Part shown: positions 1 through 64,000 of the stretch, piece by piece
Layout: each line of letters starts with the position of its first letter
Position numbering within the stretch: position 1 is the stretch's first letter
Assembly (NCBI GenBank): GCA_028714675.1
Contig: JAQTLV010000001.1
Location: 227,507 to 291,506, forward strand
Direction of reading: 5' to 3'
Length of the DNA stretch: 64,000 nucleotides
Source: Sulfurovaceae bacterium
Lineage (GTDB): Bacteria > Campylobacterota > Campylobacteria > Campylobacterales > Sulfurovaceae
Made by a program: the position numbers and the translations under genes
Notes under the pieces: model-generated
What the model saw: only the letters and a program-made list of their open reading frames with translations
The model's database searches: none
Told to the model about the DNA's origin: nothing

Positions 1-573
1 AAGCATAACTTCTTTCGCACCACTTAAAACAGATTTTTTAATCTCTTCTATGATTAATTCACTTGGTATTGATATCTCTTCACCTCGTGTCACTGGTACT
101 ATGCAAAATGTACAACCCTTGTCACAACCCATAGAAATATTGACCATAGCCTTAAAAGGATTGGTTCTAAATTCACCAAACGCATAAGTACTGTCATCAT
201 AGTTGGTATCGATTTCTATAGAGTGTTTTTTGTGTAAAACATTTGTAATTTTAGATATATTTCTAGCACCCAATACAAAATCTACATAAGGAGCTCGTTT
301 TATAATCTCATCACCCAAATGGCTAGCAGTACATCCGCAAACACCAAGTTTAGCATTTGCTTTTTTTTGCTTTTTAAAAACACCAAGTTCGGAAAAAAGT
401 TTTGCAACAGGTTTTTCTCTGACGCTGCATGTATTTATGACAATCAAATCAGCATCTTTAATATCGTCGGTTAAGTGATAGTTTTCTTTGAGTGATAGTT
501 CTGCAATGAGATGTTCAGAGTCCCTGACATTCATTGCACAACCGAGTGTTTCAATGTAGAGTTTTTTTTCCAT
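1..573 (-). CDS. miaB: tRNA-2-methylthio-N6-dimethylallyladenosine synthase MiaB (N-terminal part only)
   Basis: Only the first 191 codons are present; the 3' end lies beyond the left edge. The product starts [20 protein letters not shown] and carries the three N-terminal-domain cysteines ([21 protein letters not shown]) that bind the auxiliary [4Fe-4S] cluster, followed by the radical-SAM signature [11 protein letters not shown] with the adjacent VTRGEE. MiaB is the radical-SAM methylthiotransferase that converts i6A37 to ms2i6A37 in tRNAs reading UNN codons. MiaA, which makes its substrate, is encoded about 31 kb away at 31612-32529. The gene begins 7 bases after the stop of the HP0268-type gene, so the two probably form one transcription unit. 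Confidence 0.95.
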
Positions 574-579
574 TAAAAT

Positions 580-816
580 TTATATTATATGAACTTCGTA
601 GATATACTCATCCTCATTAAGTCCGTATTTTACCTCTCTCATATATACATTGTGACCTTTTTCTTCGAAGTAGTTAACCATATCTATTATATCTTTATGA
701 CTATTTTCTTTATCAAAATAAAATATTGATTTATCTGGCATTTGTTCTACAATTTCTTCTATTTCTACTATTTTAGGCTTTGATTTTAAACTAGTTCTTG
801 CCAATTTTAATTTCAT
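580..816 (-). CDS. HP0268-type small conserved protein
   Basis: This 78-residue protein resembles Helicobacter pylori HP0268 as I recall it: MKL start, a central SIFYF motif, a HKD-x-VNYFEEKGH segment and the C-terminal YEVHII strand. HP0268 has been described as a small Smr-like nuclease; transferring that activity here is inference. It has no signal peptide or membrane segment. A good ribosome site (aaggag) precedes the ATG. It lies just upstream of miaB on the same strand and is divergent from nusA, the same three-gene neighbourhood seen in Campylobacter. The 204-base gap to nusA is AT-rich and should hold both promoters, but I see no clear consensus pair in it. Confidence 0.8.
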   Translation of the reverse strand: MKLKLARTSLKSKPKIVEIEEIVEQMPDKSIFYFDKENSHKDIIDMVNYFEEKGHNVYMREVKYGLNEDEYIYEVHII

Positions 817-1020
817 AAAGTCTCCTTGTTGGATGAATAAATCTTATACTAACTCATATTATACTAAAAGGCATCTTTATAAACCCTGTACAGATTTTAA
901 AAGATACCTTTAATTTTGAGTAAAGAATTGTTTAGATATAATCGTATTCTACAAAAACAAAAAATCACATTAAGATATATTGTCATTGTTACTTTTTTAA
1001 AATATTTAAAAGGATTTTAT

Positions 1021-2139
1021 TTGGAAAAAATTATTGATACAGTTGAAGCCATAGCACACGAAAAGGGCATTTCTATAGAGCATGCCATAGCGGCTTTTAA
1101 AGAAGCACTTATAAATACAGCAAAAAAACTAACATCTCCAGAGAACATATTTGAGGTTACTATTGATAACCAAAAGAAAGACTATAAAATTTTTAGAACA
1201 ATTACTATAGTTGATGATGCAGATGAAAGACTTGCTGGTAACAAAGAAGGTTTTATGGCATTAAGTACTGCTGCAGAATTTGATAGTTCTATAGAAGTTG
1301 GCGATACATTCAAATCGGAGTTTAATTTGGAAGATTATGGCAGAACTGCTTCTGCAAATCTTTTTCGTGAATTAGAATATCATATACAAAGAGAGATAGA
1401 ACAAAGCATACTTGAGAGGTATAAAGAAAAAGTTGGCACAATCATAATCGGGACAGTTACAAGAATTGATGCTGAAGACAATACTTATGTTGAGGTTGGC
1501 GAATTAAGAGGTGTTTTGACACAAAGAAATCGTATAAAAGGCGAGAAATTCAAACCAGGTGATACAATCAAAGCTCTATTGAGATATGTAAGTATAAATC
1601 CAAAATTTGGACTATTTTTAGAACTATCTAGAACATCACCAAAATTTTTAGAAGCACTTATGGAAAGAGAAGTTCCAGAGATTGCAGATGGTGTACTTGA
1701 AATCACAAATTGTGCAAGAATTCCAGGAGAGAGAGCAAAAATTTCTCTAAGAGCATTAACTTCAAATGTAGATCCAGTAGGTGCTGCTGTTGGTGTTAAA
1801 GGCGTGAGAATAAATGCAGTTAGTAATGAGCTAATCGGAGAAAATATAGACTGTATAGAGCATTCCGATGTCAAAGAAATTTTAGTTACTAGAGCCATGA
1901 GTCCAGCAGCAGTTAGATCTGTAAAGATAAGTGGTGAAAAGGCGATAGTATCTATCACTGGTGATCAAAAGGCAAAAGCAATAGGCAAAAGTGGAATAAA
2001 TATAAGACTTGCATCAATGTTGACAGGTATGACCATAGAGTTAAATGAGATAGAAGGTCAAAGTGCATCTAAATCATCAGATAGCAATGAAGTATCTAAA
2101 ACAAAAGATACTACAGCTTTAGAAAGCCTATTTAAATAA
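1021..2139 (+). CDS. nusA: transcription termination/antitermination factor NusA
   Basis: NusA binds RNA polymerase and nascent RNA, modulating pausing, termination and antitermination. The 372-residue product has the N-terminal RNAP-binding domain (about 1-130), an S1 domain (GTIIIGTVTRIDAEDNTYVE onward), and two KH domains: KH1 around RIPGERAKISLRA and GAAVGVKGVRI, and KH2 around SITGDQKAKAIGKSGINIRL. It lacks the C-terminal acidic repeats of enteric NusA, as is normal in this phylum. I chose the TTG at 1021 because it follows aaagga at proper spacing and gives LEKIIDTVEAIAHEKG, matching typical NusA starts. The frame is open back to a TTG at 916, but those 35 residues are hydrophobic and atypical. 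Confidence 0.93.
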   Translation: MEKIIDTVEAIAHEKGISIEHAIAAFKEALINTAKKLTSPENIFEVTIDNQKKDYKIFRTITIVDDADERLAGNKEGFMALSTAAEFDSSIEVGDTFKSEFNLEDYGRTASANLFRELEYHIQREIEQSILERYKEKVGTIIIGTVTRIDAEDNTYVEVGELRGVLTQRNRIKGEKFKPGDTIKALLRYVSINPKFGLFLELSRTSPKFLEALMEREVPEIADGVLEITNCARIPGERAKISLRALTSNVDPVGAAVGVKGVRINAVSNELIGENIDCIEHSDVKEILVTRAMSPAAVRSVKISGEKAIVSITGDQKAKAIGKSGINIRLASMLTGMTIELNEIEGQSASKSSDSNEVSKTKDTTALESLFK

Positions 2140-2145
2140 AAAACT

Positions 2146-2165
2146 TGCCCTAAAAACCTAGGGCA
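2146..2165 (-). terminator. intrinsic terminator of the L,D-transpeptidase gene
   Basis: Perfect 7-bp stem TGCCCTA / TAGGGCA with a 6-base loop. Read on the minus strand it is followed by a T-rich run (AGTTTTTTATTT). The stem overlaps the last codons and stop of the transpeptidase gene. It lies between convergent genes and may also slow nusA transcription, although no T-tract follows on the plus strand. Confidence 0.7.
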
Positions 2166-2689
2166 TGCATATCTGGTTTTTTATCAGTAATATTATTGTC
2201 TTCTAACTCTTGATTTGATATTGTTTTCGTCTCATTTTGATCTCTTGTGGCTTTGTGTTGATCATATGTAATCAAAGTTTTATTAAAGTCCTCAAAATTT
2301 CTAGTAACATAAACTTGTGTTCTGTGTGGAGTCCAGTCAAATAGTTTATATGCAAAATTTTTAGGTATTCTTATGCAACCATGAGAAGCCGGATAATTTG
2401 GCACATATCCTTGATGTATCGCAACTCCTCTATTTGTCAATCTCAACATATAAGGCATTGGCAAATTATATATAGTAGATATGTGGTATTTTTGTTTTTC
2501 TAAGATTACAAATTTACCAGTAGGGGTATTATAACCTTTCTTGCCAGAACTTATTTTGCTATCCATGACTATAACATTGTCTTCTATTGCGTATATTTTT
2601 TGATTTTTTAAATCCACTATTATCTGTTTTTGGGCATATGTTAATGTCAATAAAATTGACATAAGAAAAATAATTTTGTTATGATTCAT
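2150..2689 (-). CDS. L,D-transpeptidase (YkuD/ErfK family), periplasmic
   Basis: 179 residues with a signal peptide (about 1-19, ending LTLTYA). The YkuD catalytic signature is complete: H92 in VAIHQGY and the SHGCIR motif with the likely nucleophile C105. Such enzymes make 3-3 peptidoglycan cross-links or attach proteins to peptidoglycan; some members cleave instead, as Campylobacterota shape peptidases show, so cross-linking is the family default rather than proven. The catalytic domain follows the signal peptide directly, with no LysM or other binding domain. The charged C-terminal tail (about 150-179) lacks recognisable motifs. It is followed by a hairpin terminator and preceded by the divergently unrelated but co-directional AAA ATPase gene 36 bases upstream. 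Confidence 0.88.
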   Translation of the reverse strand: MNHNKIIFLMSILLTLTYAQKQIIVDLKNQKIYAIEDNVIVMDSKISSGKKGYNTPTGKFVILEKQKYHISTIYNLPMPYMLRLTNRGVAIHQGYVPNYPASHGCIRIPKNFAYKLFDWTPHRTQVYVTRNFEDFNKTLITYDQHKATRDQNETKTISNQELEDNNITDKKPDMHALGF

Positions 2690-2725
2690 TTTTTAAAACC
2701 TATATTTATATTTGTGTTATTATAA

Positions 2726-4462
2726 CTAAATTTTAAATCCCATACTTTTCCCATCATTATCAAAGCTAGTACCAGTTTCTTTTTCTATCTCTTCTTTAAA
2801 ATCATTTATAGAAAATAAACTCTCATCTCGTACCGCTACCTTGTAAGCAGTATTTTTGATTATTAGATGTATTTGAGCACCTGTTAATTCATAATTTGAC
2901 AGGATATTTATATCAAAATTATCCTCATAATCAGCATTTTCTGGTAGCATCATTTGCCATAATTGTAATCTTTGATTTTTTGTTGGCTTTTTGAACTCTA
3001 TCTTATAATCAAATCTTCTCGAAAAGGCTCTATCTATATTGCCAAGTAGATTTGTTGTAGCTATGATTATCCCTTCAAACTTTTCGATTTGTTCTAAAAA
3101 TATATTTTGCATTTGGTTATGCATTTTATCTGCACTACTTCCAGTACCTTCGACTCTACTACTCAAGAATTGATCTGCTTCGTTCAATAGTAAGATTGGT
3201 TCAACCTTTGCTTTTTGACTCAAAGTTTTAAAATCATCAAAAATTCTTCTTACATTTTTTTCACTTTCACCTACATACATAGATAATATTTTTGAACAAT
3301 CAAATGAAAGTATTGGTTTTTTGAGTGTTTTTGCTAGACTTACCGCTGTCATTGTTTTTCCTGTACCTGCATGACCATAAAATATGATTTTGGCATCAAT
3401 TCCTTTTCGTTTTTCTTTGATACCCCATGCTTTTAGTTTGGCAAAAACATCTTTGTCCATCTGTTTTATTATGGTATCTAAAGTTTGTCTTGTTTTATTG
3501 TGCAACACTACATCATCAAGAGAAGTTGTTGGCTCTAAGTATTCAAATATATCTTGTTCTTTTACTAACATATCAAATTTTAATTTGGTTACTTTTTTCT
3601 TTTTATTTGGATGGATAATTTGTTGTAAGACATCTTCATTTATAAAAAATGATCTTGTGATGCCACCAAACATATTGAGTATTTCATCATAATCTATAAT
3701 CTCATCACCAATAAGTTTTGAGCCATCCTCTAGCAGGGCTCTGTTTTTGATTTTGTCATAATCATCAAAGCTTATAAGTTCGATTAGATTGTTCATTTCT
3801 CTAAATTGACCATCGCCCGCACTATATTCTTCTTTTAAAAGTGCTAAAAATATTTTTCTCTCTTTATCGTCAAGCCCTTTTTGTTCAAAAAATTCTTCTA
3901 CGACTATAGGTTCATTTGTAACTTTTAGTCTCTCTTCAACTCTTTTATTTAATAGTGAAAGTTTGTTTTTCAATCTCCCAATAGAAAGAGAGCTATCCCC
4001 AAAGCCATGCTTAGATGATGCGATAGAGTGCATAAGTGTTACCATGTCAAATTGATCTTGCAAATACTCAAGATGGTCTGTGTAAGGTTTTATTTCTGGC
4101 ATCGAAATTTCAAGTGAACCTTCTTCAAGAAGTCTAAGAAGAGACATGCTTGGGGCAATGGATGCATTGAGAAGTTCTATTTGTGAGCTTTCGTGTGTTT
4201 TTATTTGCCCAAAACTACTTTGCACTACCCACCCAAGATTTAGTATATTTTTGATGTGCTCAAGAAAGTTTATATGTTCAAAGCCTTTTGTATCAAAGCA
4301 ATCTGTGATTAATTCAATAATTCCAACATCTTCAATACCTTTTGCATACTTTTGACATAAGTATTGTATGACTATTGCTTCATCTTTTGAGCATTTTAAA
4401 TGCTCAAAAAGAGGACTTTTTTCAATATCTTTGGCATTTAAAAAATCTATAAAATGTTTCAA
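2726..4462 (-). CDS. AAA-family ATPase with long N-terminal helical region
   Basis: The 578-residue soluble protein has a C-terminal AAA+ module: Walker A GHAGTGKT (363-370), Walker B ILLLNEAD (423-430), sensor-1 Asn in ATTN (471) and arginine-finger candidates SRRFD (481-485). The Walker B carries Asn where most AAA ATPases have Asp before the catalytic Glu, a variant I know from related bacterial AAA proteins. The roughly 350-residue N-terminal region is acidic and helical and I recognise no domain in it; substrate and partners are unknown. There is no protease motif (HExxH) after the AAA module, so it is not FtsH-like. A homologous gene occurs in Campylobacter genomes as an uncharacterised ATPase. 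Confidence 0.85.
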   Translation of the reverse strand: MKHFIDFLNAKDIEKSPLFEHLKCSKDEAIVIQYLCQKYAKGIEDVGIIELITDCFDTKGFEHINFLEHIKNILNLGWVVQSSFGQIKTHESSQIELLNASIAPSMSLLRLLEEGSLEISMPEIKPYTDHLEYLQDQFDMVTLMHSIASSKHGFGDSSLSIGRLKNKLSLLNKRVEERLKVTNEPIVVEEFFEQKGLDDKERKIFLALLKEEYSAGDGQFREMNNLIELISFDDYDKIKNRALLEDGSKLIGDEIIDYDEILNMFGGITRSFFINEDVLQQIIHPNKKKKVTKLKFDMLVKEQDIFEYLEPTTSLDDVVLHNKTRQTLDTIIKQMDKDVFAKLKAWGIKEKRKGIDAKIIFYGHAGTGKTMTAVSLAKTLKKPILSFDCSKILSMYVGESEKNVRRIFDDFKTLSQKAKVEPILLLNEADQFLSSRVEGTGSSADKMHNQMQNIFLEQIEKFEGIIIATTNLLGNIDRAFSRRFDYKIEFKKPTKNQRLQLWQMMLPENADYEDNFDINILSNYELTGAQIHLIIKNTAYKVAVRDESLFSINDFKEEIEKETGTSFDNDGKSMGFKI

Positions 4463-4550
4463 GTTTTTCCTTTAATTATTTCACTATTTTATCAAAATTA
4501 AGTTTACACCAGTTAGTTAATTTTAAACACATTGGATTTTTATATAAATA

Positions 4551-4579
4551 TTGACAAAAATGTAAAAAAGTTATATGAT
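4551..4579 (+). promoter_or_regulatory. sigma70-type promoter of the TPR gene
   Basis: TTGACA (4551-4556), 17-bp spacer, TATGAT (4574-4579). The downstream ATG is at 4603. The 32 bases from TTGACA onward match the promoter at 5025 in 28 positions. Confidence 0.7.
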
Positions 4580-4602
4580 AATTTATAGTCAAAGGTTTAC
4601 TT

Positions 4603-4998
4603 ATGAAAATAATATATTTTATGTTAATTTTGAGCTTTTTTGCTTTTGGAGATAACTATCTTAAGCAAGGAGATAATGAGTATAGTAATGGCAATTTTGA
4701 TAAAGCTATAGAGTTTTATACCAAAACCATATCTGCAAATCCAAAAAACATAAAAGCTTACAATAGCAGGGGTGTGTCATACTATGAGCTTAAAAATTAC
4801 GCCTCTGCTATAAGTGACTATACAAAAGCTTTATCTTTACAACCAAACAATCTTGGAACAATTATAAACAGAGGAGTTTCTTATTCTCGTTTAGGTGATT
4901 ATGAAAATGCGTCTAAAGATGCAAAAAGGGCATGTGAGCTTGGTGATTGTGAACTTCTAAATATGCTAAAACAAAGCAGTATCTATATAGAACACTAA
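4603..4998 (+). CDS. secreted TPR-repeat protein
   Basis: 131 residues: an N-terminal signal peptide (MKIIYFMLILSFFAFG) followed by about three tetratricopeptide repeats, with typical TPR residues in NFDKAIEFYTKTISANPKN, YASAISDYTKALSLQPNN and YENASKDAKRACELGD. TPRs form helical scaffolds for protein binding, presumably in the periplasm here; no enzymatic motif is present and the partner is unknown. It is preceded by a consensus promoter, and another nearly identical promoter follows the gene, so it appears to be a monocistronic insertion ahead of the radical-SAM operon. Confidence 0.8.
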   Translation: MKIIYFMLILSFFAFGDNYLKQGDNEYSNGNFDKAIEFYTKTISANPKNIKAYNSRGVSYYELKNYASAISDYTKALSLQPNNLGTIINRGVSYSRLGDYENASKDAKRACELGDCELLNMLKQSSIYIEH

Positions 4999-5024
4999 GT
5001 GTTTATTTTAAACTCTATATATTA

Positions 5025-5053
5025 TTGACAGAAATATAAAAAAGTTATATTAT
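5025..5053 (+). promoter_or_regulatory. sigma70-type promoter of the radical-SAM/MEMO operon
   Basis: TTGACA (5025-5030), 17-bp spacer, TATTAT (5048-5053), about 48 bases before the ATG at 5101. Near-duplicate of the promoter at 4551, including the A-rich spacer. Confidence 0.7.
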
Positions 5054-5100
5054 AGTAAAGGCTTTTGAACACAAATATGATTTGTAACAAAGGAAATAAA

Positions 5101-6087
5101 ATGAAATATTTTAAAGAAGAAGAAAATCATATCATTTGTCAACTCTGTAGACATTATTGTAAACTAAAAGATGGACAAGTTGGAATATGCGGAGTCAATA
5201 AGAATATAAATAATCAATTTGTAAATCTTGTATATGCTCATCCAATAGCTATAAATGTAGATCCTATAGAAAAAAAACCACTTTATCATTTTTTGCCTGG
5301 TAGTACAGCACTCTCATTTGGAACTATAGGATGTAATTTTAAATGTCCATTTTGTCAAAATTGGGATATTTCCCAAGAGAAAAATGTAAACGAAGACATA
5401 ACAGTACCCCCAGAGCAAATGGTTGAGTTGGCTATAAAAAATAATGCTAAGTCAATAGCATATACATATAGCGAGCCCACTATTTTTTATCCATATGCTA
5501 AAGATGTAGGTTTGATAGCAAAAGAGCATGGGATTAAAAATATTTTTGTTAGTAATGGGTTTGAATCACCCGCGATTATAGAAGATATGGCAAGTTGGGT
5601 AGATGCTGCAAATATTGACCTTAAAAGCTGGGATAAGGATTATTATAAAAAAGTCCTAAAGGGTGGGCTTGATGAGGTTAAAGATACTCTAAGATTAATG
5701 GCAAGAGTTGGAATTTGGGTAGAAGTTACAACTCTGCTCATAGAAGGTCAAAACGATAGTGATATCGATTTAAATGAAATGGCGGAGTTTATAGCAAATG
5801 ATTTGGGCGTTGATGTGCCATGGCATTTGAGTGCATTTCACCCTGATTATAAAATGCTTGATACAAAACGCACAAGTTTAGATACTCTTAATCGTGCCAA
5901 AAAGATAGGCAAAAAACATGGGCTTAAATATGTTTATCTTGGAAATGTTGCAAGCGATGGCAACACATATTGCCCTAAGTGTGAAGAGCGTTTGATTGAT
6001 AGAAGTGGGTATAGTGCATCAGAAAATAAAATAATTGATTCCAAATGCCCTAAATGTGGTGAGGTTATAAAAGGAGTTTGGAAATGA
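5101..6087 (+). CDS. amrS: AmmeMemoRadiSam system radical SAM enzyme
   Basis: 328-residue radical-SAM protein. The SAM-cluster motif is CNFKCPFCQNW, preceded by an N-terminal Cys-rich region (CQLCRHYCKLKDG, GICGV). The C-terminus has two CxxC pairs (CPKCEERL, CPKCGEV) that could bind zinc or FeS. This arrangement marks the family usually found with MEMO (AmrB) and AMMECR1 (AmrA) proteins; the reaction catalysed is not established. The ATG at 5101 follows aaaggaaataaa and removes 12 residues of a longer open frame that starts at 5065. The gene overlaps amrB by an ATGA junction, so translation is probably coupled. No AMMECR1 gene is seen in the window. Confidence 0.88.
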   Translation: MKYFKEEENHIICQLCRHYCKLKDGQVGICGVNKNINNQFVNLVYAHPIAINVDPIEKKPLYHFLPGSTALSFGTIGCNFKCPFCQNWDISQEKNVNEDITVPPEQMVELAIKNNAKSIAYTYSEPTIFYPYAKDVGLIAKEHGIKNIFVSNGFESPAIIEDMASWVDAANIDLKSWDKDYYKKVLKGGLDEVKDTLRLMARVGIWVEVTTLLIEGQNDSDIDLNEMAEFIANDLGVDVPWHLSAFHPDYKMLDTKRTSLDTLNRAKKIGKKHGLKYVYLGNVASDGNTYCPKCEERLIDRSGYSASENKIIDSKCPKCGEVIKGVWK

Positions 6088-6884
6088 ATACTAGAAGATG
6101 TGCGGTATGTGGTCAATTTTATCCATCCAATGCAAATGAGATTTTAAAAATGATAAATCATTTTAATGATGTGATAGATGAACACATGGAAGATAAATCA
6201 ATTTTAAGTTTAAAACCAAGAGCAATTATTGTTCCTCATGCTGGATATGTTTACTCAGGATTCACTGCAAATATGGCATTTCGTTTGCTTGCAAACTCAG
6301 AAGTCAAAAGAGTAGTTGTTATAGGACCTAGTCATAGAGTATATATAAATGGAGCAAGTATAGCAAAATATGATGACTATGAAACGCCTTTTGGAAATAT
6401 CAAAATAGACAATGTTTTGACAGAGGAGTTGTCAAGGAGATTTAATTTATCATTTACTCCAAATGCACACAATGAACACAGTACAGAGGTACAAATGCCA
6501 TTTGTTGTTCATTATATAAAAAATTGCAGTGTTGTTGAAATGGTTTATGGTGATGAGTCAAGTAAAGAGTTGTCAAAAGTAATAGAGTATTTACTAAATG
6601 ACATTAATACAGCAGTTGTTATAAGTTCTGATTTAAGCCACTATTATGATATTCACAAAGCTAAAATGTTAGATAGTATATGTTTAGAGGGAATCATAAA
6701 AGAAGATAGCACAATACTTGATAATGGATGTGAAGCTTGTGGCAAAATAGGTATACAAGCTATGCTTATTGCTGCTAAAAAAATTGGGTTAAGTTCAAAG
6801 CTACTTGATTATCGAACAAGTGCAGATGCAAGTAGTGATGAAAGTGCTGTAGTTGGTTATGCAAGTGCTATTTTTTTAATGTAA
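6084..6884 (+). CDS. amrB: AmmeMemoRadiSam system protein B (MEMO1 family)
   Basis: 266 residues of the MEMO family, structurally related to class III nonheme-iron dioxygenases. Visible conserved elements are IVPHAGYVYSG with a metal-ligand-type His, GPSHRVY, NEHSTEVQMPF, VISSDLSHYYD, CEACGKIG and the C-terminal ADASSDESAVVGYAS. The N-terminal RRCAVCGQFYPSN adds a CxxC. I chose ATG 6084 because it overlaps the amrS stop (ATGA) and sits 7 bases after aaggag; a TTG at 6078 is also in frame. It works with AmrS in an uncharacterised pathway; the role is inferred from family co-occurrence only. Confidence 0.88.
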   Translation: MNTRRCAVCGQFYPSNANEILKMINHFNDVIDEHMEDKSILSLKPRAIIVPHAGYVYSGFTANMAFRLLANSEVKRVVVIGPSHRVYINGASIAKYDDYETPFGNIKIDNVLTEELSRRFNLSFTPNAHNEHSTEVQMPFVVHYIKNCSVVEMVYGDESSKELSKVIEYLLNDINTAVVISSDLSHYYDIHKAKMLDSICLEGIIKEDSTILDNGCEACGKIGIQAMLIAAKKIGLSSKLLDYRTSADASSDESAVVGYASAIFLM

Positions 6885-6898
6885 AAAGAGGTAAATCA

Positions 6899-7516
6899 AT
6901 GAATTATGAAACAAATATAGAATTAATTGATGGCATGAAAAGAAATGGTACTATACGCTCAGAAGATATTGCAAAAGCATTTGAAACCATTGATAGAAAA
7001 TATTTCATTCCTACTGAATATAGCGAACATATATATCTAGACAGACCACTTCCTATAGGCAAAAACCAAACTATTTCACAGCCTTCAACTGTGGCATTTA
7101 TGTTAGAACTTCTTGAAGCTAAAAAAGGAAATAGTGTACTGGATATTGGTTCTGGTTCTGGATGGACTACTGGATTACTTGGAAATTTGGTTGGAGAAAA
7201 AGGAACAGTAGAAGGATTGGAGAGAGTTGATGAGTTGGTAAAAGTTGGACAAAATAATATAGCCAAATTAAATATGAAAAATATTAGTATCGAAAAAGTA
7301 TCAGATAAACTGGGTAAGCCAGAAAGAACTTTTGATGCTATTTTAGTATCTGCGAGTGCTCAAGAAATCCCTAGAGAGCTTTTCGATCAGCTTAAAATTG
7401 GAGCAAATCTAGTTATTCCTGTAAAAAACTCTATATTTAAATTTCACAAAATATCACAAGAAAAAATTGAAACGCAAGAATATCAAGGATTTGCATTTGT
7501 ACCTTTAATATACTAA
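6899..7516 (+). CDS. pcm: protein-L-isoaspartate O-methyltransferase
   Basis: 205 residues. Pcm methylates isoaspartyl residues arising from Asn/Asp damage, starting their repair. The SAM-binding motif I is VLDIGSGSGWTTG; upstream is the family segment GKNQTISQPSTVAFMLELL, which contains the Ser-Gln-Pro typical of PCMT. The post-I acidic residue is in GLERVDEL, and motif II is FDAILVSASAQEIP. The canonical motif is VTAAxxxxP, so the SASA variant is slightly unusual. The gene follows amrB by 14 bases with an aaagagg site and is likely in the same operon. Confidence 0.88.
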   Translation: MNYETNIELIDGMKRNGTIRSEDIAKAFETIDRKYFIPTEYSEHIYLDRPLPIGKNQTISQPSTVAFMLELLEAKKGNSVLDIGSGSGWTTGLLGNLVGEKGTVEGLERVDELVKVGQNNIAKLNMKNISIEKVSDKLGKPERTFDAILVSASAQEIPRELFDQLKIGANLVIPVKNSIFKFHKISQEKIETQEYQGFAFVPLIY

Positions 7517-7557
7517 AGAGACAAGAACCCATTTAATAATAAAAAGCATACCTTTGG

Positions 7558-7563
7558 TATAAT
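7558..7563 (+). promoter_or_regulatory. -10 box upstream of the HPr-EI gene
   Basis: TATAAT at 7558-7563 in the short gap after pcm, 31 bases before the ATG at 7594. No good -35 is visible. Confidence 0.5.
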
Positions 7564-7593
7564 CAAAAATAATTTTTATCCAAAAAGAAGCAC

Positions 7594-9399
7594 ATGAAAT
7601 CTATTTTTGATATTTTTTCTAAAACAGTTACCACAAAAGTAAAACTAAATGCACCATATGGTATCCATTTAAGACCATGTGCTAAAATTGCAAGTATTGC
7701 CAAAAGTTATGATGGAAAAGTTTTTATTATTTCAGATAAAAATAAAGTAGACGCTAAGGATATGAATAAAATTTTAGCTCTTGGGCTAAAAGATGGTGAT
7801 GAAATATTGTTGAGCGCAAGTGGTAAAAATGCTAATTTGATAATTGACAAGATTGCCACTTTTTTATTAACATTGACAAATGAAAAAGATAACAATGTTA
7901 AAATAGAGACTACTAAATCATTTGATTTTGAAGGTAAAGCCACAAAAGGAACCACCATAAGTAGTGGCATAGCGATAGGGATTCCTTATCTTTGGCAAAA
8001 CAATTTTGAGTGCAAGATTGTTGACAATCAAACTTTTGACAATGCATACAGACAAACACTTGACGATTTGAACTTGATGAGTGACAATGATATATTTATG
8101 GCACAAAAAGCTCTACTTGAGACATTGCCAAGCAATTCATTTGAAGAGTTTAAGAGTGCTATAAAAGCTGTTATAACTTCACTTAGAGGAAGTGAACATG
8201 AAGCCAAGATAGCAGATTATAAAGATTTGCTAAATTCCATAAAAACAAATATGAGTGACACCAAAAATGTAGAATTTCCAAAAAATGATTTTATAGTTAT
8301 TGCAGATGAATTACTCCCAAGCGATATCCTGAAGCTTGCAGACTCTTCAGCCAAAGGAGTAGTTGTCAAAAATCTATCACCAAGAAGTCATGCGGCACTA
8401 TTGCTTAGAAGTCATAAAATCCCAGCCATCAGTATAGATAAGAATATAGAGAATATAAATGATACTGTCATACTAGATGCAACAAATGGACTTTTGGTTA
8501 TAGAGCCAAGTGAAGATGATTTAGTAAAAGCAAAAAAAGAGATAGAGAAAAATAGTAGTAGTGAGTTGTTGGATTTTAAAGCTAGATTTGAGGGTGCAAT
8601 CACAAAAGATGGTAAAAAAATAAAAGTACAAGCAAATATAGCAGATGTGCAAAGTGCAAAAGAGGCTTTGATGAGTGGATGTGATGGCATAGGGCTTTTA
8701 AGAAGTGAATTTTTATTTCAAAAAGAAAAGCCAAGCGTAGATGAACAATGCAGAGCATATGGTGAAATTTTTGAACTTTTCGATGAGGTGACCGTAAGAA
8801 CGCTTGATATCGGAGGGGACAAATCACTTCCATATATCAAATTAAACGATGAGCAAAATCCATTTTTGGGCATTAGGGGTGTGAGGCTTTTAAAAACTCA
8901 TAAAGATATTATTAGTGAACAACTTTTGGCTATTTTAAAAGCGAGTAGAAAGAAAGATTTAAAAGTAATGTTCCCTATGGTTGCAACTGTGGATGAATTT
9001 GTAGAAGCAAAAGAGTTGGCTCTTACTATAGCAAAAGAAAACAAGTTGAATTTAGATAATGTTAGTTTTGGCATCATGATAGAAGTACCATCGGTTCTAT
9101 TTTTGCTTGAAGAGTTCAATAAAGTTGTTGATTTTTACTCTATCGGTACCAATGATCTCTCTCAATACCTTTTTGCAATTGATAGAACGCACAATTTATT
9201 GAGTATAGATTCTCATTCAAGTGTGTTATATGATGCCTTGAAACTCATAGCTGATAAAGCTTTAAGACCTGTAAGTATTTGTGGCGAGCTTGCAAGCGAT
9301 GAAGAGGCTGTAAGTAGACTCATCAGCATAGGCATAGATACCCTTAGTGTACCATCTAAGATAGTACCGACAATAAAATCAAGGATTAGAGATATTTAG
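7594..9399 (+). CDS. ptsI: fused HPr-Enzyme I phosphoenolpyruvate-protein phosphotransferase
   Basis: 601 residues, two PTS modules in one chain. Residues about 11-95 are HPr, with the phospho-acceptor H25 in YGIHLRP. Residues about 115-601 are Enzyme I: swivel-domain H266 in SPRSHAALL, the PEP-site stretch RTLDIGGDKSLPYIK, NPFLGIRGVR, IMIEVPSVL, GTNDLSQYL and C563 in SICGELAS. It takes phosphate from PEP and passes it to an EIIA. NagF-type proteins carry an EIIA in front of HPr; here the ten leading residues leave no room for one. Its 3' end (9343-9399) reappears in decayed form upstream of nagE, see that entry. PTS genes are uncommon in this phylum. Confidence 0.92.
   Translation: MKSIFDIFSKTVTTKVKLNAPYGIHLRPCAKIASIAKSYDGKVFIISDKNKVDAKDMNKILALGLKDGDEILLSASGKNANLIIDKIATFLLTLTNEKDNNVKIETTKSFDFEGKATKGTTISSGIAIGIPYLWQNNFECKIVDNQTFDNAYRQTLDDLNLMSDNDIFMAQKALLETLPSNSFEEFKSAIKAVITSLRGSEHEAKIADYKDLLNSIKTNMSDTKNVEFPKNDFIVIADELLPSDILKLADSSAKGVVVKNLSPRSHAALLLRSHKIPAISIDKNIENINDTVILDATNGLLVIEPSEDDLVKAKKEIEKNSSSELLDFKARFEGAITKDGKKIKVQANIADVQSAKEALMSGCDGIGLLRSEFLFQKEKPSVDEQCRAYGEIFELFDEVTVRTLDIGGDKSLPYIKLNDEQNPFLGIRGVRLLKTHKDIISEQLLAILKASRKKDLKVMFPMVATVDEFVEAKELALTIAKENKLNLDNVSFGIMIEVPSVLFLLEEFNKVVDFYSIGTNDLSQYLFAIDRTHNLLSIDSHSSVLYDALKLIADKALRPVSICGELASDEEAVSRLISIGIDTLSVPSKIVPTIKSRIRDI
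9343..9399 (+). repeat. direct repeat, copy 1 (3' end of HPr-EI gene)
   Basis: The last 19 codons of the HPr-EI gene (Leu-Ser-Val-Pro ... Arg-Asp-Ile-stop). They match 10867-10923 at 44 of 57 bases by hand alignment, 33 of 39 over the last 39. The two copies flank the porin gene. Confidence 0.75.
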
Positions 9400-9450
9400 T
9401 AGAGTTGGACCTGAGCCCAAACTCTAAAGTAGAAAGTTTAAGAAATTTTC

Positions 9451-10722
9451 TTAGAAATTATATCTAGCAACAAAACGAAGTAAGTCAAAACCATTCTCAT
9501 AAGTATTGCAAGTAGATATATTTGCATATGTAGCAGTTAGGCTTATATCATTTGCAACATTTCTTGTATAGCTAAGATCAAATTCTTTTAAATCCTCATC
9601 AGAAGGATTTACACCATTATAATCTGCGCCTTTTGCTACACCATAAGCTGTGGAGATATTTCCGCCAAGCAAATCCATATTGGCAGCGACTTTATATTTT
9701 TTTACATTTATGCCAGTATCATATGGATAACGCAAATAGTATCCACTTAGTATTTCATCTGCTATCATATCAGTATAAAGTGGTGATGTGGTGCCACCTA
9801 CTTGATACATCCATCCATCAACTTTAGGGTCAATTACAGAATATGCCGCCATAAGATTTACAGGACCAACTGATGTTCCTGCTTTTATACCATATGCTTT
9901 CCAGTCACCATTACTATTTTTGTCGCTAAATGTTCCGCCTTGTAAACCTACATTGAAACTATCTGTATCATACGCAGCATCTGCCCAAAAAATTCTTGCA
10001 AAATCTCTAATATCATAATATGTTCCCGTAAGGGTTAAATTTTCTATAGATTTATTTTGAACTGTTAACATGTATGCACCATTAGCAACGCTATTAAAAT
10101 CATTTATATCATAAAAATAATCATACTCACTGAACCAATCATCTGAAGATGCTGTGCCATTTAAGTTCGCATTTTTTACATATGCAAGTGCTACTGTTGT
10201 GTTTGGAATATCATTATTTACAACAAGTGCCGCATCAAATGTGTTTTTAAATACATTCCAATCTTCAGAGTATGCAAATGGCGAAAGTGATTTTGGAAGT
10301 TCTTGACGACCAACTTTAATCGCTGTATTGCCAAATCCATAAGTTAGATATAGTTGAGAAACCCATCCACCATTCAATCCACTATCCAAGCTTTGCATAG
10401 GATAAGCTACTACATCTTCATCCAAACCAAGTGTTCCAATACCTGAAAGTTCTACGCCTACACCAACACCAGCAACTAAATCTTTGTTTACTGCTCTAAG
10501 TTGAATACCTGCATTTGCAGAAGCTGCTTCTTGATCAAAGAAATTAACATTATCTACTTTCATCGTTTGATAATAAAATACACCTTGACCACTAAATTTC
10601 CAACCGCTATCTGTTGCTGGAACCACAGCTGGAGTTTCTACCGCTGGTTCTACTGGAGCTATATCTCCACCCGCCATTAAAATTGATGATGCTACCATTG
10701 ATAACAATAAAGTCTTTTTCAT
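9451..10722 (-). CDS. outer-membrane porin (Campylobacterota Opr/MOMP-like)
   Basis: 423 residues from the ATG at 10722, which has an agggga site upstream; the open frame continues 54 codons further but those residues are not protein-like. The start MKKTLLLSMVASSILMAGG is a signal peptide. A Pro/Val/Ala-rich linker (about 20-42) follows, then repeated amphipathic strands with alternating aromatic residues, ending in ...LLRFVARYNF, the terminal aromatic required for BAM-dependent insertion. These features indicate a 16- to 18-stranded trimeric porin, though the specific family is not certain. It sits between HPr-EI and nagE on the opposite strand, so a role in outer-membrane amino-sugar entry is plausible but inferred only from position. 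Confidence 0.82.
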   Translation of the reverse strand: MKKTLLLSMVASSILMAGGDIAPVEPAVETPAVVPATDSGWKFSGQGVFYYQTMKVDNVNFFDQEAASANAGIQLRAVNKDLVAGVGVGVELSGIGTLGLDEDVVAYPMQSLDSGLNGGWVSQLYLTYGFGNTAIKVGRQELPKSLSPFAYSEDWNVFKNTFDAALVVNNDIPNTTVALAYVKNANLNGTASSDDWFSEYDYFYDINDFNSVANGAYMLTVQNKSIENLTLTGTYYDIRDFARIFWADAAYDTDSFNVGLQGGTFSDKNSNGDWKAYGIKAGTSVGPVNLMAAYSVIDPKVDGWMYQVGGTTSPLYTDMIADEILSGYYLRYPYDTGINVKKYKVAANMDLLGGNISTAYGVAKGADYNGVNPSDEDLKEFDLSYTRNVANDISLTATYANISTCNTYENGFDLLRFVARYNF

Positions 10723-10866
10723 TACTATTCCCCTACTTTGTTTTTTAATATAACAAAGTATATCAATATTGTTTATATATGTCAATAAAATTAACCAAAA
10801 GTAAATGTAAAAATAATAAATGTGCAAAAAGTAACACAATAAATGACAATTGTATGCCATAAATTT

Positions 10867-10923
10867 TTTAGTATAATATCCCAAATAGTTACGACAATAG
10901 AATCAAGGATTAGAAATGTTTAA
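10867..10923 (+). pseudogene. remnant of an HPr-EI 3' end overlapping the nagE start (direct repeat, copy 2)
   Basis: Read in one frame this stretch gives FSIISQIVTTIESRIRNV followed by TAA, against LSVPSKIVPTIKSRIRDI and TAG at the true HPr-EI C-terminus: 10 of 18 residues are identical and most others are conservative. The remnant stop lies inside the nagE start (ATGTTTAA, 10916-10923), so an HPr-EI gene once ended overlapping nagE. Homology fades upstream of 10867. The remnant now supplies the nagE ribosome site (aagga) and contains a TATAAT. Confidence 0.7.
10872..10877 (+). promoter_or_regulatory. -10 box for nagE
   Basis: TATAAT 39 bases before the nagE ATG, in the 193-base gap between divergent porin and nagE genes. 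No clear -35. It falls inside the decayed HPr-EI remnant. Confidence 0.45.
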
Positions 10924-12313
10924 TTTTTTACAACGCATTGGTAAAGCTCTCATGACACCAATAGCAGTTTTGCCAGTAGCGGCACTTTTGCTTCGCCTTG
11001 GATTTGGAGATATTTTTGATGGGCAGATAGCAATGATTGCTAAAGTAGCAGGGGATAGTATATTTAGCAATCTTGATTTACTTTTTGGTATAGGCATAGC
11101 ATATGGATTGGCTAAAAATAATGATGGTACGGCAGCACTTAGTGGTGCAGTTGGTGTGTTGGTAGCAAAAGCCGTTTATCTTGGAATTGACCCAAATCTT
11201 AAAATGGGCGTTTTTATCGGTATCATTATGGGTGTGATTGCTGGAAGTTTATATAATAGATTTCATGAGATTAAACTACCAGAATTTTTAGGATTTTTTG
11301 GCGGCAAGAGATTTGTCCCAATTGTCACAACTTTTAGTGCTATAGCAGTTGGTGTACTTGCTGGATATTTTTGGCATTATGCGGGAAGTGCAATAGATGG
11401 ATTTTCACATTTTATAATAGACCTTGGTGCTTTTGGTACTTTTTTGTTTGGGGTATTAAACAGACTTTTAATCCCACTCGGGCTTCATCATATACTAAAT
11501 AGTGTTTTTTGGTTTCAACTAGGTGAGTATAGTTATGTAAAAGACGGAGTTGTAACAGTTGCAAATGGTGATTTGCATAGGTTTTTTGCAGGAGATAAAA
11601 GTGCGGGTACTTATATGTCTGGTTTTTATGCTGTGATGATGTTTGGACTTCCTTTTATGGCATTAGCTATGTATCTTAGAACTCCTAAAGCAAGTAGAAA
11701 AAAAGTTGGCGCTCTTCTAGCTGGTGTGGCATTTACATCATTTTTGACAGGCATTACAGAACCATTGGAGTTTATGTTTATATTTGTTGCCCCTATACTT
11801 TTTGTTATTCATGCGATATTAACTGGGCTAGCTCTTGCTACTGCACAACTTTTGGATATTCATATCGGTTTCGGATTTTCTGCAGGACTTATCGATTTTA
11901 TTATCAATTATAAATTAGGTCAAAATTCTATTTTTATTATTCCACTTGGTTTGGTATTTGGATTGATTTATTTTTTTGTTACATATTTTGTTTTGGGAAT
12001 TTTCAAAATAAATATATTTAAAGACGATGAACAAGCAGATGTTATAGTGAATAATTGCGATATAACAAATGAGTTTATAAAAGCTCTTGGCGGAGCGGAA
12101 AATATAGTAGAAACAAGCTCTTGTATAACAAGACTTAGAATGAATCTAAAAGACAGTTCGCTTGTTAATGAAGAGATACTTAAAAGCTTGGGGGCAAGTG
12201 GAGTTATAAGACCAGATAAAAATTCATTACAAGTTGTACTTGGCTCAAAAGCCGAAAAAGTTGCATCGGATATAAAAGAGCAGTTAGCATATAATAAACA
12301 TATAAACTCATAA
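10916..12313 (+). CDS. nagE: PTS transporter subunit IICB, N-acetylglucosamine type
   Basis: 465 residues: an EIIC membrane domain of about ten segments (1-360) followed by an EIIB domain with the phospho-cysteine C403 in SSCITRLRM. EIIC motifs closely follow E. coli NagE: GLHHILNSVFWFQLGEY, FFAGDKSAGTYMSGFY, MFGLPFMALAMYL and TGITEPLEFMF. The protein imports and phosphorylates an amino sugar, most likely GlcNAc, at the cytoplasmic membrane. E. coli NagE ends in an EIIA domain, but this protein stops after EIIB and the HPr-EI fusion also lacks EIIA. Sugar specificity between GlcNAc and glucose is inferred from sequence resemblance. No nagA or nagB is nearby. Confidence 0.88.
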   Translation: MFNFLQRIGKALMTPIAVLPVAALLLRLGFGDIFDGQIAMIAKVAGDSIFSNLDLLFGIGIAYGLAKNNDGTAALSGAVGVLVAKAVYLGIDPNLKMGVFIGIIMGVIAGSLYNRFHEIKLPEFLGFFGGKRFVPIVTTFSAIAVGVLAGYFWHYAGSAIDGFSHFIIDLGAFGTFLFGVLNRLLIPLGLHHILNSVFWFQLGEYSYVKDGVVTVANGDLHRFFAGDKSAGTYMSGFYAVMMFGLPFMALAMYLRTPKASRKKVGALLAGVAFTSFLTGITEPLEFMFIFVAPILFVIHAILTGLALATAQLLDIHIGFGFSAGLIDFIINYKLGQNSIFIIPLGLVFGLIYFFVTYFVLGIFKINIFKDDEQADVIVNNCDITNEFIKALGGAENIVETSSCITRLRMNLKDSSLVNEEILKSLGASGVIRPDKNSLQVVLGSKAEKVASDIKEQLAYNKHINS

Positions 12314-12326
12314 AAAGGAAAATGAG

Positions 12327-12647
12327 ATGCCTAAGATTTTAGCTTCAATTATATTTTTAATATCTTTTGGATTTGCAAATGATATATTTATAGGTACATT
12401 AGAAAAAGATGATGTTGGGCTATATCTAAAGCGATGTGCTCTAGGTTCTGATATATACACACTAAAAGATCAAGCAAAATCTACAATCATCAAAGATCTT
12501 GAAAAAAAATACACTAAATTAAAAAAACCAATAACTATTTCATTTGTTGCCGAGTATGAAGAGTGCAACGGCAAAAACTGCTTACTTGTTGACTCAATAG
12601 ATGAAATGACAGAAAATGAAAGTTGCCATTTATTGGATAATTTATAA
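12327..12647 (+). CDS. small secreted protein of unknown function
   Basis: 106 residues with a signal peptide (MPKILASIIFLISFGFA) and four cysteines in the mature part (Cys in KRCALG, YEECNGKNC and ESCHLL), suggesting two disulfides in the periplasm. I recognise no family. It starts 14 bases after nagE with a good aaaagga site and may be co-transcribed with it, but nothing else links it to sugar uptake. Confidence 0.65.
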   Translation: MPKILASIIFLISFGFANDIFIGTLEKDDVGLYLKRCALGSDIYTLKDQAKSTIIKDLEKKYTKLKKPITISFVAEYEECNGKNCLLVDSIDEMTENESCHLLDNL

Positions 12648-12745
12648 AAAAACACAAAGTATACTTAGCATTATAAAAATAAAATAAATTAATAAACTTA
12701 TAGCTATTTTAAATATATTTTTTAAGAATTTTAGTTTTGAAATGA

Positions 12746-12751
12746 TATAAT
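12746..12751 (+). promoter_or_regulatory. -10 box of the Sel1-repeat gene
   Basis: TATAAT in an AT-rich 127-base gap, 24 bases before the ATG. No -35 consensus. Confidence 0.45.
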
Positions 12752-12774
12752 AAAATAAAAAAGGTATCAAAAAA

Positions 12775-13524
12775 ATGAAGATATTAAATTTTGTTATTAT
12801 AGGGATGCTATGTCTTGGCATAGCAGGATGTTCTGAGGATTTAAAAAAAGATATAAATTTATCAGAAGATAAAAAAGATGTTAAAAAAACTCAAGAGACA
12901 CCAAGTTCTATAAAAGAGAAAGAAGAAAAGTGCAATGATAAAGACTATGAGGCTTGTTCTGATTTGGGTATCAATTATGAGGATGGAGATGGTGTCAAGC
13001 AAGACAAAGTCAAAGCTGCCGAGTTGTATAAAAAAGGTTGTGATGGAGGAGATTTCTTGGGGTGTAATAATCTTGGGATATTATACGAAGATGGTAGTGG
13101 TGTTGAAAAAGATAAGTCTAAATCAGCCCAATTTTATAAAAAAGCTTGTGATGGTGATTATGCTCTTGGTTGTTATAACCTAGGGATATTATATGACGAT
13201 GGACAAGGCGTAGAACAAGACAAAGTCAAAGCAGCCCAATTGTATAAAGAAGCATGCGATGGCGATGAACCTTTGGGGTGCAATAATCTAGGAGTAATGT
13301 ATGACAATGGCGAAGGGGTTGAACAAGATGAAGCTAAAGCCATTGAATTATATAAAGAAGCTTGTGATGGCGATGAACCTTTGGGTTGTGGCAATCTCGG
13401 AGATATATATGGAGATGCAGAAGACGCAAAGTATGATATAGAACTTGCCAAAAAATATTTTAAAAAAGCTTGTAATTTGGGCGATGACTATAGTTGTAAA
13501 GAATATGTTAAATTAGATAAATAA
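12775..13524 (+). CDS. Sel1-repeat lipoprotein (Hcp-like cysteine-rich protein)
   Basis: 249 residues. The leader ends in the lipobox LGIAGC, so it should be a lipid-anchored envelope protein. After a charged linker come five or six Sel1-like repeats of 36 residues, each with the core LG-x-Y-x-DG-x-GV-x-D and a cysteine pair (for example ACDGDEPLGCNNLGVMYD), the disulfide-linked alpha/alpha pattern of Helicobacter Hcp proteins. Hcp proteins have been reported to bind or hydrolyse beta-lactams, but the main role is usually taken as protein binding. Two adjacent repeats share almost identical DNA around GATGGCGATGAACCTTTGGG (about 13258 and 13366), a sign of recent internal duplication. The last repeat is degenerate. 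Confidence 0.85.
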   Translation: MKILNFVIIGMLCLGIAGCSEDLKKDINLSEDKKDVKKTQETPSSIKEKEEKCNDKDYEACSDLGINYEDGDGVKQDKVKAAELYKKGCDGGDFLGCNNLGILYEDGSGVEKDKSKSAQFYKKACDGDYALGCYNLGILYDDGQGVEQDKVKAAQLYKEACDGDEPLGCNNLGVMYDNGEGVEQDEAKAIELYKEACDGDEPLGCGNLGDIYGDAEDAKYDIELAKKYFKKACNLGDDYSCKEYVKLDK

Positions 13525-13531
13525 TTAAAAT

Positions 13532-14035
13532 ATGCTCAAATATATAGATGGCTACAATCCAAAGATAAAAGCTCAAGTAAAAGAGCTTATAAATCAAAAT
13601 AAGCTTGGGGAATATTTGTTAGCCAAATATCCACAAACACATACATACTCTACAGATAAAAGTTTATATGAGTATGTGATAGAACTTAAAAATACTTATC
13701 TAAAAAATTCTCAACCTATCTCAAAAGTTCTTTATGATACCAAGATAAAAGATATAAAATCAGCACTTGGAATTCATACTTTTGTATCTCGTGTGCAAGG
13801 CGGAAAATTAAAAGCTAAAAATGAGATTCGTATATCTCATATCTTCAAAAAAGTACCAGAATCTTTTTTGCGTATGATTGTTGCCCATGAGTTGGCACAT
13901 CTTAAAGTAAAAGAGCATGATAAAGCATTTTATAAACTATGTACCTATATAGAGCCATCATATCATCAGATTGAATTTGATGTTAGGCTTTATCTAATTC
14001 ATTTAGAACATTTTGGTAAACTTTATGAATGTTAA
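13532..14035 (+). CDS. YgjP/DUF45-type zinc metallopeptidase-like protein
   Basis: 167 residues with the zinc motif HELAHLKVKEHDKAFY, i.e. HExxH followed by a third His, as in YgjP-like (M48-related) proteins. Upstream is the conserved segment LGIHTFVSRVQGGKLKAKNEIRIS. There is no signal peptide, so it is cytoplasmic; the substrate is unknown. It starts 7 bases after the Sel1 gene. The 186-base gap that follows carries the nuo leader and shows GATAAT- and CATAAT-like -10 elements (about 14167 and 14181) without a clear -35. Confidence 0.8.
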   Translation: MLKYIDGYNPKIKAQVKELINQNKLGEYLLAKYPQTHTYSTDKSLYEYVIELKNTYLKNSQPISKVLYDTKIKDIKSALGIHTFVSRVQGGKLKAKNEIRISHIFKKVPESFLRMIVAHELAHLKVKEHDKAFYKLCTYIEPSYHQIEFDVRLYLIHLEHFGKLYEC

Positions 14036-14221
14036 AATATTCAAATAGGTTATAACCAACATAACAACAGATTTTAATTTCGGAATATTTGTTTCACATA
14101 GTTACATAAAAAAATTATAAGTATGCAAAAGTAGCAAGAAAAACAAAACACTTTAAACAACTTTAGGATAATATTATTTGCATAATAGGGAGATTTCCGA
14201 TTATCTTTAAAAGGGGTTGAT

Positions 14222-14611
14222 ATGACACACATTGTGAGCGAACATCCATATTTTGGTATTTTTGTTTTATTGTTCTTGACATTTATTGCATTTAGTGCAA
14301 CATTGAGGTTGCAGAGGTTTATCAGCAGAAAGCTGGCAAAACTTGATACAGAAAAACTTAAAATGACTATATATGAGTGTGGGCCTGAGGTTACAAAACA
14401 GCCAAATACGATTTCAGTTCAATTTTATCTTATCGCACTACTTTTTATACTTTTTGATGTAGAGATAATCTTTATGTTCCCATGGGCGATTGATTTCAAG
14501 CCTCTTGGTTGGTTTGGTTTTGTTGAGATGATATTGTTTGTGATACTACTTGCAATTGGATTTGTATATGCATGGAAAAAAGGAGCATTAGAATGGCACA
14601 GCATCAAGTAA
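14222..14611 (+). CDS. nuoA: NADH-quinone oxidoreductase subunit A
   Basis: 129 residues with three membrane helices. Typical features are the loop segment [11 protein letters not shown], with the conserved Cys of the Q-site loop, and the acidic helix [15 protein letters not shown]. It is a membrane-arm subunit of complex I near the quinone chamber. First gene of the 14-gene nuo operon, preceded by a strong aaaagggg site. It overlaps nuoB by 19 bases. Confidence 0.96.
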
Positions 14612-15111
14612 ATTACGCTTCAAGTGCAGGATTACCTGTAGTATTGACATCTATTGATAAGTTTGTCAATTGGGGTAGATCAAATTCTCTTTGGCCATTA
14701 ACTTATGGACTTGCTTGTTGCGCTATTGAGATGATGGCAAGTGGGGCAGCAAGATTTGACTTCGATAGATTTGGAACAATTTTTAGAGCATCTCCAAGAC
14801 AAGCCGATGTCATGATACTGGCTGGGACATTGTCAAAAAAACATGCTGAATTTACAAGAAGACTTTATGATCAAATGGCAGAGCCAAAATGGGTAATATC
14901 TATGGGAAGTTGTGCGAATACTGGTGGTATGTTTAACACTTACGCTACCGTTCAAGGAGTTGATAGAATAGTTCCTGTTGATATTTATTTACCTGGATGC
15001 GCCCCAAGACCAGAAACTCTCCAATATGCGCTTATGATGCTTCAAAAGAAAATTAGACGCGAATCAGCAAATATGAAGAAAAATACAAAACAAAATCTAA
15101 GGTTGATATAA
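14593..15111 (+). CDS. nuoB: NADH-quinone oxidoreductase subunit B
   Basis: 172 residues. This subunit carries cluster N2, the last FeS centre before quinone: ligands are the adjacent Cys pair in [11 protein letters not shown], the Cys in MGSCANTGG and the Cys in PGCAPRPE. I start at the ATG at 14593 ([10 protein letters not shown]), which follows aaaagga inside nuoA; the frame is open 7 codons further upstream. Its stop overlaps the ATG of nuoC. Confidence 0.96.
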
Positions 15112-15893
15112 TGAGAAAATACACACCAAAAGATAATGTTCAAAAAAAATCTTACTACACAGATAGATTTTATATATCCCCAAGAGTTCCTAGAAGTGAA
15201 GTAGAAAACCCAGGTCATTTTGCTGATGTGGTAAATGCTCTTAAAAAACTCATCCAAGAATCTTACGTTGAATTAAATCAATTGATAATTCACATCAAAT
15301 CAACTGATAACATAAAAGTCTTAGAAATTCTAAAAGAAAAATGTGGTTACACTGTTTGCTCGGAACTTAGTGCCGTTGATTATTTAGCACGTGATGGTGA
15401 ATTCGAAATTTTTTACCAAATGCTAAACATGAACAAAGCCTCAAGAGTTAGAGTGCTAACAAGAATCAAAAAAGATGAAGCAATCGAGAGCATAGTTCCT
15501 ATGTTTAAAATGGCAAATTTTGCTGAGAGAGAAATGTATGATATGTTCGGCATAGTAGCGAACAATCACCCATATCTAAAAAGAATTCTTATGCCAGAAG
15601 ACTGGGTAGGATATCCACTTTTGAAAACATATCCTTTACAAGGGGATGAAGCTGCTAGCTGGTACGAAGTAGATAAAATATTTGGTACAGAGTATAGAGA
15701 TGTTATAGGGCCTGAAAATAGAGACCCTGCTAAAATTGATAGATATGATACAAAGAGATTTTCAAGAGTTGGTCATGAAGTATCATTTGGTGAAGATATA
15801 TCTGACGGCGAACAAGAAAAAGATATTGAATATAGTAAAACATTCCTAGTTGATTATACTACATCACAAAAACAGTTAGACAAAAGAAAGTAG
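15111..15893 (+). CDS. nuoC: NADH-quinone oxidoreductase subunit C
   Basis: 260 residues, peripheral 30-kDa subunit. The signature region AEREMYDMFGI followed by HPYLKRILMPEDW matches NuoC. It is a separate gene rather than the NuoCD fusion of E. coli. Both ends extend beyond the core domain: a basic N-terminal extension and an acidic C-terminal tail of about 60 residues. It joins nuoB by a stop-start overlap and precedes nuoD by 13 bases. Confidence 0.94.
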   Translation: MRKYTPKDNVQKKSYYTDRFYISPRVPRSEVENPGHFADVVNALKKLIQESYVELNQLIIHIKSTDNIKVLEILKEKCGYTVCSELSAVDYLARDGEFEIFYQMLNMNKASRVRVLTRIKKDEAIESIVPMFKMANFAEREMYDMFGIVANNHPYLKRILMPEDWVGYPLLKTYPLQGDEAASWYEVDKIFGTEYRDVIGPENRDPAKIDRYDTKRFSRVGHEVSFGEDISDGEQEKDIEYSKTFLVDYTTSQKQLDKRK

Positions 15894-15906
15894 AGGGTAG
15901 AAGATT

Positions 15907-17136
15907 ATGCAACAAACCAATAAATTAACCCCATTTTTTGAAAATTTAAACTTTGAGAGAAGTGATAATATGATGATTATCAACTTTGGTCCTCAACATC
16001 CATCTGCCCATGGACAACTTAGACTTGTTCTCGAGCTTGATGGGGAAAAGGTAACAAAAGCGTATCCTGATATCGGTTATCTCCATCGTGGTATAGAAAA
16101 AATGGCAGAAAATATGACTTATAATGAATTTTTACCAACAACAGATAGACTTGACTATATAGCATCTACAGCAAATAACTATGCTTATGCTCATAGTGTC
16201 GAAACACTTTTGGGGCTTGAAATACCTGAGCGTGCACAAGTGATTAGAACTATGCTTTTAGAAGTTAATCGAATCATATCTCATCTGTTTTTCCTAGCAA
16301 CACATGCTCTTGATGTGGGTGCAATGTCTGTATTTTTGTATGCATTTAGAGAGAGAGAACATGGAATGGATTTGATGGAAGAGTATTGTGGAGCTAGACT
16401 TACACATTCTGCTGTTAGAATAGGTGGAGTTCCTCTAGATTTGCCAGCAAATTGGACTGATGCAATGCTTAAATGGTGTGATACTGTTGAATATGAGCTA
16501 GCTAACACATATGAAACACTTCTAAATGAAAATAGAATTTGGAAAATGAGACTTGAAGATGTTGGCGTAATTTCGGCTGAAAATGCTCAAAGTTGGGGAT
16601 GTTCTGGAGTTATGTTAAGAGGAAGTGGTGTTAAATACGACATAAGAAAAGAAGAACCTTATGAGTTATATGGTGATCTCGAATTTGATATACCAGTAAG
16701 CGATAGATGCGATAGTTATGGTAGATATAGATTATATATGCAAGAAATTAGAGAATCGATTAAGATACTAAGACAACTCACTCCTATGTATGAAAAATCA
16801 ACTCCACAACTTATGGCTCATGCTCCACAATATATCTCTGCTCCAAAAGAGGAGATAATGACACAAAACTATGCATTAATGCAACACTTTGTTCTTGTAA
16901 CACAAGGTATGAGACCACCAGTTGGAGAAGTTTATGCACCTACAGAATCGCCAAAAGGTGAACTTGGTTTTTATATAAAAAGCGAAGGTGAACCGTATGC
17001 TTATAGATTAAAATGTAGAGCGCCAAGCTTCTTTCATACAGGGCTTCTGCAAGAGATGCTAGTAGGAACTTATATAGCTGATGTAGTTACTATAATTGGT
17101 AGTACAAATATAGTATTCGGCGAAGTTGATCGTTAA
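15907..17136 (+). CDS. nuoD: NADH-quinone oxidoreductase subunit D
   Basis: 409 residues, the 49-kDa subunit that forms the quinone site with NuoB. Characteristic motifs are [31 protein letters not shown] and the C-terminal [18 protein letters not shown], the hydrogenase-like fold end. Full length for the family and free of disruptions. Confidence 0.96.
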
Positions 17137-17147
17137 GGAGATTAGGT

Positions 17148-17378
17148 ATGAAAAGATACGATTTAAGACACTTAAAAAATGATTTTTATGACAAAATGTT
17201 AACACTCATAAAAAAAGATTTATCAAAAAAAGAAGTTGGTATTTTTATTTTTGAGATAGGTGATTTTAGCCACATTCAAAAAAGTGCTGATGTGATAAAA
17301 GAGGCTGGTCATGAGCTTTTAAATTCACTTAAATTTAATGAAGCAGATTGGACTATAGTTGTTAGGAAAAAAGGCTAA
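17148..17378 (+). CDS. NuoE-position small complex I protein (Campylobacterota type)
   Basis: Only 76 residues and without any cysteine, so it cannot carry the [2Fe-2S] N1a cluster of a true NuoE (about 160 residues, four Cys). It sits exactly where nuoE should be and ends in a thioredoxin-like beta stretch (NEADWTIVVRKKG). Campylobacter jejuni encodes a similar small protein (Cj1575c) in this position, where complex I is reported to use flavodoxin rather than NADH. Here it probably serves as a structural adapter for the following NuoF/GltD fusion. It is separated from that gene by 2 bases. Confidence 0.8.
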   Translation: MKRYDLRHLKNDFYDKMLTLIKKDLSKKEVGIFIFEIGDFSHIQKSADVIKEAGHELLNSLKFNEADWTIVVRKKG

Positions 17379-17380
17379 TA

Positions 17381-19390
17381 ATGGCTAATGTATTTTTCTC
17401 GACCTGGCAAGGTGAACTGATAGATAATCGAAATAAAACAGGCGATGAGCTTCAAGTAAGCTCATTCGCTTTGCCAGAAAACTATAGCGAAGATAAAACA
17501 TCAAAAGCTTTTATAGGTTGGGATGGTGTTGCTTTGTTTGATAAAGATGTTGATGTGGTTAGACTTGCCATGGAGTATGCCGCTCAATATCAAATCTATT
17601 CTGAAGCATGTGGAAGATGTGCACCTGGTAGATGGGGTGGTAGAATACTTTATGATTTACTTGACAAGATAGCAAGAGGCGAAGGAAGCTATGATGATAT
17701 TGCTCACCTAAAAGAGGTTAGTGATACCATGATGTCAACATCAAAATGTGAAATAGGTAAAACAGTACCAAAACCTATATTGGATTTAATGGAACACTTT
17801 GAATCTAATTTTAATGATTTGATAGACAATCAAAAAGCATCACCTCATTATAAAAAGAAGATTAATTATATAGCAAAAGTAACAGCACCATGTAGTGATA
17901 TGTGTCCATCACATGTTGATATACCTGCTTATATAGAAGGCGTTAGAGATATGCAATTTAGCGAATCACTAATTGCAACAAGACAAACTATGCCACTAGC
18001 ACATACATGCGGTAGAGTTTGTCCTCATCCATGTGAAGATGCATGTAGAAGAGCAAATTTAGATAGTCCAGTTTCTATCATGGAGTTAAAAAGATTAGGC
18101 GCTGATTATGAGAATGATCATTGTCTGCCTTGGCAACATCCATTTGAACCAAAAAAACCAAAAAACGATGGTAAAAAAGTAGCAATTATTGGTGCTGGTC
18201 CAGCAGGACTTAGTGCAGCTTATTATTTGGCACTTGAAGGAATACAAGTAGATATTTATGAAGAACTTCCTGTTCTTGGTGGTGAAGTTGCTGTTGGAGT
18301 TCCTCAGTATCGTATGCCAATAGAAAAGTATAACAAAGACATAGAGCTTGTTACTTCTATGCCAACAGTAAATGTTATCACAAATACACGCATAAATGCA
18401 GACAAACTAAAAGAGATAGATTCTAAGTATGATGCTACACTTCTTGCTTTTGGAACAAGACTTTCTAAAAAAGTTGGGGCTGCTAACGAAAAAATGGATA
18501 TGGGTGGATATTGGGGTGCGATATCAATGCTTGATAAGGTAAACCTATGGCACAAATATGGCATAGGAAGTCCAGCTAGCAATGAACTCAAAGATAAAAT
18601 AGTTGTTTGTGTTGGCGGTGGCTTTACATCAATGGATGTTGTTAGATGTTCTATCAGAGAAGGGGCTAAAAAAGTTGTAATGCTTTATAGAAGAGATGAA
18701 AAAACCATCATCGGCAACACAACTTATGAAGAGTATCATGAAGCTGTTGAAGAGGGAGTTGAGTTTATATTTCACTCTGCAATTGAAGAGATTTTTGATG
18801 ATGGAGAGAAAATCACAAAATTAAAAGTAAATCAATATGAACTTGTTCCTGACCCAAATGGTGGAAGAGCCCAGCTTGTAAAAAGAGAAGATGGTGATTT
18901 TGAGATGGAATGTGATTATCTTATTCCTGCTGTTTCTCAGTCTGCAGATTTACAACTCCTTCCGCAAGAGTGGGGACTTGCCCTTACATCATGGGGAACA
19001 CTTTTGACAAATGGTAAAGATTATATGACAAATCGTCCTGGACTTTTTGCAGCAGGAGATTGTGAATATGGTCCAATGACTATAGTAAATGCAGTAGGTC
19101 AAGCAAAAAGAGCAGCATCAGTGATTAGTAGATATATATATGATGGCAAAGTTAGTTTAACAGATGACGAGATAATGGAAGATCATCTCAAAAAACTAAA
19201 AGTTTATAACAAAAAAGAGAAGATTACTGGCTGGATGCCTGGAATTCCAAGAATTGTAAGCCAAAAACTTTCAGTTGATGAAAGAAAAGACAACAACAGA
19301 GAGGTAAACCTAGGTTTTAGTGGTGAAGAAGCATTAGATGAAGCACAAAGATGTATGAGATGTTATTATATTTCAATGGTGGCGGTATAG
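17381..19390 (+). CDS. NuoF C-terminal-domain / GltD-like FAD-NAD(P) oxidoreductase fusion
   Basis: 669 residues in the nuoF position. Residues about 70-150 match the FeS end of NuoF (EACGRCAPGRWGG, SKCEIGKTVPKP), but the third cluster Cys is Gly83; C77, C80 and C123 remain. The FMN/NADH-binding half of NuoF is absent. Residues about 165-665 are GltD/DPD-like: FeS ligands C171, C175, C210, C214, C218 and C222 (HTCGRVCPHPC), a FAD site GAGPAGLSAAYYL (271-283), an NAD(P) site VGGGFTSMDVV, a second FAD motif FAAGDCEYGP, and a terminal RCMRC. It should oxidise NAD(P)H or another donor and feed the two NuoG proteins. Reaction and donor are inference. Confidence 0.85.
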   Translation: MANVFFSTWQGELIDNRNKTGDELQVSSFALPENYSEDKTSKAFIGWDGVALFDKDVDVVRLAMEYAAQYQIYSEACGRCAPGRWGGRILYDLLDKIARGEGSYDDIAHLKEVSDTMMSTSKCEIGKTVPKPILDLMEHFESNFNDLIDNQKASPHYKKKINYIAKVTAPCSDMCPSHVDIPAYIEGVRDMQFSESLIATRQTMPLAHTCGRVCPHPCEDACRRANLDSPVSIMELKRLGADYENDHCLPWQHPFEPKKPKNDGKKVAIIGAGPAGLSAAYYLALEGIQVDIYEELPVLGGEVAVGVPQYRMPIEKYNKDIELVTSMPTVNVITNTRINADKLKEIDSKYDATLLAFGTRLSKKVGAANEKMDMGGYWGAISMLDKVNLWHKYGIGSPASNELKDKIVVCVGGGFTSMDVVRCSIREGAKKVVMLYRRDEKTIIGNTTYEEYHEAVEEGVEFIFHSAIEEIFDDGEKITKLKVNQYELVPDPNGGRAQLVKREDGDFEMECDYLIPAVSQSADLQLLPQEWGLALTSWGTLLTNGKDYMTNRPGLFAAGDCEYGPMTIVNAVGQAKRAASVISRYIYDGKVSLTDDEIMEDHLKKLKVYNKKEKITGWMPGIPRIVSQKLSVDERKDNNREVNLGFSGEEALDEAQRCMRCYYISMVAV

Positions 19391-19391
19391 T

Positions 19392-21635
19392 ATGAGTGTA
19401 CAAAAAATAGAAAAGAATTTCATAACTATAACTATTGATGGTAAAGAGTGTATAGGCAAAAATGGCGATACGATTCTTAAAATTGCAAGAGCAAATGGTA
19501 TATATATTCCAACTATGTGTTATCTTACCAAAGTTGAGCCAATTGCAAGTTGTCGTATGTGCGTAGTAGAAGTAGATGGAATAGAAGGCATGATTCTTTC
19601 ATGTCAGGAAAAAGCAGTTGAAGGTGCAGTTGTAACTACAAATTCTAAAGAACTTCATAATCAAAGACAAAATATTATGAAGTTATATAATGTTAATCAT
19701 CCATTGGAGTGTGGAGTTTGTGATAAGAGTGGCGAATGTGATTTGCAAAATAAAACTTTAGAGTTTAATGTTTCAAATCAAAATTTTTCAATAAAAGAAT
19801 CACATAAAAAAGTTGAAAATTGGGGATATGTTTCTTATGATCCAGCACTTTGCATTATGTGTGAAAAATGTGTGAGAGTGTCAAACGAGATAACAGGGAA
19901 TGAAGCCTTAAGTGTTAGTGTAGGCGGGTACAAATCAAAGATAGTAAATATTAAAAATTCTAACTGTTCATCTTTGGGTGAAAGTGCTGCAGTTTGTCCT
20001 GTTGGCGCTCTTGTAAATAGTGATTTTAAATACTCTTCAAATGCTTGGGAACTTAAACAAGTGCCTGCAAGTTGTATGCATTGCAGTAGTGCATGTTCTC
20101 TAAATTATGAAGTGAAAAATGATAAAATTTATAGAGTTACAAACAATTATGAATTTAGTTCATTGTGTGGGTTAGGTAGATTCGGCTTTGATTTTGAAAA
20201 TAAAAACGCAAAAAAAGACCCAGTAGTTTTTAGAGAAGCTATAAGCGCATTTAAAAGAGCCAAAAGTATTCGTTTTTCGGCAGTTATTACAAATGAAGAA
20301 GCACTAATTTTACAAAAACTAAAAGAGAAGTACAAATACAATCTTGTTTGTGATGAGGCTTATGGTTATCAACGATTTTTAAATGCATATAGTAGTATAT
20401 CAGGGGCAAGTTTATATAGTGGAGATTTGAGTTCTATCAAGGATTCAGATGGCATTATAGTTTTTGGTACACGAGTAAACGATGATAACCCAATGGTAAA
20501 ATATCATATTACAATGGCAAGTAAAAGAAAAAGAGCAAGAGTTGCTTATTTCCATCCAATTGAAGATAGTAATCTAAGTAATGTTATTACACAATTTGTG
20601 AAATATGAAGCTGGAAGTGAAGAGGGTGTTGTTGCACTACTTGCGAGTGTACTATTGAATAATCATAAAATTTCAGATGATTTAAAAAGCTTTTTAGACA
20701 ATTTGGACATAGGCAATTTAAGTGCAGAGAGTAGTGTTGGGGAAGAAGAATTAGATTATTTGGTCAAATCTATCGATAAAAAACAAAAACTAACTTTCAT
20801 TGTAGGAAGTGATTTGTATAATCATCCAAGAACGGTTCAGATAGCTAAAATTCTAGGCGCAATAGAAAAATATTCAGATTTTAGTTTAGTTATAGTTCCT
20901 CCTGCCACAAATGCGTTAGGCGTATCTTTGATTTGTTCTCTTGATGAAAAAACAGAAGGCTATACTATTGGATATAATGCAATAGGAGATTTTGAACTCA
21001 GTAGTTTAGGCTATGGAGATATGGATATGCCTGCCCTTAATCAGCAAGAAGGAACATTGACAAACATTGACAAACGAGTTGTTCCTACAAATGCTGCACT
21101 TAGCTATCAGGGCTATGTTCTAAATGATATATCTAACGAACTTGGTTTTGAAGCAAAATATACTATAGATTATACTTCTATGTTGCCTGTAAAAGCTGGG
21201 TATAAAACAGAAGATTTTGATAATCTCCCAGATTTTTTTGATAATAGCGGAATAGAACATAGAGGATATCCGTTGACTAGCGAAAGTGTAAAAGTTGTTG
21301 AAAATTTTGATGAGATAGAAGATTTGCCAACTTATGATGGCGCAATTATTTATCATTGTAATGAAAATACAAATATTAGTGTATTTTCAAATGTCACTAC
21401 AGCATTTAAATCTAATGAGTTTTATTTAAGAGGTTCTCCTCAATTTGCAAATATAGTTAAAATAAAAGATGGTGATGATATAAAATTTAATATCAATGGA
21501 ATAAAATATCAAAGAGTATTTAAGATTGATGAAGGTATGAAAGGTACAATTGCAATAAATCCGATATTTGATATGGATTTAAATAAGAACCAAAATATTT
21601 CATACAGATTTAACCATCTACATAGGGAGCAGTAA
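19392..21635 (+). CDS. nuoG: NADH-quinone oxidoreductase subunit G, copy 1
   Basis: 747 residues. Visible cluster ligands: [2Fe-2S] C43, C54, C57, C71; His-Cys3 [4Fe-4S] H103, C107, C110, C116 (HPLECGVCDKSGEC); one [4Fe-4S] C154, C157, C160 and C202; and the N7-type set C228, C231, C235, C259. This is the classical NuoG ligand set. The second ferredoxin-type cluster found in copy 2 is broken here (Ser164, Leu195 and Ser198 replace Cys, while C192 is left over). The rest is a molybdopterin-enzyme-like domain without cofactor motifs. It lies 1 base after the fusion gene and overlaps copy 2 by its final base. Confidence 0.93.
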   Translation: MSVQKIEKNFITITIDGKECIGKNGDTILKIARANGIYIPTMCYLTKVEPIASCRMCVVEVDGIEGMILSCQEKAVEGAVVTTNSKELHNQRQNIMKLYNVNHPLECGVCDKSGECDLQNKTLEFNVSNQNFSIKESHKKVENWGYVSYDPALCIMCEKCVRVSNEITGNEALSVSVGGYKSKIVNIKNSNCSSLGESAAVCPVGALVNSDFKYSSNAWELKQVPASCMHCSSACSLNYEVKNDKIYRVTNNYEFSSLCGLGRFGFDFENKNAKKDPVVFREAISAFKRAKSIRFSAVITNEEALILQKLKEKYKYNLVCDEAYGYQRFLNAYSSISGASLYSGDLSSIKDSDGIIVFGTRVNDDNPMVKYHITMASKRKRARVAYFHPIEDSNLSNVITQFVKYEAGSEEGVVALLASVLLNNHKISDDLKSFLDNLDIGNLSAESSVGEEELDYLVKSIDKKQKLTFIVGSDLYNHPRTVQIAKILGAIEKYSDFSLVIVPPATNALGVSLICSLDEKTEGYTIGYNAIGDFELSSLGYGDMDMPALNQQEGTLTNIDKRVVPTNAALSYQGYVLNDISNELGFEAKYTIDYTSMLPVKAGYKTEDFDNLPDFFDNSGIEHRGYPLTSESVKVVENFDEIEDLPTYDGAIIYHCNENTNISVFSNVTTAFKSNEFYLRGSPQFANIVKIKDGDDIKFNINGIKYQRVFKIDEGMKGTIAINPIFDMDLNKNQNISYRFNHLHREQ

Positions 21636-24109
21636 TGGAAGAGATTGAAAGTAACGGACAGATATCATTGACGATTGACGGTAAAGTGTGTGTTGCAAAA
21701 GAAGGTGAATATATACTTAATATCGCAAGAGCAAATGGCATATTTATACCTGCTATTTGTTATCTTACTAGATGTTCTCCAACACTCGCTTGTCGTATAT
21801 GTCTTGTTGAAGCTGATGAAAAAAGGGTTTATTCTTGTAATACTAAAGCAAAAGATGGGATGAATGTAATAGTAAGCAATGAAGAGATACTCGAAGAGAG
21901 ACGAGCCATCATGCAAGTTTATGATGTAAATCATCCTCTTCAATGTGGGGTTTGTGATCAAAGTGGTTCTTGTGAACTTCAAAATTATACTTTAGAGCTT
22001 GGTGTTGATGAACAACCATATAAAATTGTTGATGTTAAAAGAGAAAGTTCAAATTGGAGTAGCGTTTTACATTATGACCCAGCTCTTTGTATAGTATGCG
22101 AAAGATGTGTTACTGTATGTAAAGATATGATGGGCGATAGTGCTTTAACGACTGGACCTAGAGGTGGTGAAGGGTTAGATAAAGATTTAAAAGATACTAT
22201 GCCAAAAGATGCTTATGCTATGTGGAACAAACTTCAAAAATCAGTAATAGTTCCTAGTAATGACACAGATAAAACAAACTGTAGTGATTGTGGTGAATGT
22301 TTGGCGGTATGCCCAGTTGGTGCTCTTGTTAGTAGAGATTTTATGTATACATCAAATGCTTGGGAGCTCCAAAAAATTCCAGCAACTTGTGCGCATTGTA
22401 GTAGTGGATGCCAGATTTATTATGAGGTAAAACCAACTTCAATTGCAAACAGAGATAAAAAGATTTATCGTGTAACAAACGAATGGAATTATGTATCTCT
22501 TTGTGGAGCTGGACGATTTGGATATGACTTTGAAAATAAAACAGCAACAAAAGATAAAAAAGCACTTGATAATGCTATCAAAGCTATTAAAAAAGCAGAC
22601 GCAATTAGATTTAATTCGGTTATAACAAATGAAGAAGCGTTAATGCTCCAAATGCTAAAAGATAAACTTGGGATTAAGTTAATCAACAATGATGCAAAAG
22701 CATTTAAAGACTTCATGACACATTATGCAAACGCAAAAGGTAGCAATTTAAGTGGCGGCAATATAAGAACAATGATGCAAGAGAGCGATTTTATAATAAG
22801 CGTTGGTTCTGCACTTAGACACGATAATCCAAATGTTAGATATTTGTTTAATAATATTCAAAAATTAAACAAAGGAGCCGGACTTTATTTTCATCCAGTT
22901 GGCGATAAACTCATAGAGAGTCTTGGCAAGAATGTTGCATGTATAACAAACAATATAAATAGCGAAGAAGCAGTTCTTTACTGGGTACTTGATAATTTTG
23001 CCGATAAAGACAAATTGCCTAAAGAGGTAAATGATTATCTTTCATCACTCTCTACCATAAGTAAAAAAACAGTAACTGAAACTATCATGGAAGATGTAGT
23101 AGAAGTTGTTGTTGATGAGACAAGCGGAGAGAGTAAAGAAGTTACTAAAAAAGTTCCTAAAAAACTTGAACGCGAGATAGAGGTAAAAGAGAGTAAGCTC
23201 TTAGAAATGTTTAATGCCCCAGAAGATTTTGCTGATATTTTAGAGAAATTCTTGGCTAAAAAAGAGAATTTTTCATTAGTTGTTGGTGAAGATTTGTATT
23301 TTCATCCTCAATCAAAAAATCTAGCTATTTTGGTAGCGCTTATAGAAAGTTCAACACCATTTAATGTAGCTATTATTCCTCCAAAAACAAATTCACTAGG
23401 TGTATCATTGATATGTGACTTGGACGAAGAGTGTGATGGATACATCATAGGTTACAATGAAGCAGGAGATTTTAGATTGAGTGCTTTAGGTAATGGACAT
23501 TTAGATATGCCTGCACTCAACCAACAAGAAGGAACATTAACAAATATGCATAAAGTTGTAGTCCCAACAAATGCAGCACTTAGCTACAATGGATATACAC
23601 TAAATGATATTTTAAATGAGTTTGGTTTCGGTGAAAGAACGACAATCAATTGGACCAAAAAACTTCCAGTTAAAAAAGGCTTTGAGTCAAGAGAGTTTGA
23701 TAGTTTGCCAAATAAATACAACAATGATGGAAGTGAAGATAGAGGGTATAGCTTGAAACCACAAAAAGTGAAAATTACAGAGTCTTCACCACAAGCAATC
23801 ACATTGAATGAAGTAAGCGGAGAGTTAATAGCATATAGATGCAATCCTCAACGACAATTCAATGAATTTACAGCAACTGCTCATCAAATTTTTGAGCCTT
23901 TTGCTCTTTATGCAAGCGAAGAAAAATCCAAAGAGCTTGGTAAAAAAGTCAAGATAGATTTAGATGGCAAAAAGTTTTCTTTAGATGTAAAAGTTGATGA
24001 TAGAATGAGTGGAGATATAGTAAAACTTCCTGATTTTAAAAACTCTTTTGAAATTTACAAATTTTTTGGACAAAATAGATTTAAATCTATAACCCTAGGA
24101 AAGGCATAA
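21635..24109 (+). CDS. nuoG: NADH-quinone oxidoreductase subunit G, copy 2
   Basis: 824 residues, a paralogue of copy 1 with near-identical C-terminal stretches (for example DMPALNQQEGTLTN in both). Ligands: [2Fe-2S] C42, C53, C56, C68; H100, C104, C107, C113; two complete ferredoxin-type [4Fe-4S] sets, C152, C155, C158, C162 and C216, C219, C222, C226; and the N7-type C252, C255, C259, C290. It therefore has one more cluster than copy 1. A charged insert near 490-530 (repeated Glu/Val/Lys) has no counterpart in copy 1. Whether both copies sit in one complex or in alternative complexes is unknown. Confidence 0.93.
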   Translation: MEEIESNGQISLTIDGKVCVAKEGEYILNIARANGIFIPAICYLTRCSPTLACRICLVEADEKRVYSCNTKAKDGMNVIVSNEEILEERRAIMQVYDVNHPLQCGVCDQSGSCELQNYTLELGVDEQPYKIVDVKRESSNWSSVLHYDPALCIVCERCVTVCKDMMGDSALTTGPRGGEGLDKDLKDTMPKDAYAMWNKLQKSVIVPSNDTDKTNCSDCGECLAVCPVGALVSRDFMYTSNAWELQKIPATCAHCSSGCQIYYEVKPTSIANRDKKIYRVTNEWNYVSLCGAGRFGYDFENKTATKDKKALDNAIKAIKKADAIRFNSVITNEEALMLQMLKDKLGIKLINNDAKAFKDFMTHYANAKGSNLSGGNIRTMMQESDFIISVGSALRHDNPNVRYLFNNIQKLNKGAGLYFHPVGDKLIESLGKNVACITNNINSEEAVLYWVLDNFADKDKLPKEVNDYLSSLSTISKKTVTETIMEDVVEVVVDETSGESKEVTKKVPKKLEREIEVKESKLLEMFNAPEDFADILEKFLAKKENFSLVVGEDLYFHPQSKNLAILVALIESSTPFNVAIIPPKTNSLGVSLICDLDEECDGYIIGYNEAGDFRLSALGNGHLDMPALNQQEGTLTNMHKVVVPTNAALSYNGYTLNDILNEFGFGERTTINWTKKLPVKKGFESREFDSLPNKYNNDGSEDRGYSLKPQKVKITESSPQAITLNEVSGELIAYRCNPQRQFNEFTATAHQIFEPFALYASEEKSKELGKKVKIDLDGKKFSLDVKVDDRMSGDIVKLPDFKNSFEIYKFFGQNRFKSITLGKA

Positions 24110-24110
24110 T

Positions 24111-25121
24111 ATGGACGCATTAATGATAGGAACAATAATAAAAATATTGATAATTTTAGCAATTGTATCTGCAATTGCAGGATTTGGAACATATATTGAG
24201 AGAAAGGTGCTTGCATTTATGCAAAGACGACTTGGACCAATGCATGTTGGTCCTTATGGGCTGCTTCAAATAGTAGCTGATGGTATAAAATTGTTTACAA
24301 AAGAGGACATTATCCCTCAAAATGCAAATAAATTTATATTTTCATTGGCCCCAACAATAACAGCTGCAACAGCATTTATCGCTATGGCAGCATTGCCTCT
24401 GTTTCCAACATTCACTATACCAGACTCTTTACCATTAATTGGTGGAGCTATCGTGCCATCCATCGTAGCAGATATAAACATCGGCATACTATTTATACTT
24501 GGAGTTATGGCATCAGGTCTTTATGGTCCACTTTTAGCTGGTATGGCACAAGCAAATAAGTGGGGTATTATAGGAAGTGCTAGAACAGCAGTTCAATTTT
24601 TGAGCTATGAAGTCGTAACAGGGCTTTCTGTTTTAGCTCCTATTATGCTTGTTGGTTCTCTTTCTTTGATAGACTTTAACGATGCACAGACAGGTGGAAT
24701 AGGTTCTTGGTTGATTTGGCAACAACCAGTAGCATTCATACTATTTTTGATAGCTGGTTTTGCTGAAACAAATAGAACACCTTTTGATTTGCTAGAACAT
24801 GAAGCGGAAATTATCTCCGGTTATGTTACAGAGTATAGTGGGCTTAGATGGGGTATGTTTTTTATCGGAGAATATACAAACATGGTAACAATATCTATAA
24901 TTGCTGCTGTTGTATTTTGTGGTGGTTATAATGATTTATGGTTTATATCAGGATGGCTTTTATTTATACTAAAAGTAGTATTTTTCTTCTTTTTGATGTT
25001 GTGGGTAAGAGCTGCTTGGCCACATGTTAGACCTGATCAAATGATGTGGTTGTGTTGGAAAGTATTGATGCCACTTGCTGTAGTTAATATACTAATAACC
25101 GGCATTGTAGTAATGTTGTAA
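24111..25121 (+). CDS. nuoH: NADH-quinone oxidoreductase subunit H
   Basis: 336 residues, eight membrane helices. Family motifs include ERKVLAFMQRRLGPMHVGP near the start, the acidic loop AGFAETNRTPFDLLEHEAEI and EYSGLRWGMFFIGEY. NuoH links the quinone chamber to the proton-pumping arm. Full length and intact. Confidence 0.96.
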   Translation: MDALMIGTIIKILIILAIVSAIAGFGTYIERKVLAFMQRRLGPMHVGPYGLLQIVADGIKLFTKEDIIPQNANKFIFSLAPTITAATAFIAMAALPLFPTFTIPDSLPLIGGAIVPSIVADINIGILFILGVMASGLYGPLLAGMAQANKWGIIGSARTAVQFLSYEVVTGLSVLAPIMLVGSLSLIDFNDAQTGGIGSWLIWQQPVAFILFLIAGFAETNRTPFDLLEHEAEIISGYVTEYSGLRWGMFFIGEYTNMVTISIIAAVVFCGGYNDLWFISGWLLFILKVVFFFFLMLWVRAAWPHVRPDQMMWLCWKVLMPLAVVNILITGIVVML

Positions 25122-25132
25122 GGGAGGAAAAT

Positions 25133-25768
25133 ATGGCACATATTGAAGAACATAAAGAGACACAAAGCATACAAAAAGAAAAGCAAAACTATGTGATGCT
25201 CGACTTTGGGAAAACTCCTGAGTATGGATTACCAGCATTTATTCAAGTAGTAAGAAGAAGTTTAAGTATAGAGCTTTTAAAAGGTCTTGGCGTAACATTT
25301 AGAGAGATGATAAATGCACTATTTCGTGGCAAAATGCATACAACAAAGTATCCATTTGAAAAACTGCCGATAGCACCAAGATATAGAGCGATACATGAAA
25401 TGTTAAGATTGCTTGAAAGCGGACACTATAGATGTATAGGATGTGGACTTTGTGAAAAAATTTGTATATCAAATTGTATTGCAATGGAAACAAAGTATGA
25501 TGAAAATCAAAGAAAAGAAGTAAGCGAATATACAATCAATTTCGGTCGTTGTATATTTTGTGGATACTGTGCTGAGGTTTGCCCAGAGCTTGCAATTGTG
25601 CATGGTGGCAGATATGAGACTGCAAGTGAACAAAGAGCAGGATTCTCACTGTTTGAAGATATGTTAACGCCTATTGACAAGCTAAAAGAACAAAAAGAGT
25701 TTGCAGGATTTGGAAGTATTAGTTCTAATGCAGATGAAAATATTAAAAAAACGCCACTTGCGTATTAG
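25133..25768 (+). CDS. nuoI: NADH-quinone oxidoreductase subunit I
   Basis: 211 residues with two ferredoxin-type [4Fe-4S] motifs, CIGCGLCEKICISNC and CIFCGYCAEVCP, that carry N6a and N6b on the path from NuoG to NuoB. Longer than E. coli NuoI (180) through N- and C-terminal extensions. Good agggagg site upstream. Confidence 0.95.
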   Translation: MAHIEEHKETQSIQKEKQNYVMLDFGKTPEYGLPAFIQVVRRSLSIELLKGLGVTFREMINALFRGKMHTTKYPFEKLPIAPRYRAIHEMLRLLESGHYRCIGCGLCEKICISNCIAMETKYDENQRKEVSEYTINFGRCIFCGYCAEVCPELAIVHGGRYETASEQRAGFSLFEDMLTPIDKLKEQKEFAGFGSISSNADENIKKTPLAY

Positions 25769-25777
25769 GAGGGGAAT

Positions 25778-26332
25778 ATGTTTGAACAAATTGCATTTTA
25801 TCTTTTTTCAGTCCTAACGATAGGGCTATTTTTGATTACGGTATTTAGTAAGAATGTTTTATATGCCATGACATCACTTGCTAGTGGTATGGTGCTTATT
25901 GCTGGATTTTTCTTTTTAGTAGGAGCAGACTTTTTAGGAGTTGTTCAACTAATTGTATATGTAGGTGCAGTTATGGCACTTTATGCTTTTGGTATGATGT
26001 TTTTCAATGTTACTAAAGATTTAAAAGAAAAAACAACATCAAATATTTGGGTGATGATTATTGGTGTTACGGTTGCACTTTTAATGACTTTAATGTTTGG
26101 GGGTGCAATAAATCCAGATGCTATCTATGCTTCATTGCCTATAAATAGTAGTATGACTAATCCTCAAGCGGTAGGAATGGCACTATTTACTAAATATTTG
26201 GTTCCATTTGAGGTTGCTGCGATTATGTTGCTTATCGCAATGATTGGCGGTATCGTACTTGCCGGCAAAAAAATGGACAAAAGTTTAACTGATGCAGAAG
26301 ATGAAAAAATACAACCAAAGGATGTAAAATGA
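25778..26332 (+). CDS. nuoJ: NADH-quinone oxidoreductase subunit J
   Basis: 184 residues, five membrane helices, with the conserved helix segment DFLGVVQLIVYVGAVMALYAF that contains the pi-bulge region of NuoJ. The last four bases overlap the nuoK start (ATGA). Confidence 0.94.
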   Translation: MFEQIAFYLFSVLTIGLFLITVFSKNVLYAMTSLASGMVLIAGFFFLVGADFLGVVQLIVYVGAVMALYAFGMMFFNVTKDLKEKTTSNIWVMIIGVTVALLMTLMFGGAINPDAIYASLPINSSMTNPQAVGMALFTKYLVPFEVAAIMLLIAMIGGIVLAGKKMDKSLTDAEDEKIQPKDVK

Positions 26333-26631
26333 TTGGATTGAACCATTATCTAATTTTATCAGGTATTCTATTTTCTATAGGGCTTGTCGGAGTTCTTAGA
26401 AGAAAAAATTTGTTAATGCTATTTTTCTCAACAGAAATAATGTTAAATGCTGCAAATGTTGCTTTTGCTGCAATTTCAAATTTTTATAATGATTTATCTG
26501 GTCAAATGTTTGCATTTTTTATAATAGCTATTGCAGCTAGTGAAGTTGCAATTGGGCTTGGGCTTTTGATACTTGTTTACAAAAAAGAAAATACGCTTGA
26601 TCTTGATGATCTTGCATCTATGAAAGGATAA
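26329..26631 (+). CDS. nuoK: NADH-quinone oxidoreductase subunit K
   Basis: 100 residues, three membrane helices, MrpC-like. The two conserved membrane glutamates are visible in STEIMLNAAN and AASEVAIGLGL. Translation is probably coupled to nuoJ through the ATGA overlap. Confidence 0.95.
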   Translation: MIGLNHYLILSGILFSIGLVGVLRRKNLLMLFFSTEIMLNAANVAFAAISNFYNDLSGQMFAFFIIAIAASEVAIGLGLLILVYKKENTLDLDDLASMKG

Positions 26632-26633
26632 TT

Positions 26634-28526
26634 ATGGAAAGTTTAGTATATATTGCACTTTTCGCACCACTAGTAAGCTCATTGTTTGCTGGTTTATTTG
26701 CTATGACTCCCAAAAAACAATTCGTAGGTGTAATTTCATCTTTGTTATTGTTTGCCTCTTTTGTGGCATCTGCAATTTTGGCTTATCATATCTCATCAAC
26801 AAATGAAATTATTCACGTTAAGTTGATGGATTGGATTGCTGCAGGAAATCTAAATATACCATTTGGTTTTCTTGTTGATTATGTGAGCGTGACAATGATG
26901 GTTGTTGTTACATTAGTTTCTACAGTAGTTCATATATATTCAAATGGATACATGGATCACGATAAAAGTTTCAATAGATTTTTCTCATACCTCTCAGCAT
27001 TTGTATTTTCAATGCTTGTACTTGTTATGAGTGATAATTTTGCGGGACTATTCATAGGTTGGGAAGGCGTTGGTGTATGCTCATGGTTGCTTATCGGTTT
27101 TTGGTATCATAAAGCTGATGTAACAAGAGATGTAAATCCTTCTATCTCACCTTCTTGGGCGGCAAATGAAGCGTTTATTATGAATAGAATAGCTGACCTT
27201 GGTATGCTTGTAGGACTATTTATAATATATTGGAATGTTGGTAGTTTACAATATGATGTTGTTTTTAAAGCTATACCAAATCTTACCCCTATTATTTTAA
27301 CAACAGCGGCAATTGCTCTTTTCATTGGAGCTATGGGTAAATCAGCACAATTTCCATTACATACATGGCTTACGGATGCTATGGAAGGACCAACTCCAGT
27401 TTCAGCGCTTATCCATGCCGCGACAATGGTAACAGCTGGTGTATTTTTGGTCATTCGTGCAAATCCTATTTTTTCTGTTACTCCAGAAGTAAGCTATTTT
27501 ATAGCAGCTCTTGGAACATTTGTTGCATTTTTTGCAGCATCAATGGCATTAGTAAATAGAGATTTAAAAAGAATTATTGCATTTTCAACCCTTTCGCAAC
27601 TTGGATATATGTTTGCAGCCGCTGGATTGGGAGCTTATTGGATAGCACTTTTCCATTTAGCCGCTCATGCATTTTTTAAAGCACTTCTATTTTTAGGAGC
27701 TGGTAATGTTATGCATGGTATGCATAATGAGCTTGATATCTTTAAGATGGGTGGACTTAAAAAGGTGATGAGAGGAACATATCTATATATGGGTCTAGCT
27801 TCGCTTGCACTTGCTGGAATATTTCCACTTGCAGGTTTTTATTCCAAGGATGCTATTATAGAGACAGCATTTAATGAAGGAAATTTAATACTATTTATAA
27901 TATTAATTGTTACTGCTGGAATGACAGCATTTTATAGTTTCCGTCAAGTATTTTTAACATTTCATGGTGATGAGAGATATAAAGAGCTTGGGATTCATCC
28001 ACATGAGATGTATAAATATGTTTTGATAGCAATGTCTCCATTGGCAATTTTAGCAGTAATAGCAGGTTGGTTTAAAGGTTGGTTTAATTCATTTATTATC
28101 CATCTATTGCCAAATTATGAAATGAGTGAACATACGCATCATTTGGCTTTATATATTACATTGATAGTATCTGCTTTTGCATTTGGCGGCATAATCCTTG
28201 CTTACATCAAATATAATAAAGGCTTAGTGAGAAGTGAAAAAACTGAAAATAGCCTCATCTATAAACTTTTGATAAATCAATACTATATACCAATTTTATA
28301 TGAAGCAGTTATTTCAAAACCTTATGCAGAGCTTTCTAAGTTAGCATGGAAAGCGGATACGAAAATAATAGATACTTTTGTTGATGGAATCGCAAAAGTA
28401 TTATATGTAAGTGGTGACAAAACAAGAGGCATGCAGAGCGGTAACCTTTCTAATTATCTAAATTGGATGGCAGCGGGAGCTATTGTACTTCTGGTGGTGG
28501 CAATTTTGTCATTAGTAGCGGTTTAA
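26634..28526 (+). CDS. nuoL: NADH-quinone oxidoreductase subunit L
   Basis: 630 residues, antiporter-like pumping subunit. Motifs: the TM5 glutamate in FIGWEGVGVCSWLLIGFWY, the lysine helix MGKSAQFPLHTWLTDAMEGP, the HAATMVTAGV helix, and a C-terminal long amphipathic helix with an extra membrane anchor. Full length compared with E. coli NuoL (613). Confidence 0.96.
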   Translation: MESLVYIALFAPLVSSLFAGLFAMTPKKQFVGVISSLLLFASFVASAILAYHISSTNEIIHVKLMDWIAAGNLNIPFGFLVDYVSVTMMVVVTLVSTVVHIYSNGYMDHDKSFNRFFSYLSAFVFSMLVLVMSDNFAGLFIGWEGVGVCSWLLIGFWYHKADVTRDVNPSISPSWAANEAFIMNRIADLGMLVGLFIIYWNVGSLQYDVVFKAIPNLTPIILTTAAIALFIGAMGKSAQFPLHTWLTDAMEGPTPVSALIHAATMVTAGVFLVIRANPIFSVTPEVSYFIAALGTFVAFFAASMALVNRDLKRIIAFSTLSQLGYMFAAAGLGAYWIALFHLAAHAFFKALLFLGAGNVMHGMHNELDIFKMGGLKKVMRGTYLYMGLASLALAGIFPLAGFYSKDAIIETAFNEGNLILFIILIVTAGMTAFYSFRQVFLTFHGDERYKELGIHPHEMYKYVLIAMSPLAILAVIAGWFKGWFNSFIIHLLPNYEMSEHTHHLALYITLIVSAFAFGGIILAYIKYNKGLVRSEKTENSLIYKLLINQYYIPILYEAVISKPYAELSKLAWKADTKIIDTFVDGIAKVLYVSGDKTRGMQSGNLSNYLNWMAAGAIVLLVVAILSLVAV

Positions 28527-28535
28527 GGAGAGTAG

Positions 28536-30062
28536 ATGAGTAATATTTTAACTATATTAGTATTTTTCCCAGCATTAGCTGGATTGCTTGGATTTGTTAT
28601 AGACAAAAATAGTGCTAGGGTTTATGGTGTTGCTATAGCAACAGTGGAGTTTATCTTGTCATTATTTTTATGGATGACTTTTGATGCTTCAAATCCTACA
28701 TTTCAATTTATAGAGCATTTTCCAATTGTTAAAGATTTTGGGATTAGTTATTACCTTGGGGTTGATGGAATCAGTTTATTTTTAGTTGTTATGACTACAT
28801 TTATGACACTTATTGGGATGATAAGCATGAGTGTAAAAGACGAAATTAAAAATATGGTGATAACACTTTTATTTTTAGAAATGACAATGGTTGGTGTGTT
28901 TTTAGCACTTGATGCGATTATGTTTTATGTATTTTGGGAGTTGTCACTTGTTCCTATGTTGTATATTATAGGAGCATGGGGTGGTCCTTTGAGAGTGTAT
29001 GCGTCTATTAAGTTCTTTCTTTACACATTTACTGGTTCTCTTGTAATGTTAGTTGGTATGCTTATTGTGGCATATAGTTTTTCTCAAGCTACTGGAGGAG
29101 TTTGGAGCTTTGCTATAACAGACTGGTATGCTCTTGGATTTGATATGAAATATCAAATCGGACTATTTTTAGCATTTTTTATAGGATTTGCCATAAAAGT
29201 ACCAATGTTCCCTTTTCATACATGGTTACCTTATGCACATGGTCAAGCTCCAACAATAGGTTCTGTTATACTTGCAGCCGTGCTGCTTAAAATGGGTACA
29301 TATGGGTTTGTTAGATTTTCACTTCCTATGTTTCCAGATGCATCTGTGTTGATGATATTGCCAATAGCTATAATTTCTATTATTATGATTATATACACCG
29401 CTATGGTAGCTTATGCTCAAGAAGACATGAAACAAGTTATTGCATACTCATCTGTTTCACATATGGGTATAGTAATGCTTGGGATTTTTGCTATGAATAG
29501 TGAAGGTATAAGTGGTTCTGTATTTCAAATGCTATCTCATGGCATAGTTTCTGGTGCTCTGTTCATGCTTGTGGGTGTAATTTATGACAGAACACATACT
29601 AAATATATGAAAGATTTTGGTGGACTTGCTTCTATAATGCCACGATATGCTCTTGTTTTTGGAATAATGTTAATGGCATCAGTCGGGCTTCCTCTTACTA
29701 TAGGATTTGTTGGTGAATTTTTAGTTCTTATAGGTTTTTATAAAGTTTCTCCAATATTGACAATACTAGCTGGAACTTCTATTATTTTAGGTGCGGTATA
29801 TATGCTAACACTATTTAAAAGAAGTTTTTTTGGCCCTGTTACAAATGAAGCAAACAAAAAGCTAAAAGATTTAAATGCAAATGAGTTAGTCTCTTTTATA
29901 CCGTTGGTTGCTGTTGTTGTTTGGTTGGGGATTTATCCAAAACCAGTTTTGAGCATCATTGACAATAGTGTAAATTATACACTATCTATAATGGAGAAAA
30001 AAGCAATGACTCCTGAGGCAAAAAATATAATAATAGTAAAAAACTCTAAGGAGGCAAAATAA
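28536..30062 (+). CDS. nuoM: NADH-quinone oxidoreductase subunit M
   Basis: 508 residues, 14 membrane helices, antiporter-like. Motifs: the TM5 glutamate in MFYVFWELSLVPMLYIIG, the lysine helix AIKVPMFPFHTWLPYAHG and AYSSVSHMGIVML. Its stop shares a base with the nuoN ATG (TAATG). Confidence 0.96.
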   Translation: MSNILTILVFFPALAGLLGFVIDKNSARVYGVAIATVEFILSLFLWMTFDASNPTFQFIEHFPIVKDFGISYYLGVDGISLFLVVMTTFMTLIGMISMSVKDEIKNMVITLLFLEMTMVGVFLALDAIMFYVFWELSLVPMLYIIGAWGGPLRVYASIKFFLYTFTGSLVMLVGMLIVAYSFSQATGGVWSFAITDWYALGFDMKYQIGLFLAFFIGFAIKVPMFPFHTWLPYAHGQAPTIGSVILAAVLLKMGTYGFVRFSLPMFPDASVLMILPIAIISIIMIIYTAMVAYAQEDMKQVIAYSSVSHMGIVMLGIFAMNSEGISGSVFQMLSHGIVSGALFMLVGVIYDRTHTKYMKDFGGLASIMPRYALVFGIMLMASVGLPLTIGFVGEFLVLIGFYKVSPILTILAGTSIILGAVYMLTLFKRSFFGPVTNEANKKLKDLNANELVSFIPLVAVVVWLGIYPKPVLSIIDNSVNYTLSIMEKKAMTPEAKNIIIVKNSKEAK

Positions 30063-31546
30063 TGGTAATGCCTATAAATGTTAATTTAAGTGACTTGAAT
30101 TTACCTCTTCTTACACCAATGCTTATAGCCATATCTGGCGGGTTAGGAATATTGGTAATTGATTTGATTAAATCAAATTTACACAAATCACTATATGTAA
30201 TGCTTGCATTGATGATTTTTGGTGCTGATTTAGTTACAGTTTTAGGAACGGCTCAAGGTAGAGGTTTTTTTGACTTAATGTTGTTTGATGGACTCTCAAT
30301 AGTTTCTCAAATTTTGATTCTTGTTGCATCCATGTTGTTTATCCCTTTAGCCCTAACATCAAAAAGATTCCATGAGTTTTCTTATCCAGAGTTTTTTGCC
30401 CTTTTTGTGTTTATGGTTGCTGGACTTCAGTTTATGGTAACCACTGATAATTTAATATTAATTTTTATTGGAATAGAAACATCATCCTTGGCACTTTATG
30501 TACTTATCGCTATGCACAATAGATTTTACTCTTTTGAAGCAGCCATAAAGTATTTTACTATGGGTGCAGTTGCTGCTGGGTTTTATGCTATGGGGAGTGC
30601 AGTTATTTATGCATCAACTGGAAGTGTTGAGTTGTGGCAAATTTCAGAAGCATTAAAACTTGGTAGTGAAAATTCAAATATTATATTAATAACAGGTGGA
30701 GCAGTTTTGATTTTGATTGCATTTGCATTTAAATTATCACTTTTCCCATTTCATACATGGGCACCTGATGTTTATGAAGGATCTTCAGCTCCACTAGCTG
30801 GGTATATGTCAATAGTTCCTAAAGTTGCAGCATTTACGGTTGCACTTAGAATCTTTAGCATATATATAGATTTGGGACTCCAAAGCGTTCAAAGCATAAT
30901 ACTAATCCTCTCTGTTGTAACAATGACATTGGCAAATATTATGGCTCTTGTTCAACAAGATGTCAAAAGAATGCTCGCATATTCATCTATTTCTCATGCT
31001 GGTTTTGTAATGGCTGCGATTGCCATCGGCACCACAAAAGCAAGTACAGCAATATTTGTTTATTATGCACTATTTATGTTTACAAACCTTGGAGCATTTA
31101 CTATGCTTTGGATTTCAAGACATAAAGTAAAAGCATTTTCAGATAGATTTGATCATCCATATGAGAAATTTGCGGGCATGATAAAAATAGTACCAATGGG
31201 TGCAGTTGTGATGGCTCTGTTTATGCTTTCTCTTGCTGGTGTTCCTCCATTTTCTGTATTTTGGGGTAAATTATATATTATAAGTGCGGCAGTTGATGCA
31301 GATTATATAGCACTTGCTTTCATTATGGCATTAAATAGTGCTATAGCGGCATATTACTACTTGAAACTTATAGTATATATGTTCTTAAAAGATCCAATAA
31401 AAAGCGTAGATACTGTATATTATAATATATCTAAACCTTTGATGGTTGTTGTAGGCATTGCAGTATTTGTTACTGTTGGATCTGTATTTTTCTTCGATAA
31501 GCTTCATACATATATATATACCATGATGCTTGCAGCTGGATTTTAG
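30062..31546 (+). CDS. nuoN: NADH-quinone oxidoreductase subunit N
   Basis: 494 residues, 14 membrane helices, third antiporter-like subunit. Motifs: FIGIETSSLALYVLIAM, LSLFPFHTWAPDVYEGS and AYSSISHAGFVM. Last gene of the operon; another ATG two codons in (30068) is also possible. Confidence 0.96.
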   Translation: MVMPINVNLSDLNLPLLTPMLIAISGGLGILVIDLIKSNLHKSLYVMLALMIFGADLVTVLGTAQGRGFFDLMLFDGLSIVSQILILVASMLFIPLALTSKRFHEFSYPEFFALFVFMVAGLQFMVTTDNLILIFIGIETSSLALYVLIAMHNRFYSFEAAIKYFTMGAVAAGFYAMGSAVIYASTGSVELWQISEALKLGSENSNIILITGGAVLILIAFAFKLSLFPFHTWAPDVYEGSSAPLAGYMSIVPKVAAFTVALRIFSIYIDLGLQSVQSIILILSVVTMTLANIMALVQQDVKRMLAYSSISHAGFVMAAIAIGTTKASTAIFVYYALFMFTNLGAFTMLWISRHKVKAFSDRFDHPYEKFAGMIKIVPMGAVVMALFMLSLAGVPPFSVFWGKLYIISAAVDADYIALAFIMALNSAIAAYYYLKLIVYMFLKDPIKSVDTVYYNISKPLMVVVGIAVFVTVGSVFFFDKLHTYIYTMMLAAGF

Positions 31547-31564
31547 CATAAAGAATAAGCGTGA

Positions 31565-31589
31565 GTTGTGAGTGTTAGAAGCTCACTAC
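31565..31589 (+). terminator. possible terminator hairpin after nuoN
   Basis: 8-bp stem with one mismatch (GTTGTGAG / CTCACTAC) and a 9-base loop, between nuoN and the convergent miaA. No proper T-tract follows, so termination strength is doubtful. Confidence 0.35.
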
Positions 31590-31611
31590 TCCAATTAATA
31601 AATTACTACTT

Positions 31612-32529
31612 TCAGTTTAAAAAATCTTCAAAAACTTCTATTTCATTATTAGTTATTATAGTTTTGTCCTTAAACTGCGTTCGGTTAAAAGTTGTTTGTC
31701 TTTTTGCAAGTTGTGCAGTATGAGTTGATATGAGTTCTATGAGTTCATCTTTTGAAATTTTCCTATCAATAAAATCAAGTGTTTCTTTTATGCCAATAGC
31801 TTTCATGGGATTTGGCTCTCTTGAGTATGTAGTCTCAAGCATTTTAATTTCATCTATAAGACCATCTTCTATCATTTTTAAAGTTCTGCGTTTTATTCTG
31901 TCTCTTAACTCTTCTCTCGGAATTTTTATCTCATATATAGGTAAAGGCTCTGTAATTATTGGCATTGGTGGATTTACTTCAAAATAGGCGCTAGGCTTGG
32001 TGTCCGTTTCAAAATATATATTTAAAGCTTTTTCTATACGATATGAGTCATTTGGTTTTATTTTTGACATATATGTAGGGTCTATAGCATTTATAAAATC
32101 ATAAGCATCTTGTTTGTTGGTTAAAAATTCAGCTGTTTTTTCTTTTGTTTGTTGTGAAATATTTGGAAGATTACTTATGCCATAGATAAGAGTTTTTAGA
32201 TAAAAACTACTTCCTCCCACAATGATAAGATTTTTATCGTTTTGTTTGGCAAAATTTAGAGCTTTTTCATATAGTTTTATAAATATAGTAACATCAAATG
32301 GCTCATTTGGATATATCTCATCAATTCCAAAATGTAATATTCCTTTTCTCTCTTCTTCTGTTGGTTTTGCAGAAGCAATGTTTATCTCTTTATATACAGA
32401 CAATGAATCAAGCGACAATATAATGCCATTTTGCTTTTTTGCCAACTCCAAAGATAATGAGCTTTTGCCAGATGCTGTAGCGCCAATTATTGCAAGTTGT
32501 TTTGGAATATTCATGTTAAATGATAACAT
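31612..32529 (-). CDS. miaA: tRNA dimethylallyltransferase MiaA
   Basis: 305 residues. The P-loop is GATASGKSSL, followed by the substrate-site segment LDSLSVYKEINIASAKPT, the GGSSFYLKTLIYG motif and the catalytic-domain stretch AIGIKETLDF, ending with the TAQLAKRQTTFNRTQF segment typical of MiaA. It adds the dimethylallyl group to A37 of tRNAs reading UNN codons; MiaB (at the left edge) continues the modification. The ATG at 32514 (MNIPKQLAII) is an equally reasonable start, since neither has a strong ribosome site. Confidence 0.94.
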   Translation of the reverse strand: MLSFNMNIPKQLAIIGATASGKSSLSLELAKKQNGIILSLDSLSVYKEINIASAKPTEEERKGILHFGIDEIYPNEPFDVTIFIKLYEKALNFAKQNDKNLIIVGGSSFYLKTLIYGISNLPNISQQTKEKTAEFLTNKQDAYDFINAIDPTYMSKIKPNDSYRIEKALNIYFETDTKPSAYFEVNPPMPIITEPLPIYEIKIPREELRDRIKRRTLKMIEDGLIDEIKMLETTYSREPNPMKAIGIKETLDFIDRKISKDELIELISTHTAQLAKRQTTFNRTQFKDKTIITNNEIEVFEDFLN

Positions 32530-32569
32530 AATATAGCTAGCAACAGACTGTCATGATGATAAATCAAGT

Positions 32570-32695
32570 TATCTATTATATAGATTCCTGAGGCGAATGC
32601 CGAAGCTTTCTCAAAGAGAGTGCAAGCACAAGAGTGTCATAGCGACTAGCGTAGCCATAAGGAGCTTGCTCTGTTGGCGTTCTATCTAATGTAAC
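32570..32695 (+). repeat. GC-richer, structure-prone intergenic element (possible dispersed repeat or ncRNA)
   Basis: Within an AT-rich gap between miaA and a porin gene lies a block of visibly higher GC. Its ends (gttatctattatatagat and atctaatgtaac) are imperfectly complementary, and inner hairpins are possible (TCTC-AAA-GAGA near 32610). The segment AGAGTGTCATAGCGACTAGC (about 32633-32652) recurs on the minus strand at about 48428-48447 with 17 of 20 bases. It has no convincing ORF. Strand is unknown. Confidence 0.4.
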
Positions 32696-32755
32696 CATTT
32701 GGTAATTCTTTTTAATTATATTTTCATATCTTAAAAATCAAAAGAAGGATAAAAG

Positions 32756-33922
32756 ATGAAAAAAGTTGTACTTTCAACAGTGGCAATGGTAGCACTTAGC
32801 AGTTTTGCTAGTGCAAACACAGAGATTGATGCTCTAAGAGCACAAATGACAGCAATGCAAAACAAGATAAGCGAGCTTGAGTCTAAACAAAAAGATCAAG
32901 ATGAAGCTGCAAAAAAAACAACTGGAACTATAATTAAATCAAAAGCACCAGTTATTGAATTTAGCGGAACAAATTATCTCGGTTTTGTAAGTAGCAAAAA
33001 AGATGGTGGCGACAGAGTAAACAACTTTGAAAGTAGAAGAAACTATATTCAAACAAAAGCATACTTCAAAGAAAATCCAAAAGATTATGTGAGAGTAACA
33101 CTTGATACTTTTCAACAAAATAAAGATACAGCAAGTGATGATACAGGTAGCTGGGAAGTTAGACTTAAATACGCTTATCTATACTTGGATAATATTTTAC
33201 CATATACTGGTGTAGAAATTGGACAAGCTCATAGACCTTGGATTGATTATGAAGAGCATAATGCGTGGAATTATAGATCTATTTCAAAAGTTTTAGTTGA
33301 GGATAAATTAGGAGCAGACTGGACAAATTCAGCCGACCTTGGTGTAAATTTTCAAACAAAAACTCCATATTTCTCAAGCGAATTAGGTCTATTTAATGGC
33401 GAAGGTTATCATGGTACTCTCGATACAGATAATGACAATGGATTAAGTGCTGAATGGAGAATGACAGCCCACATACTAGGTACTGGTCAACAAAAAGCAA
33501 AAAGTGATTTGCAATATGCAAATGTATCATTCTTTGGTCAAATGAATCAAGATAATAAAAAAGGTATTGACCTTGGTGGCGGAAACTATGATGACTTTAA
33601 TTGGTACGGTTTCCATGCAGTATATAATCAACCAGAATTCTTAGTTGCAGCTCAGTATATCAAATCTCAAGATGCAGCGGTTGCTTATGCGGGCAAAGGT
33701 TATAGTGTTAATGGTGAATATAGAATTAACCCTGATTGGAGCGTTATAGGTAGATATGATAAATTTGATCTTGATGATGGTACAGATAAATCAAGAAAAC
33801 TTGCTGGTATAGGATATGCATATAACAAAAATGTTAAACTCATAGCAAACTATCTACAAGAAACAGATACTGCTGGTGCAGATAAAGATTCTATTATGCT
33901 AACAGCTGATATTGATTGGTAA
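32756..33922 (+). CDS. porin of the phosphate-selective (OprO/OprP) type
   Basis: 388 residues. A signal peptide (MKKVVLSTVAMVALSSFASA) is followed by a short coiled coil (EIDALRAQMTAMQNKISELE), a common trimer-forming or peptidoglycan-facing element in this porin group. Next comes a beta-barrel with strands such as YIQTKAYFKENPKDYVRVTL and WEVRLKYAYLYLDNILPYTG, and a terminal aromatic (ADIDW). The barrel pattern resembles OprO/P family proteins; actual selectivity cannot be read from sequence. Monocistronic, ending in a strong terminator. Confidence 0.8.
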   Translation: MKKVVLSTVAMVALSSFASANTEIDALRAQMTAMQNKISELESKQKDQDEAAKKTTGTIIKSKAPVIEFSGTNYLGFVSSKKDGGDRVNNFESRRNYIQTKAYFKENPKDYVRVTLDTFQQNKDTASDDTGSWEVRLKYAYLYLDNILPYTGVEIGQAHRPWIDYEEHNAWNYRSISKVLVEDKLGADWTNSADLGVNFQTKTPYFSSELGLFNGEGYHGTLDTDNDNGLSAEWRMTAHILGTGQQKAKSDLQYANVSFFGQMNQDNKKGIDLGGGNYDDFNWYGFHAVYNQPEFLVAAQYIKSQDAAVAYAGKGYSVNGEYRINPDWSVIGRYDKFDLDDGTDKSRKLAGIGYAYNKNVKLIANYLQETDTAGADKDSIMLTADIDW

Positions 33923-33956
33923 TTAGTTTTAAAACTTCTAAAAATATACTCCCTAA

Positions 33957-33991
33957 ATCCCCATGTGTTTTAAAACACATGGGGATTTTTT
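33957..33991 (+). terminator. strong intrinsic terminator after the porin gene
   Basis: Perfect inverted repeat: the arms ATCCCCATGTGTTTT and AAAACACATGGGGAT (33957-33986), closing over their own A/T centre, are followed by a T run to 33991. A classical rho-independent terminator; its symmetry would let it work in both directions. Confidence 0.92.
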
Positions 33992-34011
33992 ATTTCTAAA
34001 GCATTTTCCGA

Positions 34012-34017
34012 TATAAT
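34012..34017 (+). promoter_or_regulatory. -10 box of the tRNA-Arg gene
   Basis: TATAAT, 25 bases before the mature tRNA 5' end, directly after the terminator. No recognisable -35. Confidence 0.5.
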
Positions 34018-34041
34018 TCTACTCTTCAAAATATATATTTT

Positions 34042-34118
34042 GCACTCATAGCTCAGCTGGATAGAGCAACGGTTTGCGGTACCGTAGGTCAGAGGTTCGA
34101 ATCCTCTTGGGTGTACCA
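34042..34118 (+). tRNA. tRNA-Arg(GCG)
   Basis: 77 bases including an encoded CCA. Acceptor arms GCACTCA / TGGGTGT pair with G-U at positions 1-72 and 5-68; the D arm GCTC...GAGC and T arm AGAGG-TTCGAAT-CCTCT are complete. The anticodon stem is ACGGT / ACCGT around the loop TTGCGGT, giving anticodon GCG (34076-34078), which reads CGC and CGU. Most bacteria read these codons with an ACG (inosine) tRNA instead. Confidence 0.93.
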
Positions 34119-34228
34119 CTATTTTTTATGTCTCATTATTATCATAACTTTTTATTTTTTTATCATTATGGAGATTATGTTATTAACATTACTTAAGTTT
34201 ACCTGTGATAAAATCAAAAAATATAACT

Positions 34229-34245
34229 TGACCGACGGTCGGTCA
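34229..34245 (+). promoter_or_regulatory. TetR-family operator upstream of the RND efflux operon
   Basis: Perfect palindrome TGACCGAC-G-GTCGGTCA, GC-rich in an AT-rich gap, 21 bases before the first efflux gene and immediately downstream of a TATAAC-like -10 (about 34222). Such ACCGACnGTCGGT sites are typical of TetR/AcrR-family repressors. No regulator gene is next to the operon. Confidence 0.75.
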
Positions 34246-34266
34246 TAAAAAATAGGGATTAAAAAA

Positions 34267-35433
34267 ATGGTTACTATTAAGAAAAATATTTTAAATTTTA
34301 TTATGTTCGTTGCCATGGCAACAATATTTATAAATTGTGATGGCAATAGTCAATCTGCAAAAAATACAAATGCCCCTATTGAAGTAGGAACATATACTAT
34401 AAAATCAAAATCAATTACATTGCAACAAGAGCTTCCAGGTAGAACCAAAGCTACATTATCATCCGAAGTGCGACCACAAATTGGCGGCATAATTCAAAAA
34501 CAGCTATTTGTTGAAGGTGCAGAGGTAAAAAAAGGGGATATACTTTATATCATTGATTCTGCAAAATATAAAGCAACTTATGATGAATCGTATGCAGCAT
34601 ATAAAAATGCACAAGCAGCTATAGAAGCCTCTAGACTAAAAGATCAGCGATATAGAGAATTGGTTAAAGTTTTGGGAGTATCAAAGCAAGAATATGAAGA
34701 TGCACATACTTCATATTTACAAGCAAAAGCAACTGCTGAAGAGAAAAAAGCCGCCATGGAAAGTGCGAAGATAAATCTAGGCTATACGCAGATTAAAGCT
34801 CCAATTTCAGGTCGCATAGGAACTTCAAGCGTAACAGAAGGAACATTAGTTACATCAGACCAGACAACTGCATTGGCAACCATTCGTACACTTAATCCAA
34901 TTTATGTTGATTTTACACAATCTAGTGTTCAATTGTTAAATTTGAAAAGGTTATTACAACAAAAATCAATCCATTCTGGTAGTACAAATGTTCGTTTAAA
35001 ATTGGAGAATGATGTTTTATATGAGCATAATGGCACGCTTAAATTACAAGAGGTGGCAGTTGATGAGGCGACAGGCTCTGTTACATTAAGAGCAGAATTT
35101 TCAAATCCTGAAAACATATTACTTCCTGGTATGTATGTGAAAGTTATTGTAGATGAAGCTGTAAATACACACGCAATTTTAGCACCACAACAAGGCATTA
35201 GTAGAAATCCAAAAGGAGAAGCTACTGCATTAGTTGTAGGCAAAAGTGGTAAAGTCGAACAGCGTAATATTATTGTTGATAGAACAATAGGAGACCAATG
35301 GCTTGTTAAATCTGGACTTAAAGAAAATGATCGTCTAATTGTAGAAGGATTAAACAAAATAAAAATTGGCGATACAGTACGTCCAGTAGATATATCTTCT
35401 AAGTTATATCCAAATACTTCTAAAAGTAATTAA
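34267..35433 (+). CDS. RND efflux periplasmic adaptor (membrane fusion protein)
   Basis: 388 residues. The leader ends in a lipobox-like IFINC, so a lipid-anchored adaptor as in AcrA is likely. Domains in order: membrane-proximal start (IEVGTYTIKSKSITLQQELP), lipoyl half-motifs (GGIIQKQLFVEGAEVKKGDI and LGYTQIKAPISGRIG), an alpha-hairpin between them, a beta-barrel and a C-terminal membrane-proximal domain. It bridges the inner-membrane pump and the outer-membrane channel encoded by the next two genes, 2 bases and then 1 base apart. It starts 21 bases after the TetR-type palindrome. Confidence 0.92.
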   Translation: MVTIKKNILNFIMFVAMATIFINCDGNSQSAKNTNAPIEVGTYTIKSKSITLQQELPGRTKATLSSEVRPQIGGIIQKQLFVEGAEVKKGDILYIIDSAKYKATYDESYAAYKNAQAAIEASRLKDQRYRELVKVLGVSKQEYEDAHTSYLQAKATAEEKKAAMESAKINLGYTQIKAPISGRIGTSSVTEGTLVTSDQTTALATIRTLNPIYVDFTQSSVQLLNLKRLLQQKSIHSGSTNVRLKLENDVLYEHNGTLKLQEVAVDEATGSVTLRAEFSNPENILLPGMYVKVIVDEAVNTHAILAPQQGISRNPKGEATALVVGKSGKVEQRNIIVDRTIGDQWLVKSGLKENDRLIVEGLNKIKIGDTVRPVDISSKLYPNTSKSN

Positions 35434-35435
35434 AA

Positions 35436-38400
35436 ATGGGCAAATTTTTTATTGAACGCCCTATATTTGCTTGGGTAATATCTATTATTATTATGTTAGC
35501 AGGAATTGGCTCGATTACATCTTTGCCAGTTGCTCAGTATCCAGACATCGCACCACCAACTATTAAAATTTCTACTACATATACAGGGGCATCCGCAGAA
35601 ACAGTAGAAAATAGTGTTACTCAGATTTTAGAGCAACAATTAACTGGTTTAGACGGATTGCTTTATTTTTCTTCTTCTAGTAGTTCTTCTGGACAAGCTA
35701 GTATAGATGTTTCTTTTAAGCAAGGCACAAATGCAGATACAGCACAAGTTCAGGTGCAAAATAAAATTTCTCAAGCGACAACAAGACTTCCAAGTGCTGT
35801 ACAAAAATATGGTGTTAATGTAACAAAATCACAAAGTGATATGCTTATGATTCTTGCGCTATATGATGAAACAGATAAATCAACAGCAACAGATATTTCA
35901 GATTATATGGTTAGCAATATGCAAGATGCCATTGCTAGAGTTGATGGTGTTGGGAGTATACGAGTATTTGGCTCCCAATATGCTATGCGTATATGGTTAG
36001 ATCCTTCTAAGTTGTTGGCATATAAGTTAAATCCTTCTGACATTTCTAATGCTATTTTGGCACAAAATGTTCAAGTTTCTGCCGGAAAAATTGGTGCTAT
36101 GCCAACTTTGAACAACCAACAACTCAATGCAACCGTAACAGCAGAATCAAAACTACAAACTCCAGAAGAATTTCGTAATATTATTGTAAAACATAGTAGT
36201 GATGGTGCATTGGTACGCCTATCTGATGTTGCTCGTGTTGAACTTGGAAGTGAAAGTTATGATAACGTTCCCCGCCTTAATGCTCATCCAGCATCTGGAC
36301 TTGCTGTTATGTTGGCGCCAGACGCTAATGCACTATCAACAGCAGAGCGCGTTCGTGCTGTTGTTGAAAAAATGCAAAGTAGTATGCCGCAAGGCTATAA
36401 AGTAGCTTATCCAAAAGATAGTACAAAATTTATTAAAATATCAATAAGTGAAGTTGTAAAAACACTTTTTGAAGCAATCGGGTTAGTTGTTATTATTATG
36501 TTCATATTTTTGCAAAATTGGAGAGCCACATTAATTCCAGCCATAGCAGTTCCAGTTGTTTTGTTGGGTACATTTGGAATCTTGTATGTTTTTGGATATT
36601 CAATCAATACTTTGACAATGTTTGCAATGGTTTTATCAATAGGTTTACTCGTAGATGACGCTATTGTCGTTGTAGAAAATGTTGAAAGAATTATGCGTGA
36701 GCAACACCTTGATGCACATCAAGCAACAGTAAAATCCATGGATGAAGTAAGTAGTGCACTTATTGGTATTGCTACAGTTCTTTCAGCAGTATTTTTACCA
36801 ATGGCATTTTTTGAAGGTTCAACAGGTGTTATATATAGACAATTTTCTATCACCATAGTATCATCAATGATTTTATCAGTTGTAGTAGCACTAACATTAA
36901 CACCAGCTCTTTGTGCAACACTTTTGAATCATGTAAGCCAAACACATTCAAACAAAGGTTTTTTTAAGTGGTTTAATAAATCATTTGACATTATGACTAA
37001 ACGATACGAAAAAAGAGTTTTGCTTGTATTAGATAAACCAACACGCTGGATGATTATTTATGTTGTTATTATTGCAGTTATGTCAATCCTTGTTTTAAGA
37101 TTGCCTACAGGATTTCTCCCTGTTGAAGATCAAGGATCAATTATGGTTCAAATATCTTTGCCTGAAGGTGCTTCTGTAAAACGAACTGTGGCAGTTGCAA
37201 AGGATATTGAGAAGTATTTTTTAAATAATGAATCAAATACTACAGATACAATTTTTACTATTTCAGGATTTAATTTTAGTGGAAGTGGACAAAATGCTGG
37301 GATGGCTTTTGTAAACTTGAAAGACTGGGATGAACGAAAAGATGCTGGCAATAGTGCTGGAGAGATTGTTTCTAGAGTTAATAAGACACTATCATCCACT
37401 AGAGATGCACAAATATTTGCTTTAAATCCGCCAGCAATTAGAGGATTAGGTAATAGCAATGGATTTGATTTTCAACTTCAAGCAAATGCAGGAACAAATA
37501 GAGATACGCTAAAAACTATGAGAGATCAACTCCTTGGAGAAGCTTCTAAGGATACCATGTTGAGTGCCGTTCGTTTAGGAAGTATGTCAGAAACTTCACA
37601 ATTGCATGTTAATATAGATCAGGCTAAAGCAGTAGCATTGGGACTTTCATTATCTGATATAGACGATACCCTAAGTGCTGCTTGGGCTGGAAATTATATA
37701 AATGATTTTATTGATCGTGGTCGCGTTAAAAAAGTATATATGCAAGGAGATGCTGCTTTTCGCTCAGCACCAGAAGATCTTTTTAAATGGTATGTTCGTG
37801 GCAGTGATGGTGAGAGTATGACTCCTTTTTCAGCTTTTGCAACTACAAACTGGACATATGGACCTGAGAGTTTATCTCGTTATAATGGCTTAGCTTCTTA
37901 TAGTATACAAGGAGCTGGGAGTAAAGGCGTTGGTTCTGGAGCAGCTATGGACGAAATGGTTAAATTGACACAAAAACTTCCAGTAGGAAGTAGTTATTCA
38001 TGGAGTGGACTTTCATATCAAGAGCAACTTTCAAGTGGTCAAAGCACATTTTTATATGCAATTTCTATATTATTTGTTTTTTTATGTTTAGCTGCTTTGT
38101 ATGAGAGCTGGTCTATTCCATTTTCTGTTCTTATGGTTATTCCACTTGGTATAATTGGAGCAGTTATTGCTGCATCTGTACGCGGGTTAGAAAATGATGT
38201 TTATTTTCAAGTAGCATTATTAACTGTTATTGGGTTATCATCTAAAAATGCAATTTTAATTGTTGAATTTGCCTCAACGGCTTTTGAGCGAGGTCGTTCG
38301 TTGCATGAAGCAGCTATGGAAGGTGCTAAACTTAGATTGCGACCTATATTGATGACATCAATGGCATTTGTGGTAGGTGTTTTACCATTAGCCATTTCTA

Positions 38401-38576
38401 CAGGAGCAGGTGCAAAAAGCAGAATTTCAATCGGATCTGGTATCGTTGGAGGTACTCTTAGCGCAACTTTTTTGGCTATCGTTATGGTTCCTTTGTTTTT
38501 TGTTTTAGTCAATACTATATTTAAAACAAAGGCTAATCGAAAAAATTTGCCAACTGATAATATAAATGGTGATTGA
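35436..38576 (+). CDS. RND multidrug efflux pump, HAE1 (AcrB-like) family
   Basis: 1046 residues, standard length. Start MGKFFIERPIFAWVISI is the family hallmark. TM4 carries the proton-relay Asp pair in LSIGLLVDDAIVVVENVERI; TM10 contains the conserved Lys in GLSSKNAILIVEFA. Two periplasmic porter/docking halves and 12 membrane helices are present. It exports hydrophobic or amphipathic compounds by proton antiport. By eye, CGN arginine codons outnumber AGA here, unlike the nuo genes, hinting at different ancestry. Confidence 0.95.
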   Translation: MGKFFIERPIFAWVISIIIMLAGIGSITSLPVAQYPDIAPPTIKISTTYTGASAETVENSVTQILEQQLTGLDGLLYFSSSSSSSGQASIDVSFKQGTNADTAQVQVQNKISQATTRLPSAVQKYGVNVTKSQSDMLMILALYDETDKSTATDISDYMVSNMQDAIARVDGVGSIRVFGSQYAMRIWLDPSKLLAYKLNPSDISNAILAQNVQVSAGKIGAMPTLNNQQLNATVTAESKLQTPEEFRNIIVKHSSDGALVRLSDVARVELGSESYDNVPRLNAHPASGLAVMLAPDANALSTAERVRAVVEKMQSSMPQGYKVAYPKDSTKFIKISISEVVKTLFEAIGLVVIIMFIFLQNWRATLIPAIAVPVVLLGTFGILYVFGYSINTLTMFAMVLSIGLLVDDAIVVVENVERIMREQHLDAHQATVKSMDEVSSALIGIATVLSAVFLPMAFFEGSTGVIYRQFSITIVSSMILSVVVALTLTPALCATLLNHVSQTHSNKGFFKWFNKSFDIMTKRYEKRVLLVLDKPTRWMIIYVVIIAVMSILVLRLPTGFLPVEDQGSIMVQISLPEGASVKRTVAVAKDIEKYFLNNESNTTDTIFTISGFNFSGSGQNAGMAFVNLKDWDERKDAGNSAGEIVSRVNKTLSSTRDAQIFALNPPAIRGLGNSNGFDFQLQANAGTNRDTLKTMRDQLLGEASKDTMLSAVRLGSMSETSQLHVNIDQAKAVALGLSLSDIDDTLSAAWAGNYINDFIDRGRVKKVYMQGDAAFRSAPEDLFKWYVRGSDGESMTPFSAFATTNWTYGPESLSRYNGLASYSIQGAGSKGVGSGAAMDEMVKLTQKLPVGSSYSWSGLSYQEQLSSGQSTFLYAISILFVFLCLAALYESWSIPFSVLMVIPLGIIGAVIAASVRGLENDVYFQVALLTVIGLSSKNAILIVEFASTAFERGRSLHEAAMEGAKLRLRPILMTSMAFVVGVLPLAISTGAGAKSRISIGSGIVGGTLSATFLAIVMVPLFFVLVNTIFKTKANRKNLPTDNINGD

Positions 38577-38577
38577 T

Positions 38578-39993
38578 ATGCAATATTTGAATAAACTAAA
38601 ACTTATTATAGCAACTGGATGTACATTTTATTTTAGTGCATGTACTATGCTTGCACCAGAATATAAAAGACCATTATCACCAATTCCATCTGAATGGAAC
38701 AATGATATATCTAAAAAACAAAATGGTTCATCAATAGATGGCAACAATGTTTTTACAATGCCTTGGAAAGAGGTTGTTTTAGATGAAAAAATTCAACATG
38801 TCATAGAAATAGCTTTTAAACAAAGCCGTTCATTACGTGAAGCTGTAGCAAATATAGAATCAGCCAAAGCAACATACAATGTGCAAAATGCTTCAGAATT
38901 TCCAACAATAAGTGCAGGATTGTCAGGCAATAGAGGAAAGACACAAAGTTCATCTCCATTGATTACACAAACTTATTCGGCTACAGTAGGTGTTAGTAGT
39001 TATGAGCTTGATTTGTTTGGGAAAGCTCATAATTTATCAACAGCCGAGTATGAGAAATATTTATCTTTACAAGAGAACCAGCGTTCACTTCGCATTACAC
39101 TCGTTTCTGAGATAGTGACAGCATGGTTAACTTTAGCCTCTGATAAAAATATGTTAGAACTCTCACAATCAACAGAAATTAGTGCTAAAAAAACATTAGA
39201 TCTTATGCAGCGAAAAGTTGATTTAGGTGTTAGTTCGGCATTGGATCTTTATCAAGCACAAACACTTTATTATCAAGCACAAGCCGATATTGCCAAATAT
39301 AAAACAAAAGTTGAGCAAGATAAAAATGCCCTTAATTTATTGGCCGGTGAAATAATTGATGATAAGTGGCTTCCAGAAGGTTTAAACGAAAACAAAAAAT
39401 ATTTAGCCCAAGTCCCAACGAATATGTCTTCAAGTGTTCTTTTAAATAGACCAGATATACTTTCTGCAGAACATAATCTCAAATCTGCCAATGCAAATAT
39501 AGGTGTAGCACGTGCAGCTTATTTTCCATCTATTTCTATAACTGCAGATAAGGGATTGGTAAGTGCTGCTTTATCTCACCTTTTTAGTGGCGGTGCTACA
39601 TCTGTTTGGTCATTTGTGCCAAATCTTACTTTGCCTATTTTTGATTTTGGTGCCAAAAAATCAAATTTAGATTATACAAAATCACAAAAAGATTATTATA
39701 TAGCAGCATATGAATTAGCCATACAAACAGCATTTAAAGAAGTCGCTGATGCTTTGGCTCGCAGACAAACAATCGAAGATCAACTCGATGCACAAAACAA
39801 GCTAGTTCAAGCATCAAAAAACAGTTATACAATATCAAATCTTCGCTATAAAAGTGGCATAGATACCTATCTTAATGCATTAATTGCACAACGAACATTT
39901 TATGCTGCACAACAAACACTTATTTCTGTTCAGCTAGAAGAGATGACAAATAGAATTACACTATATAGAGTACTTGGAGGTGGCGAAGAATGA
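38578..39993 (+). CDS. efflux outer-membrane channel (TolC-like, NodT/OprM family)
   Basis: 471 residues from the ATG at 38578, one base after the pump stop; an ATG at 38566 is also in frame. The leader ends in the lipobox FSAC, followed by TMLAPEYKRP, the usual N-terminus of lipid-anchored OprM-like proteins. Two duplicated outer-membrane-efflux repeats are visible, with motifs VGVSSYELDLFGKAHN and, in the second half, LNRPDILSAEHNLKSANANIGVARAAYFPSI in part. It is the exit duct of the tripartite pump. Confidence 0.92.
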   Translation: MQYLNKLKLIIATGCTFYFSACTMLAPEYKRPLSPIPSEWNNDISKKQNGSSIDGNNVFTMPWKEVVLDEKIQHVIEIAFKQSRSLREAVANIESAKATYNVQNASEFPTISAGLSGNRGKTQSSSPLITQTYSATVGVSSYELDLFGKAHNLSTAEYEKYLSLQENQRSLRITLVSEIVTAWLTLASDKNMLELSQSTEISAKKTLDLMQRKVDLGVSSALDLYQAQTLYYQAQADIAKYKTKVEQDKNALNLLAGEIIDDKWLPEGLNENKKYLAQVPTNMSSSVLLNRPDILSAEHNLKSANANIGVARAAYFPSISITADKGLVSAALSHLFSGGATSVWSFVPNLTLPIFDFGAKKSNLDYTKSQKDYYIAAYELAIQTAFKEVADALARRQTIEDQLDAQNKLVQASKNSYTISNLRYKSGIDTYLNALIAQRTFYAAQQTLISVQLEEMTNRITLYRVLGGGEE

Positions 39994-40071
39994 TTTTGGC
40001 TTTTAGTGAGTTTGTTCCAGCTTTTAATACAATTTATATTACAATGTATTAAAATTTATAGGTGATTGCAT

Positions 40072-40662
40072 ATGAAAATCGTACTAATTAATAAAAGTCC
40101 TGTCGTTTCTGAGTTATTGGCATATGCTTTAAGAGATACCAAACATTCATATAAAGAAATTGATACCTTTGAGCATTTAAGTGGTGATTTCGATTTAATT
40201 ATATTGGATGATCCATTTTTAAATAACAATATATATTTAGAGTATGTTGAAAATAAACCATGCATAATTTTATCTACTAAACATTTAGTTGATAATTACG
40301 CCAACCTAAGTAAACAAGCCAAAATTGTCCAAAAACCATTTTTACCAAAAGATATATTAGAAGTTATAAACTCATTAGATAATGAACTAAAAACCGCTAT
40401 TTTAGATAAAGAAGAAGTTGGGAAGATACAACAATTATTGGGCGGCAATGAAAACAATCAAGAATTAGAGAATGAAGCAGATTCGTGTAAATATGTTAAA
40501 AGTAAGAAAAAGTATAAAGATAATATAAGTTATATTTTTGACAAAAACCTAAAAACAAAAGAGAAAGAATTGTTAAATACCATTTTGGACATGAAGCCAA
40601 AAAAATTAAAAAAATTCCTCAAAAATTCGAATATTAGACTTAATATAGAGATAAAAGAGTAA
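40072..40662 (+). CDS. degenerate response-regulator-like protein of unknown function
   Basis: 196 residues. The first 110 look like a receiver fold: KIVLINKSPVVSELLAYAL (first strand, but without the acidic pair), DFDLIILDDPF (third strand with Asp), IILSTKH (fourth) and KIVQKPFLPKDIL with the receiver-like Lys-Pro. Loss of the acidic pair suggests a pseudo-receiver that is not phosphorylated normally. The C-terminal half is charged (KSKKKYKDN, KEKELLNTI) with no known domain. It is 2 bases before gmk and probably co-expressed. The ATG at 40072 is preferred over a TTG at 40066. Confidence 0.6.
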   Translation: MKIVLINKSPVVSELLAYALRDTKHSYKEIDTFEHLSGDFDLIILDDPFLNNNIYLEYVENKPCIILSTKHLVDNYANLSKQAKIVQKPFLPKDILEVINSLDNELKTAILDKEEVGKIQQLLGGNENNQELENEADSCKYVKSKKKYKDNISYIFDKNLKTKEKELLNTILDMKPKKLKKFLKNSNIRLNIEIKE

Positions 40663-40664
40663 TA

Positions 40665-41270
40665 ATGTCAATAGTTGTCATATCTGGTCCAAGTGGCGCA
40701 GGAAAAAGCACCATTATAAATAAATCTATTGAGCATATAGGAAGCTTTTATTTTTCTATCTCTACCACCACAAGATTACCAAGAGCAGGCGAAGTGAATG
40801 GCAGAGAGTATTTTTTTGTGACAAAAGAAGAGTTTGAAGCAGATATAAAAGAGGGCAATTTTTTAGAATTTGCACAAGTACATGATAATTACTATGGGAC
40901 ATCTTTAAAGCCCGTATTAAATGCTTTAAATGAAGGGAAGTTGGTTATTTTTGATATAGATGTACAAGGACATGCATTAGTTCAAGAAAAACTAAGTAAA
41001 ACAACCACTTCGGTGTTCATCACCCCGCCAAGTTTATCTGAGTTAGAATTTAGGCTAAAAAATAGATCTCTTGACAATGAAGAGAATATTAAAAGAAGAT
41101 TGGAAAATGCAAAAAAAGAGATTAAATCAATAAAAGAATATGACTATATAATCATAAATGATGATATCGAAAAAGCCACAAAAGAATTTATCTCTGTTTG
41201 CAATTCGGCAAGATTGAAGCTAAGTGATGAAGAGATTGATAAAATCATATCATTTTGGGAAAAATCTTAA
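40665..41270 (+). CDS. gmk: guanylate kinase
   Basis: 201 residues. P-loop SGPSGAGKSTI; GMP-binding segment STTTRLPRAGEVNGREYFFV; the conserved FDIDVQG. It phosphorylates GMP to GDP in the cytoplasm. First well-known gene of a gmk-tatA-argS series shared across the phylum. Confidence 0.96.
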   Translation: MSIVVISGPSGAGKSTIINKSIEHIGSFYFSISTTTRLPRAGEVNGREYFFVTKEEFEADIKEGNFLEFAQVHDNYYGTSLKPVLNALNEGKLVIFDIDVQGHALVQEKLSKTTTSVFITPPSLSELEFRLKNRSLDNEENIKRRLENAKKEIKSIKEYDYIIINDDIEKATKEFISVCNSARLKLSDEEIDKIISFWEKS

Positions 41271-41313
41271 AAACGCAAAAGGCACTCTTTATCAAAATAG
41301 ATAAAAAATTGTG

Positions 41314-41319
41314 TATAAT
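41314..41319 (+). promoter_or_regulatory. -10 box of tatA
   Basis: TATAAT in a GTGTATAAT context, 29 bases before the tatA ATG; no -35 consensus. Confidence 0.5.
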
Positions 41320-41347
41320 TTGCTTAAATCATTAAAAGGAAATTTAA

Positions 41348-41575
41348 ATGGGATCTTTTAGCATGGGCCATTGGCTGATAGTTTTAGCCGTAATTGTACT
41401 TCTTTTTGGAGCAAAAAAAATACCTGAACTAGCAAAGGGTTTAGGAAAAGGCATAAAAGACTTTAAAGAAGCTGTAAAAGAGGATGAAGAAAGTGATGAT
41501 ACAAAAGAGTTGACATCTGCCGAAGATAGCGAAATAAAATCAACCAAATCAACAAAAACTACAAAAAAAAGTTAA
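41348..41575 (+). CDS. tatA: twin-arginine translocase subunit TatA
   Basis: 75 residues: one membrane helix ([19 protein letters not shown]), the hinge [17 protein letters not shown] and an acidic/basic cytoplasmic tail ending in a Thr/Lys-rich stretch. It forms the translocation pore for folded proteins. No tatC or tatB neighbour is seen; argS follows by 30 bases. Confidence 0.93.
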
Positions 41576-41605
41576 TTTGCAAAAGCAAATTGACTTAGAA
41601 ACAAT

Positions 41606-43303
41606 ATGAAATTTAAATCATTAATCAACGATACACTACAAGAGGCATTTAATAAAATAAATATTGCCCCAGAATTAATAACGGTAAGCGATGCATCAAA
41701 ACCAGAATTTGGAGATTTCCAATATAATGGGATAATGGCAATAGCTAAAAAATTAGGTTCTAATCCAAGGGACATAGCTTCTCTTTTGGTAGATAATATT
41801 CATAGTGATATGATAAGCAAAGTAGAAGTTGCAGGACCAGGGTTCGTAAATATACACATAGATAATAGTTGGCTAGGGAATCAAGTAACTAATATATTTA
41901 AAAGTGAAAATTTTACAATAGAAAAAAACCAAAATCCTAAAACAGTACTTATAGATTATTCGGGTCCTAATATGGCAAAAGAGATGCATGTGGGGCATCT
42001 GAGATCTACTATCATAGGCGATAGTTTAGCAAATTTGTTTGAGTTTTTAGGAGAAAATGTAATTCGTCAAAATCATATAGGTGACTGGGGTACACAGTTT
42101 GGTATGCTTATAGCCTATCTTGAAGAGGTTCAACAAAATAGCAACTTTGATGAACTTAAAAATTTAGAGAATTTTTATAAATTAGCTAAAAAGAGATTTG
42201 ATGAAGATGTAGCTTTTGCCAATAAAGCTAGGGAATATGTAGTAAAAATTCAAAGTGGAGACAAACACTGCTTGGAGCTTTGGCAAAAATTTATAAACAT
42301 ATCACTATCTCATTGTGATGAGGTTTATGAAAAACTTGGGATAAATCTTACAAAAGATAATGTAAGAGCCGAGAGTTTTTATAATGATTTGTTGCCAATA
42401 ATCATATCAAAACTAGAAGCTAGTGGACTGCTTAAAATAAGTGATGGCGCAAAATGTGTATTTTTACCAAATAGCGAAACTCCAATTATCGTCCAAAAAA
42501 GTGATGGTGGATATCTTTATGCTACAACAGACTTAGCAGCTATAAATTATAGGAATGATATTTTAAAAGTTGATAGAGTATGTTATGTTGTTGATGCAAG
42601 ACAAAGTGAACATTTTTCTGGAGTTTTTTGGGTTGCCAAAGAATCAGGACTTTGCAAACAGGATGTTTTGTTGGAACATATTGCTTTTGGTACAATGATG
42701 GACAAGAGTGGCAAACCATTTAAAACTAGAGATGGTGGAACGGTTAAACTTGTAGATTTGCTTGATGAAGCTATAGTTAGAGCAAAAGATACAATAAACG
42801 ATAGAGCCAATTTTGCCGATGAAGAGATAGAGAAATTAGCCAAAACAATAGGAATAGGTGCTGTTAAATATAGTGATTTAAGTATCAATAGAGAATCAAA
42901 TTATATTTTTGATTGGGACAAAATGCTCTCTTTCGATGGGAACACATCGCTTTATATGCAATATGCGTATGCAAGAATACAAAGTATTTTAAATAAATTT
43001 GATAGTGAAATTTTTGGAAATATTGAATTGCAATCAGACATTGAACATAAATTGGCAATTATGCTTTTGGGCTTTGAAGATATTTTAAATAGAGCTGCAA
43101 ATGATGCAACTCCTCATACTATAACTAGCTATTTATATGATTTGGCAACAATATTTATGAGATTTTATGAACAAAGCCCAATATTAAAAGATGATATACC
43201 AACTGATATCAAAATGAGCAGACTTATGTTATCTTCAATTACTGCTCGTACAATCAAAAAAGGTTTGGAAATTTTAGGTATAGAGGTAGTAGATAGATTA
43301 TAG
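41606..43303 (+). CDS. argS: arginine--tRNA ligase
   Basis: 565 residues. The class I HIGH signature is HVGH in AKEMHVGHLRSTIIGDS; the KMSKS position reads MDKSGKPFKTRDGG, as usual for ArgRS. It has the N-terminal Add1 domain and a C-terminal DALR anticodon-binding domain starting near NASLYMQYAYARI-type sequence. Full length and intact. Confidence 0.96.
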   Translation: MKFKSLINDTLQEAFNKINIAPELITVSDASKPEFGDFQYNGIMAIAKKLGSNPRDIASLLVDNIHSDMISKVEVAGPGFVNIHIDNSWLGNQVTNIFKSENFTIEKNQNPKTVLIDYSGPNMAKEMHVGHLRSTIIGDSLANLFEFLGENVIRQNHIGDWGTQFGMLIAYLEEVQQNSNFDELKNLENFYKLAKKRFDEDVAFANKAREYVVKIQSGDKHCLELWQKFINISLSHCDEVYEKLGINLTKDNVRAESFYNDLLPIIISKLEASGLLKISDGAKCVFLPNSETPIIVQKSDGGYLYATTDLAAINYRNDILKVDRVCYVVDARQSEHFSGVFWVAKESGLCKQDVLLEHIAFGTMMDKSGKPFKTRDGGTVKLVDLLDEAIVRAKDTINDRANFADEEIEKLAKTIGIGAVKYSDLSINRESNYIFDWDKMLSFDGNTSLYMQYAYARIQSILNKFDSEIFGNIELQSDIEHKLAIMLLGFEDILNRAANDATPHTITSYLYDLATIFMRFYEQSPILKDDIPTDIKMSRLMLSSITARTIKKGLEILGIEVVDRL

Positions 43304-43316
43304 ATAGGAGACTACA

Positions 43317-43643
43317 ATGGTTAAAATAGGTTTATTAATTATTTTTTTTATGGTTATATTTTTGATATTTTTCCATAAAAAAATTAATTTTCCAACTATT
43401 GTTATTTCTTCTGTAAGTTTTGTTATGGTTCTTATTACTGGAGTTTTAGGACTCAATATGAGAGTATTGCCAGTCTTTTTTATAATACATTATATTGCCA
43501 TTATGCTATCAATTATGGCAATTATCTACTATATCATCACAAAAAAATATACTTTGTATATTATCATGTTACCAATTTTTACACTAGCTTTATATATATT
43601 GACAGTATATATAATTGGGGCAAGAGACAATATACCGCTTTGA
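43317..43643 (+). CDS. small integral membrane protein of unknown function
   Basis: 108 residues, almost entirely four hydrophobic helices separated by short basic loops (FFHKKINF, ITKKYTLY). No motif is recognisable. It follows argS by 13 bases and has its own aggaga site. It is probably a real gene because of its length, clear ribosome site and full use of the gap, but its function cannot be guessed. Confidence 0.55.
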   Translation: MVKIGLLIIFFMVIFLIFFHKKINFPTIVISSVSFVMVLITGVLGLNMRVLPVFFIIHYIAIMLSIMAIIYYIITKKYTLYIIMLPIFTLALYILTVYIIGARDNIPL

Positions 43644-43679
43644 TAAAATGGATTTGGCGGACTTTTAGCATCTTAATCT

Positions 43680-43708
43680 TTGACCATTTATCATTTTTTG
43701 GTTATAAT
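43680..43708 (+). promoter_or_regulatory. sigma70-type promoter of acpP
   Basis: TTGACC (43680-43685), 17-bp spacer, TATAAT (43703-43708), 38 bases before the acpP ATG. One of the few pairs in this window with a clear -35. Confidence 0.7.
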
Positions 43709-43745
43709 ACGCCGTCACTATATAAAAAAATACGAGGAGTGTCAA

Positions 43746-43976
43746 ATGGCAATATTTGATGAAGTAAAAGAAGTAGTTGTTGAACAACTTAATGTAAGCG
43801 CTGATGAAGTAAAAGAAGATTCAAAATTTGTTGAAGATTTGGGTGCTGATAGTCTTGATGTTGTTGAGCTTGTTATGGCACTTGAAGAGAAGTTCGATAT
43901 CGAAATTCCTGATGATCAAGCAGAAAAAATTGCAACTGTGGCTGATGCTATTAACTTTATAGAGAGCAATAAATAA
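43746..43976 (+). CDS. acpP: acyl carrier protein
   Basis: 76 residues, acidic four-helix protein. The phosphopantetheine serine lies in [16 protein letters not shown]. It carries growing acyl chains in fatty-acid synthesis. The ATG at 43746 follows gagga; an upstream in-frame extension from 43680 is rejected because it covers the promoter. It leads the acpP-fabF-accA group. Confidence 0.97.
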
Positions 43977-44057
43977 TACAAACTCCCTTCTTGGGGATTT
44001 TGAGTTGACTTGTGTAAAAATTGTTTTACATTAGTCAGAGCAAAAATAGGAGAAAGC

Positions 44058-45269
44058 GTGAAAAGAGTAGTTGTAACAGGCTTGGGCATGATAAATAGTC
44101 TTGGACATGATAAAGAGAGTTCTTTTAAAGCTATATTAGATGGTAAATGTGGGATAAAAAAAATTGAGCTTTTTGATGCCTCTGAACAATCTGTACAAAT
44201 AGCAGCTGAGGTTTTGGATTTTGACCCAAATACAGTTATGGATCCAAAAGAAGTAAAAAAAGCAGATAGATTTATACAACTTGGCTTAAAAGCTGCACAA
44301 GAAGCCATGCATGATGCTTCTTTTACTGAAGAATTTGATAGTGAGAGATTTGGAGTATCTTCAGCTTCTGGAATAGGTGGACTTGTAAATATAGAAAAAA
44401 ACTCACTTGTTTGCGAAGAAAAAGGACCTAGAAGAATTTCCCCATTTTTTATACCTTCTTCACTTGTAAATATGCTTGGAGGTTTTGTATCAATAGAGCA
44501 TGGTCTCAAGGGACCAAACCTATCATCTGTTACAGCATGTGCAGCAGGGACACATGCTATAAACGAAGCAACAAAAACAATTATGCTTGGTGGAGCAGAT
44601 AAAATGTTGGTTGTTGGCGCAGAATCTGCTATATGTGCTGTTGGAATAGGCGGTTTTGCTTCAATGAAGGCACTTTGCTCAGATAATGAAAATCCAAAAG
44701 GATCTTCTAGACCATTTGATAGTGATAGAAGTGGATTTGTGATGGGAGAGGGTGCTGGAGCTTTAGTTCTCGAAGAGTATGAGAGTGCAAAAGCAAGAGG
44801 AGCTAAAATATATGGTGAGGTTATAGGATTCGGCGAAAGTGGCGATGCAAATCATATCACAACGCCTGTTGTAGATGGTCCAACTCGTGCCATAAAAGCA
44901 GCTATGAATATGGCAGGAAGCCCAAAAGTTGATTATATAAATGCACACGGCACAAGTACACCAGCAAATGATAAAAATGAAACAGCAGCTATAAAAACTG
45001 TATTTGGTACAAATATTCCTCCTGTTAGTTCTACAAAAGGACAAATAGGGCATTGCTTGGGTGCTGCTGGCTCAATAGAGGCAGTAATTACACTTATGGC
45101 AATGAGAGACAGTATACTTCCTCCAACGATTAATTATACTACTCCTGATCCTGAATGTGACTTGGATTATATTCCAAATGTTGCAAGAAAAGCAGATGTT
45201 AATGTAGCAATGAGCAATTCATTTGGTTTTGGCGGAACCAATGGCGTTGTAATATTTAAAAAAATATAA
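44058..45269 (+). CDS. fabF: 3-oxoacyl-ACP synthase II
   Basis: 403 residues from a GTG at 44058 ([16 protein letters not shown]) preceded by aggaga. The Cys-His-His triad is visible: Cys in [12 protein letters not shown], His in [12 protein letters not shown] and His in [12 protein letters not shown]. It elongates acyl-ACP by malonyl condensation. The frame is open to 44010, but the added residues are not family-like. Confidence 0.96.
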
Positions 45270-45279
45270 GGATTTTATA

Positions 45280-46215
45280 ATGGTAACTTATCTTGATTTC
45301 GAAAAGCGTATCGAACATATAGACGAGGCTATCGAAAATGCAAAAGCTACCAATGATAAAAAATTATTACAAAAGCTAGAAGTTGATTTAGATAAAGAAG
45401 CAAAAAAGATTTATGGCGGATTGAACGATTATCAAAAGTTACAACTTGCACGCCATCCAGATCGTCCATATGCACTTGACTATATAAGAGTTATCTTAGA
45501 AGATAGTTATGAGATTCATGGGGATCGTGCTTTTTATGACGATAGCGCAATTGTTTGTTATATTGGTTATATTGATGGCAATAAAACTATGGTTATAGGT
45601 GAACAAAAAGGTAGAGGCATAAAAAACAAAATCAAAAGAAACTTTGGTATGCCAAATCCAGAAGGCTATAGAAAAGCCCTCAGATGTACTAGGCTTGCTG
45701 AAAAATTCAATATTCCAGTTCTTTTGCTAGTAGACACCCCAGGTGCATATCCAGGTATTGGTGCAGAAGAGAGAGGACAAAGTGAAGCTATTGCTAGAAA
45801 TCTTTTTGAATTCACGGGCATTAGAGTGCCACTCGTTTCTATCGTTATTGGTGAAGGCGGTAGTGGTGGAGCATTAGCCATAAGTGTAGCCGATAGACTT
45901 GCCATGATGAGATATTCTGTATTTTCTGTAATTTCACCTGAGGGTTGTTCTGCCATTCTTTGGGATGATCCTAAAAAGGTTGAAGTTGCAACAAAAGCAC
46001 TTAAGATTACTCCAGAGGACTTAATAAAACATAAGCTCGTTGATGATGTTCTTAATGAGCCATTAACAGGAGCACATAGAGATAAAGCTGGAGCTGCACA
46101 GGCAGTAAAAGATTATTACCTAAAATCACTTAGTGAACTTACAGCGATTAGCGTTGACGAAATGTTGGATTTGAGATATAAAAAACTTACTTCAATCGGT
46201 GCTTTTAAAGAATAG
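45280..46215 (+). CDS. accA: acetyl-CoA carboxylase carboxyltransferase subunit alpha
   Basis: 311 residues. Features: [14 protein letters not shown], the CoA-binding [32 protein letters not shown] and the oxyanion glycine run [11 protein letters not shown]. With AccD it forms malonyl-CoA, the first committed step of fatty-acid synthesis. Same operon as fabF (10-base gap). Confidence 0.96.
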
Positions 46216-46223
46216 TTGCATAT

Positions 46224-46835
46224 ATGATGCATGACATTGCTATATGGATAGTTGAGCTTATAGGTGGAGTAGGGTATTTCGGCATATTTATACTTATGTT
46301 TTTAGAAAGCACCTTTATCCCAATACCTAGCGAAGTTGTTATGATTCCAGCAGGATATCTTGCGTATAAAGGCGAAATGAACTTTTTTATAGCTACACTT
46401 ATGGGGACTCTAGGTTCTCTTTGCGGGGCTTTATTTAACTACTTTTTTGCTCTAAAATTCGGCAGAGTATTTTTACAAAAATATGGCAAGTATATTTTAT
46501 TCCCCCACAAGAAACAAGAAAAGTTGGAGCATTTTTTTCTACATCATGGAGAGATTTCTACTTTTAGTGGAAGATTGATTTTAGGGGTTCGTCATCTCAT
46601 ATCATTACCTGCCGGTTATGCAAAAATGAATCTAGTCAAATTTGTTATTTATACAACATTAGGTTCTTTTACATGGGTGCTTGTCTTGATGTTTGTAGGG
46701 TACTTTGTAGGCTCTAATGAAGCACTTGTAAAACATTATCTAAGCATAGCTACTGTTGTAGCTGCAATAACTATAATTTTGATAGCAATGGTGTATGTCT
46801 ATAAATTAAAAAAAGATGTTGATAAAGAAAAATAG
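46224..46835 (+). CDS. DedA-family membrane protein
   Basis: 203 residues. Family motifs are [20 protein letters not shown] near the N-terminus and [20 protein letters not shown] in the second half, with about five hydrophobic segments. DedA proteins have been linked to undecaprenyl phosphate or phospholipid flipping and membrane homeostasis; the exact substrate here is inferred only from family. It follows accA by 8 bases. Confidence 0.88.
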
Positions 46836-46874
46836 GTAAAAAGATATTCACCAGCCAAAGAGGCTAGCATGAGA

Positions 46875-47099
46875 TTATTTTTGAGCTTGTTTGTATTCTA
46901 GTATTAGTTTAAGAGCTTCGTCTTTTAATAAAAGTTTTTCTTTTTTAATAACTTCTAATTCAGCATCGCTTAAATGAAGTCTTCCCTCGTCTGAATCTTT
47001 TGCTTTTTGGTCAAGTTCATTGTGTTTTTCAAATATTTTTACAAAATGTGCATTTGTTTGCTTAAGTTGAGCGATTTCATCTCTATATTCGTGTAGCAT
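46875..47099 (-). CDS. YdcH-family (DUF465) small protein
   Basis: 74 residues, one long charged coiled coil. MLHEYRDEIAQLKQTNAHF and the C-terminal EKLLLKDEAL match the YdcH/DUF465 pattern. Function is unknown. It is convergent with the DedA gene; a small hairpin (AGCC-AAAGA-GGCT, about 46853-46865) lies between the two. Confidence 0.82.
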   Translation of the reverse strand: MLHEYRDEIAQLKQTNAHFVKIFEKHNELDQKAKDSDEGRLHLSDAELEVIKKEKLLLKDEALKLILEYKQAQK

Positions 47100-47155
47100 A
47101 TTACTTCCTTTATATTTTGATTATTATAACATTTTTACTGTTACAATCATTTTAG

Positions 47156-48361
47156 TTATGTACGATATTCTGCATTTATCTTGACATAATCATAACTAAG
47201 ATCACATCCATAAGATGTAAAATGACCATTGCCTAAACCTAGATCACAAGTTATATGAAAACTAGGCTGTTTCATAATTTTGTATGCTTTTTCTTCCCAA
47301 TCTTCATCTATGATGTCGCTTTCTCGTCTAGAGTATATGAGAAGTTCATCGTAGTGAATTACAAGTTTTTCTTCATCACACTCTATGCCACTAGCGCCTA
47401 TGGTTGAAGCTATTCTACCCCAGTTTGGATCTTCGCCAAATAGTGCAGTTTTGACTAATAATGAATTACTAAGAAGCATACTAGCTTTTTTGGCATCTTC
47501 GTCAGTTAGCGCACCTTTTACTTCAAATGCTACTGTTTTAGTTGCCCCTTCACCATCACGAAGTATCATCATGGCAAGCTCAAATGTGATTTTCTTTAAT
47601 GCTTCACCAAAGGCATCTTTGTTATAAGCTCCACTTTGTCTATTTGAGAGTAAAAATACACTATCATTTGTTGATGTGTCTCCATCAACAGAGATACGGT
47701 TAAAAGAATTTTCTGTGGCAATTCCTAAAAGTTCATCCATATCATCTTTTGGTATGTTGGCATCCGTGATTATAAAACATAACATTGTTGCCATAGCAGG
47801 ATTTATCATCCCAGCACCTTTTGCAATAGCAGCTAAATGAAAATGTGAGCCGTCTTTGAGTTCTACTTTAAAGCATATCTCTTTTTTAAAACTATCAGTT
47901 GTCATAATTGCTCTTGCTGTTTTGTTGCTATCTTTTGAACTGAAATCAAAATCATCAAATGCACTTGCAATTTTTGGAAGAGGTAATCTATAACCAATTA
48001 CACCAGTTGAACTCATAATAGGATTAGTAGTAGATATTTTGCTTTTTAAGGTTTCAAATAATTCTTCTATATCTTCAATCCCTTTTTGACCTGTCATAGC
48101 ATTGGCATTTTTTGCATTTATGAGAATAAAGTCTGTTTGAAAGTTTGCAGGATATTTCAAAAAATGTTTTATAGGCGCAGCTGTAAATCTGTTTGTTGTA
48201 AAACGTGCCGCTATATCACAAAGGCTATCACTTCTTATAAATGATACATCACCATCTATAGAGCCATCACTATTTGCTTTACGAAGTCCTACATTTGTAG
48301 ATCCGCTATAAAAGCCTTTAACATTGTCTAAACCATTTTTTAGTGATAATATTTGGAACAT
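47156..48361 (-). CDS. argJ: bifunctional glutamate N-acetyltransferase / amino-acid acetyltransferase
   Basis: 401 residues. ArgJ recycles the acetyl group in arginine biosynthesis. The self-cleavage site with the nucleophilic Thr is in NPAMATMLCF, preceded by GSHFHLAAIAKGAGMI. Other conserved parts are MSSTGVIGYRLP, SVDGDTSTNDSV and the C-terminal ...NAEYRT. The protein is processed autocatalytically into alpha and beta chains before the Thr. Confidence 0.95.
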   Translation of the reverse strand: MFQILSLKNGLDNVKGFYSGSTNVGLRKANSDGSIDGDVSFIRSDSLCDIAARFTTNRFTAAPIKHFLKYPANFQTDFILINAKNANAMTGQKGIEDIEELFETLKSKISTTNPIMSSTGVIGYRLPLPKIASAFDDFDFSSKDSNKTARAIMTTDSFKKEICFKVELKDGSHFHLAAIAKGAGMINPAMATMLCFIITDANIPKDDMDELLGIATENSFNRISVDGDTSTNDSVFLLSNRQSGAYNKDAFGEALKKITFELAMMILRDGEGATKTVAFEVKGALTDEDAKKASMLLSNSLLVKTALFGEDPNWGRIASTIGASGIECDEEKLVIHYDELLIYSRRESDIIDEDWEEKAYKIMKQPSFHITCDLGLGNGHFTSYGCDLSYDYVKINAEYRT

Positions 48362-48423
48362 GAGAGTTTCTCCAAATTAAATTTTGTAGTATTGAATTCT
48401 CCATAAATTTGAAGAATTTAAAA

Positions 48424-48457
48424 GAGCAGCTAGTCGCGAGGGCACTCTGCCGAAGAG
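48424..48457. repeat. GC-rich element resembling the one at 32570-32695 (inverted orientation)
   Basis: GCTAGTCGCGAGGGCACTCT (about 48428-48447) is the reverse-strand counterpart of the block near 32633-32652, 17 of 20 bases matching. A small hairpin CTCT-GCCGA-AGAG follows (48445-48457). It lies between rpmB and argJ, downstream of the rpmB terminator. Confidence 0.35.
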
Positions 48458-48484
48458 CTAATTTTGAGCTTTGCCCAAAATTAG
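48458..48484 (-). terminator. terminator hairpin overlapping the rpmB stop codon
   Basis: Perfect 9-bp stem CTAATTTTG / CAAAATTAG with a 9-base loop on the minus strand. The first arm contains the rpmB stop codon. No long T-run follows, so it may act as a 3'-end stabilising hairpin rather than a strong terminator. Confidence 0.5.
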
Positions 48485-48693
48485 TTATTTTCGACAGTTG
48501 CTTGTTGAGCTCTTTTTTTCATAGTTCTAAGAGTTGAAGCTGCTACTTTGATTTTTCTTGTAGTACCATCTTCAAGTGTAACTCTAAGAGTTCTTAAATT
48601 TGGAAGTTGTCTTCTTTTTGTTTTGTTATTTGCGTGTGATACATTATTTCCAGTTAATGGACCTTTGCCACTTATTTCACATCTGTTTGCCAT
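48481..48693 (-). CDS. rpmB: 50S ribosomal protein L28
   Basis: 70 residues, basic. Start [20 protein letters not shown] and the following [16 protein letters not shown] are typical of L28. It has only one Cys, so it is the zinc-free form. Monocistronic, with a good aaggtaag-type ribosome site. Confidence 0.96.
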
Positions 48694-48800
48694 AAGTCTT
48701 ACCTTTATTAATATGTTTTGCTTTTATAAAAAATGCAATTTTGTGTGCGATTATATCCAAAATACAATAAATTTTACTTAAATAAAAATAGTTTTTGTGT

Positions 48801-48806
48801 TATAAT
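48801..48806 (+). promoter_or_regulatory. -10 box of the rpe operon
   Basis: TATAAT 19 bases before the rpe ATG; no -35 seen. It would give a very short leader. Confidence 0.5.
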
Positions 48807-48825
48807 AAAGAAAAAAAGGAAGCGT

Positions 48826-49470
48826 ATGCTTGTAGCGCCTAGTATTTTATCAGCAGATTTTGGACAACTTTCAAATGATGTTAAAGCAATTTGTGACGGT
48901 GGGTGTGATTATGTACATATAGATGTTATGGATGGACATTTTGTACCAAATCTTACAATCGGTCCAGTTGTTGTAGAAGCTGTTGCAAAAGCAAGTAATA
49001 AGCCCCTTGATATCCATTTAATGGTAGAAAATAATAATTTTTTCATTGATTTGTTTGCACCATTAAAGCCAGAATTTATTTCATTTCACATCGAAGAAGA
49101 GAAACACCCTCATAGACTAATTCAAAAGATTAGAAGTTTGGGCATAAGACCAGCACTTGTTTTAAATCCTCATACATCTCCAGAAACTATAGAGTATCTA
49201 TTGGGCGATGTAGATATGGTTTTGCTTATGAGTGTAAATCCTGGGTTTGGTGGTCAATCATTTATACCATCAGTTATGCAAAAAGCAGAGAAATTAAAAG
49301 CCCTTATAAAAAAAAGAAATCCAAATTGTCTCATAGAGGTTGATGGCGGGGTGAGCGATAAAAATATAAATCAGCTAAAAGAGGCTGGCGTTGATATAGT
49401 AGTAGCAGGCTCTTACGTTTATGGTAATAAAAATGGTATAAAATATGCAATCGACTCTCTTAAAAACTAA
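48826..49470 (+). CDS. rpe: ribulose-phosphate 3-epimerase
   Basis: 214 residues, TIM barrel. Motifs: APSILSADFGQL, YVHIDVMDGHFVPN with metal-binding His/Asp, MSVNPGFGGQSF and EVDGGVSDKNI. It interconverts ribulose- and xylulose-5-phosphate. The ATG at 48826 follows aaaagga; the longer open frame from 48733 spans the promoter. Confidence 0.96.
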   Translation: MLVAPSILSADFGQLSNDVKAICDGGCDYVHIDVMDGHFVPNLTIGPVVVEAVAKASNKPLDIHLMVENNNFFIDLFAPLKPEFISFHIEEEKHPHRLIQKIRSLGIRPALVLNPHTSPETIEYLLGDVDMVLLMSVNPGFGGQSFIPSVMQKAEKLKALIKKRNPNCLIEVDGGVSDKNINQLKEAGVDIVVAGSYVYGNKNGIKYAIDSLKN

Positions 49471-50050
49471 AATCTGCGGCATAACAAATTTAGAAGACGC
49501 ATTAAATGCTTGTGAAGCTGGAGCAGATGCAATTGGATTTGTATTTTATGAAAAATCTCCAAGATACATAAATCCTAGTGCTGCAAAAGATATTATAAAA
49601 AAATTGCCACCATTTGTCAAAGTAGTAGGACTTTTTGTCAATGTAAATTCGGAAGATGTCAATAGAATTTGTCAACAATGCAATATAGATATTGCACAAA
49701 TTCATTTTGATGCGGATATCGAATTCTTTGATGATTTAGAAGTTCCATTTCTAAGAGTTGTTAGAGCGACTTGTAAAGAAGATATTGTCAAATATAGTGA
49801 CAACTATTGTCTAGTTGACGCTTTTGTGAAAAGTTTTGGTGGAGAAGGCAAAAGAGTAGCATTAGAGTGGTTTGATAATATTGATTGTTCAAAAATTATA
49901 TTAGCTGGTGGATTGAGTAGTGAAAATCTGCATGAACTTAAACCATATAATTTTTATGGTGTTGATGTGAGTAGCGGAGTTGAGATATCAAAAGGCAAAA
50001 AAGATAAAACAAAAGTAAAAGAGTTTATAGCTAATGCAAAAAGTCTATGA
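49445..50050 (+). CDS. trpF: phosphoribosylanthranilate isomerase
   Basis: 201 residues, TIM barrel of tryptophan synthesis. Motifs: the catalytic Cys in KICGITN, VVGLFVNVN, the catalytic Asp in CLVDAF, ILAGGLSSENL and GVDVSSGVE. It overlaps rpe by 26 bases and the exonuclease gene by 17, a tightly packed operon not related by pathway. Confidence 0.94.
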   Translation: MQSTLLKTKICGITNLEDALNACEAGADAIGFVFYEKSPRYINPSAAKDIIKKLPPFVKVVGLFVNVNSEDVNRICQQCNIDIAQIHFDADIEFFDDLEVPFLRVVRATCKEDIVKYSDNYCLVDAFVKSFGGEGKRVALEWFDNIDCSKIILAGGLSSENLHELKPYNFYGVDVSSGVEISKGKKDKTKVKEFIANAKSL

Positions 50051-50816
50051 ACAGCTGACATCTGCTTTTAGAAAAAATAGTGGCATTTTGGATGAGGGTA
50101 TATTTGAAAGTATTGTAAAAAAACATACATCTCTTTTTGAAGAGTGCGAGACTATCTTTTTGCTTCTTCAAGCATCTGGTTATCCGATAGAATATGAAAA
50201 TAGATATATCTATAAACCTTTTTTTACTACATTTAGAGAAGAGAAGTTTTGTATAATAGATGTAGAGACAAATGGCAGTAATCCAAGTAATTCCCAAGTT
50301 ATAGAAATAGGTGCCGTTATGGTTCAAGATAATCAAATAATAGATAGATTTGAGACATTTGTGGAGTGTGCATTTTTACCAGAATATATAACAAAGGTTA
50401 CAGGCATAGAGCCTATAGATTTACTCGGCGCTCCAAGCCAAAAAGAAGCATTGACAAATCTAAGGGTTTTTATGCAAGATGCCGTTTTTGTAGCTCATAA
50501 TGCAAGTTTTGATTATAGTTTTTTGAATGCTTCTTTTAAGAGACATGGACTAGGCGAAATAGGAAATATGAAAATGTGTACTATTGATTTAGCGCGTCGT
50601 ACATTTGAGAGTGAAAGATATGGTTTGGCTCATCTAATAGAATCTTTAGAGATACCAACAACGGTTCATCATAGAGCTTACAGTGATGCCTTGTCTGCTT
50701 ATTATGTAATGAAAAAGAGCCTTGAGACTATACCACATCATGTAAAAAGTAGTGACGATTTACTAAAATTTACAGCTTCTAGTAAAAAAGAGAGAAGCAA
50801 GAAAGATAAAGGATAA
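50034..50816 (+). CDS. DnaQ-like 3'-5' exonuclease
   Basis: 260 residues. The DEDDh motifs are complete: ExoI IIDVETNGSNP, ExoII VAHNASFDYSFL, ExoIII HHRAYSDALSA. An N-terminal 70-residue region (TSAFRKNSGILDEGIF...) without known motif precedes the nuclease. Either a replicative proofreading epsilon subunit or an RNase T-like enzyme is possible; the extra N-terminal segment argues for a Campylobacterota-specific variant. Confidence 0.85.
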   Translation: MQKVYEQLTSAFRKNSGILDEGIFESIVKKHTSLFEECETIFLLLQASGYPIEYENRYIYKPFFTTFREEKFCIIDVETNGSNPSNSQVIEIGAVMVQDNQIIDRFETFVECAFLPEYITKVTGIEPIDLLGAPSQKEALTNLRVFMQDAVFVAHNASFDYSFLNASFKRHGLGEIGNMKMCTIDLARRTFESERYGLAHLIESLEIPTTVHHRAYSDALSAYYVMKKSLETIPHHVKSSDDLLKFTASSKKERSKKDKG

Positions 50817-50820
50817 ATTT

Positions 50821-51471
50821 TTATTCAGTGATTTTGGGCGGTTGTTTCCCCATAAAATCATGTAAAAATAATATAGTTGCAAATAGCGGAGCAAATATAT
50901 TGACAATAGGAATATAGTTAAAAAGTGATGCTATCATCGCCAAGGTTCTACTTGATTTGGCATCTGGTTTGCCAAATAGCACACCTACATCATAAGCTGT
51001 TGGTTCCTTAATTTGTATGGACCAAAGATAAAGCATAATAATTTGACCAATTACAGGTATAAATATAAGTGGTAAAGCAAGTACGAATAGTAATAAAAAT
51101 ATTACTGTTGATTTTAAATTTATGAACACCACTTTCAAAATGTTTGGCTTGCCATTAGGAGCAATATCTGGATAATGTCTTAATGAGATATCTTTTATGA
51201 CATCATCACTCCATATAGATGTATTTATGGAAATGAGAGAAATAAATAAAATATAACCAAATATGGCTTTTATCAAAGTTTGGCTTGAAACTTGGAGCCA
51301 ATCCCATGGCATAAAAGATAGATAACTAGATATTAGTGAACTTATAATCCCCCACATTCCCCACATTATAGCTATTGTCGCGATTAGACTAAATATTGCT
51401 ATTTTGAAAACAAAGAAAACTACTTTAAAACTTAAAATATCACCAAAAGTTTTTATTATAGAGCTTATCAT
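50821..51471 (-). CDS. EI24-domain membrane protein (CysZ-like)
   Basis: 216 residues, about six hydrophobic segments, with the family-type stretch VLALPLIFIPVIGQIIMLYL and the later YIPIVNIFAPLFATILFLHD. CysZ imports sulfate, but EI24 family members are diverse, so transport specificity is unassigned. The start codon directly abuts the stop of the carbonic-anhydrase-like gene. Confidence 0.75.
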   Translation of the reverse strand: MISSIIKTFGDILSFKVVFFVFKIAIFSLIATIAIMWGMWGIISSLISSYLSFMPWDWLQVSSQTLIKAIFGYILFISLISINTSIWSDDVIKDISLRHYPDIAPNGKPNILKVVFINLKSTVIFLLLFVLALPLIFIPVIGQIIMLYLWSIQIKEPTAYDVGVLFGKPDAKSSRTLAMIASLFNYIPIVNIFAPLFATILFLHDFMGKQPPKITE

Positions 51472-51999
51472 CTAGTTCATATACTCATTTTTAAATTTTA
51501 CATATCTAGCAGCACTTGCATAAAGTTCTGCAACTTCATCATCGGTAAGTTCTCTCACAACCTTTGCTGGACTTCCCATTATAAGACTTCTTGGAGGAAA
51601 GACTTTATTTTTTGTCACCAATGCTCCTGCACCCACAATGGATTCTTTACCTATGACAGCACCATCTAGTATAGTTGCACTCATCCCTATTAGACAAGCA
51701 TCTTCTATGGTGCAACCATGAAGCATAACACGATGTCCTACTGTTACATCATTGCCTATGATAGTTGGGTACCCATCACTCATGTCTTCTTTTTTATAAT
51801 GTGTTACATGTACCATTGAGAGATCTTGGATATTGCTTCTATCGCCTATCTTAATATAATGAACATCACCTCTTATGACAACTCCAAACCATGCTGCACT
51901 ATCTTTTCCCATTTCAACTCTACCAATCACATCTGCACTATGTGCGATAAAAGTATTTTCTCCAATTTTTGGAGTATAATTTTTAAAATTCATAATCAT
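51472..51999 (-). CDS. gamma-carbonic-anhydrase-family hexapeptide protein
   Basis: 175 residues, left-handed beta-helix repeats (for example VIGRVEMGKDSAAWFGVVIR, ATILDGAVIGKESIVGAGAL). Zinc-site histidines are visible in MVHVTHYKK, GHRVMLHGC. It belongs to the YrdA/CaiE-like gamma-CA family; many members lack detectable CO2 hydration activity, so activity is uncertain. Start ATG at 51999 or 51993. Confidence 0.85.
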   Translation of the reverse strand: MIMNFKNYTPKIGENTFIAHSADVIGRVEMGKDSAAWFGVVIRGDVHYIKIGDRSNIQDLSMVHVTHYKKEDMSDGYPTIIGNDVTVGHRVMLHGCTIEDACLIGMSATILDGAVIGKESIVGAGALVTKNKVFPPRSLIMGSPAKVVRELTDDEVAELYASAARYVKFKNEYMN

Positions 52000-52114
52000 T
52001 TTTTTTATCCATATTTTATTTGTAATTATAACAAATTTACAAATCTAATTTATTGTTTTGTTATCGATTGTATATCGTTATAACAATATTTACCTTTGGT
52101 TTAGAAAATTTTTA

Positions 52115-52120
52115 TATAAT
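52115..52120 (+). promoter_or_regulatory. -10 box of the eptA operon
   Basis: TATAAT 24 bases before the ATG at 52145, with an aggaaatat ribosome site between. No -35. Confidence 0.5.
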
Positions 52121-52144
52121 TTGCAAAATAATTTTAGGAAATAT

Positions 52145-53731
52145 ATGAAATTTACACAAAACAGATTGATATTTATAACTTCATTGTTTTTTGTGTTTTT
52201 TTATAACTTGTCATTTTTTTCAAATACACTAAAAGTATATCCTTTAGCTTTTTCTAATGTTGGATTTTTAATCTCATTGGCTGTTACTCTTTGGGCTGCT
52301 ATAGTTTTTATTTTGGAACTTTTTAGTTATAAAAAAACCATCAAACCATTACTTATATTTTTACTTTTTGCATCATCTTTCGCGGCATATTTTATGGATA
52401 CTTATGGTGTTATTATAGATGATGGAATGCTCATAAATGCAGTACAAACAAACGTTAATGAATCTTTAGGTCTTTTAAGTTTTAAACTCATTTTATATAT
52501 TTTGTTTCTAGGAGTATTGCCAAGCATTTTTATATATAAAGTTAAAATTAACTACCAAAGTGTAAAAAAAGAGTTAATATCTAAAATGATTGCTATATTT
52601 ATAGCATTGTGTGTCATTGGTTTGTCTGTTTTTGCATTTAGTGGATATTATGCATCATTTTTTAGAGAGCATAAGCCACTTCGTCAACATACAAATCCAA
52701 CATTTTGGGTATACAGTGTTGGTAAACTTACTGGCTCACTTTTGAAAAACCAAAACAAAGAAGTTGTAAAAATAGGACTTGACGCTAAAATTGAAAACAA
52801 CCCAAGAAAAAAAGTTGTCATTATGGTTGTAGGAGAAGCGGCTAGATGGGATCACTTTTCTCTAAATGGATACAGTAGGGAAACAAATCCAATGCTTAAA
52901 AAAGAAGATATTGTCAATCTTCCAAATGTATATTCATGTGGCACATCAACAGCTTATAGCGTTCCTTGTATGTTTTCTATTAAAACACGAAAAGAGTTTG
53001 ATATAGATGATGCACCATATGAAGAGAACGTACTTGATGTTCTTAAGCATACAGGAAAAGTTGCCATTATTTGGAGGGATAATAATTCTGACTCAAAAAA
53101 GGTGGCAGATAGAGTAATAGAGCAAGATTATAGAACTTCTAAAAATAATACAATTTGCGATAGTGAGTGTAGAGATGATGGTATGCTTGTCGGACTTGAT
53201 AAATTTATAGAACAAAACAAAGATAAAGACATACTAATAGTTCTTCACCAAATGGGCAATCATGGGCCAGAGTACTATAAAAGATATACCAAAGATTTTG
53301 AGAAGTTTACACCAACTTGCAAAACAAATCAACTTGAGAGTTGTAAAAATGAAGAGATCGTAAATGCGTATGATAATGTCATCCTTTATACTGATTCATT
53401 TTTGTCAAAGACTATAAATTTTCTAAAAAAATATGACACCAACTATGATACAAGCATGATTTACATGAGTGACCATGGAGAGAGTCTTGGAGAAAATGGT
53501 GTTTATTTGCATGGAATGCCATATATGATAGCCCCAGAAGCACAAAAACACGTTGGTGCAGTTTTATGGTTTGGTGATAGCACAAAAAAAACTATTCCAT
53601 ATCAGAAAATAGTTCAAAATGCCAACAAAGAATATTCACAAGATAATCTTTTCCATACATTACTTGGCTTATTTGCTGTTAAAAGTAGTGTTTATGACAA
53701 AAGCAAGGATATGATAAATGAAAATAAATAA
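52145..53731 (+). CDS. eptA: phosphoethanolamine transferase (EptA family)
   Basis: 528 residues. Five N-terminal membrane helices are followed by a periplasmic sulfatase-fold domain. Catalytic motifs: metal Glu in VVGEAARWDHFSLNGY, nucleophile Thr in CGTSTAYSVPCMFS, and MSDHGESLGENG with metal His/Asp. It moves phosphoethanolamine from PE onto lipid A or another envelope acceptor (in Campylobacter, EptC also modifies flagellar rod protein and glycans). Acceptor is not determinable here. The ATG at 52145 avoids the promoter covered by a longer frame. It overlaps the PAP2 gene by 14 bases. Confidence 0.92.
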   Translation: MKFTQNRLIFITSLFFVFFYNLSFFSNTLKVYPLAFSNVGFLISLAVTLWAAIVFILELFSYKKTIKPLLIFLLFASSFAAYFMDTYGVIIDDGMLINAVQTNVNESLGLLSFKLILYILFLGVLPSIFIYKVKINYQSVKKELISKMIAIFIALCVIGLSVFAFSGYYASFFREHKPLRQHTNPTFWVYSVGKLTGSLLKNQNKEVVKIGLDAKIENNPRKKVVIMVVGEAARWDHFSLNGYSRETNPMLKKEDIVNLPNVYSCGTSTAYSVPCMFSIKTRKEFDIDDAPYEENVLDVLKHTGKVAIIWRDNNSDSKKVADRVIEQDYRTSKNNTICDSECRDDGMLVGLDKFIEQNKDKDILIVLHQMGNHGPEYYKRYTKDFEKFTPTCKTNQLESCKNEEIVNAYDNVILYTDSFLSKTINFLKKYDTNYDTSMIYMSDHGESLGENGVYLHGMPYMIAPEAQKHVGAVLWFGDSTKKTIPYQKIVQNANKEYSQDNLFHTLLGLFAVKSSVYDKSKDMINENK

Positions 53732-54419
53732 ACAAATTTTAATAACAGCCAGCTTACTTTTTGTTTCGATACTTTTTTTTGGAAAAAGCGGAGTAGATTT
53801 ATACATACAAGATCAATTTTATAATTTTCAAACACATAAATGGATACTTGACGAAACTCTACAGCCTTGGAAGTTTATATTTTATGATGGCATTAAAAGA
53901 GCCTTGCTTATAGTTGGAGCTATTTTTATCATAGTTTATATATATTCTATGCTCAAAAATAAACTAAAAAGCTATCAAAAAGGACTTTTGATAGTAGTAG
54001 TATCAAGCATATTAGTTCCAGGTATTGTTGGCGGATTAAAACAAACTACAAATATGCCATGTCCACATGCGGAAATAAGATACAATGGAGAGATGCCTAG
54101 AACAGCTGTTTGGGAATGTTATACCCCAGAGTATGCCAACAAAAAGACTAGAGAATGTTGGCCAGCAGGTCATGCTAGTGGCGGGTTTGCCCTGCTTAGT
54201 TTATATTTTTTATTTCATTCTAGAAGAAATAGGATTTTAGCTCTAAGTGGTGCGATGGTAATTGGTTGGAGTATGGGGATATATAAAATGCTAGTTGGGG
54301 ATCATTTCTTTAGCCATACGGTTATAACTATGATTTTAGCATGGCTTCTTATACTTATAATAGTTAAATTTGTAAATAAAATATCTCGATATAAACAAAT
54401 GGAGGAATCTAATGTATAA
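53718..54419 (+). CDS. PAP2-family membrane phosphatase
   Basis: 233 residues. The three PAP2 motifs: KQTTNMPCPH (variant of KxxxxxxRP), PAGHASGG and GDHFFSHTVITM. About six helices. Lipid-A 1- or 4'-phosphatases and undecaprenyl-pyrophosphate phosphatases share this fold. The coupling to eptA (14-base overlap) favours lipid-A dephosphorylation before phosphoethanolamine addition, as in Helicobacter LpxE/EptA, but this is inference. Confidence 0.85.
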   Translation: MKINKQILITASLLFVSILFFGKSGVDLYIQDQFYNFQTHKWILDETLQPWKFIFYDGIKRALLIVGAIFIIVYIYSMLKNKLKSYQKGLLIVVVSSILVPGIVGGLKQTTNMPCPHAEIRYNGEMPRTAVWECYTPEYANKKTRECWPAGHASGGFALLSLYFLFHSRRNRILALSGAMVIGWSMGIYKMLVGDHFFSHTVITMILAWLLILIIVKFVNKISRYKQMEESNV

Positions 54420-54735
54420 AAACATCTTTGTATTTTTAGTTGTGATTAGTCAGGTAGCAAGTGCAGGTAATGGCTTTGCAAGTGAATTTAGCCATTTTGC
54501 TGGTGGGCTTATAATGACAGCTTTGGTAGCATTTATGGTATTTAAATACTTTCCAAAATATAAAACAAAAAGTGTATTAATCGGTTTTTTGGTAAGTCTA
54601 CTTTATGTTTTTATAGATCAATCCATAGACTACATAAAATATGGTAAATTTTTAGATCAATTATTGGATTTTACAGTACATGTGATAGGTTCACTTATAA
54701 GTGTATATATAGGATATAAGGTCATAAAGAAATAA
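54412..54735 (+). CDS. small membrane protein in the eptA operon
   Basis: 107 residues, an apparent signal or first helix ending in VASAG followed by three hydrophobic helices. The segment HFAGGLIMTALVAF and FIDQSIDYIKYG have polar membrane residues but no named motif. It overlaps the PAP2 gene by 8 bases, which implies coupled expression and a related envelope role. Function unknown. Confidence 0.6.
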   Translation: MYKNIFVFLVVISQVASAGNGFASEFSHFAGGLIMTALVAFMVFKYFPKYKTKSVLIGFLVSLLYVFIDQSIDYIKYGKFLDQLLDFTVHVIGSLISVYIGYKVIKK

Positions 54736-54756
54736 ATTTTACAATTAAAGTGTTAA

Positions 54757-54800
54757 GAGAAGTAGGTAATGAGTTGTATTATCACTACACATTACTTCTC
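54757..54800. terminator. terminator between convergent genes
   Basis: Long imperfect hairpin: GAGAAGT-(AGG)-TAATG pairs with CATTACTTCTC across a 18-base loop; followed by CTTTGTTTT on the plus strand. It separates the eptA operon from the convergent DUF3829 gene. Confidence 0.65.
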
Positions 54801-54807
54801 CTTTGTT

Positions 54808-55752
54808 TTAATATTTAAACATATGCAGAAAGTCAATCATATTGTTATATTCACGAATCATTGAGTCATAATCATTGTCATTAGGGTTTGCTTTTATAGA
54901 TCTAGCACTGCCCAAAATTCTATTTAATTGATCAAGTTCTGACGTATAACTTGATTTTTTATCATCATTATTACTATCAATCTCTTTCTTTAAGTTAGCC
55001 AATTCTTTATCTAAGTCTGCTATTAGAGTAGCCACCTTAGCATCAGTTTTTGGATCTTTGGACTCTGAAATAACAGTAATCAAATCATTTGCTATAAGTA
55101 AACTTTGTTTCAATGAAGCCGCTCTATAGTTGCCATTGTCTTTATGATATTTAATTTCATCGAGTCTATTTTGTCTTTCTAAAGCAGAAATTGCACTTCC
55201 AAGCTCATGGTAAACCACATTAAATTGTGACCATTTATCAACAAACTCTTTATTTTGTCCTTTTATAAATGCGAAATTATCATCCATGTATTTTTTTGAA
55301 TCAAAATAAGGTTTAATGTCTGTTGCTTGTTTAAGTAGTGGTTCTGCGATAGCTAAAAACTTTTTGCCCACTTCGTCTATTTGTGCAAATTTCCCATCGC
55401 TTGTTTCCATTGTTTGTGCTTTTTTTACATTCTCTATCGCTCTAGTCATAGCATCTGTACTTAGGAATATACTTGGATTGCTAATGTTGGCGCCATTGTT
55501 AAAGTCCTGATCCTTATATTCTTTTAAAGAATTATCAGGACCCTTGTCAAAAGGCCAAAACCACTTATTGATATCATTATAAGCATCAACATATTGATTA
55601 AATTTCTCTATACTTGATTGATCACTTTTTTGTGAAGGCTCACTTGCTTCACTTATTTTGTTTGTTTCATTGATTTCGTTTTTTTCATCTTTACCGCATC
55701 CTTGGATTACAAATAAAGCTAGTAATATCAACATAATCGATTTGAATTTCAT
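54808..55752 (-). CDS. DUF3829 (YiiG-like) lipoprotein
   Basis: 314 residues. Lipobox VIQGC at about residue 19 makes it an envelope lipoprotein. After a Glu/Ser-rich linker comes a helical domain with KFNQYVDAYNDINKWFWP, the DUF3829 opening. Function of the family is unknown. Gene is monocistronic; the 200-base upstream gap is extremely AT-rich and I see no defined promoter pair in it. Confidence 0.75.
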   Translation of the reverse strand: MKFKSIMLILLALFVIQGCGKDEKNEINETNKISEASEPSQKSDQSSIEKFNQYVDAYNDINKWFWPFDKGPDNSLKEYKDQDFNNGANISNPSIFLSTDAMTRAIENVKKAQTMETSDGKFAQIDEVGKKFLAIAEPLLKQATDIKPYFDSKKYMDDNFAFIKGQNKEFVDKWSQFNVVYHELGSAISALERQNRLDEIKYHKDNGNYRAASLKQSLLIANDLITVISESKDPKTDAKVATLIADLDKELANLKKEIDSNNDDKKSSYTSELDQLNRILGSARSIKANPNDNDYDSMIREYNNMIDFLHMFKY

Positions 55753-55954
55753 TTTTACTCCTAAGTTTTAAATTAAAATTATAAAATTTATAAAAGTATT
55801 TTATTAATTTTATAAATATATTATATTCTAATTTATTTAATTTTTTTCATACAAATTAACATTTTTTTAGATGAATTAGATGAAATTAAAAAATTTAGCA
55901 ACTTGCTTATCTGAGAATATAAGAAATAAAATATAAATTTGTTGGATTGTGTTT

Positions 55955-56323
55955 TGGTGGAGGTGTGGGGGATTGAACCCCAGTCCTAAAATAGCTCGAA
56001 TTATGACTCTACATGCTTAGATGATATTGATAAATCTCATAATGCTTCGCTCAATACCCAAAGCTACACATTACCAGCCTAAAATTTCATCTATTGAGTA
56101 GGCGATCAATAGAATAAGTTATCAATTTATGATACCTAAAAATCTACCTATGATAACACTTGGTAGCAAGGCACTCCTAAAGTTTGTTAAACTTACGCAG
56201 CTAAAGCGTAAGCAGGAGAATAATTTGTATTTTTTGCGTTTATTCGCGTTGAGCCGTATAACGGAAATGCTCAGTCCGACATGCACATAATCCATACTAC
56301 TCCAGTCGAAACCAGTCACCCCC
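55955..56323 (-). ncRNA. ssrA: transfer-messenger RNA (ssrA)
   Basis: 369 bases. The 5' end GGGGGTGACTGGTTTCGACT pairs with the 3' end CACCTCCACCA (7 bp, CCA encoded at 55955-55957), giving the alanine-tRNA-like domain; the T arm GGGGTTCAATCCCC is intact. The tag frame at 56193-56237 encodes AKNTNYSPAYALAA followed by TAA, resembling the Helicobacter/Campylobacter tags that end APAYAKAA. It rescues stalled ribosomes with SmpB, which is not encoded nearby. Confidence 0.95.
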
Positions 56324-56372
56324 ATGTAATCTGTCTTGTACAGATAAATATTGAGGAAGGATCAATGGGCGA

Positions 56373-56401
56373 ATTCTAACACTTTTGCTTATTAATGTCA
56401 A
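56373..56401 (-). promoter_or_regulatory. sigma70-type promoter of ssrA
   Basis: On the minus strand: TTGACA (56401-56396), 17-bp spacer, TAGAAT (56378-56373). It would start transcription roughly 40 bases before the mature 5' end, leaving a leader for RNase P to remove. Confidence 0.65.
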
Positions 56402-56421
56402 TAGCAACAAAAGTAAGTGAA

Positions 56422-57429
56422 TTAATCGACGACAACCCTATGGATATTTGCATGTAATGCACAAGTTATCTCGTAACTAATAGTACCAAAATGTTTTGCT
56501 GCAATATTGGCATCTTCCATGATGCAAACTTCATTATCATCACCTTCAAGTGATATGAGATCCATGGAAACTCTACCCAATATTTTTTTTCCATCAGGAG
56601 TTGCATATGGGTTTTTAGTATCGCCTCTTCTCCATCCATCGCCATATCCTAACTCATAAGTAGAAACCATCATTTCTTTTGGAGTTGTAAATTCTCCTCC
56701 ATATCCAACTCTCATACCCTTTTTGAGTTTTCTTGTTGAAACCTTTTTGGCAAAAAGCGACATAACAGGCTTTAATTCTACATAATCAAATGTTCTATCC
56801 ATAGGATTGCATCCATACGCGCCTATGCCAACTCTAACTAAATCTTCTTTGAACTCTTTCGTTCTCAATATTCCAGCAGAGTTGTCTATATGAGATCTAA
56901 CATTTTCAAATCCAAATGATTTTAGTATTTCTTTTGCTCTTTGAAAATTTTTATATTGATAAAACCATTCACTTCCAAGTTCATCAGCAGATGCAAAATG
57001 GCTCATAATGCCAACTAAATTAATATTTTTATCTTTTATTGTCTGTGTAGCTTTTTCAATTTCATCAATCATTATGCCATTTCTATGCATTCCAGTATCT
57101 ATCTTAAGCTCTATCCTTGTACCTTCTGGACATAATATAAGTTTTTCTATAGAGTTAATAGCATAAGATAGTTTTGGCGATGGAATAAGTGTGCCACCTA
57201 AAACTATAATATCATCAAAAAGTTCTTCAATCTCTTTTGCTTCTTCATAATTTCTAACAACAGCTTTTTTGATGCCAAAATCGCGTGCTATTTTACCAAC
57301 TTTTCCTACACCATGCCCATACGCATTATCTTTTAACACAATTGCTATTTTGTCCACCGAGCCGGTTTTCAGCGCAATTTGGTTAAGATTATGTATAAGA
57401 TTTGATTTGTTTATTTTAATATATGCCAT
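56422..57429 (-). CDS. alr: alanine racemase
   Basis: 335 residues. The PLP lysine is in IAIVLKDNAYGHG; the second catalytic Tyr is in RVGYGGEFTT. Other parts: MHRNGI, GDGWRRGD and GRVSMDLISLEG. It makes D-Ala for peptidoglycan. I start at ATG 57429 (MAYIKINKSN), the normal family N-terminus; an ATG five codons upstream (57444) is possible and neither has a good ribosome site. It is divergent from aguA, 41 bases away. Confidence 0.94.
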   Translation of the reverse strand: MAYIKINKSNLIHNLNQIALKTGSVDKIAIVLKDNAYGHGVGKVGKIARDFGIKKAVVRNYEEAKEIEELFDDIIVLGGTLIPSPKLSYAINSIEKLILCPEGTRIELKIDTGMHRNGIMIDEIEKATQTIKDKNINLVGIMSHFASADELGSEWFYQYKNFQRAKEILKSFGFENVRSHIDNSAGILRTKEFKEDLVRVGIGAYGCNPMDRTFDYVELKPVMSLFAKKVSTRKLKKGMRVGYGGEFTTPKEMMVSTYELGYGDGWRRGDTKNPYATPDGKKILGRVSMDLISLEGDDNEVCIMEDANIAAKHFGTISYEITCALHANIHRVVVD

Positions 57430-57470
57430 AAGGCAATTATACACTTTTAAATATAAATATTGGAGCTAAA

Positions 57471-58469
57471 ATGACCAAAAGAATGCCAGCAGAATGGGAA
57501 AAACAAAAAGCAGTATTATTGTCTTTTCCTCATGAAAATAGTGACTGGAATGATAATATAAATTCAGCACTTAGTGTATTTATAAAAATAGCTCAAGCTA
57601 TTGCTTACAAAGAGAGTGTTTATATAGTTTGCGATGATGTTAAAAAGATAAAAGATCTATTTTGTTCCACAAATAATATGAGTTTTATAGAATTGCCAAC
57701 TAACGATACATGGACAAGGGATTATGGTGTTATAACCATAGAAGAAGATGGAAAGACTAAATATCTTGATTTTACATTTGATGGTTGGGGTGGTAAATTT
57801 GAAGCAAAGCTTGACAATGTTGTCAGTCGTGCTTTACAGCAAAAGGGATATTTTGGAACTACACCATTTGAAACTATAGATTTTGTTTTTGAAGGCGGTA
57901 GCATAGAGAGTGATGGGGCAGGAACAATCCTTACTACAAGTGAATGTCTATGCAATCCAAATAGAAATGGAGGGCTTAGTAAAAAAGAGGTTGAGAATAA
58001 GCTAAAAGAGCATTTGGGGGCAAAAAGATTTCTATGGTTGGATTATGGATATCTTTCTGGAGATGATACGGACAGTCATATTGACACATTAGCAAGATTT
58101 GTCAACTTTGATACAATAGTTTATGTCAAATGTGATGACAAAAATGATGAACATCATGAGGCTTTAAGTGCGATGGAAGCGCAACTAAAAGAATTTAGAA
58201 CAGTTGAGTGTAAACCTTACAAACTAGTTGCACTTCCGATGACAAGAGCTATTTACAAAGATGGTGTTAGATTGCCAGCTACTTATGCCAATTTTTTAAT
58301 TACCAATCATGCGCTTATATATCCAACTTATGATGATAAAGCAGATAAAATTGTGGGAAATATATTTAAAGAATTATTTCCAAATTTAGAAATTATTCCT
58401 ATAAATTGTCTTAGGCTTATAGAACAAGGAGGAAGCCTCCATTGCTCTACTATGCAGATAGGAGTTTAG
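57471..58469 (+). CDS. aguA: agmatine deiminase
   Basis: 332 residues, peptidyl-arginine-deiminase fold. Motifs: TWTRDYGVI, FVFEGGSIESDG, DDTDSHIDTLARF and the nucleophile Cys in QGGSLHCSTMQIG. It converts agmatine to N-carbamoylputrescine; the next step is encoded at 59582. The two genes are separated by two opposite-strand secreted-protein genes. Its stop lies 1 base from that of the convergent gene. Confidence 0.94.
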   Translation: MTKRMPAEWEKQKAVLLSFPHENSDWNDNINSALSVFIKIAQAIAYKESVYIVCDDVKKIKDLFCSTNNMSFIELPTNDTWTRDYGVITIEEDGKTKYLDFTFDGWGGKFEAKLDNVVSRALQQKGYFGTTPFETIDFVFEGGSIESDGAGTILTTSECLCNPNRNGGLSKKEVENKLKEHLGAKRFLWLDYGYLSGDDTDSHIDTLARFVNFDTIVYVKCDDKNDEHHEALSAMEAQLKEFRTVECKPYKLVALPMTRAIYKDGVRLPATYANFLITNHALIYPTYDDKADKIVGNIFKELFPNLEIIPINCLRLIEQGGSLHCSTMQIGV

Positions 58470-58470
58470 A

Positions 58471-58785
58471 TTATTCTATTGGCTCACCATCACTTGGTGG
58501 ATTATGTTTTTTGAGATCATTTGGATCCACAACTCCTTCTTTTCCTGTTAAGTCAACAGGTGGTGGGTTATTGACATCATTCCCATCAAAAGCTGAACCA
58601 GCAGTCCCATGTGCACCCTCTAAATCTCCAAAATTTGCTTGATCTACAGCATCTTGCCCAGTATCATCTGCATCTTGCAATTGATCCATTGCACTATTCG
58701 CATATAGTTTTGGTAATAATCCACCATTAGTTGTTATTAATGATGATATTGCCATAAATGCTACAACTTTAACTAATTTTTTCAC
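58471..58785 (-). CDS. small secreted acidic protein of unknown function
   Basis: 104 residues from a GTG at 58785 that follows gaggg; the frame also opens at 58818. Signal peptide VKKLVKVVAFMAISSLITT and a mature part rich in Asp, Gly, Asn and Pro (for example NPPPVDLTGKEG). It has no cysteine and no recognised domain; it is probably disordered in the periplasm. Reality is supported by the signal peptide and ribosome site only. Confidence 0.5.
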   Translation of the reverse strand: MKKLVKVVAFMAISSLITTNGGLLPKLYANSAMDQLQDADDTGQDAVDQANFGDLEGAHGTAGSAFDGNDVNNPPPVDLTGKEGVVDPNDLKKHNPPSDGEPIE

Positions 58786-58883
58786 ATTAAACCCTCTTAA
58801 AAAAATATCGAAGAACAATATACTTCATAGTTTGATTTTACTACTTATGTGTTTAATTGTCAATATAATTGGTAAGTTTAAAA

Positions 58884-59408
58884 TTATTTAGAAAGTTTTC
58901 CATTTTTAAATTTTAAACTTTTTGTTTTTGTAGTTTGTTTGCCACTTTCAAAATCTTCTGTTTCGGTAATTATTGTAACAAGCTTATCAGATATAGTTGT
59001 ATTTGTAGTAGATACATATTCTACAAAGTCAGCATAATAAACAAGCCAAAATGCAATGGCCTTGTTTGATTTATCTAGCTGCACCAAATAAGCAGTACTT
59101 TCATTTTCAGATTCTTTTGCAACAATGATAAATTTTGTATCTTGATTTGCAAAAATCGTATCAATGACTTTGATTTTAGCATAAATATCACTATTGATAT
59201 CTTTTATTATTGTTAGGTTTAATGATTTGATTTCATTGTTTGTTAGTTGTTTTGTACTTTTAATTTTTTTCTCAAAATATGCTTCATTTATGGTACGGTT
59301 TTTTAATGTTTCGCTAATGTGGGTATCGATATTTTGTTGCGAATTGCCATAAGATGCCATTGTTAAACTCAGTAAAAAATATAATATAGTTTTTATCACT
59401 AAATGCAT
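58884..59408 (-). CDS. secreted protein of unknown function
   Basis: 174 residues with a signal peptide (MHLVIKTILYFLLSLTMASYG). The mature part has alternating beta-like strands (DTKFIIVAKESENESTAYLV, KAIAFWLVYYADFVEYV) and no cysteines or catalytic motif. No family is recognised. Possibly in one unit with the gene at 58471 (about 100 bases apart). Confidence 0.6.
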   Translation of the reverse strand: MHLVIKTILYFLLSLTMASYGNSQQNIDTHISETLKNRTINEAYFEKKIKSTKQLTNNEIKSLNLTIIKDINSDIYAKIKVIDTIFANQDTKFIIVAKESENESTAYLVQLDKSNKAIAFWLVYYADFVEYVSTTNTTISDKLVTIITETEDFESGKQTTKTKSLKFKNGKLSK

Positions 59409-59581
59409 TTATTACTCCATTATGTTATTTTTGTGAATACATCTTTTATAAAATGATTATACTATTTGGAGTGTTAATTTTAAATATAATGATTTGAATA
59501 CAATCCTACTCAAACTATGATAAAATATCTTCATTAAAAAACTTTGAGCCAATAAAAGTAAAAAACCCAAAAAGGAAATTA

Positions 59582-60454
59582 ATGAAAGTAGCACTCATTC
59601 AGCAAAAGTATTATGGGTCAAAAGAAGAAACTATAAAAGTAACTTCAGAAAAAATAAAAGAGGCATCAAAAAATGGTGCAAATTTGGTAGTGTTACAAGA
59701 GTTACATCAAAATGAATATTTTTGTCAAAGCGAAGATACCGCATTTTTTGACTATGCAGCAAATTTTGATGATGATGTAAAATATTGGAGCAGTGTAGCA
59801 AAAGAAGCAAATGTAGTTTTGGTTACATCTCTGTTTGAACGCCGTGGAGCAGGACTATATCACAATACAGCTGTTGTATTTGAGAGTGATGGTAGTGTCG
59901 CAGGCAAATATCGCAAGATGCATATTCCTGATGACCCAGGGTTTTATGAGAAATTTTACTTTACTCCAGGGGATTTGGGATTTGAGCCTATAAAAACAAG
60001 CGTTGGCAATCTTGGAGTTTTGGTATGTTGGGATCAATGGTATCCAGAAGCCGCACGCCTTATGGCATTAAAGGGAGCAGATATGCTTATCTATCCAACT
60101 GCTATTGGGTGGTTTGATAATGATAGCCAGGAAGAAAAAAACAGACAATTAGATGCATGGGTAACCATCCAGCGTTCACATGCAATTGCTAACGGTTTAC
60201 CTGTACTTAGTTGTAATCGTGTTGGATTTGAAAAAGATAGTAGTGGTGCAATGGATGGTATTAGATTTTGGGGGAATAGTTTTGTAAGTGGGCCACAAGG
60301 TGAATTAATAGTTAGTGCCAATAGCCAAGATGAGGTAATTTTATACTGTGAACTTGATATGGATAGAATAAAAGCAGTTAGAGATATTTGGCCATTTTTG
60401 CGTGACCGTCGTATAGATGCATATGGTAATATTATTAAAAGGTATTGTGATTGA
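59582..60454 (+). CDS. aguB: N-carbamoylputrescine amidase
   Basis: 290 residues of the nitrilase superfamily. Catalytic triad: Glu in VVLQELHQNEYF, Lys in GKYRKMHIPDD, Cys in LVCWDQWYPE. It hydrolyses N-carbamoylputrescine to putrescine, completing the AguA-AguB route. -10 TATGAT (59516-59521) with a weak TTGAAT upstream. Arginine codons are mostly CGN, unlike many neighbours. Confidence 0.93.
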   Translation: MKVALIQQKYYGSKEETIKVTSEKIKEASKNGANLVVLQELHQNEYFCQSEDTAFFDYAANFDDDVKYWSSVAKEANVVLVTSLFERRGAGLYHNTAVVFESDGSVAGKYRKMHIPDDPGFYEKFYFTPGDLGFEPIKTSVGNLGVLVCWDQWYPEAARLMALKGADMLIYPTAIGWFDNDSQEEKNRQLDAWVTIQRSHAIANGLPVLSCNRVGFEKDSSGAMDGIRFWGNSFVSGPQGELIVSANSQDEVILYCELDMDRIKAVRDIWPFLRDRRIDAYGNIIKRYCD

Positions 60455-60455
60455 T

Positions 60456-61037
60456 ATGGAAAATAAAAAAATAAATACCATTATAGAGAAGATAAAAGCC
60501 CTTGAAAATGAACTTGAAATTGAGGCAAACAAAGAGTATGAGAAATTTAATTGTGAGATATCTCAAAAAAAAGCAGAATTATTTGAGGCATACAAAAGTA
60601 GCAAAGAGGGATTGTTAAAATATTTAGCAACTGCTCCATTGCCATTTATGTTGACTTTTCCTATAATTTGGTCTGTTTTATTTCCAGCACTAATATTGGA
60701 TTTATTTGTAACTATATATCAAGCTATATGTTTTCCAGTTTATAAAATACCAAAAGTCAAACGAAGCGAGTATATCATAGTAGATAGACATAGATTAGGA
60801 TATTTAAACTTTATTGAAAAAATGAATTGTATGTATTGTAGTTATTTCAATGGGCTTACTGGCTATATATCAGAAGTTGCAGGTAGAACAGAACAATTTT
60901 GGTGTCCTATTCGCCACGCAAGTATGACAAAATCAATACATCGTCAATATTCTAATTTTTTACAATATGGTGATAGTGAAAAGTACCATCAAAATTTAGA
61001 TAAATTACGCCAAGAGCTAAAAACACTCGAAGCTTGA
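60456..61037 (+). CDS. conserved membrane-associated protein with Cys motifs, function unknown
   Basis: 193 residues from ATG 60456, one base after the aguB stop. N-terminal coiled coil (IIEKIKALENELEIEANKEY), two hydrophobic helices (about 50-90), then a conserved core with cysteines: KMNCMYCSYFNGLTGY and FWCPIRHASMTK, a possible metal-binding CxxC plus Cys-His set. I recall similar core sequences in uncharacterised proteins of other proteobacteria. No function can be assigned. Confidence 0.7.
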   Translation: MENKKINTIIEKIKALENELEIEANKEYEKFNCEISQKKAELFEAYKSSKEGLLKYLATAPLPFMLTFPIIWSVLFPALILDLFVTIYQAICFPVYKIPKVKRSEYIIVDRHRLGYLNFIEKMNCMYCSYFNGLTGYISEVAGRTEQFWCPIRHASMTKSIHRQYSNFLQYGDSEKYHQNLDKLRQELKTLEA

Positions 61038-61110
61038 TAAGCGGACTAATCAAAATGTAACAATTTTTTTAGTAGAATAATTTTTAGTTATATAAAACTG
61101 GATTTAAAAT

Positions 61111-61431
61111 ATGGATAAGTTAACAAATAATCTCTATAACATTATGTATACCAAAAATACTGAAGTTGGTATTCGTTTAACTGATGCATCACATCCTGTA
61201 TTTAAAGCTCATTTTCCAAACTATCCTGTTTTGCCTGCATTTTTACAGATAGATATAATATCAGAGATTTTCAATCTGGATATCATAGGCATTATCAAAT
61301 CAAAATTCATAGAGCCATTATTTCCACTTGATGAGCTTGTTATTTATAGAGAAGAACAAAATAAAAATATAAAAATAAAATTTAAAAAAAAAGATAAAAT
61401 CACAAGCGAGATAATAGTTGATATCAGATAA
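61111..61431 (+). CDS. hot-dog 3-hydroxyacyl-ACP dehydratase-like protein (aryl-polyene type)
   Basis: 106 residues, FabZ/ApeI-like hot-dog fold. The core HPVFKAHFPNYPVLPAFLQ matches the dehydratase motif, with the catalytic His in KAHFP. It is shorter than FabZ (about 145). In polyene clusters such enzymes dehydrate beta-hydroxyacyl-ACP after each reduction. First visible gene of the putative cluster; a TAGAAT -10-like box lies at 61073-61078. It overlaps the next gene by 14 bases. Confidence 0.75.
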   Translation: MDKLTNNLYNIMYTKNTEVGIRLTDASHPVFKAHFPNYPVLPAFLQIDIISEIFNLDIIGIIKSKFIEPLFPLDELVIYREEQNKNIKIKFKKKDKITSEIIVDIR

Positions 61432-62131
61432 CCTATGCATTGTAATTCCTGTTTACAATAATCCAAAAACTATCAAAAATGTTACACAAGAAGTTATTGC
61501 ATATAATATACCGCTTATTGTAGTTGATGATGGTTCGGACTTGCCTGTAGAAACTTTTATAGATCATAATATAATAATTGTAAAGCATGAAAAAAATATG
61601 GGTAAGGGTGTGGCACTAAGAAGTGGAGCCGCGAAAGCATATAGTATGGGATATAAATTTTGTCTAACAATGGATGGTGATGCACAACATTTTGCAAGTG
61701 ATATTCCTAAATTTTTAGAAAATTTTCATGCTAAAAATAATGAACTTATAGTTGGGGTGCGTGATTTTGATAATTGTAATGCGCCAAAGTCATCTGTTAT
61801 AGGTCGAAAAATAGGAAATTTTTGGGTTTGGGTAGAGACTGGGGTATGGGTGAAAGATACTCAAACTGGTTTTAGATTATATCCAGTAAATTTCTTACAC
61901 TACCAATCATCTACAACTAGATATGAATTTGAAATAGAAAATTTGGTAAATTTTTTGTGGTCTGGTGGGAAGGTATCGGAAGTATCCGTGAAAACAGTTT
62001 ATGATGAAAGCAGAGTGACGCATTTTAATAAAATAAAGGATAATTTTTACATGACTATTTTACATGCAAAGCTAGTGTTAAAACGCATTTTTTTGTTAAA
62101 GGGAATATTAAAAAAAGGGAAAACCGTATGA
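61418..62131 (+). CDS. family 2 glycosyltransferase
   Basis: 237 residues from a TTG at 61418. GT2 motifs: IVIPVYNNPKTI, IVVDDGSD with the nucleotide-binding Asp, GKGVALRSG, and the metal site MDGDAQH. The later DTQTGFRLYP is typical of dolichyl-phosphate-mannose-synthase-like members. There is no acyltransferase domain, which some polyene-cluster GT2 proteins have. It probably decorates or transfers the polyene; acceptor is unknown. It overlaps the lyase gene by 4 bases. Confidence 0.85.
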   Translation: MISDNLCIVIPVYNNPKTIKNVTQEVIAYNIPLIVVDDGSDLPVETFIDHNIIIVKHEKNMGKGVALRSGAAKAYSMGYKFCLTMDGDAQHFASDIPKFLENFHAKNNELIVGVRDFDNCNAPKSSVIGRKIGNFWVWVETGVWVKDTQTGFRLYPVNFLHYQSSTTRYEFEIENLVNFLWSGGKVSEVSVKTVYDESRVTHFNKIKDNFYMTILHAKLVLKRIFLLKGILKKGKTV

Positions 62132-63648
62132 CACTTACGATAAATAATCAATTTATACCATTTGAAAGTTTGGTATCTGCTAGCTCAATAATACTTGACT
62201 CTTCAGATTCGTTTAGGGAAAAGATAAAATCAGCACAAGATTTACTTCTAAAAGAGATTAGTGAGGGTAAACCAATATATGGCGTAACCACAGGTTATGG
62301 AGAATCAGGGAAAAATTACTTGGTTTATGAAGATGCAGTAAAGCTTCAAAATAATCTATATAGATTTCATGGGTGTGGTGTTGGAGATATACTATCAGAG
62401 CAAGAAATTTACTATATCATGTTAGTTCGTCTAATAAGTATATCAAAAGGATTTTCAGGAGTAAGTGTAGAGCTTTTAGAATCCCTAATAAGTTTTTTAG
62501 AGCACGGGATATATCCTGCTATTCCTTCAAAAGGTTCCGTTGGTGCAAGTGGTGATTTGACACCACTTTCTTATATAGCAGCAGCTCTCGTAGGAGATAG
62601 AGAGGTTATTTATAAATCTGAAATACGCCCTACATCCGAAGTACTAAAAGAGTGTGGTATAAAACCATATAGTTTTAAACCAAAAGAGGCACTTGCCATT
62701 ATGAATGGTACATCTGTAATGACTGGTATTTTAGTACTTCAATTGCAGCATTTTGAGAAATTATTAATGCAATTAGAGAGTTTTGCTAGTTGTTTATTTG
62801 AAGCGATGGAAGCAGATACTACAGCACTAGAACCGTTTGTTCATAATGTTAAACCGTTTGATGGACAGATAAAATCAGCAAAAAATATTTTAGCAAAAAC
62901 TAGTGGCAATAGTTTAACACATGATCGTCTGAGTCGATACAAAAGTTTTTTTGATGTAGAAAATCATAATATTCAAGATAGATATTCTATCAGATGTGTG
63001 CCACAAGTTTTAGGTGTTGCGTGGGATAATTTGGCAATTGCTAAAAAATGGGTTGAGACAGAGATAAATTCTGTTAGTGATAATCCTCTTATGAATTGTG
63101 ATGAGCAAATTATTTATACCGGATGTAATTTTTATGGTGGATATATGGCTCATGCAGCAGACACATTAAAAATATGCTTGGCAAATATGGCAGATTTATT
63201 GGATAAACAGTTTGCTGTTTTAGTAGATGAAAAATTCAATCGTGGATTAGGGGAAAATTTAAAATTATCTAAAGAACATTATCATCATGGATTTAAAGCT
63301 ATGCAAATATCTTTGAGTTCTCTTAGTGCTGATGTTATGATGAGAATGCTCCCATCAAGTGTATTTTCCCGCTCTACAGAGTCTATGAACCAAGATAAAG
63401 TTAGCATGGGAACTACAGGAGCATTGGGGCTAAAAGGTGGCATAGAAGAGTTTTCTTCAATGATGGCTATAGCTATGCTAGGAATGGCACAAGCTATTGA
63501 CATTCGTGGTGTAGATAAATTTTCACCATTTGCCCAGAGTATTTATGATAAAATTCGTAAAATTTCACCTCCTTTGATTGAAGATAGACGTCTTGACATG
63601 GATATCTTAAAGGTCAAAGATATGTTACTTCGTGGAGATTTGATTTGA
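62128..63648 (+). CDS. aromatic amino acid ammonia-lyase (HAL/PAL/TAL family)
   Basis: 506 residues. The MIO cofactor forms from Ala-Ser-Gly in KGSVGASGDLTPLSY. Other family motifs: YGVTTGYGESG, LYRFHGCGVGDIL and SRSTESMNQDKVSMG. The selectivity pair reads Phe-His (RFHGCG) where HutH has Ser-His, so it is not an ordinary histidase. In polyene and flexirubin clusters such lyases are thought to supply an aromatic acrylate starter from Tyr or Phe. Context supports that role; the substrate is not established. Confidence 0.9.
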   Translation: MTLTINNQFIPFESLVSASSIILDSSDSFREKIKSAQDLLLKEISEGKPIYGVTTGYGESGKNYLVYEDAVKLQNNLYRFHGCGVGDILSEQEIYYIMLVRLISISKGFSGVSVELLESLISFLEHGIYPAIPSKGSVGASGDLTPLSYIAAALVGDREVIYKSEIRPTSEVLKECGIKPYSFKPKEALAIMNGTSVMTGILVLQLQHFEKLLMQLESFASCLFEAMEADTTALEPFVHNVKPFDGQIKSAKNILAKTSGNSLTHDRLSRYKSFFDVENHNIQDRYSIRCVPQVLGVAWDNLAIAKKWVETEINSVSDNPLMNCDEQIIYTGCNFYGGYMAHAADTLKICLANMADLLDKQFAVLVDEKFNRGLGENLKLSKEHYHHGFKAMQISLSSLSADVMMRMLPSSVFSRSTESMNQDKVSMGTTGALGLKGGIEEFSSMMAIAMLGMAQAIDIRGVDKFSPFAQSIYDKIRKISPPLIEDRRLDMDILKVKDMLLRGDLI

Positions 63649-64000
63649 AAAAAGTTCTTATTACTGGAGCTACAGGTGCTATTGGAGAGGCTTGTGCAAG
63701 ATATTTTTCCCAAAATGGATATTTTGTATATATCCATTATCATAGCAATAAAGAAAAAGCAGATACGCTTGTGGGTGAGTTAGGAAATGCTCAAAGTATA
63801 GGTTTTGATATATCTTCAGCTCAAAGTGTAAAAAGTGCATTAGACGGTATAGTAGTTGATGTTTTGGTAAATAATGCTGGCAAGACGAAAGATAAGCTAT
63901 TTTTTTGGCTTGAAGAAGATGATTGGAATGATGTTCTTCAAACCAATCTAACAGGTACATTTTATGTAACAAAAGCACTACTACCTGCTATGCAAAAAAA
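63645..64000 (+). CDS. 3-oxoacyl-ACP reductase (FabG-like SDR), partial
   Basis: Starts at TTG 63645, overlapping the lyase stop (TTGA) and preceded by tggag; cut by the right edge after 118 codons. SDR motifs: KKVLITGATGAIGEACARYF (NADPH site) and LVNNAGKTKDKLFF. A ketoreductase here fits polyene chain building. The catalytic Tyr-Lys lies beyond the window. Confidence 0.85.
   Translation, partial: MKKVLITGATGAIGEACARYFSQNGYFVYIHYHSNKEKADTLVGELGNAQSIGFDISSAQSVKSALDGIVVDVLVNNAGKTKDKLFFWLEEDDWNDVLQTNLTGTFYVTKALLPAMQK

Follow-up and report, generated by a model that had tools for sequence, protein, structure and literature searches.

An operon in a Sulfurovum-like bacterium has very probably been split by the insertion of a porin gene, with both operon genes rescued by a short duplication of their overlapping ends. 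In the 64,000-nt stretch of DNA analysed here (the window), our reading of the sequence is that a porin transcription unit was inserted at the stop codon of the gene for an HPr-enzyme I fusion (HPr-EI, or EI), that the end of this gene was duplicated, that constraint was divided between the two copies, and that the relic copy probably became the promoter of the downstream gene, nagE. The split is known from one genome (1.75 Mb, of a Sulfurovum-like lineage; closest named record "Sulfurovum sp. enrichment culture clone C5"). Its anatomy, the ancestral gene order and the closest porin are observed directly, and from these we infer the route of insertion. The locus comprises the following features:

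7594-9399, forward strand: HPr-EI fusion gene (phosphotransferase system, PTS, HPr plus enzyme I), with PF00381, PF00391 and PF02896; 79% DNA identity to the nearest relative, G003
9343-9399, forward strand: intact copy of the duplicated segment, the HPr-EI 3' end, identified by repeat comparison
9400-10866: inserted block of 1467 bp, made up of hairpin, porin gene and porin promoter region
9400-9426: hairpin TAGAGTTGGACCTGAGCCCAAACTCTA, directly 3' of the EI stop, with no T run on either strand; probably the terminator stem of the porin
9451-10722, reverse strand: Opr-type outer-membrane porin of 423 aa, with NCBIfam matches NF033922 and NF033923 below cut-off and weak matches to the PDB porins 2y0h and 3t0s; ortholog at G003:C84:26632-27879
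10757-10785, reverse strand: porin promoter TTGACA-17-TATACT, conserved with other porin units
10867-10923, forward strand: relic of the HPr-EI 3' end, 19 codons including the stop, with an 8-nt overlap with nagE
10872-10877, forward strand: candidate nagE -10 element TATAAT, produced by three relic changes from TGTACC
10905-10910, forward strand: ribosome-binding site of nagE, AAGGAT, inside the relic and the same in the EI-nagE overlap of G003, G001 and G010
10916-12313, forward strand: nagE, a PTS IIBC protein, of GlcNAc type by its best model (TIGR01998, 519 bits against a cut-off of 553), with PF02378 and PF00367

The glucosamine-6-phosphate isomerase family PF01182 was not found in the window genome (G000), despite its GlcNAc-type PTS transporter and HPr-EI. 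A literature search on the PTS in Sulfurovum returned nothing, and Rfam gave no match at the EI/nagE junctions of the window or its relatives.

The two ends of the insertion carry the same stretch of coding sequence. An ungapped alignment of the HPr-EI end (9343-9399) with the DNA in front of nagE (10867-10923) shows 44 identical positions out of 57, and its best segment (9344-9398 against 10868-10922; 44/55, or 80%) scores 33, compared with a maximum of 18 among 60 dinucleotide shuffles; blastn gives E 1.3e-7 within the 64-kb window. This pair is the sole long direct repeat of the region, and a whole-genome search with the repeat returned two places at E < 0.1, with a third hit at E 0.67. In frame, the EI end reads FSIISQIVTTIESRIRNV and the relic LSVPSKIVPTIKSRIRDI, each followed by a stop, and the relic stop codon sits within ATGTTTAA at the nagE start. 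The initial annotation had described this 57-base match at 44 positions, and both its count and, on re-translation, its frame, stop and coordinates prove correct. Similarity to EI upstream of 10867 was not significant (left extension, p 0.10-0.51); a gapped extension of the relic drawn by eye, GCCATAAAT against GGCATAGAT, likewise lacked significance and was dropped.

The relatives preserve the earlier gene order. The ten other genomes of the genus all have an overlap of exactly 8 nt between HPr-EI and nagE (ATGTTTAA or ATGTTTAG), with no porin between the two genes. Across 58 distinct nagE loci drawn from the genus, the family and other Sulfurovum-like genomes, 47 show the exact 8-nt overlap and one more is nearly identical; EI lies upstream with a gap in five, and the compared DNA of a further five contains no EI. 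Among the genomes compared, the 1.47-kb porin unit separates the two genes in the window genome alone. Because relatives show the direct overlap without the porin, the porin at this place is derived, and the two genes were adjacent in the ancestor, the arrangement from which a split operon starts. It had been proposed from the window alone that an HPr-EI gene once ended overlapping nagE, and the relatives bear this out; none showed the opposite pattern of a porin ancestral at this place with a nagE leader lacking the similarity.

Where did the porin come from? Positions 9440-10820 align at 83% to the porin unit C84:26632-27879 of G003, the last unit of a four-porin array between tRNA-Phe and pssA, and the two proteins are 85% identical in amino acids. 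In a porin tree, the window porin and the fourth G003 unit are sisters with support 100/100, and the pssA-adjacent porin of the window genome is the ortholog of the third G003 unit, not the fourth. DNA identity between the window genome and G003 is 84% for the porin, 79% for EI and 84% for nagE. The inserted gene thus originated elsewhere, as its array ortholog in G003 and the porin tree indicate, and an expected counterpart of the EI-nagE overlap in relatives, a porin located at another place, is found in that array. The fourth unit is absent from its G003 position and present at EI-nagE, which is most simply read as a move within the lineage, and the sequences suggest such a relocation. In the window genome the array is split over two contigs (C17 and C5) that have CCTGCAAA in common at their ends, so that a remaining porin copy in the array is possible. 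The source array is uncertain, with the ORF pointing to the tRNA-Phe array and the promoter resembling the TatD-array type. Tandem porin arrays lie at tRNA-Phe/pssA and beside tatD in relatives (L071:4469-9883, L072:6878-9482 and L073:4895-7563). Close genomes differ in the number and promoter type of their units, suggesting that the units often exchange sequence.

The two copies of the EI end have since diverged in complementary ways. Polarised by the outgroups G003, G001 and G010, the 13 differences between the copies resolve into eight new states in the relic and five in the EI copy. All eight relic changes fall within nt 1-34, and the last 23 nt, including CAAGGATTAGAAATGTTTAA, are the same as in G003. 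Seven of these eight changes affect codon position 1 or 2, a pattern as expected for coding DNA that has been freed. The changes in the EI copy are AAA>AAG, GTT>GTA, AAT>GAT, GTT>ATT and TAA>TAG, of which two are silent and the other three lie in the last 9 nt, turning the nagE start ATG into ATA, TAA into TAG and N into D. The ancestral junction AAGGATTAGAAATGTTTAA is retained in the relic, and nagE therefore keeps its ribosome site and start. Each copy has thus preserved only that half of the earlier double role that is still in use. At nt 21, 27 and 30 the two copies have common states that occur in none of seven relatives, which favours a duplication on the branch leading to the window genome. 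A maximum-likelihood tree with an AU test on the short 57 bp did not separate the order of the duplication and the G003 split; since so short a tree is too weak, the timing rests on synteny and the three shared states.

The initial annotation also assigned the relic two functions in nagE expression. Its role as the nagE ribosome site is well supported by conservation in relatives, and a role as the nagE promoter is plausible. Transcripts from EI would meet the convergent porin, and nagE therefore very probably needs a transcription start of its own. Three of the eight relic changes create the TATAAT, 38 nt upstream of the nagE start and preceded by a T-rich stretch; the candidate -35, TTGTAT, located 16 nt upstream of TATAAT, is weak, and the TATAAT was not among the hits of a simple promoter scan, as TTGTAT matches the -35 at only 3/6 positions. 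When eight random relic changes were simulated, TATAAT arose in 5% of trials with even base use and in 11% with AT-rich base use, so that selection for it is suggested rather than demonstrated. Experiments show that promoters can arise this readily from non-promoter sequence, in which a few substitutions make a TATAAT; in one case no proper -35 was needed (Yona et al. 2018, PMC5906472). The relic resembles these cases in the few substitutions that lead to TATAAT in non-promoter sequence, and differs from them in that it derives, in a natural genome, from a duplicated coding end and the promoter is only a candidate.

Taken together, we propose that HPr-EI and nagE formed one operon in the ancestor, joined by the 8-nt overlap, and that an entire porin transcription unit, originating in one of the porin arrays of the lineage itself, entered in antisense orientation at the EI stop, leaving about 57 bp of the EI 3' end on both flanks. 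The duplication would have let both overlapping genes survive, EI keeping its C-terminus and nagE its ribosome site and start codon. Constraint would then have divided, with the EI copy losing the nagE start codon and the relic decaying only in its upstream 34 nt. With an antisense gene now between it and the EI promoter, nagE would probably be read from the new TATAAT, divergently from the porin. For the inserting event, template switching with a step back, or a staggered break that took up the porin unit while being filled in, may tentatively be regarded as most likely, because the 57-bp flanking repeat comes without an element.

Could the locus have arisen in another way? A longer tandem duplication, of HPr-EI or of an EI-nagE block, followed by loss of most of the extra copy is a common route and would also place EI ends on both sides of the porin. 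We consider it improbable: EI similarity stops at about 57 bp, the DNA from 10723 to about 10820 is of the porin promoter type, leaving at most some 46 bp without an assignment, and the absence of any porin near EI-nagE in all relatives means that a separate porin insertion would still be required. The suggestion in the initial annotation that a second HPr-EI copy was deleted thus goes unsupported, with porin promoter DNA in place of further EI sequence. Less probable still is an origin of the block as an integrative or transposable element, whole or remnant, with the 57 bp as its target-site duplication. Elements that integrate at gene 3' ends do make the gene whole again with their own attachment site, leaving a copy behind at the opposite end, and insertions occur at this junction in other relatives, one of them with a transposase-like ORF. 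However, the 1.47-kb block at 9400-10866, whose sole ORF is the porin, contains neither a recombinase (transposase or integrase) nor terminal inverted repeats; moreover, 57 bp exceeds usual transposon duplications, and states unique to the window genome are common to both copies, as for a local copy. Transformation with DNA from another species, in which homologous recombination on the EI side brought in the donor's EI end along with the porin, would account for two diverged copies without a duplication event, but the nearest relative of the porin belongs to the nearest genome and has diverged about as much as the neighbouring genes, so no foreign donor is needed, and we hold this to be just as improbable as an element. 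The initial annotation had also put forward insertion of the porin block with a duplication, and an insertion of this kind, with a short duplication, is favoured.

Other sequences occupy the EI-nagE junction in some relatives. L091:4755-5000 and L103:4893-5000 (also L060) have inserts of 242 and 104 nt, respectively, flanked by the overlap repeats TAAGAAATGTTTA and AATGTTTAA. These two inserts have motifs in common, such as AACCCAGTGTTA and GGCTTTGCTCTATC, with no Rfam match; inserts of this type have four partial matches elsewhere in G059, and they are perhaps a small mobile repeat or RNA. L133:2900-5000 has an EI-nagE spacer of about 2.1 kb with a transposase-like ORF and small toxin-antitoxin-like genes, and L106:4430-5000 a 567-nt insert with an antisense gene resembling a response-regulator receiver. 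L103/G022 and L091/G059 resemble the window in having an EI-nagE insert with overlap sequence on both sides (9 and 13 nt), and differ from it in that their 104- and 242-nt inserts are unrelated to the porin and the repeat is much shorter. These overlap repeats make the pattern worth a genome-wide survey of split overlapping pairs for gene ends repeated beside inserts. It is conceivable, if rather doubtful, that insertions recur at the EI-nagE overlap and persist only where they bring or generate a repeat of it, that duplicated overlaps are a general signature of the splitting of overlapping operon genes, and that a duplicated coding end becomes the downstream promoter.

Overlapping genes are thought hard to separate, as insertion damages one or both. 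This locus points to an escape route, in which the overlap is duplicated, constraint is divided and a promoter is probably born in decaying coding sequence. This is ordinary genome evolution, yet unusually readable, and what stands out is that a duplicated overlap rescued both genes. As an operon split by insertion, the locus belongs to a known kind, of which it is a clear example. In the "life-cycle of operons" model, an inserted gene is said to separate a conserved operon pair, whose downstream gene must then gain its own promoter. The locus matches this model of operon splitting in that a conserved pair is separated by an inserted gene; it differs in that the genes overlapped, a short duplicated end saved both, and the relic is still readable.
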